In this document: positions 1 to 64,000 of the stretch, piece by piece
Layout: each line of letters begins with the position of its first letter
Numbering within the stretch: the stretch's first letter is position 1
NCBI RefSeq assembly: GCF_017068395.1
Contig: NZ_CP070619.1
Coordinates: 3,844,001 to 3,908,000, forward strand
DNA length: 64,000 bases
Source of the DNA: Rhodococcus pseudokoreensis
GTDB taxonomy: Bacteria; Actinomycetota; Actinomycetes; Mycobacteriales; Mycobacteriaceae
Direction: 5' to 3'
Notes under the pieces: model-generated
The model's input: the letters and a program-made list of their open reading frames with translations, nothing else
What the model was told of the DNA's origin: nothing
The model's database searches: none
Position numbers and translations under genes: made by a program

Positions 1-1
1 T

Positions 2-3000
2 CGCCAGGACCGGCGGAGTGAGTACCGGACCGCTCGTCTGATCGCCATCGTCACCGGCCTCATCGGGTTCGTGCTGGCAGTGGCCACGCCGTTCATGCCG
101 GTGCAGCAGACGACCGCAGCGGTGAACTGGCCGGAGAACGGCGTCGTCGGCGACCTCGAGGCACCGCTGGTGTCGCAGGTCCCGATCGACCTGGCGGCGA
201 CGATCCCGTGTTCGGCGGTGGCCGGGCTGCCCGCGCAGGGCGGGATCCTGCTGGCCACGGCGCCCGCGCAGGGCGAGGGTGCAGCGCTGAACGCGATGTT
301 CGTGCGGGTGTCGGACAAGTCCGTGGACGTGCTCGACCGCAACGTCACCATCGCGACGGCGCCGCGCGCGCAGGTGCAGTCGGCCGCCTGCAGCGAGATC
401 CGCATCACATCGAACATCGACGCGACGTCCGCCGAGTTCGGGGGCCTGACGACCCCGACCGGCGACCCGATCGCCGGTTCCCTCACCGGCGACCTCCGTC
501 CCCAGGTGGTGGGCGTGTTCAGCGACCTCCGCGACGGGGCGGCGCCTGCCGGTCTGTCGTTCACGATGAACGTGGACTCCCGGTTCTCGTCGAGCCCCAC
601 GCTGATCAAGCTGGTCGCGATGATCGTGGCCCTCCTCGCCACGGCGATCGCCCTGGTCGCCCTCGGCCGCCTCGACGGCACGGACGGGCGTGGGCACCGC
701 AACTTCCTGCCGTCGCACTGGTGGAAGTTCACCGGCCTCGACACGATCGTCGTGGGCACGCTGGTGCTGTGGCACTTCATCGGCGCGAACACGTCCGACG
801 ACGGCTACCTGCTCACCATGGCCCGGGTCTCCGACCACGCCGGCTACATGGCCAACTACTTCCGCTGGTTCGGTGTCCCCGAGGCGCCGTTCGGCTGGTA
901 TTACGACGTCCTCGCGGCGATGGCCAAGATCTCGACGGCCAGCCCGTTCATGCGACTGCCCGCCCTCATCGCCGGGATCCTGTGCTGGATGGTGATCAGC
1001 CGGGAGGTCGCTCCGCGCCTCGGCCGGTCGGTCCGGCGCAACAAGGTGGCGCTGTGGACCGGCGGACTCGTGTTCCTCGCGTTCTGGCTGCCCTACAACA
1101 ACGGTCTGCGGCCCGAGCCCATCGTTGCGCTCGGCGCCCTGCTCACGTGGTGCTCCATCGAGCGTTCCATCGCGACCGGACGTCTCCTCCCCGCGGCCGT
1201 CGCCGTCCTGATCGGCGCATTCACTCTCGCGGCCGCTCCGACGGGTCTGATGTGTGTGGCCGCACTGCTCGCCGGCGCCCGTCCGCTCGTCCGGATCATC
1301 GTCAAACGTCACCGCCAGGTGGGGACTCTGCCGCTGCTCGCGCCGATCGCGGCGGCGGGCACGATCGTCCTCGTGGTCGTGTTCGCCGACCAGACCGTGG
1401 CCGCGGTGATGGAGGCCACCCGGGTCCGTACCCTGATCGGCCCGAACCTCGAGTGGTACAAGGACTTCCTGCGCTACTACTACCTGTTCGTCCCGACCGT
1501 CGACGGTTCCGTGGCCCGCCGCTTCGCGTTCCTGACGATGATCCTGTGTCTGCTGACGACGCTGTTCATCCTGTTGCGCCGCAAGCGGATTCCGGGTGCC
1601 GCCACCGGACCGTCGTGGCGCCTGCTCGGTGTCGTGTTCGGCACGATCTTCTTCATGATGTTCAACCCCACCAAGTGGACCCACCACTTCGGGGCGTACG
1701 CGGGCATCGCCGGTTCGCTGGCCGCACTCACCGCCGTCGCGGTGTCGGCGTCCGCGCTGCGCTCGCGCCGCAACCGGACGATCTTCCTGGCCGGACTGCT
1801 GCTCATGCTGGCGTTGACGTTCGCGGGCATCAACGGTTACTGGTACGTCTCGAGCTACGGCGTGCCGTGGTTCGACAAGACCGTCTCCATCGGCGGCCGC
1901 CAGTCCAACACGTTCTTCCTCGTCCTGTTCGGGCTGGCCGTCGCCCTGGCCGCCTGGCAGTACCTGCGTGAGGGATTCGCCGCACCACCTGTCCGCGCGA
2001 ACACCGAGAAGGGCAGGCGGATCAGGAAATTCGCGGCCGCCCCGCTCACCGTCATCGCAGGCATCATGGTGCTGTTCGAAGTCCTCTCCCTACTCAAGGG
2101 CGCCGTCTCCCAGTACCCGGCGTACTCGCTCGCCCGCTCCAACTTCGACTCCCTCACCGGGCAGACGTGCGGTCTCGCCGAGGACGTCCTCGTCGAGGGC
2201 GACACCAACGGCGGAAACCTCACGCCCATCAACGATCCCGCGCAGCCGCTCGCGAACCCCGCCGACCCGCTCGGCGGAGCGAACCCAGTCGGCTTCTCCC
2301 CCAACGGGGTTCCGTCCGACCTGACCGCCGACTACGTCGAGGTCAAGCAAGGCATGGGCAACACCGACAACCAGAGCGTCGGCCCCAGCTTCGAGACCGG
2401 ATCGAGCGCCGGAACCTCCGGCGGCACCGGCAATGTCGGCGTCAACGGCAGCACCGCCAAGCTGCCGTTCGGGCTCAACCCGGCCACGACACCCGTCATG
2501 GGCAGCTACCAGGAAGGCGTGCAGGAACCGGCGACGCTGTCGTCCAGCTGGTACGCCCTCCCCGAGCGCAGCGACGACACCCCGCTGATCGTCATGTCCG
2601 CGGCGGGCCGCATCTGGTCGGTCGACCCGACCGGCGCCCTCACGTACGGGCAGTCGCTGCTGCTGGAATACGGCAAGCGTCAGCCCGACGGCACCGTCCA
2701 GGCCCAGGGCACCTACCTGCCCAAGGACATCGGGCCCGCGCCGTCGTGGCGCAACCTGCGCGTGCCGATCAGCGAACTGTCCCCCGACGCCGACTCCGTG
2801 CGAATCGTCGCCAACGACCCCAACCTCACAGGCGACCAGTGGCTGGCGTTCACCCCGCCGCGGGTTCCGAAGCTCGAGACCCTCAACTCGACGATCGGCA
2901 GCTCGCAGCCCGTGCTGCTGGACTGGGCCGTCGGACTGCAGTTCCCGTGCCAGCGCCCGTTCGACCACCAGTACGGTGTCGCGGAGATGCCGAACTACCG

Positions 3001-3268
3001 CATCCTCCCCGACCGCCCGCTGGCCGTCAGCTCCACCGACACCTGGCAGTCCGCGGAGAACGGTGGCCCGCTCGGCTTCACCGAACTGCTCGCCAGCGCC
3101 ACCGCCATCCCCACGTACATGCGGGACGACTGGGGACGCGACTGGGGCTCCCTGGAGCGCTTCGACCGGTACTACCCGGACGCCACCGCGGCCACCGTCG
3201 ACACCGAGACCGCCACCCGGTCCGGGCTGTGGAAGCCGGGCACCCTGCGGGTGTACCCCACCCCGTAG
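2..3268 (+). CDS. emb: Emb-family arabinosyltransferase (5' end outside window)
   Basis: Arabinofuranosyltransferase that extends the arabinan of arabinogalactan or lipoarabinomannan, using decaprenyl-phosphoarabinose at the membrane. The frame is open from base 2, so the true start lies upstream; the internal GTG at 71 sits inside the first membrane helix and is not the start. After that helix comes a periplasmic beta domain, then a GT-C multispan core whose first loop carries the acidic DDG motif (about 785-805). The last third is a soluble carbohydrate-binding-like domain ending at 3268. About 1,090 residues are visible, which fits the family. Position upstream of the accD4-pks13-fadD32 block suggests the embB position, but A, B or C type cannot be settled from sequence alone. 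Confidence 0.93.
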   Translation, partial: RQDRRSEYRTARLIAIVTGLIGFVLAVATPFMPVQQTTAAVNWPENGVVGDLEAPLVSQVPIDLAATIPCSAVAGLPAQGGILLATAPAQGEGAALNAMFVRVSDKSVDVLDRNVTIATAPRAQVQSAACSEIRITSNIDATSAEFGGLTTPTGDPIAGSLTGDLRPQVVGVFSDLRDGAAPAGLSFTMNVDSRFSSSPTLIKLVAMIVALLATAIALVALGRLDGTDGRGHRNFLPSHWWKFTGLDTIVVGTLVLWHFIGANTSDDGYLLTMARVSDHAGYMANYFRWFGVPEAPFGWYYDVLAAMAKISTASPFMRLPALIAGILCWMVISREVAPRLGRSVRRNKVALWTGGLVFLAFWLPYNNGLRPEPIVALGALLTWCSIERSIATGRLLPAAVAVLIGAFTLAAAPTGLMCVAALLAGARPLVRIIVKRHRQVGTLPLLAPIAAAGTIVLVVVFADQTVAAVMEATRVRTLIGPNLEWYKDFLRYYYLFVPTVDGSVARRFAFLTMILCLLTTLFILLRRKRIPGAATGPSWRLLGVVFGTIFFMMFNPTKWTHHFGAYAGIAGSLAALTAVAVSASALRSRRNRTIFLAGLLLMLALTFAGINGYWYVSSYGVPWFDKTVSIGGRQSNTFFLVLFGLAVALAAWQYLREGFAAPPVRANTEKGRRIRKFAAAPLTVIAGIMVLFEVLSLLKGAVSQYPAYSLARSNFDSLTGQTCGLAEDVLVEGDTNGGNLTPINDPAQPLANPADPLGGANPVGFSPNGVPSDLTADYVEVKQGMGNTDNQSVGPSFETGSSAGTSGGTGNVGVNGSTAKLPFGLNPATTPVMGSYQEGVQEPATLSSSWYALPERSDDTPLIVMSAAGRIWSVDPTGALTYGQSLLLEYGKRQPDGTVQAQGTYLPKDIGPAPSWRNLRVPISELSPDADSVRIVANDPNLTGDQWLAFTPPRVPKLETLNSTIGSSQPVLLDWAVGLQFPCQRPFDHQYGVAEMPNYRILPDRPLAVSSTDTWQSAENGGPLGFTELLASATAIPTYMRDDWGRDWGSLERFDRYYPDATAATVDTETATRSGLWKPGTLRVYPTP

Positions 3269-3374
3269 CGGGCCCGGGGGCGGAGTTGTCCACAACCTTC
3301 CGTCCATCCACAGGCCAATTTTCGACCTGGGCTTTTCGGCGGCGGGCCGCTGCGCCCGGGGCAGGCTCGGACCC

Positions 3375-4349
3375 ATGCGAAGTGAAAACTGGGCCGACGA
3401 CCTCCCCGGGACAGCCGCTGCCGGTCGCGACGGAGTGGTCCGCGTTGCTGCCCTGGAGCGGCTGGGCGTCGCGAGGGGCACCATCGCCGCACGCTGCCGC
3501 GACGGTGGTCCCTGGCAGCGGATCCTCCCCGGCGTCGTCCTCCTGCACGACGGGCCACCGACGACGCTGCAGCGCAACCTGGCGGCGCTCGAATACGGCG
3601 GCCCGGACGCGCTCCTGTCGGGGCACGCCGCGCTGGCCGCGTTCGGCTACCCGGCGTCGTCGCCGCGGAACGACGTGCTGCTGCTCATCCCGTCCACCCG
3701 GCATCGCCGGGACTGGTCGTACGTGAAGGTCGAGCGGACGCGGCACCTGCCCGCACCCGTCCACCGCGGGCTTCTGCGCCTCGCTCCGCCGCCGCGCTCA
3801 CTCATGGACGCCGGACGTCGCACGCTCACGGCCGAGGCCTGTCACGCGCTCCTGGCGGAGGGAATCCGGCGCGGCGACGTGACGGTAGACGAACTGGTCC
3901 GCGAACTCGCACACGGCAGCGACCGCGGAAACCACCTGCCCCGGGCTGTCCTGCGTGAACTGACCGAAGACGCGCATTCCGTCGCCCGGGTCCACGCGCA
4001 GAATCTGTATGCGACGAGCGGGCTTCCGCCGATGCGGCACGACGTCGACGTGCTGTCCGCGGCCGGGCTGTGGGTCGCCCGACCCGACGGCTGGCTGGAC
4101 GACGTCGCCGTCGCCTGGGAGATCGACTCGCCGAAGTACCACTTCTCGCCCGAACTGCACGAGGCGACGCGGACGCGGCGGGCCCGGATGCAGCGTGAGG
4201 GAATCGTCGTCGTGACGCACCCGCCGGAGCAGATCCGGACCGACCCGTCGACCGTTCTCGCCGATCTGCGCACCGCGTACACGCTGGCCGCGTCGCGTCC
4301 CCGGCCGCCGGTGTCCGGGCACACCGACACGCACCTGCGGTCGGCCTGA
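3375..4349 (+). CDS. AbiEi-like winged-helix / DUF559-like protein
   Basis: Predicted cytoplasmic protein of 324 residues. The first 90 or so resemble the winged-helix N-terminus of actinobacterial AbiEi-type 'antitoxin' proteins (GVVRVAALERLGVARGTI). The C-terminal 100 resemble a DUF559/Vsr-type nuclease-like fold, with WEIDS followed by YHF and a basic helix. I chose ATG 3375 because upstream residues of the open frame are the shadow of emb and the family starts near here. No partner toxin lies beside it; the neighbours are emb and, convergently, accD4. Whether it is a solitary regulator, a defence remnant or a nuclease is not known. Family assignment is by eye. Confidence 0.72.
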   Translation: MRSENWADDLPGTAAAGRDGVVRVAALERLGVARGTIAARCRDGGPWQRILPGVVLLHDGPPTTLQRNLAALEYGGPDALLSGHAALAAFGYPASSPRNDVLLLIPSTRHRRDWSYVKVERTRHLPAPVHRGLLRLAPPPRSLMDAGRRTLTAEACHALLAEGIRRGDVTVDELVRELAHGSDRGNHLPRAVLRELTEDAHSVARVHAQNLYATSGLPPMRHDVDVLSAAGLWVARPDGWLDDVAVAWEIDSPKYHFSPELHEATRTRRARMQREGIVVVTHPPEQIRTDPSTVLADLRTAYTLAASRPRPPVSGHTDTHLRSA

Positions 4350-4371
4350 CCGCCGACTGCAGGTGCGGACA

Positions 4372-4403
4372 CGAACTACAGCGGCATCGAACTACAGCGG
4401 CAT
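4372..4403. repeat. 16-bp perfect tandem duplication across the accD4 stop
   Basis: CGAACTACAGCGGCAT occurs twice in tandem (4372-4387 and 4388-4403). On the minus strand each copy reads ATG CCG CTG TAG, so the last codons and stop of accD4 are duplicated immediately beyond the functional stop. Probably replication slippage; no effect on the protein. Confidence 0.95.
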
Positions 4404-5936
4404 CAGGTCGTGCTTGCGCGGATTGCGCTGCACCGTCTTGTCGCGCAGCATCGTCAGCGCCTTGCGGATCTCGAGCCGGGTGGTGGCGGGCTCGATGACG
4501 GCGTCGATGTATCCGCGCTCCGCAGCGATGTACGGCGTCGCAATGTTCTCGTTGTAGAAGTTGATCAACTGCCGGCGGACGGCGGGCGCGTTCTCGCCCG
4601 CGGCCTCGATCTGCCTGCGACCGATGAGGTCGACAGCGCCCTCGGCGCCCATCACCGCGATGCGGGCGGTCGGCCACGCGAAGTTGATGTCGGCGCCCAA
4701 CTGCTTCGAGCCCATGACGGCGTAGGCGCCGCCGTAGGCCTTGCGGATCACGACAGTCACCTTCGGCACCGTCGCCGTCACGAACGCGAAGATGAACCGG
4801 CCACCGCGCTTGATGACACCGATCCGCTCCTGCTCGAGCCCCGGAAGGAATCCCGGAGTGTCGACCGCGAACACCAGCGGGATGTCGAAGGCATCACAGA
4901 TGCGGATGAAATGCGCGGCCTTGTCCGATGCCTGCGCGTCCAGCGCACCCGCCGCCACCAGCGGCTGGTTCGCGATCACGCCGACCGTACGGCCGTCGAC
5001 GCGGGCGAAGCCGGTGATGATGTTCAGCGCCACCTGCCCGCCGATCTCGTGGAACTCGCCGTCGTCGAAGATCCGCAACAGGATGTCGTGCATGTCGTAG
5101 CCGGCGTTGTCGGCGTCCGGGATGAACGTGTCCAAGTCGCGGTCGGAGTCCGTGATCTCCGGCTCGAGACCCGGATTGACGACCGGCGGCTTCTCCATGC
5201 AACTCGACGGCAGGAAGCTGAGGTACTTGCGCACCCACTCGAACGCGGCCTTCTCGTCGGGCGCCACGTGATGCAGGTTGCCGTACTGGGCCTGGTTCCG
5301 GGCACCACCGAGTTCGTCGAGGCTGACGTCCTCGCCGGTGATCTTCCGAACCACCTCGGGCCCGGTGACGAACATGTACGACTCCTCGGTGGCCACCAGC
5401 ACGTCGGTGTTGATCGGCGCGTACACCGCACCGCCCGCGCACTTGCCGAGAATCATCGAGATCTGCGGGCACATGCCCGACAGCGGTTCCTGCCGACGGC
5501 CCAGCTCCGCGTACCAGGCGAGCGACGTCACCGCGTCCTGCACGCGGGCTCCACCGGAGTCGTTGATGCCGACACACGGGCAGCCGATCTTCGCGGCGAA
5601 CTCCATGATCGCGGCGACCTTGCGGCCGAACATCTCGCCGACCGAACCACCGAACACGGTCTGATCGTGCGAGAACACCGCAACCGGACGTCCCTCGACG
5701 GTCCCGTGGCCGGTGACGACGCCGTCGCTGTACAGCGCGTTCGGGTCACCGGGCTGGCGCATCAGACCGCCGACCTCGATGAAACTTCCCGGGTCGAGCA
5801 GCATGTCGATGCGTTCGCGCGCGCTCGGAATGCCCTTCTTCGCGCGTTTGGCAATAGCCTGCTCGCCCGCGGGTTCCTTCGCCGTTTCCAGCTTTTCGCG
5901 CAGTTCGGCAAGCTTTTCTGCGGTCGTGGTGGTCAC
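4392..5936 (-). CDS. accD4: AccD4, acyl-CoA carboxylase beta (carboxyltransferase) subunit
   Basis: Carboxyltransferase subunit of the long-chain acyl-CoA carboxylase that makes the 2-carboxyacyl-CoA substrate for Pks13 in mycolic acid synthesis. The 514 residues span both crotonase-like halves: the N-half has the SGGARVQ oxyanion region and GKCAGGAVY, the C-half has DTPGFLPG and [13 protein letters not shown]. Length matches mycobacterial AccD4 (about 520). Start GTG 5936 lies inside the end of pks13: the Pks13 stop and this start share GTGA (5933-5936), implying translational coupling. It is third in the fadD32-pks13-accD4 order. Biotin carrier and AccE partners are not in this window. Confidence 0.96.
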
Positions 5937-8900
5937 TGATGCGCTCCGGTTCCGGCGGCCTGGATCGCCGCCAGCTTCTTGGTGAGGTCGGCACCGACCT
6001 TCGCGATGTACGGCTCGTCGACGATCTGGATGTGATCGCCGCCCACGTGAATGATCTCCAGGTTCTTCACCGCGTCGCCCCAGCCGCCGTCCGGCTTCCG
6101 GGTCTTGAACGCGGGCTCCAGGTTCATCACGTCGTCGTGGTAGCGGTCGGCCATGTACAGGACGACGTCGCCGTCGTACTGCTCGAGTTCGGCGGTCTGG
6201 ATGGCCCGGTTGTCGAGCCACGACGTGCGCTGGTGCTCGATGATTCCGCCCGGAATCTTGGTGCCACTCAGCTTGAGCAGTTCCGTCAGGATCTTGATCT
6301 GCTCTTCGTCGCTCTCCGCCGCCGCGAGCTTGTCGTACGGCAGCGGGTAGTCCACGTTGTACGTCTTCTTCGCGAACGCCGCGTACCGCTGCCAGCGCTT
6401 ACGGATCTCGTCGGGAGTGTCCTCGACCTTCTCCCCGGCCATGACCGTGTCGATCAGGCCGACGATCCGGACGTCCGCGCCCGACTCGCGCAGCAGCTTC
6501 GCCACCGCGTACGCCAGCACACCGCCCAGCGACCAGCCGTACAGCACGTACGGTCCGTCGCCCTGGATCTCGCGGATGAGCGGCAGGTACTCCGCCGCCC
6601 GCACGTCGATCGGACCCTCGGTGCGCTCGAACCCGTACATCGGCGTGCCCTCGGGCAGACGCTTCAGCAGCGGCTCGTACGCGACCGTCGACCCACCGGC
6701 CGGGTGGAACACGAACACGGGGACGGCGTCGGATCCCTCCGGGCGAGCCCGCAGCGCGCGGACGAGCCCGTCGATCTTGCCGGAATCCTCGAGGAAGCCG
6801 CGCACCACATTGGCCAGTTCCTCGATGGTGGTGGAATCGAGGACGTCGTCGAACGTGATCTCACCGTTCGCGCGCTCCGACAACCGGGCCGCCAGCTTCT
6901 CCGCCGTGTCGTCGTTCAGGATCGGCAGCGTGTTGAAGATGCCCTTGGCGGACTCGCCGGTGACGACGGCCCACGTGGCGAACGTCAGACGCTCGGCGGC
7001 GTCACGCGGCGGCACGTCGGTGCCGGTCGCCTCGGCGAACGCTTCCTTGCTTTCCACGGCGGCTTCCTCGGGCGCAGCCTGCGGGACATCGGGAGCAGCC
7101 TCCGGCTGCGGCACCGGGGTGGCCGCGATGATCGCCTCGGCCTCCGCCTCCACGGACGTGTCCTCGGCGTCGAGCGGAGCCGCGGCCTCCGAAGCTTCTG
7201 CAGCCTCCGCGGCCTCCGCCTCACGGTCGGCCTCCGCGGCCTCCTCCGCTTCCTTCTCGGCCTTCTGCTTGTCCGCGAGCGCCTGCACCTCTTCGCGGTT
7301 CTCGACCGCGTAGCGCAGGTACTTGCCGACCTCCATCAGGTTCGCGTCGCGGACCGCCTGCAGCTGCAGCTGCGGGATGTCGAACTCGTACTCGACGCGG
7401 TTCTTGATGCGGACGGCCATCAGCGAATCGAGGCCCAGCTCGATCAGCGGGATCTCGGCGGGCAGGTCCTCGGGGGCGTAACCCATGGACTCGGCGACGA
7501 TCAGCGCGAGACGGTCTTCGAGCGTCTGCGATCCGTTCGGGTCCCACTTCTCGCCGATGTCCTCGACGACCTCGGGCAGCTCCTCCACCGGCGACGCCGC
7601 CTGCACCGGCGCCGCGACTACGGGCTCGGGAAGTGCGTCCCCGGACGTGACGGCGGCGTCGAACAGCAGCGTAAAACTCGCACCGCTCTTCGCGTGCACC
7701 TGCAGCGACGCGCCACCCGGATGCGGGTTGAGCGTGGTGGTGAGCGTTCCCTCGGCGGGCGCGTGCGCGTGCAGGACGGACGCGGCGAGCGTCACGTCCG
7801 ACAGCACCTGCGACGCGGCGGCGGTGACCAGTGTGGGCAGGTCGGTGACCGCGCCGGCCTGGACCTCCCACACGTGGCGGCCGTCGGGCAGCGACACGTG
7901 CGCACCCGGGACCCGGGTGTTGCCACTCGAGTCGATCCGGGTCTCCACCCAGTACGGCTTGCGGATCCACGCGGTGCGCGGAACGGCCGCGAAATCGCCC
8001 TCGGGGAGCAGCGAGGACAGGTCGACGGCGTGCCCGTGGACGTACAGCTGGGCGAGCGCGGCGAGGACACCGAGCGGCTCGTCCTCCTTGCGCTTGAGCG
8101 TCTGGATGAGCTGCATGTCGTGCAGGCCGGCGTCGAACGCGGTGGCGGCCACGGACATCAGGGCCACCGGGTTGGGTGCCAGCTCCACGAACGTCGTGTG
8201 CCCGCTGCCGACGGCGAGGCGGACGGCGTTGGTGAAGTACACGCTGTGGCGCAAACCCTTGGTCCAGTACTCCTCGCGGTGGATCGGCTCGTGGCCTGCG
8301 CGGTAGTAGGTGTCCTGGTCGACGGACGAGTACACGCCCAGCTTCAGCTTGGTCGGCTCGATGCCCGCCAGTTCCGCGGCCAGTTCGCCCAGTAGCGGGT
8401 CGACCTGCGAGGTGTGGCTGGCGCCCTTCGTCTTGAGAACGCGGGCCATCTTCTCCTCGCCCTCGGCCCGCGCGACGATGGCGTTGACCTCGGGCTCGGG
8501 GCCGCCGATGACGGTGTGCGTCGGGGCCGCGTACACGCAGACCTCGAGGTGCGGGAAATCGGTGAGCACGGTCTCGATCTCGGAGGCGCTGTACTCGACG
8601 AGCGCCATCAGGCGGATGTCGTCGCCCTCGAGCGTGGCCTCGGCCTCACCCATGAGGCGGGACCGGGCGCAGATCACCCGGACCGCGTCCTCGAGCGGCA
8701 GGCCACCCGAGATGTACGCGGCGGCAGCCTCGCCCATGGAGTGGCCGACGACGGCCTCGGGCTCGGCGCCGTGGTGACGCAGCAGCGCCGCCAGACCGAT
8801 CTGGATGGTGAAGATGCCGACCTGCGAGGTCTCGACGTCGTAGTCGATCGCGTCGTCGAGGAACTTCTCCTTCATGGAGTAGCCGGCCTCGTCCTCGATC

Positions 8901-10963
8901 AGCGCGTCGACCTCGTCGATGGCCGCGGCGAACACCGGGTTCTCCAGGTACAGCTGCTTGGCCATCTTGCGGTGCTGCGAACCGAAGCCCGACAGAACCC
9001 AGACGGCGCCCTTCGACGACGGCGAATCCGCGGTGAACACACCCTGCCCGGGCTTGCCTGCGGCGACGGCGCGCAGACCGGTGACGGCCTCGGACGTGGT
9101 CTTCGCCAGGACGACGGCACGCGAGCGACCGTGGTTGCGGCGCGCGAGAGCGCGGGCGACGTCGGCGAGCGGGGTGGTGCTGCCCTCTTCCGTTTCCAGC
9201 CAGTCGGCCAGATCCGCGGCGGCCCGGCGGCGACGCGACGGCAGCGCACCGGACACCGCGAGGACGACCGTCGGCTCGGTCTCGGCCACCGTCACCTCGG
9301 CGGGGGCGACCGTGTCGGCGGGCTCGGCGGTGTCGTCGACGGCAGGCCCGGTGTATTCGCGCACCACGACGTGGGCGTTGGTGCCACCGAACCCGAATCC
9401 GGACACACCGGCGACGGCCGTACCCGTGTAGCGCGGCCACGCCGCACCCTCGGGAATGACCTGCAGGTGCGCCTTGTCGAACGCGATGTACGGGTTGGGT
9501 CCGGCGAAGTTCAGCGTCGGGGGAAGCGTGTCTTCCCGCATCGACAGCACGACCTTGATCAGACCCGCGGCGCCCGCGGCGGCCTCGAGGTGACCGAAGT
9601 TGGTCTTGGCCGAGCCGAGCAGCGCGGGCTTGTCGTCGGCGCGTCCACGACCGACGACGCGTCCGAGCGCGTCCGCCTCGATGGGATCGCCGAGGATGGT
9701 GCCGGTGCCGTGCGCCTCGATGTAGTCGACGCCGGCCGGGTTGATGCCCGCGTCCCGGTAGGCGTGCCGCAGGACGTCGGCCTGCGCGTCCGGGTTCGGG
9801 GCGGCGAGACCGTTGGACCGGCCGTCCTGGTTGACGGCGCTACCCGCGATGACGGCGAAGATCTCGTCGCCGTCGCGCTCGGCGTCCTCGAGACGCTTGA
9901 GGACGACGAGACCGCCGCCCTCCGCGCGAATCATGCCGTCGGCGTCGGCGGAGAACGCCTTGATGCGGCCGTTGGGGGCCATCACACCCAGCTGGTCGAA
10001 GCCCAGCGTGGCGGGCGGCGCCACGAGCATGTTGACGCCGCCGGCGAGCGCGAGATCCGACTCACCGGACCGCAGCGAGCGCACCGCCTGGTGCACCGCG
10101 ACGAGCGAGGACGAGCAGGCCGTGTCGAGGGCGATGGACGGTCCGCGGAAGTCGTAGAAGTACGAGACCCGGTTGGCGACGATGGACGTCGACGTGCCGG
10201 TCAGCGCGTACGGGTGCGCGTGGACGGGGTCGCTGACGGCGAGCAACTGGTAGTCGTTGGCCGAGCTGCCGATGAACACACCGACCTGCTCACCCTTGAG
10301 GTCGCTGGCCGGGATGCGGGCGTGCTCGAGGGCCTCCCACGTCAGTTCCATCGCGAGACGCTGCTGCGGGTCGACGTTCGCGACCTCCAGCGGGGACATC
10401 GCGAAGAACTCCGCGTCGAACGTCTTCACGTCGTCCAGGTAACCGCCCTGCGTGTTGGCCTTCTCGACGGCGGCCTTGATCTGCGGGTCGGAGGTGAACT
10501 CCTCCCAGCGGCCCGCGGGCAGGTCGGAGACGCCGTCGCGGCCCTCCGCGAGCATCTGCCACATCTCGGCGGGAGTCTTGCCCGCGCCGGGGAAGCGTGA
10601 GGCCAGGCCCACGATCGCGATGTCGTGCGCGTCCGACGTCGGCGCCGACGCGTAGTACGCGGCGTCGGCCGAGTCGTCGGGCTGCTCGGGTTCGCCCTCG
10701 ATGATGCGGGTGGCCAGCGACGCGATGGTGGGGTGCTGGTAGGCGACCGTCGCGGTGAGCGTGACTCCGACCAGTTCCTCGATCTCGCCGCTGAGTGCGA
10801 CGGCGTCGCGGGACGACAGACCGAACTCCTCCATCGGGCGGTCGTCGGTGATCTGACCGACCGGTTGCCCGGTTGCGTCGGCAATCCAGTTGCGCAGCCA
10901 GTCACGCAGCTGCGCGACCGTCATGTCACCCGTGCTGGTCCGGTCATCATCTTTTTCAGCCAT
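5933..10963 (-). CDS. pks13: Pks13, mycolic acid condensing polyketide synthase
   Basis: Type I PKS of 1,676 residues that condenses the meromycolyl chain with the carboxylated fatty acid. Domains in order: N-terminal ACP (phosphopantetheine Ser about 51 in GLSSRD), ketosynthase (about 112-540; Cys283 in DTACSSS, His418 in EAHGTGT, His458 in NFGHLE), acyltransferase (about 650-960; Ser742 in GHSMG), C-terminal ACP (Ser1180 in LGLDS), a Glu/Ala-rich linker (about 1230-1310) and thioesterase (Ser1478 in YGWSLGG). There are no KR, DH or ER domains, as expected. ATG 10963 is preceded by GGTGAG; a TTG one codon upstream is less likely. The gene starts 31 bp after fadD32 and overlaps accD4 by 4 bp. 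Residues about 1340-1395 look like an extra, Ser-less carrier fold. Confidence 0.98.
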
Positions 10964-10994
10964 CAACTCACCAAGCTACCCGTCAGGAAGTGGA

Positions 10995-12890
10995 CTATTC
11001 GGAAACGCTGTCGGGGAACGCCGTCTGCGTGTATCCGCCGCGCAGGGTCCCCTCGATGTAGCTCGCCTTGCACGCGCGGCGGGCGATCTTGCCGCTCGAC
11101 GTGCGAGGAATCGAGCCCGCGGGCACCAGCAGGATGTCACGCGCCGTGACCCCGTGCCTGGTCGACAACGCGGCCCGCACCGTGTCGGCGACGGGCTGCG
11201 GGTCGGCCTTGCCGGCACCCGGTGCGCGCTCGGCGACGATCACCAGCTGCTCCGAGGAGTCGTCCGCGTCGTAGTTCAGACCCGAGTGCGAGTTCTCGAA
11301 CACGACGGCGGGCAGCTGGTTGGCCGGGACGGCGAACGCGGCCACGAAGCCGGGGCGCAGCGCGGTGCTGGCCTCCTGCGCCGAGAACTCCAGGTCCTGC
11401 GGGTAGTGGTTGCGGCCGTCGACGATCACGAGGTCCTTGACGCGGCCCGTGATGAACAGCTCGCCGTCGATGTAGACGCCGTAGTCGCCGGTGCGCATCC
11501 AGTTGGCGTCCTCGGACGTACCCTCCGCGTGGCTGCCCTCGGCGAGCCGGTTGGTGAGCTTGTTGTGGAACGTCTCTGCGGTCTCGTCGGTGCGTCCCCA
11601 GTAGCCGATGCCGATGTTCTCGCCGTGCAGCCAGATCTCACCGACGCGGTCGTCGGGCTGCTCGATGCGCGACTCGGGGTCGACGATGGCCGCCCACTGG
11701 CTGCGCGCGACGTAACCGCAGGACACCTGCGGGATGGCGTTCTCGGCGTCCTGGTCCACCTTCACGACGCGACCGGCGTTGAGCTCGTCGCGATCGACGT
11801 AGATGACGCGGGCCTCGTCCGAGTGCCGGGTGGAGGACACGAACAGCGTGGCCTCGGCCATGCCGTACGAGGGCTTGATCGCCGTCTTCGGCAGGCCGTA
11901 CGGCGCGAACGCCTCGTTGAACTTGCGCATCGACGACGTGGTGACCGGCTCGCTGCCGTTGATGAGGCCGATCACGTTGCTCAGGTCGAGGCTCTCGCCG
12001 CTCTTCGGCAGGCCGCGGGCGGCCGCGTGCTCGAACGCGAAGTTGGGTGCGGCCGCGAACGTGCCCGCACCGTCCGACACCGCGGCCAGTTCCTTGATCC
12101 ACCGGTACGGCCGCTGCACGAACGCGCGCGGACTCATGATGGTGATGTACTTGCCGCCGAGGGCGGGCAGGATGACGGTCAGCAGCCCCATGTCGTGGAA
12201 CAGCGGCAGCCAGGTGACGCCGCGCGAGTTCTCGTTGAGTTCGATGGAGTCGACCATCTGCAGCGCATTGGTGCCGACGGCGCGGTGCGTGATCTCCACA
12301 CCGGCGGGCACCCGGGTCGAGCCGGACGTGTACTGCAGGTACGCGATGTCGTCGAGATCGATCTCGGGGCGCACCCAGGACTCGCCGACGCTGTCGGGGA
12401 TGGCGTCGACGGCGATGATCCGGGGGCGCTCGGCGGCGGGGAGAGACCGGAAGAACTGTCGAACACCCGCGGCGGAGGAGGTGGCCGTGAGGATGGCGGC
12501 AGGCTTGCAGTCGCCGAGGACGGCGTGCAGACGGTCGGTGTGGCCGGGTTCGTCGGGGTCGAACAGCGGTACCGAAATCGCTCCGGCGTGGATGGCGGCG
12601 AAGAAGGAGATGACGTAGTCGAGACCCTGCGGCGCCAGGACCGCGACACGGTCGCCGGGTTTGGTGACCTGCTGGAGGCGAGCCGCGACGGCGCGCAGCC
12701 GGTGGCCGAACTGTTCCCAGGTCAGCTCCTGCGCTTCGCCGTCTCTGTCCCGCGAATAGTCGATGTAGCGGTATGCCAGCTCGTCCGAGTTCTCCCGGGT
12801 GTGCCGCTGGACGTAGTCGACCAGCGTGCTTCCCGAGTCGAGCCTGATGTGGCCCTTCTCGTCGATAAAATCATCGAACTTCGCGTTCAT
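10995..12890 (-). CDS. fadD32: FadD32, long-chain fatty-acyl-AMP ligase
   Basis: Activates meromycolic acid as acyl-AMP and loads it onto the N-terminal ACP of Pks13. The 631 residues contain the adenylate-forming loop YTSGST (187-192), the SYGMAEA motif (about 341-347), the TGDYG motif (467-471) and a C-terminal catalytic Lys (about 601, in SSGKIARR). ATG 12890 is preceded by a strong GGAGGA ribosome site, better than the longer open frame reaching 12932. First gene of the fadD32-pks13-accD4 unit; the 187 bp upstream presumably hold its promoter, but I could not assign it. Confidence 0.97.
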
Positions 12891-13077
12891 TCCATCTCCT
12901 CCGAAGCGATCACACAGGCATGCCACCGGCATGACTGCGCCCCAGACTTCCTTCGCCGAATCGGATCTTGTAAAACTCGTGGGAAACGACGTAACACGCC
13001 ACTCACCCGAATAAGTTCATCGATTCCAAACCATCGATATGTTACAGATTGGCATCGCCGCCCTCGGTCCGCTGCGT

Positions 13078-14067
13078 CTACTCGCCCTTCAGTTGCGAGA
13101 TGATCGGCGCGAACGCATCCATCTGTGTGGGGAACACACCGACGTAGGACATTGTCGTCTTTTCTCGCACCATACGGATCTGATCGGCGATCTCCTCGAA
13201 GCTGCCGATCGCCAGATACGGCGAGCTCAGGATGTCTTCGACGGACAGCTTCACGTCGGCCTCGATGTTGGGCGGAAAGCCCTGGTCGATGGCGGCGAGC
13301 GCCATCTCGGCGGTCTGCTCACGGTCGTCGGTGATGACGATGGTGGTGATCGTCCAGTTCAGTTCGATGTCGTCGAACCGGTCCCCGGCAGCTTCCCGGA
13401 TCCGGTCGACGCGCTCCATCGTCTTCTCGAGCGTGACACCCGACAGGAGGAGCTTGCCTTCCTTGCTGGTCGGCGTCGCCACGGAGATGATGTCGGCGTA
13501 CTTGGCGGCGAGCGCCAGCATCTTGGGTCCGCCGCCGCCGACCGCGATCGGGGGACGCGGCCCCTGCCGCGGTCGCGGGCTGCCCGTCAGACCCTTGATC
13601 TGGTAGTACTTGCCGTCGAAGTTGCACTCCTGACCGCGCAGCAGCACGTCGAGAATCTGCAGGGTCTCCTCGAGCTTGGCGATCCGGACGCCCGGGCGCT
13701 CGTAGTCGATGCCGCCCTTGTCGAACTCTTCCTTCATCCAGCCCGCGCCGATGCCGAGTTCGAGGCGGCCACCCGACAGCACGTCGATGGTGGCGGCGTC
13801 CTTGGCGAGGATCGCCGGATGCCGGAAGCCGTTGGCGAGGACCGCGGTGCCGAGGCGGATCTTGTCCGTCGCGATCGCGAGCGCGCCCAGCGCGGCGATC
13901 GGTCCGACCTGGTTACCCAGGTGGTCGGGGATCATGAAGCTGTCGAACCCGAGTTCCTCGGCCTTCTGCGCAAGCTTGACGAACCGACGCGCGCCGCCCT
14001 CGTCCGCGTTGCCCTCTCCGCCTGCGGCGAATCGGAACTTACGCAACGAGCTGGCGTCGGAACTCAT
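13078..14067 (-). CDS. LLM-class F420-dependent oxidoreductase
   Basis: Luciferase-like TIM-barrel oxidoreductase, 329 residues, of the TIGR03621-like F420-dependent type. Signs are FDSFMIPDHLG near the N-terminus, GGRLELGIGAGWMKEEF in the middle and PPIAVGGGGPKMLALAAKYAD later, all typical F420/FMN-site strands. ATG 14067 has AGGAGA about 8 bp upstream; the longer open frame to 14154 lacks support. It is separated from fadD32 by 187 bp and lies within the mycolate cluster. The substrate is unknown; a lipid or quinone-linked role is only a guess from location. Confidence 0.88.
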   Translation of the reverse strand: MSSDASSLRKFRFAAGGEGNADEGGARRFVKLAQKAEELGFDSFMIPDHLGNQVGPIAALGALAIATDKIRLGTAVLANGFRHPAILAKDAATIDVLSGGRLELGIGAGWMKEEFDKGGIDYERPGVRIAKLEETLQILDVLLRGQECNFDGKYYQIKGLTGSPRPRQGPRPPIAVGGGGPKMLALAAKYADIISVATPTSKEGKLLLSGVTLEKTMERVDRIREAAGDRFDDIELNWTITTIVITDDREQTAEMALAAIDQGFPPNIEADVKLSVEDILSSPYLAIGSFEEIADQIRMVREKTTMSYVGVFPTQMDAFAPIISQLKGE

Positions 14068-14259
14068 GAATAGCTTCTCCTGTGGTGAAACGCCCCCGTT
14101 CAGGACGTGAACATCGGTGGGTCGGGCACGGGTGGTGCAGCAACAGTGCAGCACTCTACCGGTGCCGGGAAACGCACACTACCGGCGAGTACGCGTCGTG
14201 CCTATCTGTTTGGGACGATTCACGGCTCACCGACCACGGTGAACCCACCCGCCACAAAA

Positions 14260-15240
14260 TCAACTGTGGGCCGGGGTCGGGGCGGCCTCTATCTTCTCGG
14301 CTGCCCATCCGGCGATCCACTGCGTGGCCGTCGTGCCGGAGTCGTCGACGACGTACGAGTTGTACATCGCGTGGACCGGGTTGTTGTTGTACTCGAGAAG
14401 ACGCAACCCGCTGCCGATCCAGTTGCTCGGCTTCAGCGCCTGCGCCGGCGCGTCGCAGATCCCGTCCGTGGGGGCGCAGATCTCGACCGCTCGGTCGGCG
14501 AGTTCACCGAATCCGCCGGGCCGCTGACCGGTCATCGTGATTCCCGGGATCTGCAGACCGGCCAGGGACAGTTCGGCTCCGACACCGGCGACCGGCTGCC
14601 CGACGTTCGTCGCGGCGGCAGGGTCGCGTCGACCGTCGGCGATGAGCCCGACACCCAGCACCAGATCCGCCGGAACAGGACCGTCACCTGCACCGATACT
14701 CGAGGCGACGTCGCCGGCGATGACGGCGCCCTGAGAGAAGCCGGTGAGCAGGAAACTGGTCAGCGGGCACTCGGCGTGCCGGCGGATCAGGATGTCGTTG
14801 GTGGCCGCGGTGCCGGCGCCGCGGCTGTTGTTGTACGACTGCTGCCCGTCCGGCGGGAAGGCGACCGGGTTCGAGAACTGCGCGACGTACGGAACCGTGT
14901 ACACGTCGGCGCGCGAGGACTCGAACTGCTGCTGCAGCGGCCGCGACACGTTCAGCATCAGCGATGCCGGGTTGGCCGTCGGGTTGTACGGGTCGTCGGT
15001 GGCGCTGGACTCCCACGTGCCCGGGACGACGACCACCTGGACGTCGGGGCAGCTCGCCGGCTGGGCATTGGGACGCTCGGGACCGGGCGGGGTCGGGATC
15101 GGTTTGGGCAGCCGCCCGGCGAGCAGATACCAGAGCGCGATCACTGCGACGAGAATCACCAGCAGGATCACGATCAGCACCAGCAGTTTGCGCAGGAGGC
15201 TGCTCTTCTTCTTCCGCGTTCCGCGCCCGGTCACCGACAT
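14260..15240 (-). CDS. Membrane-anchored cutinase-like esterase (Rv3802c/Culp6 type)
   Basis: Cutinase-family serine hydrolase, 326 residues. A basic N-terminus and one membrane helix (about 18-42) anchor an extracytoplasmic alpha/beta-hydrolase domain. The nucleophile lies in GFSQG, the acid in the Cys-bracketed CAPTDGICD loop and the His near HAMYNS, matching cutinase order. In mycobacteria the gene at this position encodes an essential phospholipase/thioesterase of the wall. Start ATG 15240, 6 bp downstream of the DUF732 lipoprotein gene, so the two are probably co-transcribed. Confidence 0.92.
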   Translation of the reverse strand: MSVTGRGTRKKKSSLLRKLLVLIVILLVILVAVIALWYLLAGRLPKPIPTPPGPERPNAQPASCPDVQVVVVPGTWESSATDDPYNPTANPASLMLNVSRPLQQQFESSRADVYTVPYVAQFSNPVAFPPDGQQSYNNSRGAGTAATNDILIRRHAECPLTSFLLTGFSQGAVIAGDVASSIGAGDGPVPADLVLGVGLIADGRRDPAAATNVGQPVAGVGAELSLAGLQIPGITMTGQRPGGFGELADRAVEICAPTDGICDAPAQALKPSNWIGSGLRLLEYNNNPVHAMYNSYVVDDSGTTATQWIAGWAAEKIEAAPTPAHS

Positions 15241-15246
15241 CGGCGT

Positions 15247-15825
15247 CTACTTGCAGTAGGTCGCGTGGGCGACGTCCATGTAGGTCGTGGCGTTGGCCGT
15301 CGCCTGCTCCTGGGTCAGTTCCTTCCCCGCAGCGGACGCCTCGGTGCCGACCATCGCTGTGACGAACACCATCGTCTCGGGGTCGCTCTTGCCTTCGGCC
15401 TTGGCCTGGCAGATGAAGTCGGCGGTGCTCACGGCCATGGTGCCGTCGGCGGCGGGCTCGATGCCCTTGGCCTTCAGCGCGTCGAGGAACTTCTGGCCGT
15501 CGGCGCTGACCGGGACCTCGCTGGGGCCGGGGAAGTCGCCCGGAACTTCCTCGGGCTGCGCGGGCGGTGCGGTGGCCGCTTCGCCGGGGCTCGTCACCGG
15601 CGCGGAGGCCGAAGCGGACGCGCTCGCGCTGGGCGCGGCGGACGCCGAACTCTCGGCGGAACTGGACGCGGCCGCGGACGTCGTGGGCGCGCTGGTGGAC
15701 GGGTTGGACGTCGCCGTGGAGTCGTCGCTACCGCACCCGACCAACAATCCGCTCGCTGCGACGGCGAGCGCGCCTACCGCGATCGACCGTCGGAAGGTGG
15801 TGCTGATACGTGAGTGCTGCGGCAT
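15247..15825 (-). CDS. DUF732-domain putative lipoprotein
   Basis: Exported protein of 192 residues. The N-terminus has Arg, a hydrophobic stretch and a lipobox (LLVGC), so Cys is probably lipidated. A low-complexity Ser/Ala/Thr linker (about 35-90) leads to a C-terminal DUF732 domain (FLDALKAKGI...DFICQAKAEG...HATYCK) with two Cys that could form a disulfide. ATG 15825. Located 126 bp downstream of the LGFP mycolyltransferase and 6 bp upstream of the cutinase-like gene. Function unknown; wall or periplasmic. Confidence 0.85.
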   Translation of the reverse strand: MPQHSRISTTFRRSIAVGALAVAASGLLVGCGSDDSTATSNPSTSAPTTSAAASSSAESSASAAPSASASASASAPVTSPGEAATAPPAQPEEVPGDFPGPSEVPVSADGQKFLDALKAKGIEPAADGTMAVSTADFICQAKAEGKSDPETMVFVTAMVGTEASAAGKELTQEQATANATTYMDVAHATYCK

Positions 15826-15951
15826 CTATTTCCGTCCTTGCTTTCCAAGTCGTTGTCTCTCGACAGGGTACAGACGCAGTTCGGGCGGAAACCTGGTCCG
15901 CCGGACCCGGCCCCGCCCGCTGCGTGTGAGATTTCTAGTACGGTCCGGCCA

Positions 15952-17838
15952 TCAGTGAATCTCGGCCTTGTTGTCGATCACTGTGACGAATCCGGTCTGG
16001 AAGTTCTGCTGGACGCCACCGGGAATGGCGAATTTGTCGCTGATCGGGAAGCCGAGACGGCCACCCTCGTAGCCTGCGCTCTTCCAGGCGTCGAAGATCG
16101 GCCCGTTCTCGACGGCCCAGGCGCCCGACAGCGGACTCCAGTAGATGTTGCCGCCCTCGAACTGGTTGAACCGGCCGCCGTCCTTGACGGGGATCTCGCT
16201 GGTCTTCGGGAATCCGAGCCAGCCGCCCTCGTAACCGAGTTCGGCGTACTTGCCCATGATCATTCCCTGCACGCGGTGGGTTCCGTTGGCGGGACTGAAG
16301 TACATGGCGCCGATCTCGAAGCCCTGCACCGCGCCGTCCTTGCCTGGCGTGGGAACTTCCTCGGCCACCGGGTATCCGAGCGGTCCGCTCTCCCAGCCCT
16401 GACGTGCCCACTCGTCACGGATCGCGCCGCGGACGGCATGCGCCCCGGTCTGCGGCGACCAGTAGACGGACCCGTGCTCGAAGTGGTTGAAGCGGCCGCG
16501 CCCGTCGGGGGTGGCCAGTTCGGGCGTCGTCGGGTAGCCGAGCGGCCCGCCGGGACCACCGGTCGCCTGGTAGACACCGCCGATTGCGCCGGCCACCGGT
16601 TGTGCGCCGGTGTCGGACTTGGCGAAGATCCGGCCGTTGCGGAAGTCCTGGACCGTTCCGCCCGCGAGGCTGTACTCGGGGGTCAGGCAGTCGCCGATCC
16701 ACGGGTTCGCGCCTGCGACACCGGCGATGGACCCACCGGTGGTGCACACCGGCTTCTCGGGTTCGACATCGACGGCGCTCGCGAGCTGCGGCCACAGCTG
16801 GTGCAGTTCGAACTGCCAGTACGGCCACGAGTGCGTGCCGGACGGCCGGTAGTTGACCTGGGCGGGGATGCCCAGCTTGTTGAGTTTGGTCGCGAACGTC
16901 TGGGACGTCAGTCGCGAGAGGATCTCGAGCCCCATGCCCGCGTAATTGGTGCTGACGCCGGGGATTCCGGACGGCTGGTCGTATGGGCCCGTGGTGCCGC
17001 TGCCGCTGGAGATGTACAGGCTGACGCCCTTGAGCTTGTCGGCCAGCAGGTACGGGTCGTGTTCCTCCCACGCTGAACTGGTCGGCGGACCCCACATCGC
17101 GTCCGCGTCGAAACCGCCGGCGTCACTCATCGCGTATGCGACGGCCTGCGGCATGCCGAGCGCCGTGGTGGTGAGCATGCCCGACAGCGACGCGGCGAAC
17201 TTGAAGAATCCCTGGTTGCGGGCCGCGAGGAACATCGCGGACGTGCCGCCCATCGACAGTCCGACGACGCCGCGTGTCTGCGTGGTGCGCCAGTCGCTTT
17301 CGAGGATCGGGGGCAGTTCCTTCGTGAGGAACGTCTCCCACTGGTAGTTCTGGCCGTTGTCCTGGGCCACCCAGTCGGAGTAGAAGCTGGACTGGCCGCC
17401 GACCGGGAGGACGACGTTGATGTTCTTGTCCGCGAAGAACGATTCGGCGTCGGTCTCGAGCGTCCAGCCGTTTTCGTTGTCCTGCGCGCGGAGGCCGTCG
17501 AGCATGTAGACGGACGGGAACTTCTCCGTCGGCTTCGAGTTCCAGTCCCGCGCCAGCAGCATCTGCACCTGGATCGGCACACCCATCGACGGAGAGTTGA
17601 TCCAGATCGCCACGCGACGGTCGGTGAGCCAGTCGACGTGATGGATCGTCGCGCCGCCCGGGGCCTGAGTGGCCACCGGAGCCTGCGCGGCGACGGGCGC
17701 AGCCGAGACGGTGGCGGTCTGGGTGAACCCGACCGCCACCGGCACCACGAGCACAGCGGCAAGCGAGGCGAGCGCGCGCCTTCGAACGTTTCCGGTCGAC
17801 GAACGCTGACGTTCTGCCCTGAACAGGCCTACTCGCAT
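15952..17838 (-). CDS. Mycolyltransferase (antigen 85 family) with four LGFP repeats
   Basis: Exported esterase of 628 residues that should transfer mycolates to trehalose or arabinogalactan outside the membrane. Signal peptide at about 1-47, then an antigen 85-type alpha/beta-hydrolase (about 62-355) with SFYSDW, nucleophile Ser195 (GLSMGG), Glu305 and His336 (GTHSW). Residues about 400-628 contain four LG[YF]P repeats (LGYP 433-436 and 487-490; LGFP 541-544 and 595-598), an arrangement like corynebacterial PS1/Cop1. ATG 17838 begins a normal signal peptide; the longer frame to 17916 does not. First of three adjacent paralogues, and the only one with the wall-binding tail. Confidence 0.95.
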   Translation of the reverse strand: MRVGLFRAERQRSSTGNVRRRALASLAAVLVVPVAVGFTQTATVSAAPVAAQAPVATQAPGGATIHHVDWLTDRRVAIWINSPSMGVPIQVQMLLARDWNSKPTEKFPSVYMLDGLRAQDNENGWTLETDAESFFADKNINVVLPVGGQSSFYSDWVAQDNGQNYQWETFLTKELPPILESDWRTTQTRGVVGLSMGGTSAMFLAARNQGFFKFAASLSGMLTTTALGMPQAVAYAMSDAGGFDADAMWGPPTSSAWEEHDPYLLADKLKGVSLYISSGSGTTGPYDQPSGIPGVSTNYAGMGLEILSRLTSQTFATKLNKLGIPAQVNYRPSGTHSWPYWQFELHQLWPQLASAVDVEPEKPVCTTGGSIAGVAGANPWIGDCLTPEYSLAGGTVQDFRNGRIFAKSDTGAQPVAGAIGGVYQATGGPGGPLGYPTTPELATPDGRGRFNHFEHGSVYWSPQTGAHAVRGAIRDEWARQGWESGPLGYPVAEEVPTPGKDGAVQGFEIGAMYFSPANGTHRVQGMIMGKYAELGYEGGWLGFPKTSEIPVKDGGRFNQFEGGNIYWSPLSGAWAVENGPIFDAWKSAGYEGGRLGFPISDKFAIPGGVQQNFQTGFVTVIDNKAEIH

Positions 17839-17969
17839 GACGTTCACTCTCTCTCTGCGCGTCGAGGCCAACACGGAGCACGGCCTCGCGTTCCGGTTCT
17901 TTCTACACGCAAACAACAGACGAGTGGGAGTGCCGCGCTGTTACAGCTGGTGCAATTGTTACTTGCGAG

Positions 17970-18965
17970 CTACCCGATCGTGTTGCCGAGGTCGCCTGCC
18001 AGATCGTGGATCTGCTGCTGCCAGTAGCGCCACGTGTGGATGCCGCGCGGCGGGAAGCTGTAGGTGACGTTCTGCGCGCCGAGGGTCGCCATCTTGACCT
18101 GGAAGGCACGGGTGTTCGCCAGCGACAGCGCCTCGAGGCTCGCACCGGTGGTCGCGTTGAACACGTCCATGGGTCCGGTCGGTGCGGCTCCGCCGGGGGC
18201 GGGGATGCCGTTGGCGGCCGACACCCACAGGCGGGTGTTGTTGTCGCGAAGCTTGTTCGCGAAGACGAACGGGTCGTTGCGCAGCCACGCCGGGTTCCAC
18301 GGCGGGCCCCACATGGCGTCGACGTTGTAGCGGCCGGCGTCGAGCATCGCGATACGGATCGCCTCACGCATGCCGGGAGCCGAGATGTTCAGGTACCCGG
18401 ACAGCGAGCCCGCGTAGTTGAACTGCTCCGGGTGGTATGCGGCGAGCGTCAGGGCGGCGCTGCCACCCATCGACAGGCCGATGACGCCGTTGCGGGTGGA
18501 CTGGAAGCCGAGGCGGTTCGCCAGTGCGTCGCGCAGTTCCTCGGTGAGGAACGTCTCCCACTTGTACGGGGTCTTCTGCCCGTTGAGGTTCGAGTTCGAC
18601 AACCAGTCGGAGTAGAAGCTGGACTGCCCGCCGACCGGCTGGACGACGTTGATGTTCTGCGAGGCGAGGAACGGGCCCGCGTCGGTGTTGACTTCCCAGC
18701 CGCTCAGGTCGTCCTGCGCGCGCAGACCGTCGAGCAGGTAGACGACACGGTTGGTGTTGCCGTCAGCGGCCCGCCAGATGCGGCTCTTGATCGGACCCAT
18801 GGAGGAGTCGACCCAGAAGTCCTGCGCTGCGGGGTCGAAGGCTGCGGATGCGGTTGCGCCGCCGCCCACCATGGTCACGCCCAGTGGCAGTGCGACCGCC
18901 AGAGCAATTGCGGCGGCGGTACGCCTGGCCCATCCGCTTGTTCTCGTCGAACCCCCAACTCGCAT
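17970..18965 (-). CDS. Mycolyltransferase, antigen 85 family
   Basis: Exported mycolyltransferase of 331 residues. Signal peptide about 1-42, then the single esterase domain with SSFYSDW, Ser165 (GLSMGG), Glu278 and His310, so the triad is complete. The usual GTHSW around the His is replaced by GIHTW. ATG 18965 is preceded by GGAGGG about 11 bp away and starts a typical signal peptide. Close paralogue of the gene at 19257-20267 (both have YLNISAPGMREAI and MWGPPWNPAWLRNDPFVF), from which it is separated by two strong hairpins. Confidence 0.95.
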   Translation of the reverse strand: MRVGGSTRTSGWARRTAAAIALAVALPLGVTMVGGGATASAAFDPAAQDFWVDSSMGPIKSRIWRAADGNTNRVVYLLDGLRAQDDLSGWEVNTDAGPFLASQNINVVQPVGGQSSFYSDWLSNSNLNGQKTPYKWETFLTEELRDALANRLGFQSTRNGVIGLSMGGSAALTLAAYHPEQFNYAGSLSGYLNISAPGMREAIRIAMLDAGRYNVDAMWGPPWNPAWLRNDPFVFANKLRDNNTRLWVSAANGIPAPGGAAPTGPMDVFNATTGASLEALSLANTRAFQVKMATLGAQNVTYSFPPRGIHTWRYWQQQIHDLAGDLGNTIG

Positions 18966-19048
18966 GAACTCGTCTTCCCTCCGCTTGATGCGTCTCGCGC
19001 CGCGGCCGCGGCAACCTCTTGATAACTCTCGTGAAAATCTCACGTACA

Positions 19049-19086
19049 GACGCCACCCGCGCAGCGCTCGCTGCGCGGGTGGCGTC
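19049..19086. terminator. 18-bp perfect palindromic hairpin
   Basis: Arms 19049-19066 and 19069-19086 (GACGCCACCCGCGCAGCG and its complement) leave almost no loop; a 4-nt loop with 17 pairs is realistic. It lies between two mycolyltransferase genes, downstream of the one ending at 19257. No clear T-run follows, so termination is inferred. Confidence 0.7.
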
Positions 19087-19201
19087 TCGACGGGATCACC
19101 TTACTGACAAAAGGACCCGTTGTGCACTCCCGGGGGGAACGGATTCCGAGGTTTTCCTCTCACCGCCCGATCCGGGACCGTGCACTTCAGAACGCACGAG
19201 C

Positions 19202-19228
19202 GCCGCCCCGCCGGTGAGGCGGGGCGGC
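19202..19228. terminator. GC-rich hairpin after mycolyltransferase gene
   Basis: GCCGCCCCGCC (19202-19212) pairs with GGCGGGGCGGC (19218-19228) around a 5-nt loop, 28 bp past the stop at 19257 on the minus strand. Likely terminator or mRNA 3' stabiliser, in series with the hairpin at 19049-19086. Confidence 0.7.
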
Positions 19229-19256
19229 ATTCGCCACGAACGTGGTGGCGTCTAGA

Positions 19257-20267
19257 TCACCAGGCGCCGAGCGTGTCCAGGATCTGGCCGCGAGCCTTCC
19301 ACAGCTCCGAACCCCAGTACGGCCACGAGTGCGTGCCGTTGGCGGGGAAGTCGAACGTGGCCGGCACACCGAGGCTGGCCAGGCGCACCTGGAAGGCGCG
19401 GGTGTTGGCCAGGGCGAGGGCCTCGAGGCCCATGCCGTTCGCGGTGTTGTAGTAGTCGATCGGCGCACGCGGGTGGTCGAATTCACCGGGCAGACCGCTG
19501 GCAGCCGAGATGAACATCGACAGGCCCTGCAGCCGTGGGGCGAACACGAACGGGTCGTTGCGCAGCCACGCCGGGTTCCACGGCGGGCCCCACATCGAGT
19601 CGACGTTGAAGCGGCCGGCGTCGAGCATCGCGACGCGGATCGCCTCACGCATGCCGGGAGCCGAGATGTTCAGGTAGCCGGACAGCGAACCGGCGAACTT
19701 GAACTGGTCGCGGTGGTACGCGGCGAGCGTCAGAGCGGCGCTGCCACCCATCGACAGGCCGAGGACGGCGTTGTTGGTGCGCGAGACACCGTAATTGGCG
19801 AGGAAGTCGGGCAGTTCCTGGGTCAGGAACGTCTCCCACTTGTAGGTGACGGGCTGACCGTTGAAGTTGCTCGCCGAGTACCAGTCCGAGTAGAAGCTGG
19901 ACTCGCCGCCGACAGGCATGACGAGCGTCACGTTGTCGTTGCGGTACTGGTCGAACGCGTTGGTCTCGAAACTCCATGCGTTGCGGTCGTTGCGGGCGCG
20001 CAGTCCGTCGAGCAGGTACAGCGCGGAGCTACCGCCGCGGGCCGCCCACTGGACCTGGACCTTGATCGGTCCCATGGAAGAGGGAACCCACAGTTCCTCG
20101 TAGCCACCGGCCGGCGCGGTCTTGGCGGGCCCCGCGTGCGTCGGTGCTGCTGCAGCAACGGCTCCACCAGCGATTCCTGCGCCTACAGGCAGTACCAGTG
20201 CGACGGCACCGATGGCCATCGCACGCTGCTTGAGGCGCTGAGACAACCTCGGTCTGGCAAAACGCAT
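19257..20267 (-). CDS. Mycolyltransferase, antigen 85 family
   Basis: Exported mycolyltransferase of 336 residues. Signal peptide about 1-41 (basic start, hydrophobic core, Ala-rich cleavage region), then the esterase domain with SSFYSDW, Ser172 (GLSMGG), Glu282 and His313 (GTHSWPYW). It has no LGFP tail. ATG 20267. It is transcribed away from aftB with a 337-bp upstream region, so it probably has its own promoter. In M. tuberculosis the equivalent place holds fbpA and fbpD; which paralogue this matches cannot be said by eye. Confidence 0.95.
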   Translation of the reverse strand: MRFARPRLSQRLKQRAMAIGAVALVLPVGAGIAGGAVAAAAPTHAGPAKTAPAGGYEELWVPSSMGPIKVQVQWAARGGSSALYLLDGLRARNDRNAWSFETNAFDQYRNDNVTLVMPVGGESSFYSDWYSASNFNGQPVTYKWETFLTQELPDFLANYGVSRTNNAVLGLSMGGSAALTLAAYHRDQFKFAGSLSGYLNISAPGMREAIRVAMLDAGRFNVDSMWGPPWNPAWLRNDPFVFAPRLQGLSMFISAASGLPGEFDHPRAPIDYYNTANGMGLEALALANTRAFQVRLASLGVPATFDFPANGTHSWPYWGSELWKARGQILDTLGAW

Positions 20268-20604
20268 GAATACTGCTCACTCTCTTCGTCTGCGGACTCC
20301 GCCAACTGGGCGGCTCCGGCGGATTCCGTCGGGGAACAGGCGACCTGCCGGCCCCGGCACGAGGCCGGGTCGGCAGCGGACCTCTTCCAAGTCACACTGC
20401 GCTTGGTGGACTGTATGTCACACGAACTTCCCTGACAAACGCTCGCGGAGCGCTTTTCGGGGAACTTCCAGACCACCGTCACGATGACTCATCATCGACG
20501 TACATCGTCGCCGACAGTTCCAGCGTTACACAAACGAGATCTGATGTTCCGACATCGAGATCTGCCCGGGACGCCCCGGTGACACAGGCTCCGCCCGGTA
20601 CGCC
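20268..20604. other. 337-bp intergenic region, aftB 3' end to mycolyltransferase 5' end
   Basis: No convincing gene. It holds an imperfect 10-bp hairpin (20345-20354 with 20367-20376, one wobble pair) in the likely leader of the mycolyltransferase. It also holds an interrupted inverted repeat AGATCTGATGT / ACATCGAGATCT (20537-20547, 20552-20563) near the aftB stop, with an AT-richer patch between. Promoter or operator function is inferred only. Confidence 0.5.
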
Positions 20605-22548
20605 CTATTTGGCCGGTTCCGGGAATGGCGGCTCGAGATTGCACCGCTGAATTTCATATGCGGGAACGCGCTCGAATCGATAACTCGCGAAATGCAGCGC
20701 ATCCTTGAAATTCTGTTTGAAACGCGGCCACGTCAGTTCGGACCGGTACGACGTCAGCAGGTCCTGCGTCTCCGGACAGGTGAGCGCGACCCGCGCCTCG
20801 GTCACCCATTCCTCGTCGAGGAATCCGGGCATCCAGGGGTGCTTGTCGATCATTCCGGTGTCCACCACGACCCAGTCGGGGTAGAGGGCTTTGTCGTGCC
20901 CGATACGGCCGTCGTCCAGCCGCTCGGTGTGCGCCGCAAGCGGGTACGCCAGACCCATCTGGTCCAGCACCCGCACGTCGAGACCGACGTTCATGCTCGT
21001 CATGCCGAGGTTCAGGAAGTACACGGTATGGCCTGCGCCGTCCTCCGGGATCGGAAGGGGCGGTGGGACGACGAACCAGTACGTGTAGTCGGCGGACGGG
21101 ATCAGCAGGCCGCCGTCGGGGGTGTCCGCGATGGTCTGGACCATGGCGCGCATCCGCGGGTAGTCCAGGTAGTCGTCCGCGCGAATCGGGTGCGCATGAC
21201 CGGTGTTGAGAACGTAGAACGCGCGTTCGTCGACAATTCCGGAACGTCCGATTACGACACCTTCCGGCATTCCCGTCGTGTTCGAGGCGAAAAACGCCCA
21301 CACGACCGTGCCGGCCCACAGGAAAGCCATTGCCAGGAAAATCGACGATTCCCTGTTACGGCCCCATGATGCGCGGTCCGGAATTCGTACCGGAATTACC
21401 GCGACGGGGACGATGAAACAGAACAGAACGGGAAGAAGAACTCGGCCGTGCATGAAGTCGCCACCGACGCGCAACGAGTACAGACCGAGGATCAGGCCGC
21501 TCGCGAGGACGAAGACGACGACGGCATTCTGCGTGCGCAGCCATCCGCGCAGGCGCGTCAGCCGACTCCCCTCGGTGTGACGAACACCATGCTCGATGTC
21601 CTTGTCCCGGCCGCGCCAGGCGATCACGGCGCCGGCGAACAGGAAGACCAGCGGCAGCCACAGCAGGTACGGGCCGAGCAGGTTCCACAGGTAGGCGAAA
21701 CCCTGCGACCACTTCGCGCCGCCTGCGTCCTTCGACACCGCGGTGTTGGGGTAAGGGAGGGCGTAGTAGCCCATGCGCCAGATCTGGTAGCCCACCGGGA
21801 CGATGCCGGCGACGAACACCATCGCGACCCGCACCACCCACGTGAGACCGGGCGCCAGGAAGATCATGGCCAGCGACAGCACACCCAGGATCGCCAGTTC
21901 GGGGCGCACCAGCGGGCCCATGCCTGCGATGAACGCGAGCGTCAGCACCGAGGTGGTGGACGGGGTGGCCGCCTGGCTCCACCGGACCAGCAGCAGCCAC
22001 AGCAGCGCGATCCAGAAGATGACGAGACAGCTTTCGAGGCCCGACGTCGCGAAGTCGCGGGCCGGGGGCACCGCGATGTAGACGAGCACACCGGCGGGCA
22101 TCAGGAGCAGCGTGCCGCCACCGGCGAAGGATCCACCGCGGTACAGCCGCGCGGTGCCGAACATGGCGAGCACGATGGCCGCCGTGGACAGGATCAGCGC
22201 GATCGTCAGAACCACGTATTCGAGCCGGGCCTGGGACAGCCAGCTGAACGCGTAGACGATGTACGTCCACGCGGTGCTGGTGTTGGCCTCGACCCGCTCG
22301 CCCGAGTTGAAGACCGGACCGTTGCCCGCGAGCAGGTTCCGGACCGTGCGCAGCACGATCAGACCGTCGTCGGCAATCCATCGCCGTTCCCAGGCACCCC
22401 AGAACATCAGGAGAGCCGAGATGGCCACACCCCCGAGGAAGACCACCCTCGAGAGGATGGCCTTCCGGTGGCGTTCGGTGGTCCGCTCCGCGGCGGCGCC
22501 CGATTCCTCGGCGTCGCCTACCAAGTCAGACGAGGTAGACAGCGACAC
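20605..22548 (-). CDS. aftB: AftB-like terminal beta-(1->2)-arabinofuranosyltransferase
   Basis: GT-C integral-membrane transferase that caps arabinan with beta-1,2 arabinose from decaprenyl-phosphoarabinose. The acidic pair lies in ERRWIADDG just after the first helix, followed by NLLAGNGPVFN and ERVEANTS; about ten helices precede a C-terminal extracytoplasmic domain. The start is uncertain: GTG 22548 gives 647 residues and overlaps ubiA by 23 bp, while TTG 22524 gives 639. Either leaves about 30-40 polar residues before the first helix, longer than mycobacterial AftB (about 627). It is the last gene of the glf-glfT2-PAP2-ubiA-aftB chain. Confidence 0.93.
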   Translation of the reverse strand: MSLSTSSDLVGDAEESGAAAERTTERHRKAILSRVVFLGGVAISALLMFWGAWERRWIADDGLIVLRTVRNLLAGNGPVFNSGERVEANTSTAWTYIVYAFSWLSQARLEYVVLTIALILSTAAIVLAMFGTARLYRGGSFAGGGTLLLMPAGVLVYIAVPPARDFATSGLESCLVIFWIALLWLLLVRWSQAATPSTTSVLTLAFIAGMGPLVRPELAILGVLSLAMIFLAPGLTWVVRVAMVFVAGIVPVGYQIWRMGYYALPYPNTAVSKDAGGAKWSQGFAYLWNLLGPYLLWLPLVFLFAGAVIAWRGRDKDIEHGVRHTEGSRLTRLRGWLRTQNAVVVFVLASGLILGLYSLRVGGDFMHGRVLLPVLFCFIVPVAVIPVRIPDRASWGRNRESSIFLAMAFLWAGTVVWAFFASNTTGMPEGVVIGRSGIVDERAFYVLNTGHAHPIRADDYLDYPRMRAMVQTIADTPDGGLLIPSADYTYWFVVPPPLPIPEDGAGHTVYFLNLGMTSMNVGLDVRVLDQMGLAYPLAAHTERLDDGRIGHDKALYPDWVVVDTGMIDKHPWMPGFLDEEWVTEARVALTCPETQDLLTSYRSELTWPRFKQNFKDALHFASYRFERVPAYEIQRCNLEPPFPEPAK

Positions 22549-23431
22549 CCACCACTCCGATCCAGGCAATCGCGAGAAGTTGGAGCACACGGTCGCCCAG
22601 CGCGATCTCCTCGGGCTCCCCCGCCTCACCGCCGTCGACGTCCACGGCGTAGCGCAGGATCGCGATCGTGAACGGCACCATGGAGATGGCGTACCAGTTG
22701 GTGCCCTTCAGGTCGTCCTGCTGGAACGCCCACAGCCCGTAGCAGAGCACGACCGCGGTAGCGCTCAGCGTCCAAACGAACCGCAGGTACGTGGTGGTGT
22801 AGTTCTCGAGGGACTTGCGGATCTTCGCGCCGGTGCGCTCGGCGAGCTGCAGTTCGGCGTACCGCTTACCGGCCGCCATGAACAGCGAACCGAATGCCAT
22901 GACCAGCAGGAACCACTGCGACAGCGCGATCTCGGCGGCCACACCGCCGGCGATGGCGCGCAGCAGGAACCCGGACGAGACGATGCAGATGTCGAGGACG
23001 GCCTGATGTTTGAGGCCGAAGCAGTACGCCAGCTGGATGCCGATGTAGACGGCCATCACGACCGCGAGCTGCCAGTTCGCGAGGAACGACAGGGCGATCG
23101 AGCCGCCGAGCAGCACGACGGCCATCGCGAACGCCAGGTTGACGGGCAGCACACCGGCCGCGATGGGGCGGAATCGCTTGGTGGGGTGCGCACGGTCCGC
23201 TTCGACGTCCATCGCGTCGTTGACGAGGTAGATGCCGGACGCTGCCATGCAGAACACCACGAAGGCGAGTGCGACGGGAAGCAGGACGGCGGATTCCGTC
23301 GCCGTGCCCGCGGCGACGGGAGCTGCGAGGACCAGGACGTTCTTGACCCACTGACGCGGGCGGACGGCCTTGACGATGCCAGCCGCCAGGGATGTCGGGG
23401 GTCCGGTGACGACAGCCGGTTCCTCGCTCAT
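22526..23431 (-). CDS. ubiA: Decaprenyl-phosphate phosphoribosyltransferase (UbiA/DppR synthase)
   Basis: UbiA-superfamily membrane enzyme of 301 residues that joins phosphoribose pyrophosphate to decaprenyl phosphate, the first committed step to decaprenyl-phosphoarabinose. The first Asp-rich motif is NDAMDVEADRAHPTKRFRP; a second acidic segment, DVDGGEAGEPEE, lies near the C-terminus. About nine helices. ATG 23431 overlaps the stop of the PAP2 phosphatase in ATGA (23428-23431), which fits the pathway because that phosphatase is thought to act on the product. The length equals that of the mycobacterial enzyme (302). Confidence 0.95.
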   Translation of the reverse strand: MSEEPAVVTGPPTSLAAGIVKAVRPRQWVKNVLVLAAPVAAGTATESAVLLPVALAFVVFCMAASGIYLVNDAMDVEADRAHPTKRFRPIAAGVLPVNLAFAMAVVLLGGSIALSFLANWQLAVVMAVYIGIQLAYCFGLKHQAVLDICIVSSGFLLRAIAGGVAAEIALSQWFLLVMAFGSLFMAAGKRYAELQLAERTGAKIRKSLENYTTTYLRFVWTLSATAVVLCYGLWAFQQDDLKGTNWYAISMVPFTIAILRYAVDVDGGEAGEPEEIALGDRVLQLLAIAWIGVVGVAVYLV

Positions 23432-23926
23432 TTTTCTCCAAACTTCTGCTCGGCCTTCAGCACCGCGACCGCGGAGGCGGCCCCCAGGGCAGATCCGGCG
23501 AGCACATCGGTCGGGTAGTGCACTCCCAGAACGAGCCGGGAAAGCAGCATCGGCGGTACCAACAACGCAGGCAAGGGTAGCCCGGTGAGTCGGCCGAGCA
23601 GCACGGCAGCCGCTGTGGTGGATGTCGCATGCGAGGACGGGAAGCTCAATTTGCTGGGCGTCGACACGTTGACCTGGATCGACGGGTCGTTCGGCCGCGG
23701 GCGGCGGACGATGCGTTTGATCACGATCGAGGCCGCGTGGGCGCCGACGGCACCCACGGCGACGCCCGCCCACTGCCGGCGGCGGGGCTTGTCGAGTGCC
23801 GCGCCGATGCCGGCGACGGCCACCCATCCGAGGGCGTGCTCACCGAAGTGGGACATGCCCCGTGCGGTCGAGACGACGCCGGGACGGCTCGCGATCGTCG
23901 ACTGGACGGTCTGCAGGATCTGGATC

Positions 23927-23946
<20 letters not shown>
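23428..23946 (-). CDS. PAP2-family phosphatase (Rv3807c type)
   Basis: Membrane phosphatase of 172 residues with all three PAP2 motifs: KRIVRRPRP, PSSHAT and SRLVLGVHYPTDV. In this gene order it is thought to dephosphorylate decaprenyl-phosphoryl-5-phosphoribose between UbiA and the DprE1/DprE2 epimerase; that role is from family knowledge, not sequence. Start GTG 23946 is the only credible in-frame start and overlaps glfT2 by 20 bp. Its stop shares ATGA with ubiA. Confidence 0.92.
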
Positions 23947-28325
<4,379 letters not shown>

Positions 28326-28329
<4 letters not shown>

Positions 28330-29906
28330 CTGCCACCGGTCGGGAGCCACTCGCGGAGCACGCTGGCGTCGATCACCTGCGCTCCCAGTTTCTTGGTCCA
28401 GATGATGGTTCCGTTGGTGAACATCCGGAACTTGCCCGCCTCCGACGGCAGCATCATCTCGGGACCGATCGGCGCGCCGAGTGTGCTGTTGACGCCGCCG
28501 AGCTCCTTGTACTTCTCGGCGATCGGCGAACCCTCGGTGGTACCGACGGTGTCCTCGTCCTCGCCCGCGGAAGCGAGGATGGACGGATCGGGTTCGCCGG
28601 GGACGGCAGGCGGCGCCGGCACCGCGAGTCCGTCACCGAGCGTGAACCAGTCGGACTTGAGCTTCAGCTTGGCCCGCGCCTCGGCGCCGGTCGCCTCGGC
28701 GGTCCCCGACGTTCCGACCACCTTCACGCCGGTGACGCGTCCGCCGTCGACCCCGAAGTTGTTGCGCGTGACCACCTCGAACGATTCGAGTTCGCCGACG
28801 TTGAACGCGGACGCGATGTCGCCCGCGGTGAGGGTCACCACCCAGTCGTGGTTCGGCGACACCGTGTCGCCCTGGTCCTCGACGGCCGGGAACTCGCCGC
28901 CCGCGGTGTATCCGCCTGTGGACGAGGAGAATTCGGCAGCGACGGGCTTGTTGTCCTTCGTCAGGATCATGCCCTTGGTGGAGCGGACGGCGTCCGTGGT
29001 CCGGGGGTCCTCCTTCGAGGAACCGCCGTAGACCTGGCAGCTCTGGGTGTCGCAGGTCTTCGCGTACTCTTCCCGATTTTCGGCGGCGGCGTAGGAGCGG
29101 GCCGCGACGGCCTGCGCCCGAAGCGCCTCGGCCCCACCGGTGTCGGCCCAGCCGGCCTTCGCCTCGGCGGGCACCACGCCCAGCAGGTAGTCGTCCATGT
29201 CGACGACGTTGACGGTGCGCACGGCGGCGCCGTCGAGCGCGACCCCGAGGGCACCGCGGTAGGGGGTGTCACCGGCGCACAGCTTGAGGTGCTCGTTCGC
29301 GGGACGGTCCGGGGCGAGGTCGATCGGGTCGACCCACGGGTGGTCGGTGGCGTCCTGCCACAGGACGTCGCCGGCACATCCGCGGGTGACGACGACGTTG
29401 GCGCCGCCGTCCGCTGTCGGGGTCAGGTGGACGGCCTCGCCCGGTCCGACTGGCTTGCCTGCGACGACCGCGCCGGCGTCGGAGTAGACGTCGAGCGGCT
29501 GGTCGTCGCGCGCCTGCAGCCGGACGCTGATCTGTGCGTCGGCGAGGGTGCCGAGCGTGGTGCCGCCGTAGTAGTGGCCGAGGATGCGCTCGGCCGCCCA
29601 CCCCTGATCCTTCGCGTATCCGTAGGCGCCCCACTGACCCATCCCGCGGCCGTGGCCGTTGCCGTGTCCGGAGAGTGTGAACGGCGCGTCGGAGGCGACG
29701 GTTTCCCGGACGTCCTGGCCCGAGGAGCGCACCTGCACGACGACGCCGGTGACGGCGCCGACGACGAGGACGGGTGCGATACCGAGCGCCGACGCGCGCA
29801 GAAGTGTGGCCCTGAACCCGCGCGGGGCGGGAGGGCCCGCGATGTACCGCCTCCTGCGAGTCCAGGCAGGTCTACCTGCACGAACCCCGAATTCGGTCTT
29901 CGCCAT
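28326..29906 (-). CDS. SpoIID/LytB-domain exported protein with one LGFP repeat
   Basis: Exported protein of 526 residues. A basic N-terminus and one signal/anchor helix (about 38-58) lead to a SpoIID/LytB domain with HGNGHGRGMGQWGAYGYA, DDYLLGVVPAEA, RAQAVAARSYA and FSSSTGGYT. SpoIID of Bacillus is a peptidoglycan lytic transglycosylase; related proteins in non-sporulating actinobacteria are poorly known. The C-terminus (about 460-526) carries one LGFP-type repeat (ELGGVNSTLGAPIGPE), linking it to the wall-bound mycolyltransferase and amidase. ATG 29906 has GAGGAG upstream. It diverges from the amidase gene. Confidence 0.88.
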
Positions 29907-30142
29907 CACTGCACTCCTCATCGCTGAACAACGAGCGCCGAGACGGGGCGTGCACCTCGTCTCAGCGGGTCCGAGAAATTCGGGATAAAGTCTCAATGTA
30001 AGGTTGAGCGTTATGGACCTGTGTGACTAGTGTGGCAAGAGTGATTGGAGTTAGCAACAACAGTCTCTTCCGTCACATGAGCATCACAAGTTGCAGACAC
30101 GCGAGGTCGCTCGCAGGAAACTACAACTGAGGAGAGTCCCCC

Positions 30143-32299
30143 TTGCCGCACCGTCGACCGAAGCCCTCGATCGTCCTCGGGGCTGTCGCCGCGCTGGCTG
30201 TCGCAAGTCCCGTTGCGGTCTACGGCATCAGTAGCGCACCCTCGGACGTCCGATCCACGAACGAAACCTCCAACTCCGCCGTGTCCACCGAGATCGCGCA
30301 GGTAGTGCTGTCGCAGATCCCGGACATCGTGATTCCGCTCAAGGAACTGACCGGGCTGAACCTGCCGGACGTGAACATCGGCGACCTCCGGAACCTGAAG
30401 ATCCCGCCGTACCTCCACATCCCCAGCAACGTGCAACTCCCCGGCGGAATCCAGATCCCCAGCCTGCAGATCCCGCTGAAAATCCCCGCCCCGGGTGACG
30501 TCTCCGACCCCGCGATCCTGCCCCCGGCCGATCAGCAACCCGGCGCGATCGTCAAGGAACTGTCCCGCGACACCCCGTTCAGCATGGTGGCGCTCACGTC
30601 CGAAACCCTCGCGTCCGCGGAGTCGAAGGTCCGTGCGCTGCAGGCCGACGGAACGTGGGGACAGTGGGTCTCCCCCGACATGATCGACACCCGCCGCACC
30701 GACAAGACCGCGTCGGACGGCAAGGTCGCCACCGAACCCGTCTACGTCGGGCTGACGAAGGCGATCCAGATCCTGACCCCCACTTCGGCAGGCGCACCCG
30801 ACGCGGTCCCCGCTCCCGCTCCCGCGCCCGCCCCGGCACCCGAAGCCCCCGCTCCCGCACCGGCGCCCGCCGCCGACGGGGCCGCGCCGCTCGGGTACAC
30901 CCCCGCCGCCGTCAACACGCCACTGCGACAGCAGCCTGCCCGCGCGGGCGCCGACGACGTCACCGCCGTGCTCATCGAACCGGGCAGCGGCCCCGGCGAC
31001 TCCACACTCAGCGACATCGCGAGCCCGCTCGACAGCGGCGGCCCGAAGGTCATCAGCCGCCAGCAGTGGGGCGCGGACGAGTCGATCCGCTGCCAGGACC
31101 CCGACTACGACGACTTCATCGGCGGTGCCACCGTGCACCACACCGCGGGCGCCAACGACTACTCGAAGGCCGAATCGGCCGAGATCGTCCGCGCGATCTA
31201 CGCGTACCACGCGCAGACGCTCGGCTGGTGCGACATCGGCTACAACGCGCTGGTCGACAAATACGGCCAGATCTTCGAGGGCCGCGCAGGCGGTCTCGAC
31301 CGTCCCGTCCAGGGCGCACACGCGGGCGGGTTCAACGAGAACACCACCGGCGTCGCGATGATGGGCGACTTCTCGTCCGAGGACCCGCCGCAGGCCACGC
31401 TCGACGCCGTCGGCAAGTTCCTCGGCTGGAAGCTCGGCAAGGCCGGACTCGACCCGCTCGGCGAGACGACGATGTACTCCGAGGGCACCGAGTTCACCCC
31501 GTACGCGGAGGGTGAGGCCGTCGACCTGCCGGTGATCTTCGCGCACCGCGACGTCGGCAACACGTCCTGCCCGGGCGACGCGGCGTACTCGCACATGGAC
31601 GAGATCCGGCAGATCGCGGCCGCCAACCTCAGCGGCGGCAACGCCTCACAGGCCTCGGACGCACCCTCGGGTGAGGCCCCGGCGCCGTCCGGCGGTCCGG
31701 GCACCGACGCCAGCGGCAGCCTCGGCGCCGGGATCCCCGCCCTGGTCAACGAACTGCTGCGGCTCACCGATCCATCGCCGGTCGCCCAGAAGTGGGTCGC
31801 GGAAGGCGGCGACACCGGCAGGCTCGGCCAGGCCATCACCGGACTACTGCAGGCCAAGGCCGGGAACTCCGGCGCAGAGTTCGCCAACGGCGCCATCTTC
31901 ACCTCACCCAACGGCGGCGTGTGGGCGGTCCTCGGCCAGATCTTCAAGACGTGGCAGAACCTCGGGGCCGACAACGGCGAACTGGGCCTGCCGACCAGCG
32001 ACGAGTACACGATCCCGGGCGGTCTGCGCACCGACTTCGAGAACGGCTCGCTGATCTTCAACGAGCTCACCGGCATCGTCACCAAGGTGTTGAAGACGTA
32101 CAACGACACGTACGCGGAGGCCTACAAGAACGGCGCCCGGGTCGACGCCGCGGCTCCCGTCGCACCGCCCGCGGACCCGGCACAGATTCCGCCGGCCCCC
32201 GCCGAGCCCGCACCGGCTCCTGCTACTGAACCGGCGCCTGCGCCCGAACCGGCTCCCGCGCCTGCTCCCGTCGAGCCGGCACCGGTTCCGGCCGGCTGA
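30143..32299 (+). CDS. Exported N-acetylmuramoyl-L-alanine amidase with LGFP repeats (Rv3811 type)
   Basis: Secreted peptidoglycan amidase of 718 residues. Signal peptide about 1-32, an Ile/Pro-rich region, a Pro/Ala linker (about 218-250), a PGRP/amidase_2 domain (about 300-470) and an LGFP-type region (about 555-655; GELGLPTSDEY), then a Pro/Ala tail. Zinc ligands are visible: His in TVHHTAG and His and Cys in AHRDVGNTSCPG. I chose TTG 30143, preceded by GAGGAG, because it begins an ordinary signal peptide. It faces the SpoIID-like gene across 236 bp, so both wall-remodelling genes may share regulation. Confidence 0.92.
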   Translation: MPHRRPKPSIVLGAVAALAVASPVAVYGISSAPSDVRSTNETSNSAVSTEIAQVVLSQIPDIVIPLKELTGLNLPDVNIGDLRNLKIPPYLHIPSNVQLPGGIQIPSLQIPLKIPAPGDVSDPAILPPADQQPGAIVKELSRDTPFSMVALTSETLASAESKVRALQADGTWGQWVSPDMIDTRRTDKTASDGKVATEPVYVGLTKAIQILTPTSAGAPDAVPAPAPAPAPAPEAPAPAPAPAADGAAPLGYTPAAVNTPLRQQPARAGADDVTAVLIEPGSGPGDSTLSDIASPLDSGGPKVISRQQWGADESIRCQDPDYDDFIGGATVHHTAGANDYSKAESAEIVRAIYAYHAQTLGWCDIGYNALVDKYGQIFEGRAGGLDRPVQGAHAGGFNENTTGVAMMGDFSSEDPPQATLDAVGKFLGWKLGKAGLDPLGETTMYSEGTEFTPYAEGEAVDLPVIFAHRDVGNTSCPGDAAYSHMDEIRQIAAANLSGGNASQASDAPSGEAPAPSGGPGTDASGSLGAGIPALVNELLRLTDPSPVAQKWVAEGGDTGRLGQAITGLLQAKAGNSGAEFANGAIFTSPNGGVWAVLGQIFKTWQNLGADNGELGLPTSDEYTIPGGLRTDFENGSLIFNELTGIVTKVLKTYNDTYAEAYKNGARVDAAAPVAPPADPAQIPPAPAEPAPAPATEPAPAPEPAPAPAPVEPAPVPAG

Positions 32300-32319
32300 C
32301 CGGATTTACCCCCTCTCGG

Positions 32320-32347
32320 GCGCTGGTGGTCTCAGGACCACCAGCGC
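32320..32347. terminator. Bidirectional terminator hairpin
   Basis: GCGCTGGTGGTC (32320-32331) and GACCACCAGCGC (32336-32347) form a perfect 12-bp stem with loop TCAG, between the convergent amidase and HAD genes. The loop contains the HAD stop codon, so the hairpin is part of that gene's 3' end. Confidence 0.88.
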
Positions 32348-33153
32348 TCGAGTACTTTCGCGACCCCGTCGTCCCAGTTGGTGGCCGTCACCTCGTCGGC
32401 GGCGGCCTTGGCGTCGGGGTGGGCGTTCTCGACGGCGACACCGCGGCCCGCGAGGTTCAGCATCGGAATGTCGTTGGGCATGTCACCGAACGCCACGATC
32501 TGCGACGCCGTCACGCCGAGCCGTTCCGCGACCAGCGCGAGACCCGACGCCTTCGTGATGCCCGCCGCCGACAGTTCGATCAGCCCGTTGTCGGTGGAGA
32601 ACGTGACGTCGGCGCGGCGCCCGATGTGCGGCGCCAGCGCGTCGACCATCGCCTGACTGGACATTTCCGGCACCCGGATCAGCAACTTCACCGCGGGGGC
32701 CGCGACGACCTCGTTCTCGGACATCTCGGTGTTGTCCGGGTTGAGCCAGGCGTGCTGGTAGCCGGGAGAACTGACGAACTGCGGTGTCGCGGCGTCGTGG
32801 GCGCTGACCCCGACCCGCTCGGCCGCGAGCCCGGCACCGGGCAGCACGTCGAGGGCGATCGCCGACAACCAGGTGAGGGTGTCCACGTCGAGGGTCGCGG
32901 CACTGAGCACGCGGTCGCTGTCGCTGTCGTAGATGACGGCGCCGTTCGCGCAGACGGCGAGCGGCGCGTAGCCGAGGCCCTCGACCACGGGATGGATCCA
33001 GCGCGGCGGCCTGCCGGTGGCCAGCACGAAGGGTGTCCCCGACGCGACGACCGACGCGACGGCGTCCCGGGTGCGGGCGCTGATGCGCTCGTCCTCCCCG
33101 ATCAGGGTGCCGTCGACATCGGACGCTACAAGGCTCGGTCGGTCTGGGCTCAC
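32332..33153 (-). CDS. Cof-type HAD-superfamily phosphatase
   Basis: Cytoplasmic sugar- or cofactor-phosphate phosphatase of the HAD IIB (Cof) type, 273 residues. Motif I is SDVDGTL, motif II lies around LATGRP, and motif IV is GDMPNDIPML. GTG 33153 is used; a nearby ATG is out of frame. It matches Rv3813c in position and starts 44 bp after the stop of the upstream acyltransferase. Substrate unknown. Confidence 0.92.
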   Translation of the reverse strand: MSPDRPSLVASDVDGTLIGEDERISARTRDAVASVVASGTPFVLATGRPPRWIHPVVEGLGYAPLAVCANGAVIYDSDSDRVLSAATLDVDTLTWLSAIALDVLPGAGLAAERVGVSAHDAATPQFVSSPGYQHAWLNPDNTEMSENEVVAAPAVKLLIRVPEMSSQAMVDALAPHIGRRADVTFSTDNGLIELSAAGITKASGLALVAERLGVTASQIVAFGDMPNDIPMLNLAGRGVAVENAHPDAKAAADEVTATNWDDGVAKVLERWWS

Positions 33154-33197
33154 CCAGCCATTCTGCCTGCCGGGCCGGCGACGCCGCCGGGCGGCCG

Positions 33198-33935
33198 TTA
33201 CCGGGACCGGCGTTCCTCTGCCTCGCGGCGGTCCATCTCGGCGGCCTCCTCGATGGTGGGCGCGCTGCCGCCGAGGCGCCGGGGCACCCAGTCCGCACCC
33301 GCCGGGTGGTCGAATCCGTCCTGCACCCGGCGCAGGATCGCGTCCATCTCCTTGTGCAGGGTTTCGGTGAGGGCGTCCGCGGGTTCGCGCGGCCCGATCG
33401 GCCGTCCCACCTCGACGGTCACGGGGAACCGATGCCGCCCAAGACTTTTCGGTCGGCCCTTCGTGGCGATCCGCTGGGCACCCCACACGATGACGGGCAC
33501 GATCGGCACCCCGGCGTCGAGGGCCATGCGCGCCGCACCCGACTTCAGTTCCTTGATCTCGAAGCTCCGGCTGATGGTCGCCTCCGGGTACACGCCCACC
33601 AGTTCGCCCTCGCGCAGTCGCTCCACCGCGGCGAGGTAGGCGCCCGCTCCCGCGGTCCGGTCGACGGGGATGACGCCGCATCCGCGCATCAGGAACGCCA
33701 TCACCTTGTTGTTCGCCAGTTCGGCCTTGGCCATGAGCCGCAGTTTGCGGTCCACCGCGCCGACGGCCAGCGCCAACTGGACGAAATCCAGGTACCCGGT
33801 GTGATTGACCGCGAGTACGGCGCCGCCCTCGGCGGGAATGTTGTCCAGGCCGACCCGGGTCATCCTCAGCCCCTGGAACAGGGACAACGCCTTGGCCGCC
33901 GACTCGACGGCCGTGTAGACAGGCTCCACCGCCAC
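33198..33935 (-). CDS. 1-acylglycerol-3-phosphate acyltransferase-like protein
   Basis: PlsC-family acyltransferase, 245 residues. The catalytic NHTGYLDF (NHx4D) box and a VYPEATIS substrate box are present, plus PIVPVIVWG. GTG 33935 or GTG 33929 could be the start; the paralogue begins at the residue corresponding to 33929. Only 3 bp separates it from the upstream paralogue, so the two form an operon, like Rv3814c-Rv3816c. Probably acylates lysophosphatidate or another polar lipid at the membrane; the exact substrate is unproven. Confidence 0.92.
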   Translation of the reverse strand: MAVEPVYTAVESAAKALSLFQGLRMTRVGLDNIPAEGGAVLAVNHTGYLDFVQLALAVGAVDRKLRLMAKAELANNKVMAFLMRGCGVIPVDRTAGAGAYLAAVERLREGELVGVYPEATISRSFEIKELKSGAARMALDAGVPIVPVIVWGAQRIATKGRPKSLGRHRFPVTVEVGRPIGPREPADALTETLHKEMDAILRRVQDGFDHPAGADWVPRRLGGSAPTIEEAAEMDRREAEERRSR

Positions 33936-33938
33936 CGT

Positions 33939-34694
33939 CTAGCTACCGGTCTCCCTGGCCCGACGGGACTGCGCCTTCGCCTCGGCGTCGGCGGCGTCCA
34001 TCTTGTTCGCCTCGTCGAGCGTCGGCGCGCTGCCCCCGAGCCGCGCGGGCACCCAGTACTCGCCGGCCGGGTGCTCGTACCCCTGCTGGAGGTCGGCGAG
34101 CATCGCTGTCATCGTGGCGTGCAGCTTCTCGGTCAGCTCGGATGCGGGCTCGAACGGCTGGATCGGCTCACCGACGGCGATCGAGATGGGAGTATTCGTG
34201 CGGCCCAGCCGCTTCGGGAACCCCTTGGTCCACACCCGCTGCGCACCCCAGATGACCATCGGGACGATCGGCACGTTCGCCTCGATCGCCATGCGGGCGG
34301 CACCCGACTTGAATTCCTTGATCTCGAAGCTCCGGCTGATGGTGGCCTCCGGGTAGACGCCCACCAGTTCGCCGCGACGCAGGAAGTCGACGGCCGCCTT
34401 GTACGAATCCGAGCCCGCCGACCGGTCGACGGGAATGTGCTTGAGCGCGCGCATGATCGGGCCCGAGATCTTGTTGTCGAACACTTCCTTCTTCGCCATG
34501 AAGCGCACGTAGCGCTTCACGCTGCGGACCGGAAGTCCGGCGTAGGTGAAGTCCATGTAGCCGGTGTGATTGATCGCGATCACCGCCCCACCCGTCGCCG
34601 GAATGTGCTGATCACCCTTGACCGTGAACTTCAGCCCCTCGAGGGTGAATACGGTGCGGGCGATGCCGATGACGGTTCGGTAGACGGGTTCCAC
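33939..34694 (-). CDS. 1-acylglycerol-3-phosphate acyltransferase-like protein
   Basis: PlsC-family acyltransferase, 251 residues, tandem paralogue of the next gene. NHTGYMDF and VYPEATIS motifs are identical in layout, with PIVPMVIWG and a similar C-terminal extension (GYEHPAGEYWVPARLGGSAP) shared by both copies. GTG 34694 is the start. First gene of a likely acyltransferase pair; the 89 bp upstream separate it from a divergent lipoprotein gene. Confidence 0.92.
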   Translation of the reverse strand: MEPVYRTVIGIARTVFTLEGLKFTVKGDQHIPATGGAVIAINHTGYMDFTYAGLPVRSVKRYVRFMAKKEVFDNKISGPIMRALKHIPVDRSAGSDSYKAAVDFLRRGELVGVYPEATISRSFEIKEFKSGAARMAIEANVPIVPMVIWGAQRVWTKGFPKRLGRTNTPISIAVGEPIQPFEPASELTEKLHATMTAMLADLQQGYEHPAGEYWVPARLGGSAPTLDEANKMDAADAEAKAQSRRARETGS

Positions 34695-34783
34695 AATCGG
34701 CTAGCGTAGCCGGGTATCCGCGATCTGGCCCGCCGTCGGGGACGGACATTCGGTGGGGAGTCGAGAGAAAGGGCGCGCTGGAG

Positions 34784-35611
34784 ATGGGTGGCAGGGGCAG
34801 GAGGGCGCTCATCGCGCCGGTCGTCGCGGTGATTCTCGGGGCGGGGGCGGCGTGCGATTCGCAGTCCGGCATTCCGACGGAGGAGCCCCCGGCCGACACG
34901 ATGTCCGCGCCCACCTCCGCGGCCGAGCCCACGACCACGGCGCCGCCGGCCCCTGTGCCGCAGGTGGTCGTCGGCGAGGTGCCCGGCAACCCCGCAGCGG
35001 TGGACGCCGTCCGTGCCTGGGCCACCGACCTGGTCATCCGGCCCGCCGCCGTCCCCGCGAAATGCTGGACTCTGCCGGCCGCCCAGGCCGCCGACCAGTA
35101 CGCCGACACGGCCGCGATCCTCGGGGCGCTCGCGCAACCCGGCCTCGACGGGCAGTTCGCGGTGTCGTGGACGGGCGGCGGCACCACGGTGTCCGTCAAA
35201 CGCAGCGAGATCGCGTCCGGCTACGCCTGCCCGCACGTCCACCCCGCCGGGACCGTCGACTTCTACACCCCCGCCGACGCCGAATACGCCGTCACCCGAT
35301 TCCTGTCGCGGGAGTCCGGGGCACCGGTGAACAGGGCGGACACCGAGACCGCCTACCCGCTGATCTGCCCCGGCCTGAGCCCGTGGGATCCGGCGGGCAC
35401 GGGCGCAGGCGGCCGGCCACCGCTCCGGCTCGACCCGGACGTCCTGGCCGGGACCACCGCGTTTGCCGCCGACGCGATGACCGCCACCCCCGTCCGCGGC
35501 GACTACCTGGACGTGTCCGTTCCGGTCACCGACGTGTCCGGGGTGACCGTCACCAAGCAGATCACGCTGTCCATCGGACCCGACGGTTATTGCCTGGGCG
35601 AAGTGACCTGA
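34784..35611 (+). CDS. Putative exported lipoprotein, unknown function
   Basis: Protein of 275 residues that I do not recognise. The N-terminus has Arg, a hydrophobic stretch and GAGAAC, which could be a weak lipobox, followed by a Pro/Thr/Ala-rich linker to about 55. The C-terminal domain has several Cys (AKCW, YACPH, LICPG, GYCLG), typical of an extracytoplasmic disulfide-bonded fold. ATG 34784 has GGAG very close. A hairpin follows at 35618-35657, so it may be monocistronic. Confidence 0.75.
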   Translation: MGGRGRRALIAPVVAVILGAGAACDSQSGIPTEEPPADTMSAPTSAAEPTTTAPPAPVPQVVVGEVPGNPAAVDAVRAWATDLVIRPAAVPAKCWTLPAAQAADQYADTAAILGALAQPGLDGQFAVSWTGGGTTVSVKRSEIASGYACPHVHPAGTVDFYTPADAEYAVTRFLSRESGAPVNRADTETAYPLICPGLSPWDPAGTGAGGRPPLRLDPDVLAGTTAFAADAMTATPVRGDYLDVSVPVTDVSGVTVTKQITLSIGPDGYCLGEVT

Positions 35612-35617
35612 CCCCAC

Positions 35618-35657
35618 GTGAGTGGCACGGTGTGCTGGAGCGCGCATTGTCACTCAC
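35618..35657. terminator. Hairpin of the GTGAGTG family
   Basis: GTGAGTGGCA (35618-35627) pairs with TGTCACTCAC (35648-35657), with one wobble, 6 bp after the lipoprotein stop. The arm core is shared with the hairpin at 53517-53558. Probable terminator. Confidence 0.65.
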
Positions 35658-35710
35658 CTGGGGGGAACGCCTACCCTGGAACAGTCGCTCAGCTCCCAGG
35701 AGGCATACCA

Positions 35711-37258
35711 GTGCAGGTCACCAGCGTCGGACACGCCGGATTCCACATCCAGACCGAGGCAGGCTCGATCCTGTGCGACCCGTGGGTCAACCCCGCGTAC
35801 TTCGGGTCCTGGTTCCCGTTCCCGGACAACACCCAGCTCGATTGGGACACCCTCGGCAACTGCGACTACCTGTACGTGTCGCACCTGCACAAGGACCACT
35901 TCGACCCGGAGAACCTCGCCAAGCACGTCGACAAGGACGCGACGGTGCTGCTCCCCGACTATCCGGTGCCGGACCTCAGGCGTGAGCTCGAGGCGCTGGG
36001 CTTCCACAAGTTCTTCGAGACCGAGGACTCCGTCAAACACACGGTCACCGGCCCCAAAGGCGACCTGGACATCATGATCATCGCGCTGCGTGCGCCCGCC
36101 GACGGTCCGATCGGCGACTCGGGTCTCGTGGTGTCCGACGGCGAAACCACCTGTTTCAACATGAACGACGCCCGGCCCGTCGACATGGACGTCCTGCACG
36201 ACGAGTTCGGCCAGATCGACATCCACCTGCTGCAGTACTCGGGGGCCATCTGGTACCCGATGGTGTACGACATCCCGACCAAGACGAAGGCCAACTTCGG
36301 CAAGCAGAAGCGTCAGCGCGGCATGGACCGCTGCCGCAGTTACATCGAGCAGGTTGCGGCCACGTGGGTGGTGCCGTCCGCCGGACCGCCGGTGTTCCTC
36401 GACGACGCACTGCGCTACCTCAACGACGACCGGGGCGACGAGGGCAACATCTTCCCCGACCAGATCACGTTCCTCGAGCAGATGCGGATCCACGGCAACG
36501 ACGGCGGCATCCTCATGATCCCGGGGTCCACCGCGGACCTGAAGGGCGGCGAGCTGACGCTCACGCACCCGATCCCGGACGCCGAGGTCGACAAGATCTT
36601 CTCCGAGAAGGCCGCGTACATCGAGAGCATGGCGCAGCGGATGGCGCCGGTCCTCGCCGCCGAGAAGGCCACCTGGGCACCCGCCGAGGGGGAACCGCTG
36701 CTCGAGGCGCTGAAGGCGAAGTTCGAGCCGATCATGAAGCAGTCCGACCTGATCTGCGACGGCATCGGCTACCCCGTCGGCCTGGTGATGGGCGACGAGA
36801 CCGTCGTCCTCGACTTCCCGGCGCGCACCGTCCGCCCGCGCGGCGAGAAGGACGGCAAGTACCGGTACGGCTTCCGCATCGCCCCCGAACTGGTGCGCAC
36901 GGTGCTGCGCGACGACGAGCCCGACTGGGTGAACACCATCTTTCTGTCCACCCGCTTCGAGGCGTGGCGTGTCGGCGGGTACAACGAGTTCCTCTACACG
37001 TTCTTCAAGTGCCTCACCGACGAGCGCATCGCGTACGCCGACGGCTGGTTCGCCGAGGCCCACGACGACTCCGCGTCGATCGAACTCGGCGGTTACGAGA
37101 TCCAGCGCCGCTGCCCGCACCTGAAGGCCGACCTGTCGAAGTTCGGCGTCGTCGACGGCACCAACCTCACCTGCAACCTGCACGGCTGGCAGTGGGACCT
37201 CGAGTCGGGGCGCTGCAAGACGTCCAAGGGACACGAGCTGCGGTCCACCAAGCTCTGA
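35711..37258 (+). CDS. Metallo-beta-lactamase fold / Rieske [2Fe-2S] fusion (Rv3818 type)
   Basis: Cytoplasmic protein of 515 residues with two metal centres. The N-terminal metallo-beta-lactamase fold carries HLHKDH (58-63). The C-terminus is a Rieske domain with CPH (468-470) and CNLH (488-491), 17 residues apart, the canonical 2Fe-2S ligand spacing. Start GTG 35711 has AGGAGG 8 bp upstream; the longer frame to 35618 covers a hairpin. Domain content recalls CMP-sialate hydroxylase, but the order is reversed. The conserved place beside acyltransferases in actinobacteria suggests an oxidative or hydrolytic housekeeping role; the reaction is unknown. Confidence 0.9.
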   Translation: MQVTSVGHAGFHIQTEAGSILCDPWVNPAYFGSWFPFPDNTQLDWDTLGNCDYLYVSHLHKDHFDPENLAKHVDKDATVLLPDYPVPDLRRELEALGFHKFFETEDSVKHTVTGPKGDLDIMIIALRAPADGPIGDSGLVVSDGETTCFNMNDARPVDMDVLHDEFGQIDIHLLQYSGAIWYPMVYDIPTKTKANFGKQKRQRGMDRCRSYIEQVAATWVVPSAGPPVFLDDALRYLNDDRGDEGNIFPDQITFLEQMRIHGNDGGILMIPGSTADLKGGELTLTHPIPDAEVDKIFSEKAAYIESMAQRMAPVLAAEKATWAPAEGEPLLEALKAKFEPIMKQSDLICDGIGYPVGLVMGDETVVLDFPARTVRPRGEKDGKYRYGFRIAPELVRTVLRDDEPDWVNTIFLSTRFEAWRVGGYNEFLYTFFKCLTDERIAYADGWFAEAHDDSASIELGGYEIQRRCPHLKADLSKFGVVDGTNLTCNLHGWQWDLESGRCKTSKGHELRSTKL

Positions 37259-37263
37259 CCGCG

Positions 37264-37318
37264 CCGGGCGAACGTACCCTTCGGCGCACCCGAGGCGTCG
37301 AAAGGTACGTTCACCCGG
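37264..37318. terminator. Bidirectional terminator with GGCGAACGTACC arms
   Basis: CCGGGCGAACGTACCCTT (37264-37281) pairs with AAAGGTACGTTCACCCGG (37301-37318), 18 bp with two wobble positions, between the convergent Rieske fusion and bfr genes. The 12-mer GGCGAACGTACC recurs at 37847-37858. Confidence 0.85.
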
Positions 37319-37336
37319 CGGCGGGTGTCACCCGGT

Positions 37337-37822
37337 CTAGCCGACGGTCGGCGGCTGATCGACGAGCTGGGCCATGTAGAGCTGGTCGCCCATCTTATCC
37401 ATCAGCTCGATCTGCGTCTCCAGGTAGTCGATGTGATCCTCTTCTTCCTTGAGGATCCCCTCGAGCAGCTTCGCCGACGTGGCATCGCCCTTCTCGCGGC
37501 ACATCTGGATGCCCGGACGCAGGCGTTCGACGACCTCGACTTCGATGGAGAGGTCGGAGTGGAACTGCTCGCGCAGGTCCTGCCCGATGCGCAGCGGCAG
37601 CAGCTTCTGATAGTTCGGAAGCGCTTCGAGAAACAGGATTCGGTCGGTGAGAATCTCGGCGTGAGTCATCTCTTCGATGGACTCCGCGCGAGTCTTGTCC
37701 GCGAGTTTCGTGAAGCCCCAATTGGCTTGCATCTTCGAGTGCAGGAAGTACTGGTTGATCGCGGTCAGCTCACTGGTCAACTGTTCGTTGAGGAGAGCAA
37801 TGATCTCGTCGTCGCCACGCAT
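37337..37822 (-). CDS. bfr: Bacterioferritin, haem type
   Basis: Iron-storage cage subunit of 161 residues. All six ferroxidase ligands fall at the E. coli Bfr numbers (Glu18, Glu51, His54, Glu94, Glu127, His130), and Met52, the haem ligand, is present in EEMTHAE. ATG 37822. It lies 90 bp downstream of bfd and in the same direction, so the release ferredoxin and the store are probably linked. The copy of GGCGAACGTACC upstream (37847-37858) may end the bfd transcript. Confidence 0.95.
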   Translation of the reverse strand: MRGDDEIIALLNEQLTSELTAINQYFLHSKMQANWGFTKLADKTRAESIEEMTHAEILTDRILFLEALPNYQKLLPLRIGQDLREQFHSDLSIEVEVVERLRPGIQMCREKGDATSAKLLEGILKEEEDHIDYLETQIELMDKMGDQLYMAQLVDQPPTVG

Positions 37823-37912
37823 GACTTCTCCGTTCGCCCCGGTTGAGGCGAACGTACCACTGGCTATACGCCTGTGAGGCGAATCGCGGGATTCAGTTGT
37901 GCTGCAGATTCG

Positions 37913-38095
37913 TCACGCGGCCGTGCTGCCGACGGGCGTCCGCTCGCCCAGAATCTCCTTCAACCGATCTACGCAGGTTCCACATCCCCAGCCGGCGCCG
38001 CAACGCTCGCCGATCGCATCCGCGCTGTCGGCCCCGGCGGCACAGTGCTCATGCACTTCGTCTTCCGTCACGGCCTTGCAGATGCACACGAACAT
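37913..38095 (-). CDS. bfd: Bacterioferritin-associated ferredoxin
   Basis: Small [2Fe-2S] protein of 60 residues that reduces iron in bacterioferritin so it can be released. The BFD-fold cluster ligands are CxC near the N-terminus (VCIC) and CxxC (GCGTC). ATG 38095. An IdeR-like box sits 23-41 bp upstream, which suggests induction when iron is low, opposite to the storage ferritins. Confidence 0.93.
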   Translation of the reverse strand: MFVCICKAVTEDEVHEHCAAGADSADAIGERCGAGWGCGTCVDRLKEILGERTPVGSTAA

Positions 38096-38117
38096 GTGGA
38101 GCTCCTTACCAACGAGA

Positions 38118-38136
38118 TTAGGTAAGGGTTACATCA
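38118..38136 (-). promoter_or_regulatory. Putative IdeR/DtxR box upstream of bfd
   Basis: The + strand 19-mer TTAGGTAAGGGTTACATCA matches 14 of 19 positions of the IdeR consensus TTAGGTTAGGCTAACCTAA. A 7-bp inverted repeat CCTTACC/GGTAAGG (38104-38110, 38121-38127) overlaps it. Binding is inferred. Confidence 0.5.
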
Positions 38137-38185
38137 TTCTGCCGTTCGCGCAAGGGTAGCCTTCCCAAAATCTCAGGAAAGCGCG

Positions 38186-39442
38186 TCACGGTTTCAGAAC
38201 ATCCGTCCCGACGAACGGCACGAGCGCCTCCGGCACCCGCACGGTGCCGTCGGACTGCTGGTGGTTCTCCAGGATGGCCACGATCCACCGAGTGGTGGCG
38301 AGGGTGCCGTTGAGGGTCGCGGCCGTCTGCGGCTTCCCGTTCTCGTCGCGGTACCGCACCCCGAGACGACGTGCCTGGAACGTCGTGCAGTTGGACGTCG
38401 ACGTGAGCTCCCGGTACGCCTGCTGCGTCGGCACCCAGGCCTCGCAGTCGAACTTGCGGGCCGCCGACGACCCCAGGTCGCCGCCGGCCACGTCGATCAC
38501 GCGGTACGGCACGTCGATGGCAGCGAGCATGTCGCGCTCCCACGCGAGCAGACGCTGGTGCTCGGCGTCGGCGTCCTCCGGCTTGCAGTAGGTGAACATC
38601 TCCACCTTGTCGAACTGGTGCACCCGGATGATGCCGCGGGTGTCCTTGCCGTAGCTGCCCGCCTCGCGACGGAAACACGTCGACCAGCCGGCGTACCGCT
38701 TGGGGCCGTCGGCGAGGTCGAGGATCTCCCCCGAGTGGTACCCGGCCAGCGGGACCTCGGACGTGCCGACGAGGTAGAGGTCGTCGTCGGCGAGGTGGTA
38801 GATCTCGTCCGCATGCGCGCCGAGGAACCCGGTTCCCGCCATGATCTCCGGTCGCACCAGCACCGGCGGGATCATCATCTGGAAGCCGTTGGCCATCGCC
38901 TTCTGCGCGGCCAGCTGCAGCATTCCCAGCTGCAGCATGGCGCCGAAGCCGGTGAGGAAGTAGAAGCGGGCGCCCGAGACCTTCGCGCCGCGCTCCATGT
39001 CGATCAGGCCCAGCGACTCACCCAGCTCGAGGTGGTCCTTGGGTTCGAAGTCGAACGCGGGAATCTCCCCGACCGTCTCGAGGGTGACGAAGTCGTCCTC
39101 ACCGCCCGCGGGAGCGCCGTCCTGCACGACGTTGGAGATCGCCCGGTGCGCGGCGTCGAGCGCGGCCTGCGCCTCGTGCTGCTCGGCCTCGGCCTGCTTC
39201 ACCTTGGCCGCGAGCTCCTTGGATCCCTCGAGCAGCGCCGGACGCTCCTCCGGGGACGCCTGCCCGACCTTCTTGCCGAACGCCTTCTGCTCGGCACGCA
39301 GGTTGTCGCCGGCGAGAACGGCGGCACGACGGGACGCGTCGGCCTCGAGCAGCGCGTCGACCAGGGCGGGATCTTCGCCACGGGTGCGCTGCGATTCGCG
39401 GACGGCGTCGGGGTTCTCGCGGAGGAACTTCAGGTCAATCAC
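38186..39442 (-). CDS. serS: Seryl-tRNA synthetase
   Basis: Class II aminoacyl-tRNA synthetase charging tRNA-Ser, 418 residues, cytoplasmic homodimer. The N-terminal long coiled-coil arm (about 30-105) is followed by the catalytic domain with motif 2 [22 protein letters not shown] and motif 3 near [19 protein letters not shown] 39442 begins the canonical [11 protein letters not shown]. It is convergent with nothing and sits 33 bp after the ankyrin gene on the same strand. Confidence 0.98.
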
Positions 39443-39475
39443 GGCTTCAAACCCTACCGGGCGCCGCGGAGCGGC

Positions 39476-39895
39476 TCACTCCGGTTTCGGTTCCAGCAGG
39501 CTCAGCAGGTCCTCGCGGCCGAACATCCGGGCGGCGTCGACGGCGGTCGGATGGCCCGCCGTGCCGTCGGCGCCACCGGCGACGAGGGCCCGCACCACGG
39601 CGTCCTCGCCCTTGAACAGCGCCCCTGCCAGCGGCGACTGTCCCTTGTCGTTGAGCCGGTCGACGTCGGCCCCGCGGTCGATCAGGACCTGCACGGCCTC
39701 GGCGTGGCCGTGGTAGGCCGCCAGCATCACCAGCGTGTCGCCGTTCTGATTGGCCAGGTTCACCGGGACGCCCGCGTCGAGGTACGTGGCTAGGGACACG
39801 GCGTCGCCGGATCGTGCCGTGTCGAACACGCGCCCGGCGAGCTCCTGCAGTTCGGGATCCACCGGTTCGGCGGAGCGTTGAGAGTCGTCACTCAT
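39476..39895 (-). CDS. Small ankyrin-repeat protein
   Basis: Cytoplasmic protein of 139 residues with about three ankyrin repeats (GDTLVMLAAYHGHAEAVQVL, GQSPLAGALFKGEDAVV, GHPTAVDAARMFGREDLL). ATG 39895. Ankyrin proteins mediate binding; the partner is unknown. Same strand and 33 bp upstream of serS, so co-transcription is possible. Divergent from the septum-formation-like gene. Confidence 0.88.
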   Translation of the reverse strand: MSDDSQRSAEPVDPELQELAGRVFDTARSGDAVSLATYLDAGVPVNLANQNGDTLVMLAAYHGHAEAVQVLIDRGADVDRLNDKGQSPLAGALFKGEDAVVRALVAGGADGTAGHPTAVDAARMFGREDLLSLLEPKPE

Positions 39896-39976
39896 GGTGA
39901 TCGAAGTTACGCCGGGTTCGAGCCGATTGCGGGAGTTGTTCTGCTTCCTCGATCGGAACGGGCATTATGGAAATCG

Positions 39977-41083
39977 ATGTCCTCAGATCAGTCGAACGGC
40001 GCCGACCCCCAGCCGCAGAATGCCGGGCAACCGGAGAAGGCTCCCCGCAGCATGTCCGCGACCACGACGCGTCGCGCGCTCGCGGCCGTCGCGGCAGGTG
40101 CCGTGGTGGCGGCGATCGCCACGTTCGCGATCGCCGGCGGTTTCAACCGCAGCGACAACCTCCCCACGCACTCGACCGGTGCCGGACCGCAGGCGACGGG
40201 TTCGGCGGAGGGCGACGCGTTCTCTTCGGCGACGGCGGGCGACTGCCTCGACTGGACGCCGTCGACCGACCCCCAGGAAGACCGGAAGGACGTCGCGAAG
40301 GTCGACTGCGCGGACGAGCACCGGTTCGAGGTGACGGCACCGCTGGATCTCAGCGTGTACCCGGGGGCCGAGTTCGGTCCCGGTTCGCGTTACCCGGGTG
40401 CGCTGCGGTTCGCCGCGCTGCGGGACGAGCACTGCGTGCCCGCCGTCGACTCCTACCTCGGCGCGAAGTTCGATCCGTACGGCAAGTTCAGTGTGGGCCT
40501 GATGTTCCCCAGCGAGTCCGGCTGGGCGGCGGGCGAACGCACCCTGCGGTGCGGCCTCCAATTCTCCAGCACGGCAGGAACGTTGCTGCCGTTCACCGGG
40601 AAGGTCGCCGAGCAGGACCAATCCAACATCTGGGACCCGGGCACGTGCATCGGCATCAACCAGAACGTGCCGACCGATCCCGTCGACTGCGCGCAACCCC
40701 ATGCCTTCGAAGTGATCTCCGTCGTCGACCTGGCCACCCAGTTCCCGTCGTCGATGCCGTCCGTCGAGGATCAGGACAAGTATCTCGAGGGCGTGTGCAC
40801 GCAGGCCGCCAACGAATACCTCGGTTCCGCCGACGCGCTGCGGAACAAGACGCTCACGCTGTTCTGGGACAACCTGGAACTCGACAGCTGGCTCGCGGGC
40901 AGCCGGCGGGTGAACTGCTCGGTCGGCAAGGAGACCGACGCGGGCGGCTTCTCGACCATCACCGGGTCGGCGAAGGGCGAGATACTCATCAACGGCGCGG
41001 CACCCGTGCCTCCGCCGCCGGTCCCGGAGGGCAGGTCGATGCCGACGCCGCTCCCCGGCGCGGCCCCGCCCCCCGGGAACTGA
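39977..41083 (+). CDS. Septum-formation family membrane protein (Rv3835 type)
   Basis: Membrane protein of 368 residues. A polar N-terminus (about 1-28), one transmembrane helix (about 33-53), then an extracytoplasmic region with two copies of a Cys-rich unit (GDCLDW...VDCADEHRFEV and GTCIGI...VDCAQPHAFEV), the hallmark of the Septum_form family, then a Pro-rich tail. ATG 39977 is used over longer frames. It overlaps the following metallopeptidase start region by a few bases, an order conserved in M. tuberculosis (Rv3835-Rv3836). A division role is by family name only. Confidence 0.88.
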   Translation: MSSDQSNGADPQPQNAGQPEKAPRSMSATTTRRALAAVAAGAVVAAIATFAIAGGFNRSDNLPTHSTGAGPQATGSAEGDAFSSATAGDCLDWTPSTDPQEDRKDVAKVDCADEHRFEVTAPLDLSVYPGAEFGPGSRYPGALRFAALRDEHCVPAVDSYLGAKFDPYGKFSVGLMFPSESGWAAGERTLRCGLQFSSTAGTLLPFTGKVAEQDQSNIWDPGTCIGINQNVPTDPVDCAQPHAFEVISVVDLATQFPSSMPSVEDQDKYLEGVCTQAANEYLGSADALRNKTLTLFWDNLELDSWLAGSRRVNCSVGKETDAGGFSTITGSAKGEILINGAAPVPPPPVPEGRSMPTPLPGAAPPPGN

Positions 41084-41084
41084 T

Positions 41085-41435
41085 GTGGCGGTGAGCATGA
41101 CGCCCGGCCGATTCGAGGAATTGGTGGGCGACGCACTCGATCTGATCCCACCCCAGCTCGCGGCCGCGATCGACAACGTCGTCGTCCTGGTCGACGACCG
41201 CAACGACGAGGACCCGTATCTGCTGGGCCTCTACCACGGGATCGCTCTGACGGAACGGGACAGTCATTACGGCGGATCGCTGCCCGATACGATTACCGTC
41301 TATCGCGACGCCCTCCTCGAAATCTGCAGTTCGGAGGAGGAAGTCGTCCACGAGGTAGCCGTAACCGTCATACACGAGGTTGCGCACTACTTCGGGATAG
41401 AAGAAGATCGCTTGCACGAGCTCGGCTGGGGATGA
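41085..41435 (+). CDS. Small zincin metallopeptidase (Rv3836 type)
   Basis: Predicted zinc metallopeptidase of 116 residues in the MggA/zincin_1 family. The active site HEVAHYFGI (HExxH with a downstream His in LHELGWG) is near the C-terminus. GTG 41085 follows the upstream stop by 1 bp; GTG 41091 or ATG 41097 are alternatives. Operon with the septum-formation-like gene. Substrate unknown, cytoplasmic. Confidence 0.9.
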   Translation: MAVSMTPGRFEELVGDALDLIPPQLAAAIDNVVVLVDDRNDEDPYLLGLYHGIALTERDSHYGGSLPDTITVYRDALLEICSSEEEVVHEVAVTVIHEVAHYFGIEEDRLHELGWG

Positions 41436-41585
41436 ACGGTTTTCCCGAGAAGAAATTTCTCGGGATCGGGGGGAACCGAAGAGCGCGGTGCGGCGTCCAA
41501 GTGTGTAGGGACAGCTGCACATGCAGTTCGTTTGCCGGGGGGCAACTGCCTTCCGCCTGCCTAGGTCAGAAGGAGTTCGACGCAC

Positions 41586-41891
41586 ATGCCAGATCTGCAC
41601 GTCGCACCTGAAGCGCTCGTCGCCGCCGCCGTGGAACTCGACGCGCTCGCGGCGCGTCTCGAGACAGCGGTCGCTCTCAGCTCCGCAGCCATCCGCGTGC
41701 TCCCCTCCGGGAGCGAAGAGGTGTCCCTGCACGCGGCCGGTTATTTCAACACCGTCGCAAGCACGTTCACCCCCGCTGTCGCGCAGGGCATCCTCGAGAT
41801 GCGCGAGACCGCGAACACGCTCCGCACCCAGGCCGCGTTGTATGTCGCCGAGGACGTCGCGCTCGGCGCGACCCTCGCCGCGGGCATGTGA
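41586..41891 (+). CDS. PE-family protein
   Basis: Substrate of a type VII (ESX) secretion system, 101 residues: the PE domain alone with no tail. Pro8-Glu9 stand at the canonical positions (HVAPEAL), two helices follow, and the C-terminal ESX signal YxxxD is YVAED (86-90). ATG 41586 has AAGGAG about 12 bp upstream. It is 34 bp before a PPE gene and an EspG gene, the usual pairing of a PE/PPE heterodimer with its chaperone. No other ESX component is in the window. Confidence 0.9.
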   Translation: MPDLHVAPEALVAAAVELDALAARLETAVALSSAAIRVLPSGSEEVSLHAAGYFNTVASTFTPAVAQGILEMRETANTLRTQAALYVAEDVALGATLAAGM

Positions 41892-41925
41892 CGGCCGGCG
41901 CCTCGAAACCACCAGGAGATCAGAC

Positions 41926-43125
41926 ATGACCATGGGACTGACAGGTGTCATCTGGTTGCCCCGCGGGGCAACCGTCAACTCGACCACGCTCATCGCGGGC
42001 GCGGGACCGGTGCCGCTGAGCGTGGCGAGTGCGGCGTGGACGGCGCTGTCCACCAGCTTCGTCGACGCCAACCTCACGCTGGTCCGTGTGATGGCCGAAC
42101 TCGCGGCCGGCTGGCAGGGTGTGTCCGCGGTCGCGGCACTCGCGAAGATCACGCCGTTCACGGTGTGGACGGCCGAATGCGCGGAACTCGCCGCGGACAC
42201 GGCCGCGAAGGCGGGCCTCGAAGCGGGCGCGTACACCACCGCCGCGCTGATCATGCCGAGCATTCCCGAGATCGTCGCCGTGAAGACCGCGAAGGCCACC
42301 GCGTACACGACGGGTGGCGCGCTCAACGGCACCGCTGCGGCCGCGGAGGCCGCCGACCGTGCGATGGACATCCGCGCGGGGCTCGTGATGGAGGGTTACG
42401 AGGCCGCGTCGAACATCCTGGCGCTGAAACGCACCTATCGGCAGCCCCCTCGGATCGTCACCAAGGCCGATTCGAAGGAGGTCGGGAGTTTCGACGAAAT
42501 CCCGTCCGACGGTGAATTCGATCCGACGCGCGCTGCCGCGGCCGCTGTGATGGCCGTGGGCCAGAATCCGGCCGTCACCACGGCCGCGTCGCAGGTCGGC
42601 AGCATCGCGGGCACCACCGTCTCCACCGCCACGTCGGCGGCGAGCAACATCGGTGGCGCGGCGTTGTCCGCGGTCACCGGTGGCGGCGCCGCCCCGATGA
42701 TGGGTGGTGCGCCGATGCTGTCCGGTGGCTCGTACGGCGGCGGTTCCGCGTCGACCAGTGCCGCGGCGGCGGCCCGCACCTCCGTTGGTGGCATCGCGGC
42801 CGGCGCGGCAGGCGGGGCGACGCTGCCCGAGGGCTGGGGCCGGGCCGACGGCGGCCAGGGTGCACGGCCCGGCGCACCGGCGGCCGCACCCGGCGGGGTG
42901 ATCGGAGACGTCCGCGCCGACGTGAACCCGGCCGCGGCGGCGCGCGGCGGCACCGGCAACGGACCGATGTCGGTCGGTCGCGGGGCGGGCGCGGGCGGTT
43001 CACAGGACGACGACGAGCGGGAGACCCCCGACTACCTGAAGAACTTCGAGCACTTCTCGGACGGACGCACGGTCATCCCCTCGGTCATCGGCGCGAACCC
43101 CGACCACCGGGAGTCCGGACGGTGA
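41926..43125 (+). CDS. PPE-family protein with atypical N-terminus
   Basis: ESX-exported partner of the PE protein, 399 residues. The helical PPE domain (about 1-175) contains GAGPVPLSVASAAW and the WxG turn GWQG (62-65), but the Pro-Pro-Glu signature is absent; the equivalent is WLPRGATVN. The C-terminal 220 residues are Gly/Ala/Ser-rich low complexity ending in a charged segment (DDDERETPDYLKNFEHFSDG). ATG 41926 has AGGAG 9 bp upstream. It overlaps espG by GTGA (43122-43125), so PPE and chaperone are coupled. Confidence 0.88.
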   Translation: MTMGLTGVIWLPRGATVNSTTLIAGAGPVPLSVASAAWTALSTSFVDANLTLVRVMAELAAGWQGVSAVAALAKITPFTVWTAECAELAADTAAKAGLEAGAYTTAALIMPSIPEIVAVKTAKATAYTTGGALNGTAAAAEAADRAMDIRAGLVMEGYEAASNILALKRTYRQPPRIVTKADSKEVGSFDEIPSDGEFDPTRAAAAAVMAVGQNPAVTTAASQVGSIAGTTVSTATSAASNIGGAALSAVTGGGAAPMMGGAPMLSGGSYGGGSASTSAAAAARTSVGGIAAGAAGGATLPEGWGRADGGQGARPGAPAAAPGGVIGDVRADVNPAAAARGGTGNGPMSVGRGAGAGGSQDDDERETPDYLKNFEHFSDGRTVIPSVIGANPDHRESGR

Positions 43126-43916
43126 TCGACCTGGGCACCCAGCCGGGCGTACCGACCCTGCCGGCGGTGACCCTGAGCCTCGACGAAATGGATTATCTCG
43201 TCGACACGCTCGCGCTCGACGTGCTGCCTGTGGTGCTCGACGCCACCCCGCGGTACGACACGTACGACGCCAGGGACGCCGCGTTCCGCGGCGCCGCAGG
43301 CACCCTCGCCGCCCGGGATCTGCTCCCGGGCGGCGAGGTCCACCCCGAACTCGCCGACCGACTGCGGGTTCTGGCCCGGCCGTTGTGGGAGATCGCCCTG
43401 CGCTGGTACGTCGACGGCAGCATCTCGAGACTGTGCGTCTCCCAGGGCGAGGCACTGTCGGTGCTGGCCCTGCGGGCCGGCGACACGTACGTCGTCCAGG
43501 ATGCGGGCGCCGACATCTTCGCGCCGGTGATCGGCGCGCTGGGGGCGGTGGAACCGATGAACGTCGGCGTCGTCAACGCACCCACCGCCTCGCTCGGCGA
43601 GGCCTTCGATCAGGGCGGGGACGGCAAGTCGCTCGCGGCCGCGCTCGCCGCGCTCGGTGTGCCCGCGGTCGACGCGACCGTACTGGGCAACGCGATGGCC
43701 GGCTGCACCACGTACGCCGAGATCGTCGGAATCGTCTACGGCGATGGGCAATACGATCCGGTGGGCGGCCCCGTCACGGTGTTCGACACAGGGGCCGGGC
43801 GCATCGTCGGCACGTCCAGTGTGTCCGCGCACGGGGTGGCGTGGTCGTCGCTCAGCCCCGGCACCCCGCAACGCCTGCGGCAGGCGCTGGAGTCGCTGGC
43901 CGACCGGCTCCGCTGA
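43122..43916 (+). CDS. espG: EspG-family ESX secretion chaperone
   Basis: Cytoplasmic chaperone of 264 residues that binds the PPE tip of a PE/PPE dimer before ESX export. Family signs are the N-terminal strand/helix (LSLDEMDYLVDTLAL...LPVVL) and the C-terminal GRIVGTSSVSAHGVAWSSLSPGTPQRLRQAL. GTG 43122 overlaps the PPE stop. The EspG number cannot be assigned by eye. Third gene of a compact PE-PPE-EspG unit; it ends 1 bp before the convergent LMF gene. Confidence 0.82.
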   Translation: MIDLGTQPGVPTLPAVTLSLDEMDYLVDTLALDVLPVVLDATPRYDTYDARDAAFRGAAGTLAARDLLPGGEVHPELADRLRVLARPLWEIALRWYVDGSISRLCVSQGEALSVLALRAGDTYVVQDAGADIFAPVIGALGAVEPMNVGVVNAPTASLGEAFDQGGDGKSLAAALAALGVPAVDATVLGNAMAGCTTYAEIVGIVYGDGQYDPVGGPVTVFDTGAGRIVGTSSVSAHGVAWSSLSPGTPQRLRQALESLADRLR

Positions 43917-43917
43917 C

Positions 43918-45312
43918 CTACACGGGTTGCCGCTTCCACCACGCACCGGTCTCGCGGCGTTCCTTCCAGGTGGTGAACTCGTACCGGTACATGCGGGCAC
44001 GCACGTGTTTCGGCGGCTGATCCGGGAACGGGTTGTACTGCAACAACTTCAGGGTGTCCGCGTCGTTGCGTAGCAGCCGCTCGACGAATCCCCGGAACCA
44101 CGGTTCGGCGTAGCCGGGCGATATCGCGGTGAACCAGAGCAGCCAGTCGAGCCGTAGGTGATACGGCGCGAACTGGCGCGGTCGCCGGTTGACGTCGCCC
44201 GGTTTCCCCTTGAAGCCGTACTCCTTCCACTCGGAATGCACGCCGAGGTGGGCGTCGGACGTGCCCTCCACGATCACCTCGTACCGCACCCGGGTGATGC
44301 TGCCGAACGCGCCGTACGTGTTGACGAAGTGCCATTTGTTGAACGACGCATTCATGCGCTGCCCGTGGGAGATCAGGTTGCGAATCGGCCAGTAGCTCAA
44401 CACGACGACGAGCGCGGTCACCGCGATCACCAGCGCAGCGAACGGGACGGGCGCCGAGTCGCTGCCCGCCGGGACGTCGAGGGGCAGCACCGCCTCGTAC
44501 ACGCTGTCGGGGACGACGGACAGGCCGAGAACGATGGTCGTCCAGTTCAGCCACGAGAAGTTGCCGCTCGCCACCAGCCACAGCTGGGTGACGATCATGA
44601 TCGTCGCGGCGACGGCGGCGACCGGTTGCGGCGCGAACAGCCCGAACGGCACCACCAGCTGAGCGAAGTGGTTGCCGAGTACCTCCACGCGGTGCAGCGG
44701 CTTCGGCAGCCGGTGGAAGTACCAGCTGAACGGTCCGGGCATGGGCTGGGTTTCGTGGTGGTAGTACAGGCAGGTGAGCTTCTTCCAGCATCGGTCGCCG
44801 CGCATCTTGATCAGCCCGGCCCCGAATTCGAGGCGGAACAGCAACCACCTCAGCATGAGCAGCACCAGGATCGGCGGCCCGACCGACGCGTTGCCGAGGA
44901 AGATCGCCAGGAAACCCGCTTCGAGCAGCAGCGACTCCCAGCCGAAGCTGTACCAGAGCTGGGAGACGTTGACGATCGACAGGTAGAGCACCCACAGGGC
45001 GAACCACACGAGCATGCACACGGCGAGCGGGACGACCTGCGTCAGACCGAGCAGCGCGGCGAGGGACAGCCCGGCGCCGGTCCAGCAGATCCCCTCGAAG
45101 AACCGGTCCGAGTAGTGCAGGTGGAAGATGCTCGGCGAACGCGTGAACGGGACGGCACGGAGGAACCTCGGGATGGGCAGCATCCCGGTGCTGCCGACGA
45201 GCGGCCGGAACTGGTTTCTCGCGGCCAGGAACGCGACGAGGTAGATCGCGGCGAGCCCCTCGGTGACGAGCAGCCGACCGAGCGAATAGTTTTCGCCAAC
45301 GAACCAATCCAC
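43918..45312 (-). CDS. Lipase-maturation-factor family membrane protein
   Basis: Polytopic membrane protein of 464 residues in the LMF family, which in eukaryotes helps lipases fold; bacterial roles are undefined. The N-terminal DWFVGENYSLGRLLVTEGLAAIYLVAF, GSTGMLPIPRFL and WYSFGWESLLLEAGFLAIFLG segments are characteristic, with about eight helices, then a C-terminal soluble domain (FKGKPGDVNRRPRQFAPYHLRLDWLLW). GTG 45312 has GAGGAG 9 bp upstream; GTG 45321 is the alternative. The secreted lipase at 51.5-52.7 kb might be a client, but that is speculation. Confidence 0.9.
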   Translation of the reverse strand: MDWFVGENYSLGRLLVTEGLAAIYLVAFLAARNQFRPLVGSTGMLPIPRFLRAVPFTRSPSIFHLHYSDRFFEGICWTGAGLSLAALLGLTQVVPLAVCMLVWFALWVLYLSIVNVSQLWYSFGWESLLLEAGFLAIFLGNASVGPPILVLLMLRWLLFRLEFGAGLIKMRGDRCWKKLTCLYYHHETQPMPGPFSWYFHRLPKPLHRVEVLGNHFAQLVVPFGLFAPQPVAAVAATIMIVTQLWLVASGNFSWLNWTTIVLGLSVVPDSVYEAVLPLDVPAGSDSAPVPFAALVIAVTALVVVLSYWPIRNLISHGQRMNASFNKWHFVNTYGAFGSITRVRYEVIVEGTSDAHLGVHSEWKEYGFKGKPGDVNRRPRQFAPYHLRLDWLLWFTAISPGYAEPWFRGFVERLLRNDADTLKLLQYNPFPDQPPKHVRARMYRYEFTTWKERRETGAWWKRQPV

Positions 45313-45404
45313 CGCCGTCACTCCTCGAGGACGGTTTCCTCCATCGTCGCGCAACCCCGGGGTACGCGCAACGACGCCGACCGGCGGCGATCAGGTCGCT
45401 GTTG

Positions 45405-46076
45405 TCACCCCATCGGGTCGTCGGCGCCGGGGATCACCCGGTGCTCGAACGGCGGCTCCACGGTTCCCCAGCGCACGCACTCCCAGCCGCCGCCCGCGAG
45501 CGGGGTCAACTCCACCGTCTGGGTGTTGGCCAGGTGATTGTTGGCGGCGAACAACCCCGGCACCCCGGCGAGTTGTGCTGCCACGAGCCGGATGGCGGCG
45601 CCATGGCTGACCAGCACGACGTCGCCCGAGGCCGCCGGGTCGTCGAGGTACTGCTCGCGCAGGGAGTCCACCACCGGGACGTACCGGTCGAGGATGTCGT
45701 TGGCGGATTCCCCGCCGGGAACCCGGGCGTCCAGTTCGCCGGTGTGCCACAGGTGGAACGTCTTCATGAACAGCTTGTGCGACTCCTCGTCGCTGCGGTC
45801 CTCGAGTTCGCCGGCCTGCGCCTCGTGCAGTCCTTCCCGCACCTGGACGGCGATCCCCGACGCCAGTTCCACGAACCGCGCCGTCTGCCGGGCGCGCAGC
45901 GCCTGCGAGGACACGAGGGCGGCCGTCGTCGCCTGCGCGGCGAGGTCGTTACCGAGCCGCTCCGCCTGGGAGAGCCCTTCGGGTGTCAGCCGGGCGCCGG
46001 GCAGCCTCGTGTCGAGCCTGCGCTCGACGTTCGCCTCGGTCTGCCCGTGCCGGACCAGGATCAGCTTGCCGCTCAC
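45405..46076 (-). CDS. Histidine phosphatase (phosphoglycerate-mutase family)
   Basis: Cytoplasmic phosphatase/mutase of 223 residues. The catalytic RHG box is LVRHGQTEAN at the N-terminus, with the second His in VSHGAAIRL. GTG 46076 overlaps the pheA stop in GTGA (46073-46076), an arrangement kept in M. tuberculosis (Rv3838c-Rv3837c). Whether it acts on phosphoglycerate or another phosphoester is unknown. Confidence 0.93.
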   Translation of the reverse strand: MSGKLILVRHGQTEANVERRLDTRLPGARLTPEGLSQAERLGNDLAAQATTAALVSSQALRARQTARFVELASGIAVQVREGLHEAQAGELEDRSDEESHKLFMKTFHLWHTGELDARVPGGESANDILDRYVPVVDSLREQYLDDPAASGDVVLVSHGAAIRLVAAQLAGVPGLFAANNHLANTQTVELTPLAGGGWECVRWGTVEPPFEHRVIPGADDPMG

Positions 46077-46990
46077 GATTCCCTCTCTCCCCGACGGATT
46101 CGTTCGATCCAGTCCGCCGCGTCTCCGTCGGACGGCGGGGGCGGGCCGCTCGGGTTGGCGGCGGGCCAGGAACCGAGGAACCGCACGTGCGACTTCCGGT
46201 GCAGCGCACGGAACGCCTCGGCGACGAGCGGGTCGTCGATGTGCCCGATGCAGTCGACGAAGAAGCGGTACAGGCCGGGGGTGGTGCGCACGGGGCGCGA
46301 TTCGATGCGGATGAGATCGATTCCGCGCGTCGCGAACTCGGAGAGCACACTGACGAGGGAGCCGGGTGTGTTGTGGGGTTCGAGGACGGCGGAGGTGCGG
46401 TCGCCGCCGGTGCGGGCGGGCACCCGGGTGGGCGCGGTGACCAGAACGAATCGGGTGCGGGCGCTCTTCTCGTCGGCGACCCCGTCGGCGAGGCTGCGCA
46501 GCCCGAGCCGTTCGCCGGCGAGTGCGGTGGACACGGCGGCGTCGGCGAGGCCGTTCGCCACGTCCTCGGCGGCGCCGGCGTTGGAGGATGCCGTCTGGAG
46601 TTGGGCTTCGGGGCAGTTCTCCTCCAGCCAGATTCGCACCTGACCGGCCGCCACCGGGTAAGCCCGCACGGTCCGCACCTGGTCGAGCCGCTCGATGCCC
46701 GCCCCGCCGAGGATCGTGAACGCCACGTCGAGTTCGGTCTCGGCCACGATCTGCAGGCGGTCGCCCAGCGCGAGCGTGTCCAGGGTGGGCACCACGGCCC
46801 CCTCGACGGAGCTCTCGATGGGAACGACGGCGCCGTCGACGACGCCGTCCCGCACCATGGCCAGGGTGGCGGGCGGGCTCGTCGCGGCCACCCGTTCGAC
46901 GGGCCCGTCGAAGGCACCCTCGGCCTCGAGCTGGGCGAGCGCCATCTCCGTGAAGGTTCCCGACGGTCCGAAATACGCGATCTTTGGCAC
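46073..46990 (-). CDS. pheA: Prephenate dehydratase
   Basis: Converts prephenate to phenylpyruvate in phenylalanine synthesis. The 305 residues comprise the PDT domain (about 1-185) with SARTRFVLV containing the TRF catalytic motif, then an ACT regulatory domain (about 195-270) with the ESRP motif for phenylalanine binding (LIRIESRPVRT). No chorismate mutase domain is fused. GTG 46990 starts the canonical IAYFGPSGTFTE. Operon with the phosphatase downstream. Confidence 0.96.
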   Translation of the reverse strand: MPKIAYFGPSGTFTEMALAQLEAEGAFDGPVERVAATSPPATLAMVRDGVVDGAVVPIESSVEGAVVPTLDTLALGDRLQIVAETELDVAFTILGGAGIERLDQVRTVRAYPVAAGQVRIWLEENCPEAQLQTASSNAGAAEDVANGLADAAVSTALAGERLGLRSLADGVADEKSARTRFVLVTAPTRVPARTGGDRTSAVLEPHNTPGSLVSVLSEFATRGIDLIRIESRPVRTTPGLYRFFVDCIGHIDDPLVAEAFRALHRKSHVRFLGSWPAANPSGPPPPSDGDAADWIERIRRGERES

Positions 46991-47045
46991 GACTACGAGA
47001 TTACGCACCGAGCGTTGACGGTCCGGCGCATTGACGGTGAATGTT

Positions 47046-47738
47046 TTACCGCAGACCCGCGTCCGCCAGCTCACGGGCGACGAGCACCGGGTCGTCGACC
47101 TCGACCCCGAGCAGCACCTCCCGGACAGCCTCCGCGGCCTCGGGGATCAGCGAGGTGAGCCTGGTGGGATCCGGGGTCGCGAGCGCCGCCCGCACGTCGT
47201 CGCCGCGGAGCGACGCGACCGTCCCCGACAGCAGCGCGAGCACCTCGGCGGTGTCACGGGCCCGCGCCACGTATCCGACGTCGGCGTGCGCGAGGACGGC
47301 GAGGAAGTCGGCGACCTCGCCGATGGAGTGCCCGCTCGCGAGTCCGGGGATGCGGCCGGCGTCCGCGAGGTGCTGCGCTGTCTCGGCCAGGCCTCCGTCG
47401 TCGCTGCCGTCCGCGGTGACGAACACGGCGAGCGGGGACGGCAGCCGCAGCGCGACCGCGTCGCCGAGCTGGGCCGCCGGGCAGTCGAGGTGGAAGCGGA
47501 CGGCCTCGTAGGAGGCCTGCTCGCGGGTGCGGAGAACGGCCGGGTCGACGTCGAGCCCCACGATCACGCGGCCGGCGTCGGTGCCGACGGCGTCGAGCAG
47601 CGCGGACGCCGCGACCACCCGCGGTCCGAATGCGCCGCCGGAGGCCGGGCTCGTGTCCCCGGTCCCGCTGAGCAGATCCGCGAGCAACGACTGCGGTCCG
47701 CGGGAGCGCGGGACACCGAGGGAGAGAGGTATGGCCAC
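47046..47738 (-). CDS. Hypothetical protein, Ala/Leu-rich
   Basis: Protein of 230 residues that I do not recognise. It is Ala/Leu/Val-rich, with no signal peptide, membrane helix or clear motif. GTG 47738 gives a plausible N-terminus, and G/C at third codon positions supports coding. Same strand as pheA with a 55-bp gap, and divergent from the IdeR-box gene. No obvious counterpart between Rv3838c and Rv3839 in M. tuberculosis, so lineage-specific. Confidence 0.7.
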   Translation of the reverse strand: MAIPLSLGVPRSRGPQSLLADLLSGTGDTSPASGGAFGPRVVAASALLDAVGTDAGRVIVGLDVDPAVLRTREQASYEAVRFHLDCPAAQLGDAVALRLPSPLAVFVTADGSDDGGLAETAQHLADAGRIPGLASGHSIGEVADFLAVLAHADVGYVARARDTAEVLALLSGTVASLRGDDVRAALATPDPTRLTSLIPEAAEAVREVLLGVEVDDPVLVARELADAGLR

Positions 47739-47806
47739 CGTCCCACCGTATGCCCGTCTCGTGGACCGGAATCTTTTCGGGGTCTTGCCTCGCCGGTTCC
47801 GTCACA

Positions 47807-47825
47807 TTAGGTTAGGGTTACCTCA
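47807..47825 (+). promoter_or_regulatory. Strong IdeR/DtxR box upstream of the DUF2470 gene
   Basis: TTAGGTTAGGGTTACCTCA matches 16 of 19 positions of the IdeR consensus, ending 27 bp before the ATG at 47853. Predicts iron-dependent repression. Confidence 0.85.
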
Positions 47826-47852
47826 GTATCGCGGAACCCTGAAGGAGGCTCC

Positions 47853-48617
47853 ATGCCCGTCACGACCACCGGTCCGTCCACCGCCGAGCGTGTGCGTAGC
47901 TCGTGCGCACGGACCCAGGACGCGGTACTCGCCGTCGAAGGCAGCGCACCGACCGTCACGTCGGTCCACCACCTGCGGTCCAGCGGCGACGTCGTCGTCG
48001 CGGTGCCCACCGAGTCGGCGGCCGCCACGCTGTCCTGGCTCGCCGGCGGCGGCGGCATCCCGGCCGTGCTCGAACTGACCGACAACTCACCGCTCGCGCT
48101 GCGTGAGCCCGTCCGGTCGCTCGTGTGGCTGCGCGGCACCCTCCACGCGCTGTGCGAGGCGCACACCCGCACCCTCGCCGACGAGGTGGCCTCCGAATAC
48201 CCGCACCCCGGACTTCTCGACGTCGGGCACGATGCGACGCTGCTGCAACTGCGCCTCGAATCGGCGGTGGTCGCCGATTCGAGTGGCGCCGAACCCGTCG
48301 CCCTCGACGATCTGCTCGCCGCCCGGCCCGACCCGTTCTGGGAGATGGAGACCTCCTGGCTCCAGCACCTCGACGAAGACCACCGCGACCTCATCGACAT
48401 GCTGTCCCGCAAACTTCCACCGCACATGCGGCGCGGACGCGTCCGCCCCCTGGGCCTCGACCGGTACGGACTGCGGCTGCGCGTCGAGAACGAACACGGC
48501 GACCGCGACATCTGGATGCCGTTCTCCGCTCCGGTCGACGACACGGCCTCCCTGAGCAGGGCGATCCGGCTGCTGGTGGGATGCCCGTTCGTGAACGGAC
48601 TCCGCGCGCGCGGCTGA
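47853..48617 (+). CDS. DUF2470-domain protein, putative haem/iron-related (Rv3839 type)
   Basis: Cytoplasmic protein of 254 residues. The N-half resembles a split-barrel flavin/haem-binding fold as in HugZ-like proteins; the C-half is a DUF2470 domain (HLDEDHRDLIDML, GLRLRVENEHGDRDIWMPF). Family members include haem-degrading or haem-binding proteins, so a haem-iron role is inferred. ATG 47853 is preceded by AAGGAGG 8 bp away. A strong IdeR box lies directly upstream, and the position matches Rv3839, an IdeR-controlled gene. Confidence 0.88.
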   Translation: MPVTTTGPSTAERVRSSCARTQDAVLAVEGSAPTVTSVHHLRSSGDVVVAVPTESAAATLSWLAGGGGIPAVLELTDNSPLALREPVRSLVWLRGTLHALCEAHTRTLADEVASEYPHPGLLDVGHDATLLQLRLESAVVADSSGAEPVALDDLLAARPDPFWEMETSWLQHLDEDHRDLIDMLSRKLPPHMRRGRVRPLGLDRYGLRLRVENEHGDRDIWMPFSAPVDDTASLSRAIRLLVGCPFVNGLRARG

Positions 48618-48652
48618 CCCGGCCTTCGTCGCCGCACGCTAGCGTGTGCGGC

Positions 48653-49471
48653 GTGATCTCGCGCGCAACGCTCACCTCCTGGCTACAGCCGGCCTCACCC
48701 GAGCCGGCCGCCCCGGTGGCCACCGGCACCGAGCGCCGCGCCCTGTGGATCGAGATCACGATCGTCCTGCTCGTCACGTTCGGGACGAGCGGGTTGTCGG
48801 GACTGCTGTCGCTGACCGAATCGCTGCTGACGCCGGGCAACCTGGCCGACCAGGCCGTCGCCCTCAACGTCGCCCGCGCCGAGAACCAGATCATCGACGT
48901 CGCCCGGCAGCTGCTCGGCATCGTGAAACTCCTCTCGTGGGCCGCCCTGGGGCTGTATCTCCTGTGGCGGAGCGGTGTCCGCCCGCGCGACGTCGGGCTC
49001 GGCCGGTTCCGCTGGCGCCCCGACGCGACGCACGGTGTCGGGCTGGCCGCGCTCATCGGTCTGCCCGGGCTCGGCTTCTACCTGCTGGCCCGGGCGATCG
49101 GCGCCAACCTCACCGTCGTCCCCAGCACGATCGGGGACCACTGGTGGCGCCTGCCCGCTCTGATCCTGTGGGCGATCGCGAACTCCGGCGCGGAGGAAGT
49201 GCTTGTCGTCGCGTATCTGATCACCCGGCTGCGGCAACTCGGGTGGAGCGAAAATTCGTCACTGCTGGCGTCGGCGGTGCTGCGGGGGACGTACCACCTC
49301 TACCAGGGCTTCGGCGGCGGGCTGGGCAACGTCGCGATGGGTCTGGTGTTCGGCCGGTACTGGCAGAAGACCGGACGGTTGTGGCCTCTCGTGATCGCGC
49401 ACGCCACCATCGATTCGGTCGCGTTCGTCGGCTACGCCGCGCTGCGAGGGCACGTCGGCTGGATTCCGTAA
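48653..49471 (+). CDS. CPBP-family intramembrane metalloprotease
   Basis: Membrane protein of 272 residues with about seven helices. The Abi/CPBP motifs are NSGAEEVLVVAYLITRL, then RGTYHLYQGFGG and a final HATIDS. In the first motif the usual Arg of EExxxR is Val, a known actinobacterial variant, so catalysis is uncertain. GTG 48653 is the start; a 7-bp inverted repeat GCCGCAC/GTGCGGC sits just upstream (48631-48652). Role may be in protein processing or bacteriocin resistance. Confidence 0.88.
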   Translation: MISRATLTSWLQPASPEPAAPVATGTERRALWIEITIVLLVTFGTSGLSGLLSLTESLLTPGNLADQAVALNVARAENQIIDVARQLLGIVKLLSWAALGLYLLWRSGVRPRDVGLGRFRWRPDATHGVGLAALIGLPGLGFYLLARAIGANLTVVPSTIGDHWWRLPALILWAIANSGAEEVLVVAYLITRLRQLGWSENSSLLASAVLRGTYHLYQGFGGGLGNVAMGLVFGRYWQKTGRLWPLVIAHATIDSVAFVGYAALRGHVGWIP

Positions 49472-49492
49472 TCCGGCCGGACCAGTAAAGTC

Positions 49493-50953
49493 GTGCGGGT
49501 GACCGGCGACGCCCCCTATCCTCCGCTGCCGCCCCGTCCGCCTCGGCGGACGCCGGGCGGGCAGCAGGTGCCGCCGCCCCAGAACCGCCGAATTCCGCCC
49601 CCTGACCAGCGAGTCCCTCCGCAGACGCGGCGAGTGCCGCCGCAGGGACCGCCGCAACAGGGGCCTCCTGCGCCCCGCCCGCGACACCCCGCACCCCGTC
49701 AGGGCCCCCCGCCGCCGCAGGAGGGCACCCAGGTGATCCGCCGCGACGGCCGTGGCGCCCCGCCGCCGCCCCAGCAGGCGTGGTCGCAGGCCCCGGAACC
49801 GCAGCTGTCCCGCTCGGCCCCGCCGCAGGGTCCGCGCGGCTACGCACCCACCCAGACGCCGCAGCCGTACCGCGACGCGCCACCACCACCGCCGCCGCAA
49901 CGGGTGCCCGACCGGCGTCCCCCGCGCACGCCACCACCACCCCCTCCGCCGCCCGCACCGTCGCGGACCCCGGAGCCGCCGCAGCAGCGCAGGCCCCGGC
50001 GGCCACGGCACTGGGGGCGTCGCATCGGCATCCTGTTCCTGGTGCTGGTCCTGGCGCTCGCGGGCATGACGTATTACCTCGACAGTTCGCTGAACCGGAT
50101 CGACGCACTGGCCGACTACCCCGGCCGGATCGGCGACACCCCCGGCACGAACTGGCTGCTGGTCGGTTCGGACAGCCGCACCGGGCTGACCCCCGAGCAG
50201 GAACAGCAGCTGTCGACCGGCGGCAACAGCGGTCCCGACCGCACCGACACCATCATCGTGGTGCACGTCCCCAGCGGCGGCGGCCCGGCGACGATGGTGA
50301 GCATTCCGCGCGACTCGTACGTGTCGATCCCCGGCTACGGCGAGGACAAGATCAACGCGTCGTTCGCGTTCGGTGGTCCGCAACTGCTGACCCAGACGGT
50401 CGAGGAGGCGTCCGGTCTGCACATCGACCACTACGCGGAAATCGGGTTCGGTGGTTTCGCCGGCATCGTCGACGCGATCGGCGGCGTCGAGATGTGCCTG
50501 GACACCGCCATCGACGACCCGCTCGCGGGGATCAACCTCGCGCCCGGCTGCCAGGAACTGGCGGGAGCGGAGGCGCTCGGCTTCGTCCGCAGCCGCGCGA
50601 CCGCGCTCGCCGACATCGACCGGATGAACCATCAGCGGATGTTCATGGCGGCGTTGATGTCGAAGGCCACCAGTCCGGCGACGTGGCTCAACCCGTTCCG
50701 TGTCTGGCCGCTCGTCACCGACACCGCCGCATCGTTGCGCGTCGACGAGAGCGACCACATCTGGAATCTCGCCGCACTCGCCTGGGCGGTCAAGGGCGAC
50801 ATGGTCACGACGACCGTCCCGGTCGGCGGTTTCGAGGACGTCGACGGCTCCGGGAACGTGTTGCTCTGGGATCACGACCGGGCGTCGCAGTTCTTCGACG
50901 CGCTGGCCAACGACCGTCAGGTTCCGGCCGAACTTGTCACCACCGGTCCGTGA
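49493..50953 (+). CDS. LytR-CpsA-Psr (LCP) family ligase
   Basis: Membrane-anchored transferase that attaches glycopolymers, probably arabinogalactan, to peptidoglycan. The 486 residues comprise a Pro/Arg/Gln-rich cytoplasmic N-terminus (about 1-175), one transmembrane helix (about 178-198) and an extracytoplasmic LCP domain. Conserved LCP features are DRTDTI, SIPRDSYV, DKINASFAFGG and FVRSRATALADIDRMNHQR. GTG 49493 (or 49499). Located between the CPBP gene and a ferritin gene; M. tuberculosis Rv3840 occupies the equivalent place. Confidence 0.93.
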   Translation: MRVTGDAPYPPLPPRPPRRTPGGQQVPPPQNRRIPPPDQRVPPQTRRVPPQGPPQQGPPAPRPRHPAPRQGPPPPQEGTQVIRRDGRGAPPPPQQAWSQAPEPQLSRSAPPQGPRGYAPTQTPQPYRDAPPPPPPQRVPDRRPPRTPPPPPPPPAPSRTPEPPQQRRPRRPRHWGRRIGILFLVLVLALAGMTYYLDSSLNRIDALADYPGRIGDTPGTNWLLVGSDSRTGLTPEQEQQLSTGGNSGPDRTDTIIVVHVPSGGGPATMVSIPRDSYVSIPGYGEDKINASFAFGGPQLLTQTVEEASGLHIDHYAEIGFGGFAGIVDAIGGVEMCLDTAIDDPLAGINLAPGCQELAGAEALGFVRSRATALADIDRMNHQRMFMAALMSKATSPATWLNPFRVWPLVTDTAASLRVDESDHIWNLAALAWAVKGDMVTTTVPVGGFEDVDGSGNVLLWDHDRASQFFDALANDRQVPAELVTTGP

Positions 50954-50976
50954 CGCCCGGCCGTAAACTGACATCC

Positions 50977-51528
50977 ATGACGCAACCGGCGGCGAAAGCA
51001 CCCAGCGAGTTCCATGCCCTCCTGCAGCAGCAGATCCGCAACGAATTCACCGCATCCCAGCAGTACATCGCGGTGGCCGTCTATTTCGACTCGCACGCTC
51101 TCCCGCAACTGGCTCGCCGCTTCTATTCGCAGGCCGCCGAGGAGCGCGGCCACGCGATGATGATGATCCAGTACCTGATCGACAACAACCTCGAGGTGAA
51201 AGTCACCGGCATCGACGACGTGGTCACCGATTTCGACTCGGTGCGCGCCCCCGTCGCACTCGCGGTGGAGCGCGAACGCGCCGTCACGGAACAGATCACC
51301 AAGCTCGCCCGCACGGCCCGCGAGAGCGGCGACTACCTCGGCGAGCGGTTCATCCAGTGGTTCCTCGAGGAACAGGTCGAGGAGGTCTCGGACATGCACA
51401 CGCTCCTGACGATCGTCGAGCGTGCCGGCGACAACCTGTTCGACATCGAGGATTTCATCGCCCGCGAGATGAGCGGCAACGCGCCGGTCCGGCCGGGTGC
51501 GCCGAAGAGAGCGGGCGGCGGCGTCTGA
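50977..51528 (+). CDS. Ferritin (BfrB-like), paralogue 1
   Basis: Non-haem ferritin of 183 residues forming a 24-subunit iron-storage cage. Ferroxidase residues Glu23, Glu56 and His59 are visible, with the second-half Glu region (EEQVEEV) present, and a disordered Gly/Arg tail (RPGAPKRAGGGV). ATG 50977, 23 bp after the LCP gene. It shares the layout of the ferritin at 52957 but lacks its TTAGG-rich upstream region, so regulation should differ. Confidence 0.93.
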   Translation: MTQPAAKAPSEFHALLQQQIRNEFTASQQYIAVAVYFDSHALPQLARRFYSQAAEERGHAMMMIQYLIDNNLEVKVTGIDDVVTDFDSVRAPVALAVERERAVTEQITKLARTARESGDYLGERFIQWFLEEQVEEVSDMHTLLTIVERAGDNLFDIEDFIAREMSGNAPVRPGAPKRAGGGV

Positions 51529-51537
51529 CCTGACGGG

Positions 51538-52728
51538 TTAGCAGCGGGTGGGCGCCGGTTCGCCGCGGAATCGCGCGGCCACGTATTCGTAGGCGTCCGG
51601 AAAGCCCACCACTGCCGTCGTCATGTGCTCGGATATCTCGTACGGCACGAACGTGAGTCTGTCGCCGGCAGCGCAATAGCGGTGCGCGGTCTCCGCGATC
51701 GAATCGAACGGCGTCAGCCCGTCGAGGGTGCCGTGCCACAGGTAGAGGGGCGCGGTCGGGACACCCTCGAAGTACCGCAGACTGTTCTCGCGCAACACCT
51801 GGTGCGCACCCGAACTCGCCATGAGGCTGGTGGACGCGGCAAGCTGTCCGGCGCTGCGGAAGGCGCCGTGAAACAGCAGGAACCGGCGGCATTCGTTCGA
51901 CATCCACTCGCGCAGCCACAGCCCGGTCTCGTTGAGCTGCGACGAGATCGGCAGCTGCTCCGGGTATTCGCGTTCCAGGCCGATCGCGGCGGCGAATGCG
52001 AGCCCGAACCCCGGATGCGGATTGAACCCCAGACCCAGGGCCATCTGCTCGAGGTCCGCGGGAATCCCACCCGCCACCACCGCGTCGAGTTTCAGCTCCG
52101 GCGCGTAGGTCGGGGCCAGTGCCGCCGCCCACGCGCTGGCCATGCCGCCCCCGGAATAGCCGGCCAGCGCCACCGGGCTGTGCGTCAACCCCAGTTCGGC
52201 CACCCGCTGCACCGCCCGCACGCTGTCGAGGGTGATCATGCCGCCGAGCTTCGCGGCGCCGTACGCGCCCGTCGGGCCGAGATGATCGGGCACCGACACG
52301 GCCCAGCCGCGCTGCAGACCCAGATACAGGCCCGGCGACTCCTGCAGTTCCAGATTGAACAACGAGTGCGACGGGGCGCATTTGGTGCCCAGCGAATTCA
52401 CGATCGCCTGATACGACACGAGCGGAGGGTTCGCGACGCCGCGGGGAAGCAGCACGGTGGTGACGGCCAGGATCGGATGTCCCGCCGAGTTCGTCGACCG
52501 GAACGCGATCTGCCACCCGTCGGAGTTCGCATACATCCAGGTGTCGATCCGCCGCGTCCGCACGACGTCGCCGGGATTCAGGACACCGAGGTCGGCGGGG
52601 GCCGAATAGAAGGGGTCGGGGTCCGGCCAGGGATACAACGGGTCGGCCTGCGCGGGAACCGGAATCGTCACGCCCAGGAAAAGAGCACCGAGAATCAACG
52701 CTATCCACGCACTGGATCGTCTCAACAA
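51538..52728 (-). CDS. Secreted lipase (LIP family, PF03583 type)
   Basis: Exported triacylglycerol lipase or esterase of 396 residues. Signal peptide about 1-28 (ends QADP), then the secretory-lipase fold with nucleophile in GYSGGG, and an acid/His region including WHGTLDGLTPF and SEHMTTAV. TTG 52728 (or TTG 52725) is preceded by GGAGGGG and begins a typical signal peptide. It is convergent with ferritin 1 and divergent from bfrB, so it interrupts the ferritin pair. Confidence 0.9.
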   Translation of the reverse strand: MLRRSSAWIALILGALFLGVTIPVPAQADPLYPWPDPDPFYSAPADLGVLNPGDVVRTRRIDTWMYANSDGWQIAFRSTNSAGHPILAVTTVLLPRGVANPPLVSYQAIVNSLGTKCAPSHSLFNLELQESPGLYLGLQRGWAVSVPDHLGPTGAYGAAKLGGMITLDSVRAVQRVAELGLTHSPVALAGYSGGGMASAWAAALAPTYAPELKLDAVVAGGIPADLEQMALGLGFNPHPGFGLAFAAAIGLEREYPEQLPISSQLNETGLWLREWMSNECRRFLLFHGAFRSAGQLAASTSLMASSGAHQVLRENSLRYFEGVPTAPLYLWHGTLDGLTPFDSIAETAHRYCAAGDRLTFVPYEISEHMTTAVVGFPDAYEYVAARFRGEPAPTRC

Positions 52729-52839
52729 TTGCCTGCCCCTCCGGGCCGCGCCGTCAGAACGGTGTGAATTTTATACAGGGGCCGGCGCCCGGCGACGCGG
52801 ATTGCGCCGTTCCGTCCCACCGTTCGTCGCCAGTTCACG

Positions 52840-52910
52840 TTAGGAAAATGAGATCAGAATGGTCCCGGAATTAGGTTGACTTTAGTTTGGGAACGCTTGC
52901 CAATATTAGG
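52840..52910 (+). promoter_or_regulatory. Putative multi-site IdeR region of the bfrB promoter
   Basis: Three TTAGG half-sites start at 52840, 52871 and 52906, all in the same direction. TTGACT (52876-52881) could be a -35 with CAATAT (52901-52906) as a weak -10. The M. tuberculosis bfrB promoter carries multiple tandem IdeR sites, and the geometry here suggests the same. Confidence 0.55.
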
Positions 52911-52956
52911 TCGAACTTGGATGACACGTGCTCTGACCAGCGATATTATCCATTTC

Positions 52957-53502
52957 ATGACTTCGACCGACGCGCACAAGACGAAATTCCACGCTCTGCT
53001 TCACGACCAGATTCGCAACGAATTCAACGCGTCACACCAGTACATCGCGACTGCCGTCTATTTCGACAACTCCGACCTGCCGCAGCTGGCCAAGCACTTC
53101 TACAAGCAGGCCGTCGAAGAGCGCAACCACGCCATGATGATCGTCCAGTACTTCCTCGACCGCGACATCTCCGTGGACCTGTCGGGTGTCGACGCGGCGA
53201 AGGGCCAGTTCGAGAACGCACGCGAGCCGATCGCACTCGCTCTGACGCAGGAGAAGACGGTCACCGAGCAGATCGTGCAGCTGGCGAGCACCGCCCGCGA
53301 GGAGGGTGACTACCTCGGCGAGCAGTTCATGCAGTGGTTCCTCAAGGAGCAGGTCGAGGAGGTCGCGAGCATGACGACGCTGCTGACCATCGCCGACCGC
53401 GCGGGCAGCAACCTGTTCGACCTCGAGGAGTTCGTCGCGCGCGAGATGAGCGGCGTCGCAGACACGTCCGGCGCACCGCACGCAGCGGGCGGTTCCATCT
53501 AG
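52957..53502 (+). CDS. bfrB: Ferritin BfrB
   Basis: Non-haem ferritin of 181 residues, identical in length to M. tuberculosis BfrB (Rv3841) and in the same syntenic place. Ferroxidase ligands Glu22, Glu55, His58, Glu99 and Glu135 all fall at the expected numbers. ATG 52957 is used over the longer frame from 52876, which crosses the promoter. The upstream TTAGG repeats predict IdeR activation when iron is replete; a terminator follows at 53517-53558. Confidence 0.96.
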   Translation: MTSTDAHKTKFHALLHDQIRNEFNASHQYIATAVYFDNSDLPQLAKHFYKQAVEERNHAMMIVQYFLDRDISVDLSGVDAAKGQFENAREPIALALTQEKTVTEQIVQLASTAREEGDYLGEQFMQWFLKEQVEEVASMTTLLTIADRAGSNLFDLEEFVAREMSGVADTSGAPHAAGGSI

Positions 53503-53516
53503 GCGGCTCCGCCGCC

Positions 53517-53558
53517 CGTGAGTGGTTGACGAGTCTCTGCACTCCTCAACCACTCACG
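53517..53558. terminator. Strong bidirectional terminator hairpin
   Basis: CGTGAGTGGTTGA (53517-53529) pairs perfectly with TCAACCACTCACG (53546-53558). The loop itself contains GAGT/ACTC. It lies between convergent bfrB and DUF5926. Confidence 0.92.
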
Positions 53559-53570
53559 AGCCCGGAGGGC

Positions 53571-54485
53571 CTACCGCAGGGTGACCTGCCGGCCCCGCAG
53601 TCCGTCGCGGGCGCGTCGTTCCTCGGTGGTGAGGGGCGCGTCGACGGCCAGGGCCTCGGCCAGTCGCTGACCGAGTTCGACGGTGGCGGCGGCCCATTCG
53701 TTCGCATGCTTCTCGCGGTCCAGGTCGAACACCGGGACCAGCAGTCCGTCGGTCCGGAACGACCCGGCGTAGCGCGAACCCTCACCGAGGTGCAGGCCAC
53801 CGGTCGCGTGCACGCGCGCCAGGGCCAGCATCAGATCGTCCTCGTTCTCGGGGCGCACCCAGCGGATGTGCGCCTTCTCGCCCGCGTCGACCCACCACGC
53901 GGCGACGACACCCTCGGCCTCGACGCGCGCGGACGGCATGATCGCCGCGTTCGCGTGCTGCACGGTGGTCGCGACCTCGGGGGCCGGCTCCACGCCTTCG
54001 GGGATCCACCAGTTGAAATCCTGGTGCACGGTGATGTCGAGCAGTGCGTCCGCGTCGATCACGTCGGCCAGTGCCGGGGTCTCGGATCCGGGGTTGGCGG
54101 AGGCCAGCGATTCGCCGCCGGCGGCGTCACGGACCCAGGCGACGGACGCGGCCAGGTCGGCGCCGAGGTCAGCGGAATGCGCCTGGACCTGCACACCGAC
54201 GAACCCGGTGGCACTGTCCCCCTCGTCGCGGACCAGCGCCGCGACGGCGCCGGGCAGCACGGTCGCGAGCGTCACCGGACGGGACGAATCCTTGACGGGA
54301 AGCGGGGCGGTCGCCGACGGGACGAACTCGCGCAGCGCCACCAGATCGCATTCGGCGGCGAGGCCTTCGAACGGCCGGGTCACGGCCGCCGCGGCGCTCT
54401 CCCGTTCCGCCTGCCGCTGCGCGAGCTTCTCGGCGCGGCCACTGTCGGGCTTCGGACCACTGTTTCTCTTGCTCTTCTTTGCCAC
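53571..54485 (-). CDS. DUF5926 family protein
   Basis: Predicted cytoplasmic protein of 304 residues. The first 25 are strongly basic (KKSKRNSGPKPDSG). The body resembles actinobacterial DUF5926 (FNWWIPEGVEPAPEV, WWVDAGEKAHIRWVRPENEDDLMLALARVHATGGL). GTG 54485. No motif reveals a reaction; 33 bp after glpQ on the same strand. Function unknown. Confidence 0.85.
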   Translation of the reverse strand: MAKKSKRNSGPKPDSGRAEKLAQRQAERESAAAAVTRPFEGLAAECDLVALREFVPSATAPLPVKDSSRPVTLATVLPGAVAALVRDEGDSATGFVGVQVQAHSADLGADLAASVAWVRDAAGGESLASANPGSETPALADVIDADALLDITVHQDFNWWIPEGVEPAPEVATTVQHANAAIMPSARVEAEGVVAAWWVDAGEKAHIRWVRPENEDDLMLALARVHATGGLHLGEGSRYAGSFRTDGLLVPVFDLDREKHANEWAAATVELGQRLAEALAVDAPLTTEERRARDGLRGRQVTLR

Positions 54486-54518
54486 GAGGCCAAAACCTAC
54501 ACGCCGACGCCGGTCCGG

Positions 54519-55283
54519 TCAGGAGGCCAGCCACTTCTTGGTGCGACCGGGGTGGTTGGTGGCCACCCAGCTGACCCCGAGTTCGCGGCACAGTTCGACG
54601 TCGCTGCGGTTGTCGACGGTCCAGCAGTACGTGGCCCGTCCCGCGGCGGCGGCCTTGTCGACGATGTCCGGGTGTTCGTGCAGTGTTTTCACCGAGGGAC
54701 CGACCGCGGTGGCGCCGACGGTGGTCGCGGCTCCCCCGCCGAGGTACCGGGCGGATTCGCCGAGCAGCACGGTCGGGAGCATCGGCGCCGACCGCCGGAT
54801 CCGCCACACCGCTCCGGCGGAGAACGACATCACGACGGCGCGGGAGTGGTCGGCGGACGGGGGTGCGGCGATGCCGAAGCGTTGCAGTTCGGCGAGGACT
54901 TTGCTTTCGACGAGGCCGCCGAAGCGCACGGGGTGCTTGGTTTCGATGAAGAGTTTCACCGGGCGCGCCGTCCAGTCCAGGGTGAGTGCGATCAGCGCGC
55001 TCAGCTCGAGAAGTTCGGCGGGCTCCTCCTCGGTGCCGTAGTTGAACTCCGTCAGTTCGTCGAGCGTCATCTCGCTGACGACGCCGGTGCCGGTGGACGT
55101 CCGGTCGACGGTACGGTCGTGGACGCACACGAGGTGGCCGTCCCGGGTGAGCCGCACGTCGCACTCGAGTCCGTCCGCGCCTTCTTCCAGTGCCAGTTCG
55201 TAGGCGGCGAGCGTGTGTTCCGGCATGGCCGCGGATGCGCCTCGGTGGGCCACCACCAGGGGCCCGCGCCGGTCGGGGCTCAC
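54519..55283 (-). CDS. glpQ: Glycerophosphodiester phosphodiesterase (GlpQ1 type)
   Basis: Hydrolyses glycerophosphodiesters from deacylated phospholipids, 254 residues, no signal peptide. GDPD signature at the N-terminus: VAHRGASAAMPEHT, LECDVRLTRDGHLVCVHD and later IETKHPVRFG. GTG 55283 overlaps the DUF4328 stop in GTGA (55280-55283), the same order as Rv3843c-Rv3842c. The typical ENT is EHT here, as I recall also in the mycobacterial protein. Confidence 0.94.
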   Translation of the reverse strand: MSPDRRGPLVVAHRGASAAMPEHTLAAYELALEEGADGLECDVRLTRDGHLVCVHDRTVDRTSTGTGVVSEMTLDELTEFNYGTEEEPAELLELSALIALTLDWTARPVKLFIETKHPVRFGGLVESKVLAELQRFGIAAPPSADHSRAVVMSFSAGAVWRIRRSAPMLPTVLLGESARYLGGGAATTVGATAVGPSVKTLHEHPDIVDKAAAAGRATYCWTVDNRSDVELCRELGVSWVATNHPGRTKKWLAS

Positions 55284-56284
55284 GACGCGACGGCTTCCCG
55301 GTCGGCGTCACCGGACGTCGTCTCAGTTTTCTCGGCCGACTTCCCGGCGGGCTTGTCCGCATCGGTCCGCGGCAGCGGATCGGTGGCGATCACCCAGCGG
55401 GTGACCGGTTCCTTCGCGCCCTTCAGCGTCCGGCCCTCGAGCCGCCGGAGCACCATCAGCGCGAGGAGCGCGGTCGCGGACGCGACCAGCGCCGTGAACG
55501 CGGCCAGCAGGACGCCGTCCGCCATGGCCTGCAGCCCCGGCCTGGACCGCCAGAACCAGTTGAAGACGACGAGCACGGCGCCGAAGACCCACAGACTCCA
55601 CCAGGCGCGGACCAGCAGGACCGCGCGGGGGTCGCGGCGGATCACCTCGAGCAGGAACACACCGGGCATCACCAGGTTCAGGCCCGGCACCGCGCACCCG
55701 ACGACGACGTCGGTGGGGGTGCGGGGGTCGGATTTCTTCGCCTGGGCGAACGTGCGGCGACGCATGCGTAGCAGCCAGCACACTCCGGCGATGCCCGACA
55801 GCAGCGCGAAGAGCATCCCGCCTGCCTGGCCGACGAACACGGCGAGGTCGGACACGGCGAGCACGGTGGGGTCGATCAGCCGGGTCCGGTTGCGGAGGAG
55901 GACGGCGTACCGGCCCAGTTCGGCGAGCACTCCGAATGCGTACAGGCCCGTGGTGATTGTGAGGAAGCGCGCGGCCTTGCCTGCGAGCAGTTCCGGCCAG
56001 TCGCGGCGGGTGGAGGGGGCGTCGACGTGATCGTGGAGTCCCCAGCGGGGGATCTCGGTGTAGTGCGGGGTGGGGCTCGGTGTCGACGGCTCGTCGGCGA
56101 GACCGCTGCGCTGCAGCGGAGGTCGCGCGATCCAGCGGAATCCCCGGCTTGCGGGCGGCTGGTTGTGGCCGGTCCGGACGGGGGCGAGCAGCACACCGTG
56201 GCAGCGGGGGCACCACTGCGCCGGGGCGCCGAGGACCGGCCACCGGGCCGCGCACCGCGCGCACACCTGAACGACGACGCTCAT
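55280..56284 (-). CDS. DUF4328-domain membrane protein (Rv3843c type)
   Basis: Membrane protein of 334 residues. A short N-terminal zinc-ribbon-like segment (CxxC ... CPRC) precedes about five helices of the DUF4328 domain (about 105-290) and a charged tail. ATG 56284 has GGAGGG almost abutting; GTG 56299 adds five residues and is possible. Operon with glpQ. The DnaA-box-like array starts about 120 bp upstream. Function unknown. Confidence 0.85.
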   Translation of the reverse strand: MSVVVQVCARCAARWPVLGAPAQWCPRCHGVLLAPVRTGHNQPPASRGFRWIARPPLQRSGLADEPSTPSPTPHYTEIPRWGLHDHVDAPSTRRDWPELLAGKAARFLTITTGLYAFGVLAELGRYAVLLRNRTRLIDPTVLAVSDLAVFVGQAGGMLFALLSGIAGVCWLLRMRRRTFAQAKKSDPRTPTDVVVGCAVPGLNLVMPGVFLLEVIRRDPRAVLLVRAWWSLWVFGAVLVVFNWFWRSRPGLQAMADGVLLAAFTALVASATALLALMVLRRLEGRTLKGAKEPVTRWVIATDPLPRTDADKPAGKSAEKTETTSGDADREAVAS

Positions 56285-56741
56285 GCCCTCCGCACCCACT
56301 TCACATTGCCGATTCTGTCACGGCCCGCGAATGCGGGCAGCCCACGACCGAATCGTCCTTTTTGGGGAGAATGTGTGAGCTGCAGCACCGGAAATGCCGA
56401 GTTATCCACAGTTTCCACAGGTTCATACACAGTTATGGACAGTGTGAGTAGTGCTTATACACAGGTCAGAGCGCATGTGAATCCGGCGTTGTTGACAGCT
56501 TCGGGTGAACGGTCCACAGCGGTGGATGAACTTGACATCGCAGCTCGGTGAACAACCGGTTTCGGGTGACCGACGGCTCGGCCCGGAATTACCCCTCCAG
56601 TTCGGATCGCCCGCGAAGCGACCCGAGAACTCCGGACCGGCCGTCGTCTCCCCCACCTGTGCCGGGCGAAAATGTCCCGACACTTGATCTGACGCAGCCC
56701 GGCGCGGTTTGGTTCCACCCAATCTGTAATCTCGGAAACCG
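56285..56741. other. 457-bp AT-richer intergenic region between divergent membrane genes
   Basis: No gene of normal codon bias is visible. The central part (56400-56465) is strikingly AT-rich for this genome and holds the DnaA-like 9-mers. Further ACAG-ending near-matches occur around 56495 and 56516. The rest looks like ordinary promoter DNA for the genes at 56284 and 56742. Confidence 0.6.
56402..56463 (+). promoter_or_regulatory. Array of five DnaA-box-like 9-mers
   Basis: Two perfect TTATNCACA boxes (TTATCCACA 56402-56410, TTATACACA 56455-56463) flank GTTTCCACA (56411), TCATACACA (56423) and TTATGGACA (56433). All point the same way and all are followed by G. ACAG positions are spaced 9, 12, 10 and 22 bp, close to helical repeats. 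Confidence 0.75.
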
Positions 56742-58523
56742 ATGACGGAAGACGCCGGATCGCGGTGGCACCTCGGGCCCGCCCGTGTCCTCCGGGTGGC
56801 CGCCGCCCTGATCGTGGTGCAACTTCTCGTGCGGACGTGGGTGGCCGCGAACAGCGACTTCTACTGGGACGATCTGATCCTCGCCGGGCGCGGCGGCAGC
56901 CTCCCCCTCTTCTCCGGCGACCTCCTGCTCTACGACCACGACGGTCACCTCATGCCGGGGGCGTTCCTGGTGGCGGGTATCGCGACCCGGATCGCGCCGT
57001 ATCAGTGGATCCTGCCGATGCTGACGATGGTCGCGCTGCAGGCGATGGCGTCGTACGCGGTGTTCCGGTTGCTTCGCAAAATCCTCGGGCCTCGGCCCGT
57101 GCTGCTGGTTCCGCTGGCGCTCTATCTGTTCTCTCCGCTGACCGTGCCGGCGTTCGCGTGGTGGGCGGCGGCACTCAACGCGCTGCCTCTGCAGATCGCG
57201 CTGGCGTGGGTGGCAGGCGACGCCCTCGAACTGTGCCGCACCGGACGGCGGCGGTACGCCGTGTCGGGCACGCTCGTGCTGATCGTGTCGCTGCTGTTCT
57301 TCGAGAAGTCCGTCGTCGTCCCGTTCGCCGCGTTCGCGACCGTCGCTCTGCTCGCGCACGTCGGCGAGACGGAGCGGCCGGTGCGGTCGACGCTGCGGCG
57401 GGGCGCGACCCTCTGGATCCCGTCGGCGGCGGTGCTCGCGGTGTGGGCCGCGTTCTACATCTCCACCGTCGCGTCGCAGTGGGAATGGGCGGGGACGTCG
57501 CGCGCATTGGAACTGCTCCACCACAGCACGTCGCTCGGACTGCTGCCCACGTTCGTGGGTGGGCCGTGGACGTGGGAACGGTGGATTCCGAGCCCCCCGT
57601 GGGCGTCCCCCTCGACGACGCTGGAGGTGGTCGGCTGGGTCGCCCTCGCCGCGGCGGTCGTCGCGACGGTCCGGCTGAAGCGCCGGATCGGCTGGGTGTG
57701 GGTGCTCACGGCCGCGTACTTCCTGCTGTCGGTGACGGCGATGGTCGTCACCCGGTGGGGCGCCGACACCACGTACGAGCTCGCGCAGACGCTGCGTTAC
57801 TTCACCGACACCGCGGTGATCCTTGCGATCGCCGTCGCCGTGATCGCCCGCGCACCGCGTCAACGAGCCGAACCGGTCCGGTTGCGACCCCTGGTGGCGG
57901 CCGGTGCCGTGGTCGCGTTCGTCGCGAGCAGCCTGTGGTCGACGTACACGTTCACCCGCAGCTGGGAGGAGAACCCGACCACCGACTACCTCGCGACCGC
58001 GCGTGCGTCGCTCGCCGACCGGAACGACGCGCCAATTCTCCAGCAGCCCACGTCCATCTGGGTGCTGTTGCCGGTGGCGTACCCGAACAACCTGGTGAGC
58101 CGGGTGTTCGCTCCACTCCGCGACCGGCCCGCGTTCTCCGACAGCACCCCGGACCTCCGGATGATCGACGACGCCGGTTCGGTGGTCGACGCTCAGGTGA
58201 CGTGGGTGCGCGCGATCGAGCCCGGCCCCGTCCCGGACTGCGGGCACCTGGTGGACCGACGCAGTTTCGACACGATTCCCCTCGACGGGCCGCTGACCGG
58301 CTGGGAGTGGACGGCGCAGCTCAACTACCTGGCCACGGCGGACGGTGAGATCGCCGTCGCGATGGAGGAGGGCAGCCCGGTGCGGGTGCCCGTGCGCCGC
58401 GGCCCGAATTCGGTGTTCGTGCGACTCACCGGTGGCGGTCAGGGCCTGCGCGTGAGCACCCTGACCCCGGACCTGTCCGTGTGCATCGGGGTGGGCCCGG
58501 TCGGGGTGGTCGTGCCGAAGTAG
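56742..58523 (+). CDS. Polytopic membrane protein, GT-C-like
   Basis: Integral-membrane protein of 593 residues with about ten helices and an extracytoplasmic C-terminal domain (from about 430). An acidic DFYWDDLIL segment follows the first helix, the position of the catalytic acid in GT-C glycosyltransferases, but no specific family is recognisable. ATG 56742. It has 457 bp upstream including the DnaA-box-like array. Its stop abuts that of the convergent S49 protease (58523/58524). Function uncertain; a polyprenyl-sugar transferase is one guess. Confidence 0.8.
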   Translation: MTEDAGSRWHLGPARVLRVAAALIVVQLLVRTWVAANSDFYWDDLILAGRGGSLPLFSGDLLLYDHDGHLMPGAFLVAGIATRIAPYQWILPMLTMVALQAMASYAVFRLLRKILGPRPVLLVPLALYLFSPLTVPAFAWWAAALNALPLQIALAWVAGDALELCRTGRRRYAVSGTLVLIVSLLFFEKSVVVPFAAFATVALLAHVGETERPVRSTLRRGATLWIPSAAVLAVWAAFYISTVASQWEWAGTSRALELLHHSTSLGLLPTFVGGPWTWERWIPSPPWASPSTTLEVVGWVALAAAVVATVRLKRRIGWVWVLTAAYFLLSVTAMVVTRWGADTTYELAQTLRYFTDTAVILAIAVAVIARAPRQRAEPVRLRPLVAAGAVVAFVASSLWSTYTFTRSWEENPTTDYLATARASLADRNDAPILQQPTSIWVLLPVAYPNNLVSRVFAPLRDRPAFSDSTPDLRMIDDAGSVVDAQVTWVRAIEPGPVPDCGHLVDRRSFDTIPLDGPLTGWEWTAQLNYLATADGEIAVAMEEGSPVRVPVRRGPNSVFVRLTGGGQGLRVSTLTPDLSVCIGVGPVGVVVPK

Positions 58524-59390
58524 TTACCGCCCGTAGCGCGACCAGGCGACGCGGGTGTTCGCCGCACCGACGATCGCGGCGGCCACGTCGTCCCAGCTCG
58601 CGGCGGGCAGCCCGAGTTTCGCGAAGAGGGAGCGGCGCGGCCCGGTCATCTCGATCGTGGCGTCGGGGAACCGCTTCTCCACCACCTCGCGCAGGGTGCC
58701 GATCCCGTCGACGATGCCGAGTTCGACGGCACGGCGCCCCAGCCAGACGTCGCCGTCGAACAGTTCCGCCTCGGCCGCCTTCAGCTTGCCCCCGCGGCGG
58801 CCGACCACCCAGTCGCGGAACTCGTCGTGAATGCCTTCCTGGATCTGTTCGAGCCACTGCACGTCCTCGGACTTCTCCGCGAAGAACGGGTCGAGGCGGG
58901 CCTTCGCCTCGCCCGCCGAATGCAGCCGTCGTTCGATGCCCAGGCGGTCGATCAGTTCGGAGAACCCGAAGCCCGCGGAGATGACGCCGACGGAGCCGAC
59001 CACCGACGTGGCGGTCGCGTAGATCTCGTCGGCCGCGCAGGCCAGCCAGTAGCCGCCGGACGCGACGACGTCCTCACAGAACGCGAGCACGGGCAGTTCG
59101 TGTTCGGTGGCGAGCTGACGGATGCGGGCGGCGATGTATTCGCTCTGCGTCGGAGACCCGCCGGGACTGTTGATCAGCAGCGCCACCGCCTTCGCGCCGT
59201 GCGTGGTGAACGCGCGCCGCAACGGTTCCTCGACGGATTCCGCGCTCAGCACCCGCCCGAAACCCGCTCCGCCGGACGCGATCATCCCCTGCAGCCGCAC
59301 CACCGGGACCACCCCGGCGCCGGAACCGCCGAACGCGTCGGGCAGCTTGTCGGCCAGCGGTTTCGGCAGGTTCAGTGGGATCTTCGCCAT
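58524..59390 (-). CDS. S49-family (SppA-like) serine protease
   Basis: Signal-peptide peptidase-like protease of 288 residues. Catalytic Ser111 (VASGGYW) and Lys163 (GEAKARLDPF) form the expected dyad; INSPGGSP is the oxyanion region. It has a short hydrophobic N-terminus rather than a clear signal. ATG 59390, divergent from the oxidoreductase gene, and end-to-end with the membrane gene. Probably acts at the membrane on small peptides. Confidence 0.92.
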   Translation of the reverse strand: MAKIPLNLPKPLADKLPDAFGGSGAGVVPVVRLQGMIASGGAGFGRVLSAESVEEPLRRAFTTHGAKAVALLINSPGGSPTQSEYIAARIRQLATEHELPVLAFCEDVVASGGYWLACAADEIYATATSVVGSVGVISAGFGFSELIDRLGIERRLHSAGEAKARLDPFFAEKSEDVQWLEQIQEGIHDEFRDWVVGRRGGKLKAAEAELFDGDVWLGRRAVELGIVDGIGTLREVVEKRFPDATIEMTGPRRSLFAKLGLPAASWDDVAAAIVGAANTRVAWSRYGR

Positions 59391-59431
59391 GAAATCAGCG
59401 TACCGATCACGGATCGGGCAGAGTGGTTCAC

Positions 59432-60361
59432 ATGGAGTTGCGAATCTTTACCGAACCCCAGCAGGGTGCCACCTACGACGAACTTCTGGCGGTGGCGCAG
59501 GCCGCCGAACGTTTCGGGTACGGCGCGTTCTTCCGCTCGGATCACTACCTCGCGATGAACACCGAGGGCCTGCCCGGACCGACGGATGCGTGGATCACGC
59601 TGGCGGGCATCGCCCGCGAGACGTCGACGATCCGTCTCGGCACCCTCGTCACGTCCGCGACGTTCCGGTACCCGGGGCCGCTGGCGGTCTCGGTGGCGCA
59701 GGTGGATCAGATGAGCGGCGGTCGCGTCGACCTCGGCATCGGCGCCGGCTGGTACGAGGAGGAGCACCAGGCGTACGGCATCCCGTTCCCGCCGCTGAAG
59801 GAGCGGTTCGAGCGGCTCGAGGAGTCCCTCGCCGTGATCACCGGACTGTGGCGCACCCCGCTCGGGGAGACGTTCTCCTACGACGGGACGCACCTGACGG
59901 TCAAGAATTCGCCGGCACTCCCGAAGCCGCGGCAGCCGCAGGGTCCGCCCGTCCTGATCGGCGGCACCGGTAAGAAGAAGACCCCCGCGCTGGCCGCGAA
60001 GTACGCGAACGAGTTCAACGTCCCGTTCCAGTCGATCGACGAGACGCGGGACGTGTTCGACCGGGTCCGGATCGCATGCAAGACGATCGACCGCGACCCC
60101 GAGGAACTGGTGTATTCCAACGCGCTCGTCCTGTGCTGCGGGCGGACGGAGGAGGAGATCGCGAAGCGCGCCCTGAACATCGGACGCGAGGTCAGCGAAC
60201 TGCGGGAGAACGGACTCGCCGGGTCGCCCGCCGAACTCGTCGACAAGATCGGCCGTTACGCGGAGGCCGGGTCGCAGCGGATCTACCTGCAGACCCTCGA
60301 CCTCGGCGACCTCGACCACCTGGAACTGGTCGCCAGTGAGGTCGTCCCGCAGCTGAGCTAG
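59432..60361 (+). CDS. LLM-class F420-dependent oxidoreductase
   Basis: Luciferase-like oxidoreductase of 309 residues with RSDHYLAMNTEGLPGPTD, GGRVDLGIGAGWYEEEH and PPVLIGGTGKKKTPALAAKYA, matching TIGR03560-type F420 enzymes. ATG 59432 begins the conserved MELRIFTEPQ; GTG 59423 adds three residues. Stands alone between the S49 protease and a DUF3303 gene. Second F420-type enzyme in the window and only distantly similar to the one at 13.1 kb. Substrate unknown. Confidence 0.9.
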   Translation: MELRIFTEPQQGATYDELLAVAQAAERFGYGAFFRSDHYLAMNTEGLPGPTDAWITLAGIARETSTIRLGTLVTSATFRYPGPLAVSVAQVDQMSGGRVDLGIGAGWYEEEHQAYGIPFPPLKERFERLEESLAVITGLWRTPLGETFSYDGTHLTVKNSPALPKPRQPQGPPVLIGGTGKKKTPALAAKYANEFNVPFQSIDETRDVFDRVRIACKTIDRDPEELVYSNALVLCCGRTEEEIAKRALNIGREVSELRENGLAGSPAELVDKIGRYAEAGSQRIYLQTLDLGDLDHLELVASEVVPQLS

Positions 60362-60502
60362 GTGGAGGCGGAACCGCCCGTTCGAGACCGGCAGGTTCGT
60401 TCGGCGGGCTCAGCAACGTTCCGTTCCTTCCCCCGCGGTGGAATGCTCGAAGCACGTCCGGAACGACCGTGCGTCGACTCCACGAGGAGATGAACAGGTG
60501 CG

Positions 60503-60814
60503 ATGAAGTACGTGATTACGTGGACGGTGCGTGAGGGCGGTTCCGCCGCCGAGAACGAGGAGGCCGCGCGGCGGAGCCTCGAAGTGTTCGCGAGATGGAC
60601 GCCGGCCGAGGGGGCAGACTTCCATCATTTCCTCGGCCGCCTGGACGGCAACGGGGGATTCGCCTTCGTCGAGGCGGACGATCCGAACGACATCCTGGAC
60701 GGTCCGACGAAGTTCGGGCCCTTCTTCGAGTTCCACGTCTACCCGGTCGCCGACATCGCCGTCACCACGCAGGCCGCGCAGCACGCGGTCGAGTTCCGGG
60801 GCGCGATCAGCTGA
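60503..60814 (+). CDS. DUF3303-like small protein
   Basis: Predicted 103-residue cytoplasmic protein of dimeric alpha/beta-barrel type. The MKYVITWTVREGG opening and FGPFFEFHVYPVADI end resemble the DUF3303 family, whose function is not known. ATG 60503 with GAGGAG about 18 bp upstream. Its stop codon lies inside the first copy of the tandem repeat at 60811-60914. Confidence 0.82.
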   Translation: MKYVITWTVREGGSAAENEEAARRSLEVFARWTPAEGADFHHFLGRLDGNGGFAFVEADDPNDILDGPTKFGPFFEFHVYPVADIAVTTQAAQHAVEFRGAIS

Positions 60815-60914
60815 TCCCGGGCTCGGTGCTCAGTGCCGGGTCGTCGAATCCTGATCCCGGCTCAGTGCCGGGTCGTCGAATCCTGATCCCGGCTCAGTGC
60901 CGGGTCGTCGAATC
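60811..60914. repeat. Three-copy tandem repeat containing a gene 3' end
   Basis: Copies at 60811-60850 (40 bp, with an 8-bp insertion), 60851-60882 and 60883-60914 (32 bp each and identical). Each copy begins CTGATCCCGG and ends GGGTCGTCGAATC, and the two 32-bp copies contain the small hairpin CCCGGC/GCCGGG. The last copy encodes the C-terminus and stop of the gene ending at 60894; the earlier copies are duplicates beyond it. Confidence 0.93.
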
Positions 60915-61487
60915 CAGGAACTGGCGGAGGTCGCGGTCCCACTGCGCGTCGCGGGAGCGGTTCAGGGAGGCGCGGCAGATGAGGAAGCCGGACAGCGCGA
61001 TCATCATCACCGCGAACCAGGTGAACAGTCCGGCGATCACGCCGGCCACGCGGGCGGCGGACGACGACATCGGTTCGGTGGTGAGGTTGCCGTCGGCGTT
61101 GACCCAGATGTCTTGCCTGGTTCCCGAGGGGGTGGCGGGGTCGACGGTGATGTCGGCGTGCCGGGTTTCGTTACCCCAGGTCCACTTGGCGGGGGCGGTG
61201 TCGACGCCCGACGGTGCGACGTCGGAGGTGACGGACACGCCGGTGGAGTCGGCGAGCGTGGTGGCGGTGACGGTGCGGTAGTCCGCGACCTGCTTCTCCG
61301 CCAACGTCAGCTGGCTGTCGATGGTCCGGGCGCCCACGAGGATGGCGAGGGGCAGCATCGCGAAGGCGAGCACCACGACGGCGAGGGTGAGCATGTTCTC
61401 GATCCGGTCCGAGCGCCGGATTAGCGGGTTGTGCCGCTGACGAGCCGACCGCTTACGCAGCCCTCGTGCTTGAGAGTTGTTCCACAT
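60894..61487 (-). CDS. Rv1733c-like membrane protein
   Basis: Membrane protein of 197 residues. Cytoplasmic basic N-terminus with NPLIRRSDRIE, a first helix (about 33-55), an extracytoplasmic segment with TWGNETRHADITVDP, a second helix (about 143-165) and a short basic tail. This two-helix plan and the NPL-RRSDR motif match the mycobacterial Rv1733c family of unknown function. ATG 61487. The last codons lie in a tandem repeat copy. Divergent neighbours give no functional hint. Confidence 0.85.
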   Translation of the reverse strand: MWNNSQARGLRKRSARQRHNPLIRRSDRIENMLTLAVVVLAFAMLPLAILVGARTIDSQLTLAEKQVADYRTVTATTLADSTGVSVTSDVAPSGVDTAPAKWTWGNETRHADITVDPATPSGTRQDIWVNADGNLTTEPMSSSAARVAGVIAGLFTWFAVMMIALSGFLICRASLNRSRDAQWDRDLRQFLDSTTRH

Positions 61488-61595
61488 TCCGGATCCGGTC
61501 CTCTCGCCGACAATTCCCTACAATCCAGAGTCGTACGCAAGGCAAACAAGATCAAGTCGATTCGGTGTGTTATTGGGCACTGTGCCGTAATACAC

Positions 61596-62537
61596 TCATC
61601 TGCTCCCCGCCATCTCACGATGCTCCTTCGGGCTCATTCCGCGCACGCGTTTGAACGCCGCACTCAGCGCGAATGCACTTCCGTACCCCACCCGCTGCGC
61701 CACCGACGCGACCGTCGCGTCGGGTTCGCGGAGCAGATCCGCGGCGAGGGACAGCCGCCAGCCTGCGAGGAAGGTCATGGGCGGTTCACCGACGAGTTCC
61801 GTGAACCGACGCGCCAGGGCTGCCCGCGACAGTCCGGTTTCCGCGGCGAGCGACTCCACCGTCCACTGGTGTGAGGGATTGTTCTGCAGGATGCGCATCG
61901 CCTTGCCGACCACCGGGTCGCCCTGCGCCCGCACCCAGGACGGCGTATCGGCCGCCGGCCTCGCGAACCAGGCGCGCAGCACGGCGATCAGCAGCAGATC
62001 GAGGAGTCGGTCGAGGACCGCTTCCTGCCCGGGTTCGTCGCGCACCACTTCGTCGTGCATGAGGGTGACGAGCCGGGAGTCCCAGTCGGCGCGGCGCTGC
62101 ACGACGAGTTCGGGGAGCGCGGACAGGAGTCGCCGGCTGATCTCGCCGGGGGTCTGGTACGTGCCGGTCAACATGACGGTGCGGCCGTTCGCGCTGTTGC
62201 CCCAGGTGCGCACGCCGAGGTCCATCGCCTCGGCGAGCGGTTCACCGCGGAGCGTCGTGCAACTCTGGTCGGGGTTGATGATCACGTGCGGCGGGGTGTC
62301 CGGGTGGTCGGCGACGACGTACCGCTCGGGTCCGCGGATGATCGCGACGTCGCCTTCGGTGAGCTGCACCGGTTCGCCGGTGTGCGGGAGGATCCAGGCT
62401 TCGCCGCGGCCCATCGCGACGAGGCTGAGCGGCGCGTGGTCGTCGATCTGCAGCGACCACGGCGGTTCCATGATCGACCGGAGCACGAACGCTCCGGCGG
62501 CGCGGGGACCACTGATGAGACCGGCGAGGGGATCCAC
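61596..62537 (-). CDS. AraC-family transcriptional regulator with cupin_6 domain
   Basis: Transcription regulator of 313 residues. The N-terminal half is a cupin sensor (WSLQIDDHAPLSLVAMGRGEAWI, PHTGEPVQLTEGDVAIIRGPE); the C-terminal 110 residues hold two helix-turn-helix units (SLAAETGLSRAALARRFTELVGE and VASVAQRVGYGSAFALSAAFKRVRGMSP). GTG 62537. Divergent from a small ORF and a DUF1772 gene across about 80 bp, so that pair is the likely target. Confidence 0.92.
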   Translation of the reverse strand: MDPLAGLISGPRAAGAFVLRSIMEPPWSLQIDDHAPLSLVAMGRGEAWILPHTGEPVQLTEGDVAIIRGPERYVVADHPDTPPHVIINPDQSCTTLRGEPLAEAMDLGVRTWGNSANGRTVMLTGTYQTPGEISRRLLSALPELVVQRRADWDSRLVTLMHDEVVRDEPGQEAVLDRLLDLLLIAVLRAWFARPAADTPSWVRAQGDPVVGKAMRILQNNPSHQWTVESLAAETGLSRAALARRFTELVGEPPMTFLAGWRLSLAADLLREPDATVASVAQRVGYGSAFALSAAFKRVRGMSPKEHREMAGSR

Positions 62538-62617
62538 ACCTCAACCGTAGACGCTCGCGTATGGAGCAGCGATTTTCAACCATGGAAAGTCTCGCTGCCG
62601 CCGTCTTGACTGAACAC

Positions 62618-62701
62618 ATGACAACGGCTCCGCAACAAGCGCCCCGCGACTTCACCGACTACGTCCGCGCCGCGGCAGCGGCCGGGGTCTGGAGGGTTTG
62701 A
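62618..62701 (+). CDS. 27-codon small ORF before DUF1772 gene
   Basis: ATG 62618 to TGA 62701 encodes 27 residues (starts MTTAPQQAPRDF). Third positions are rich in G/C, and the stop is 2 bp before the DUF1772 ATG, with the GGAGG of that gene inside it. It could be a leader peptide, or a remnant; weak evidence. Confidence 0.35.
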   Translation: MTTAPQQAPRDFTDYVRAAAAAGVWRV

Positions 62702-62703
62702 TC

Positions 62704-63174
62704 ATGGAGCGTTACCTGACGATCGTCACGGCGGTCGGTGCCGGTGTGGTGGGCGGCGTGATGTTCGCGTTCTCCACGTTCATCATGACCGGGCTCGGAC
62801 GCCTGGACCCGGCTCAGGGCATCGCAGCGATGCAGGCGATCAACCGAGAGGCGCCGAACTTCTGGTTCATGACGGCGCTGTTCGGCACCGCGCTGACGTC
62901 GATCGCGCTCGCGATCGTCAGCGTGGTGCGGCACGACGGTTCGGGCGTGTACGCGGTGATCGCGTGCGCGCTGTATCTCGTGGGGATCGTGCTGACCATC
63001 GTCTACCACGTGCCGCACAACAACGCGCTCGACGCGATCGATCCCACTGCGGCGGGCTCGGCGGACTACTGGCGCGACTACGTGTCGGGCTGGACCGGGT
63101 GGAACCACGTGCGCACCGTCAGCGCCATCGCGGCGTCCGCCGTGCTCACGTGGTCCGCGACCCGCGGTCGATAG
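62704..63174 (+). CDS. DUF1772-domain membrane protein
   Basis: Four-helix membrane protein of 156 residues in the DUF1772 (anthrone-oxygenase-like) family: VGGVMFAFSTFIM near the start, WFM in the second helix, HVPHNNAL and WNHVRTVSAIAA near the end. ATG 62704 has GGAGG 9 bp upstream. Probably regulated by the divergent AraC protein. Some family members are oxygenases, but the catalytic role here is unknown. Confidence 0.88.
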   Translation: MERYLTIVTAVGAGVVGGVMFAFSTFIMTGLGRLDPAQGIAAMQAINREAPNFWFMTALFGTALTSIALAIVSVVRHDGSGVYAVIACALYLVGIVLTIVYHVPHNNALDAIDPTAAGSADYWRDYVSGWTGWNHVRTVSAIAASAVLTWSATRGR

Positions 63175-63182
63175 TCCGGGAT

Positions 63183-63893
63183 CTACGAGGGCGGCAGGAT
63201 GTCGGTCTGCGCCGGGACCTCGTCCTGCTTCAACAGGCCGACGGGGCAGCTGACGCCGGTGGCGTGCACGGGGCAGTATCCGCCGGGGTTCTTCGCGAGG
63301 TACTGCTGGTGGTAGTCCTCGGCGTAGTAGAACTGCGTGAGTGGGGCGATCTCCGTGGTGATCGCGCCGTACCCGGCCTCGACGAGCCGCTTCTCGAACG
63401 CCTCACCGGTGGCCTCGGCGATCTCCACCTGCTGCTCGTCGATGGTGTAGATGGCCGAACGGTACTGCGTTCCCTGGTCGTTGCCCTGCCGCATGCCCTG
63501 CGTGGGATCGTGGTTCTCCCAGAACTCCTTGAGGATCTCGGCGTACGAGATCACCTTCGGATCGAAGACCACGAGCACCACCTCGGTGTGCCCGGTGCGT
63601 CCCGAGCAGGTCTCCTCGTAGCTGGGGTTCGGCGTGTAGCCGCCTGCGTACCCCACCGCGGTGGTGTAGACGCCGTCGAGTTGCCAGAACTCCTTCTCGG
63701 CGCCCCAGAAACATCCCATGCCCAGCACCGCGGTCTGCATGCCCTCGGGGAACGGGGGTTTCAGGGGGTGACCGTTGACGTAGTGCGTCGCCGGAACCGG
63801 GATCGCCTGACTCCGTCCGGGGAGTGCGTCCTCGGCGGTGACCATCACGGACTTAGCGGCTGCTCGACCCAGAAGCTCGTCGTACCAAGACAT
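63183..63893 (-). CDS. msrA: Peptide-methionine (S)-S-oxide reductase MsrA
   Basis: Repairs oxidised methionine (S form), 236 residues, cytoplasmic. Catalytic Cys61 in GCFWG, with YTPNPSYEE, the [24 protein letters not shown] core and a C-terminal Cys pair region ([15 protein letters not shown]) for resolution. E. coli-type with an N-terminal extension. ATG 63893. It overlaps the end of a gene at the window edge and is convergent with the DUF1772 gene (8-bp gap). Confidence 0.97.
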
Positions 63894-63999
63894 GGTTCGA
63901 TGCTACGCGCGGTGCCGGAGTGGTCTCCCGGGCGAGCGCCGACTGCATGCGCATCCGCTCGGCGCGGGCGGTGACCCAGCCCGTCGCGGGCACCTCCAC
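63853..63999 (-). CDS. Partial C-terminus of an unidentified gene
   Basis: The minus-strand frame entering from the right edge (reads [18 protein letters not shown]...) has G or C at the third position of its first 26 codons, then stops at 63853, overlapping msrA by 41 bp. It looks like a real gene end, but 48 residues are too few to name it. Confidence 0.5.
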
Positions 64000-64000
64000 C

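Follow-up and report, generated by a model that had tools for sequence, protein, structure and literature searches.

The window (i.e., the whole 64,000-nucleotide stretch of Rhodococcus pseudokoreensis DNA that was analysed) corresponds to C6 3844001-3908000 of a 9.87 Mb genome, whose closest named protein relatives are from Rhodococcus. An array of DnaA-box-like sequences lies between a DUF4328 gene and a gene transcribed in the opposite direction. The features of the locus are as follows:

52966-53502, plus strand: ferritin gene (bfrB-like), a synteny marker
54519-55283, minus strand: glycerophosphodiester phosphodiesterase gene (glpQ-like), a synteny marker
55280-56299, minus strand: DUF4328 gene, transcribed away from the array, apparent counterpart of M. 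tuberculosis Rv3843c by synteny
56402-56410, plus strand: DnaA box 1, TTATCCACA, a perfect TTATNCACA; column conservation of 0.96-1.00 over 24 distinct rows anchored on boxes 1 and 2
56411-56419, plus strand: DnaA box 2, GTTTCCACA, two mismatches; its TCCACA part is invariant over the 24 rows
56423-56431, plus strand: DnaA box 3, TCATACACA, one mismatch; variation mostly at the tolerated fifth position
56433-56441, plus strand: near-match (box 4), TTATGGACA, one mismatch; retained in the closest relatives only
56455-56463, plus strand: DnaA box 5, TTATACACA, a perfect TTATNCACA, 53 bp from box 1
56489-56497, plus strand: additional near-match, TTGTTGACA, in a second conserved stretch (about 56487-56555)
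56547-56555, minus strand: inverted near-match, TTGTTCACC, a box-like sequence
56742-58523, plus strand: divergent gene of 593 aa, no Pfam family, adjoining the array in some relatives only

The true start of the DUF4328 gene may be the ATG at 56284. Two ferritin-like genes, 50984-51528 and 52966-53502, lie near each other in the window and are about 61% identical. A search of a plasmid collection with the intergenic DNA returned nothing.

The five DnaA-box-like 9-mers described in the first-pass annotation are confirmed in the sequence: within 62 bp there are two perfect boxes and three near-matches, all on the plus strand, each directly followed by G, with start-to-start spacings of 9, 12, 10 and 22 bp. 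The perfect TTATNCACA occurs 25 times in the genome, against 34 times for the reversed control, and given this absence of a genome-wide excess, the unusual feature is the clustering and not the motif count. The wider pattern TTRTNCACA has 91 genome sites, among which same-strand pairs within 60 bp number three, the array's own included. Three other close TTATNCACA pairs, each with two boxes within 120 bp and with other neighbours, are found at 2.944, 3.702 and 3.722 Mb. Perfect TTATNCACA pairs lie just upstream of two genes at L046 2195-2220 and L047 2413-2433; one of these genes gives a weak Pfam AbiEi_4 match that falls slightly below the cut-off, and the other has no Pfam family.

Chance was evaluated with 20,000 dinucleotide shuffles of the AT-richer 442-bp intergenic stretch. 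Allowing at most one mismatch, four same-strand boxes are observed in 62 bp (the unconserved box 4 included) and the shuffle maximum is two; allowing at most two mismatches, five are observed and the shuffle maximum is four, reached by 2 of the 20,000. Shuffles of the whole window (n = 200, at most one mismatch) never exceeded two boxes per 62 bp. None of the 20,000 shuffles matched the observed density, which agrees with the earlier claim that such a cluster of AT-rich 9-mers is improbable by chance and, in terms of clustering, places the array among non-origin DnaA-box clusters. The lack of genome-wide over-representation of the motif speaks for a chance cluster, or for a set of sites for some other protein. 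Against this stand the shuffles, the conservation in relatives (which by itself rules out chance) and the DnaA binding mapped at the matching mycobacterial place (PMC7738170), and we assign this explanation a negligible probability.

The DUF4328 gene is present in 27 of the 28 genomes of the genus, the genome without a match being 74% complete. The simple box 1-box 2 pattern is found in 26 of these 27 loci (absent at L041), and the strict three-box core (i.e., boxes 1-2-3) in 25 (absent at L041 and L043). Column conservation was calculated over 24 distinct rows, which are related to one another and were picked by the box 1-2 pattern. The mean is about 0.92 for box 3 and about 0.80 for box 5, in comparison with 0.68 for other columns, so the array is conserved in relatives, as the first-pass annotation had proposed to check. 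Boxes 1, 2, 3 and 5 with their next base average 0.92, the values of boxes 1 and 2 being partly built in by the choice of rows. The fifth position, which is the N of the consensus, is the most variable one in boxes 3 and 5 (A in 9 rows, C in 13, G in 1 and T in 1 for box 3), and box 5 varies at position 2 too.

Box 5 is retained in much of the genus and lies outside the family-wide core, while box 4 is poorly retained across the genus rows and is probably not functional. The helical phasing proposed for the whole array therefore stands for boxes 1, 3 and 5 and not for box 4: the retained distances are 21 bp between boxes 1 and 3, 32 bp between boxes 3 and 5, and 53 bp between boxes 1 and 5, which come close to two, three and five turns. 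The second conserved stretch carries further weak boxes.

In an order-level search, the DUF4328 gene was found in 84 of 249 genomes: our own, 37 of the same family, six of family f4 and 40 of family f14. Four same-family genomes had no DUF4328 match at all. Upstream DNA was sampled for 37/37 same-family, 3/6 f4 and 20/40 f14 genomes, and the strict core is present upstream of the gene in 33/37, 0/3 and 0/20 of them, respectively; on the opposite strand, it is present in none of the 60 upstream sequences. The same-family misses are L257, L259, L262 and L293, and in L262 the boxes are visible by eye although the pattern failed. One genus (g2), which we infer to be Mycobacterium, accounts for 28 of the 37 same-family genomes, with the core in all 28. 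Given the f4 and f14 matches start further into the protein, mostly past its N-terminal part, they may not be true counterparts. The strict core has no occurrence in 350,833 control bases from the other fetched loci, dnaA loci included.

Named genome contigs were also scanned for the three-box pattern, which yielded at least 119 pieces of at most 8 kb in which the match is not centred. The dnaA and dnaN queries applied to these pieces were the Rhodococcus versions, so distant genes could be missed. Among the 119 matches listed, 21 carry the DUF4328 gene (in Rhodococcus, Prescottella, Nocardia, Speluncibacter, Williamsia and Mycolicibacterium, the last being two contigs of one assembly; six pieces are not independent of the genus set, and the array's own locus, L049, is not counted), dnaA or dnaN is on 40 (largely Pseudonocardiaceae-type genera, plus two Corynebacterium), and 58 showed none of these genes.

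The sole strong dnaA match of the genome is at C6:4333258-4334835, adjoined by dnaN and about 434 kb from the array. Placing the array, as an approximation, 110 bp from the DUF4328 match gives a distance to dnaA of 141-447 kb in all 16 genus genomes that have both genes on one contig, and in all 16 the array is on the dnaN side and DUF4328 is encoded on the same strand as dnaA. For the 12 chromosome-sized contigs, the distance amounts to 2.5-6.1% of the length, a conserved value that could simply follow from conserved gene order. The array was originally described as lying away from an obvious origin. This is right in that the locus is not oriC, yet the array is origin-proximal, at a distance of about 5% of the chromosome.

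The presence of the three-box pattern on the 40 pieces with dnaA or dnaN indicates that this type of module also occurs at oriC, and it speaks for the array being oriC or a second origin. At this locus, neither an adjacent dnaA/dnaN pair nor an AT-rich unwinding element is found: the lowest 100-bp GC content between 55800 and 57200 is 47%, with no strongly AT-rich stretch, and dnaA and dnaN have their own box clusters at the distance given above. The first-pass annotation had asked whether the locus is simply oriC; the distance from dnaA leads us to reject that reading, and an origin of either kind here is exceedingly improbable. The array is thus a cluster outside oriC. Elsewhere in the genome, seven sites match the DnaA AAA family more weakly (C6:5668782, C6:7425389, C6:8568618, C2:22693, C5:14169, C2:38515 and C2:189307). 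Three of them have identical scores, and our guess is that they are repeated mobile-element helper genes.

The order in M. tuberculosis is bfrB, which we take to be Rv3841, glpQ1, presumably Rv3842c, and then Rv3843c. By synteny, the DUF4328 gene appears to be the counterpart of Rv3843c. In Mycolicibacterium sp. S2-37, ferritin, glpQ, DUF4328 and the array follow, in this order, a LytR-CpsA-Psr-like gene that was named by sequence reading (L169; the array sequence is from the sister contig L111). Hence, the position upstream of DUF4328 and the ferritin/glpQ order are found in both Rhodococcus and Mycolicibacterium, apart from a DUF5926 gene. According to PMC7738170, five top DnaA regions were found in vitro in M. 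tuberculosis, and the same five, as homologs, by ChIP-seq in M. smegmatis; Rv3843c-RVnc0040 is among them. Its authors state (2020) that the sites at Rv0010c-Rv0011c and Rv3843c-RVnc0040 do not obviously correspond to any in other species. In the open-licence literature, we found no description of the box layout or of its spread beyond mycobacteria, nor of the array in Rhodococcus. The available parts of PMC13270200 and PMC8203912 contain nothing bearing on the array, and that of PMC9765663 gives a coordinate in Rv3843c and otherwise nothing bearing on it; Rv3843c is in a list of isoniazid-resistance candidates in PMC8613195. Judging from the binding at the mycobacterial region, the array would almost certainly be bound by DnaA in Rhodococcus, and it very probably belongs to a kind of DnaA-binding site already mapped in mycobacteria. 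What is new is, very probably, a well-defined Rhodococcus case of the kind of array mapped in mycobacteria in 2020.

Box clusters are also found at the other four regions in this genome. DnaA boxes are present in the dnaA-dnaN interval and also upstream of dnaA. The gene crgA, which we take to represent the family of Rv0011c, was found in 26 of the 28 genus genomes. Just downstream of it, at L199 1799-1820, are two same-orientation DnaA boxes 13 bp apart, in a place matching the Rv0010c-Rv0011c site. Within 200 bp downstream of crgA (at most one mismatch), at least one box is present in 26/26 genus loci and at least two in 23/26, in comparison with two boxes in 9/520 control stretches. At L203 about 943-1085, a row of relaxed DnaA boxes lies between an L9-like ribosomal protein gene (by sequence reading) and dnaB. 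At least three relaxed boxes are found in a fixed 440 bp upstream of dnaB in 26/27 genus loci, against 1/163 control stretches, the pattern having been relaxed after the sequence of the present genome was viewed; the 27th locus, L230, is a shortened piece in which boxes are found without the fixed offset (27/27 in all). The box clusters at these four regions support, with the dnaB pattern relaxed post hoc, a five-site DnaA set common to Rhodococcus and mycobacteria. Regarding dnaB itself (C6:4679630-4681900), the match to its C-terminal domain is split into two segments that lie about 700 bp apart in a single 765-aa frame, and frame lengths across genus genomes range from 467 to 1092 aa; this looks like an intein-like in-frame interruption.

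The proposal of a titration or regulatory site outside oriC is supported, given the array is not oriC, its boxes stand above the flanking columns, and DnaA is bound at the apparently syntenic mycobacterial region (PMC7738170). Its candidate roles would be to act as an origin-proximal sink for DnaA, to let DnaA control the promoters that flank it, or to do both. DnaA would bind boxes 1-2-3 (and 5), with boxes 1, 3 and 5 near whole helical turns. The array would be replicated soon after initiation, and its copies would compete with oriC for DnaA, delaying re-initiation; the bound complex may also tune promoters on both sides. An early-copied, DnaA-absorbing cluster is plausible, since it fits the place of the array and existing precedents. 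Clusters of DnaA boxes close to oriC are able to repress untimely initiation in B. subtilis and S. coelicolor (PMC4585315; for B. subtilis also PMC5295017), and deletion of six clusters in B. subtilis leads to early initiation, strongly only with all six gone (PMC5295017). Elsewhere, the same review states that no clusters with significant roles have been identified in B. subtilis.

Alternatively, DnaA might act at the array chiefly by regulating transcription of the DUF4328 gene or of a divergent transcript, which would tie a membrane-type protein to the replication cycle. Among the matches listed, the DUF4328 gene is on 21 of the 24 named non-Corynebacterium Mycobacteriales pieces; of the remaining three, L098 has a short DUF4328 piece, and L113 and L158 have the array at the piece edge, where the gene could not appear. 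Box 1 is about 100-140 bp from the matched gene start in 22 of 27 genus loci. This steady tie to one gene counts against a pure sink and suits promoter regulation no less well than it does a free-standing sink. The interval between Rv3843c and Rv3844 in M. tuberculosis contains a small RNA, MTS2975, on the opposite strand to Rv3843c; it was verified by Northern blot and is reduced in stationary phase (PMC3207917). Our guess is that MTS2975 is RVnc0040. However, no promoter was predicted near the array by a simple sigma-70 scan, which is poorly suited to this group (a terminator scan likewise gave nothing), Rfam has no match at the array, and the divergent neighbour differs among relatives. Control of transcription as the principal function is therefore possible, although we lean against it.

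Our preferred reading, which we consider fairly probable, is that the array is a conserved DnaA-binding site outside the origin that corresponds to the mycobacterial Rv3843c-RVnc0040 region, with a sink mechanism and possible tuning of promoters. That initiator sink or control is its main role falls just short of being probable. A broader and more tentative suggestion, which we regard as rather unlikely in full, is that the five DnaA sites form a fixed set in Nocardia- and mycobacteria-like bacteria. The array would then be a dedicated off-origin control element, in which an oriC-type three-box module is kept family-wide at one gene and in one orientation, as the group's answer to datA/DARS, coupling initiation to a membrane-type protein. 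To our knowledge, the block to re-initiation in these bacteria is poorly known. Given the clusters at the Rv0010c-Rv0011c and Rv3843c-RVnc0040 places are conserved in Rhodococcus, this question becomes testable in laboratory strains outside mycobacteria.

In comparison with known systems, E. coli datA is, like the array, an origin-proximal DnaA-box locus, and E. coli DARS1 and DARS2 share with it a core of three DnaA boxes (PMC4585315). datA works with IHF to inactivate DnaA-ATP, and DARS1 and DARS2 reactivate ADP-DnaA, DARS2 with Fis and IHF. An element that alters the nucleotide state of DnaA, and does not merely hold it, would fit the datA-like position; we saw no sign of such a system in this group, and consider this quite unlikely. 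The B. subtilis and S. coelicolor clusters are also outside but near oriC (PMC4585315, PMC5295017), yet they belong to distant bacteria. The closest likeness is with mycobacteria. The Rv3843c-RVnc0040 region and the Rhodococcus array, matched to each other by gene order, both have the corresponding gene downstream of them within a ferritin-glpQ-DUF4328 arrangement. Rhodococcus differs in its DUF5926 gene between ferritin and glpQ, which has no match in Mycolicibacterium, and in the extra box 53 bp from box 1, while the three-box core is present at the corresponding place in Mycolicibacterium sp. S2-37 as it is in Rhodococcus.
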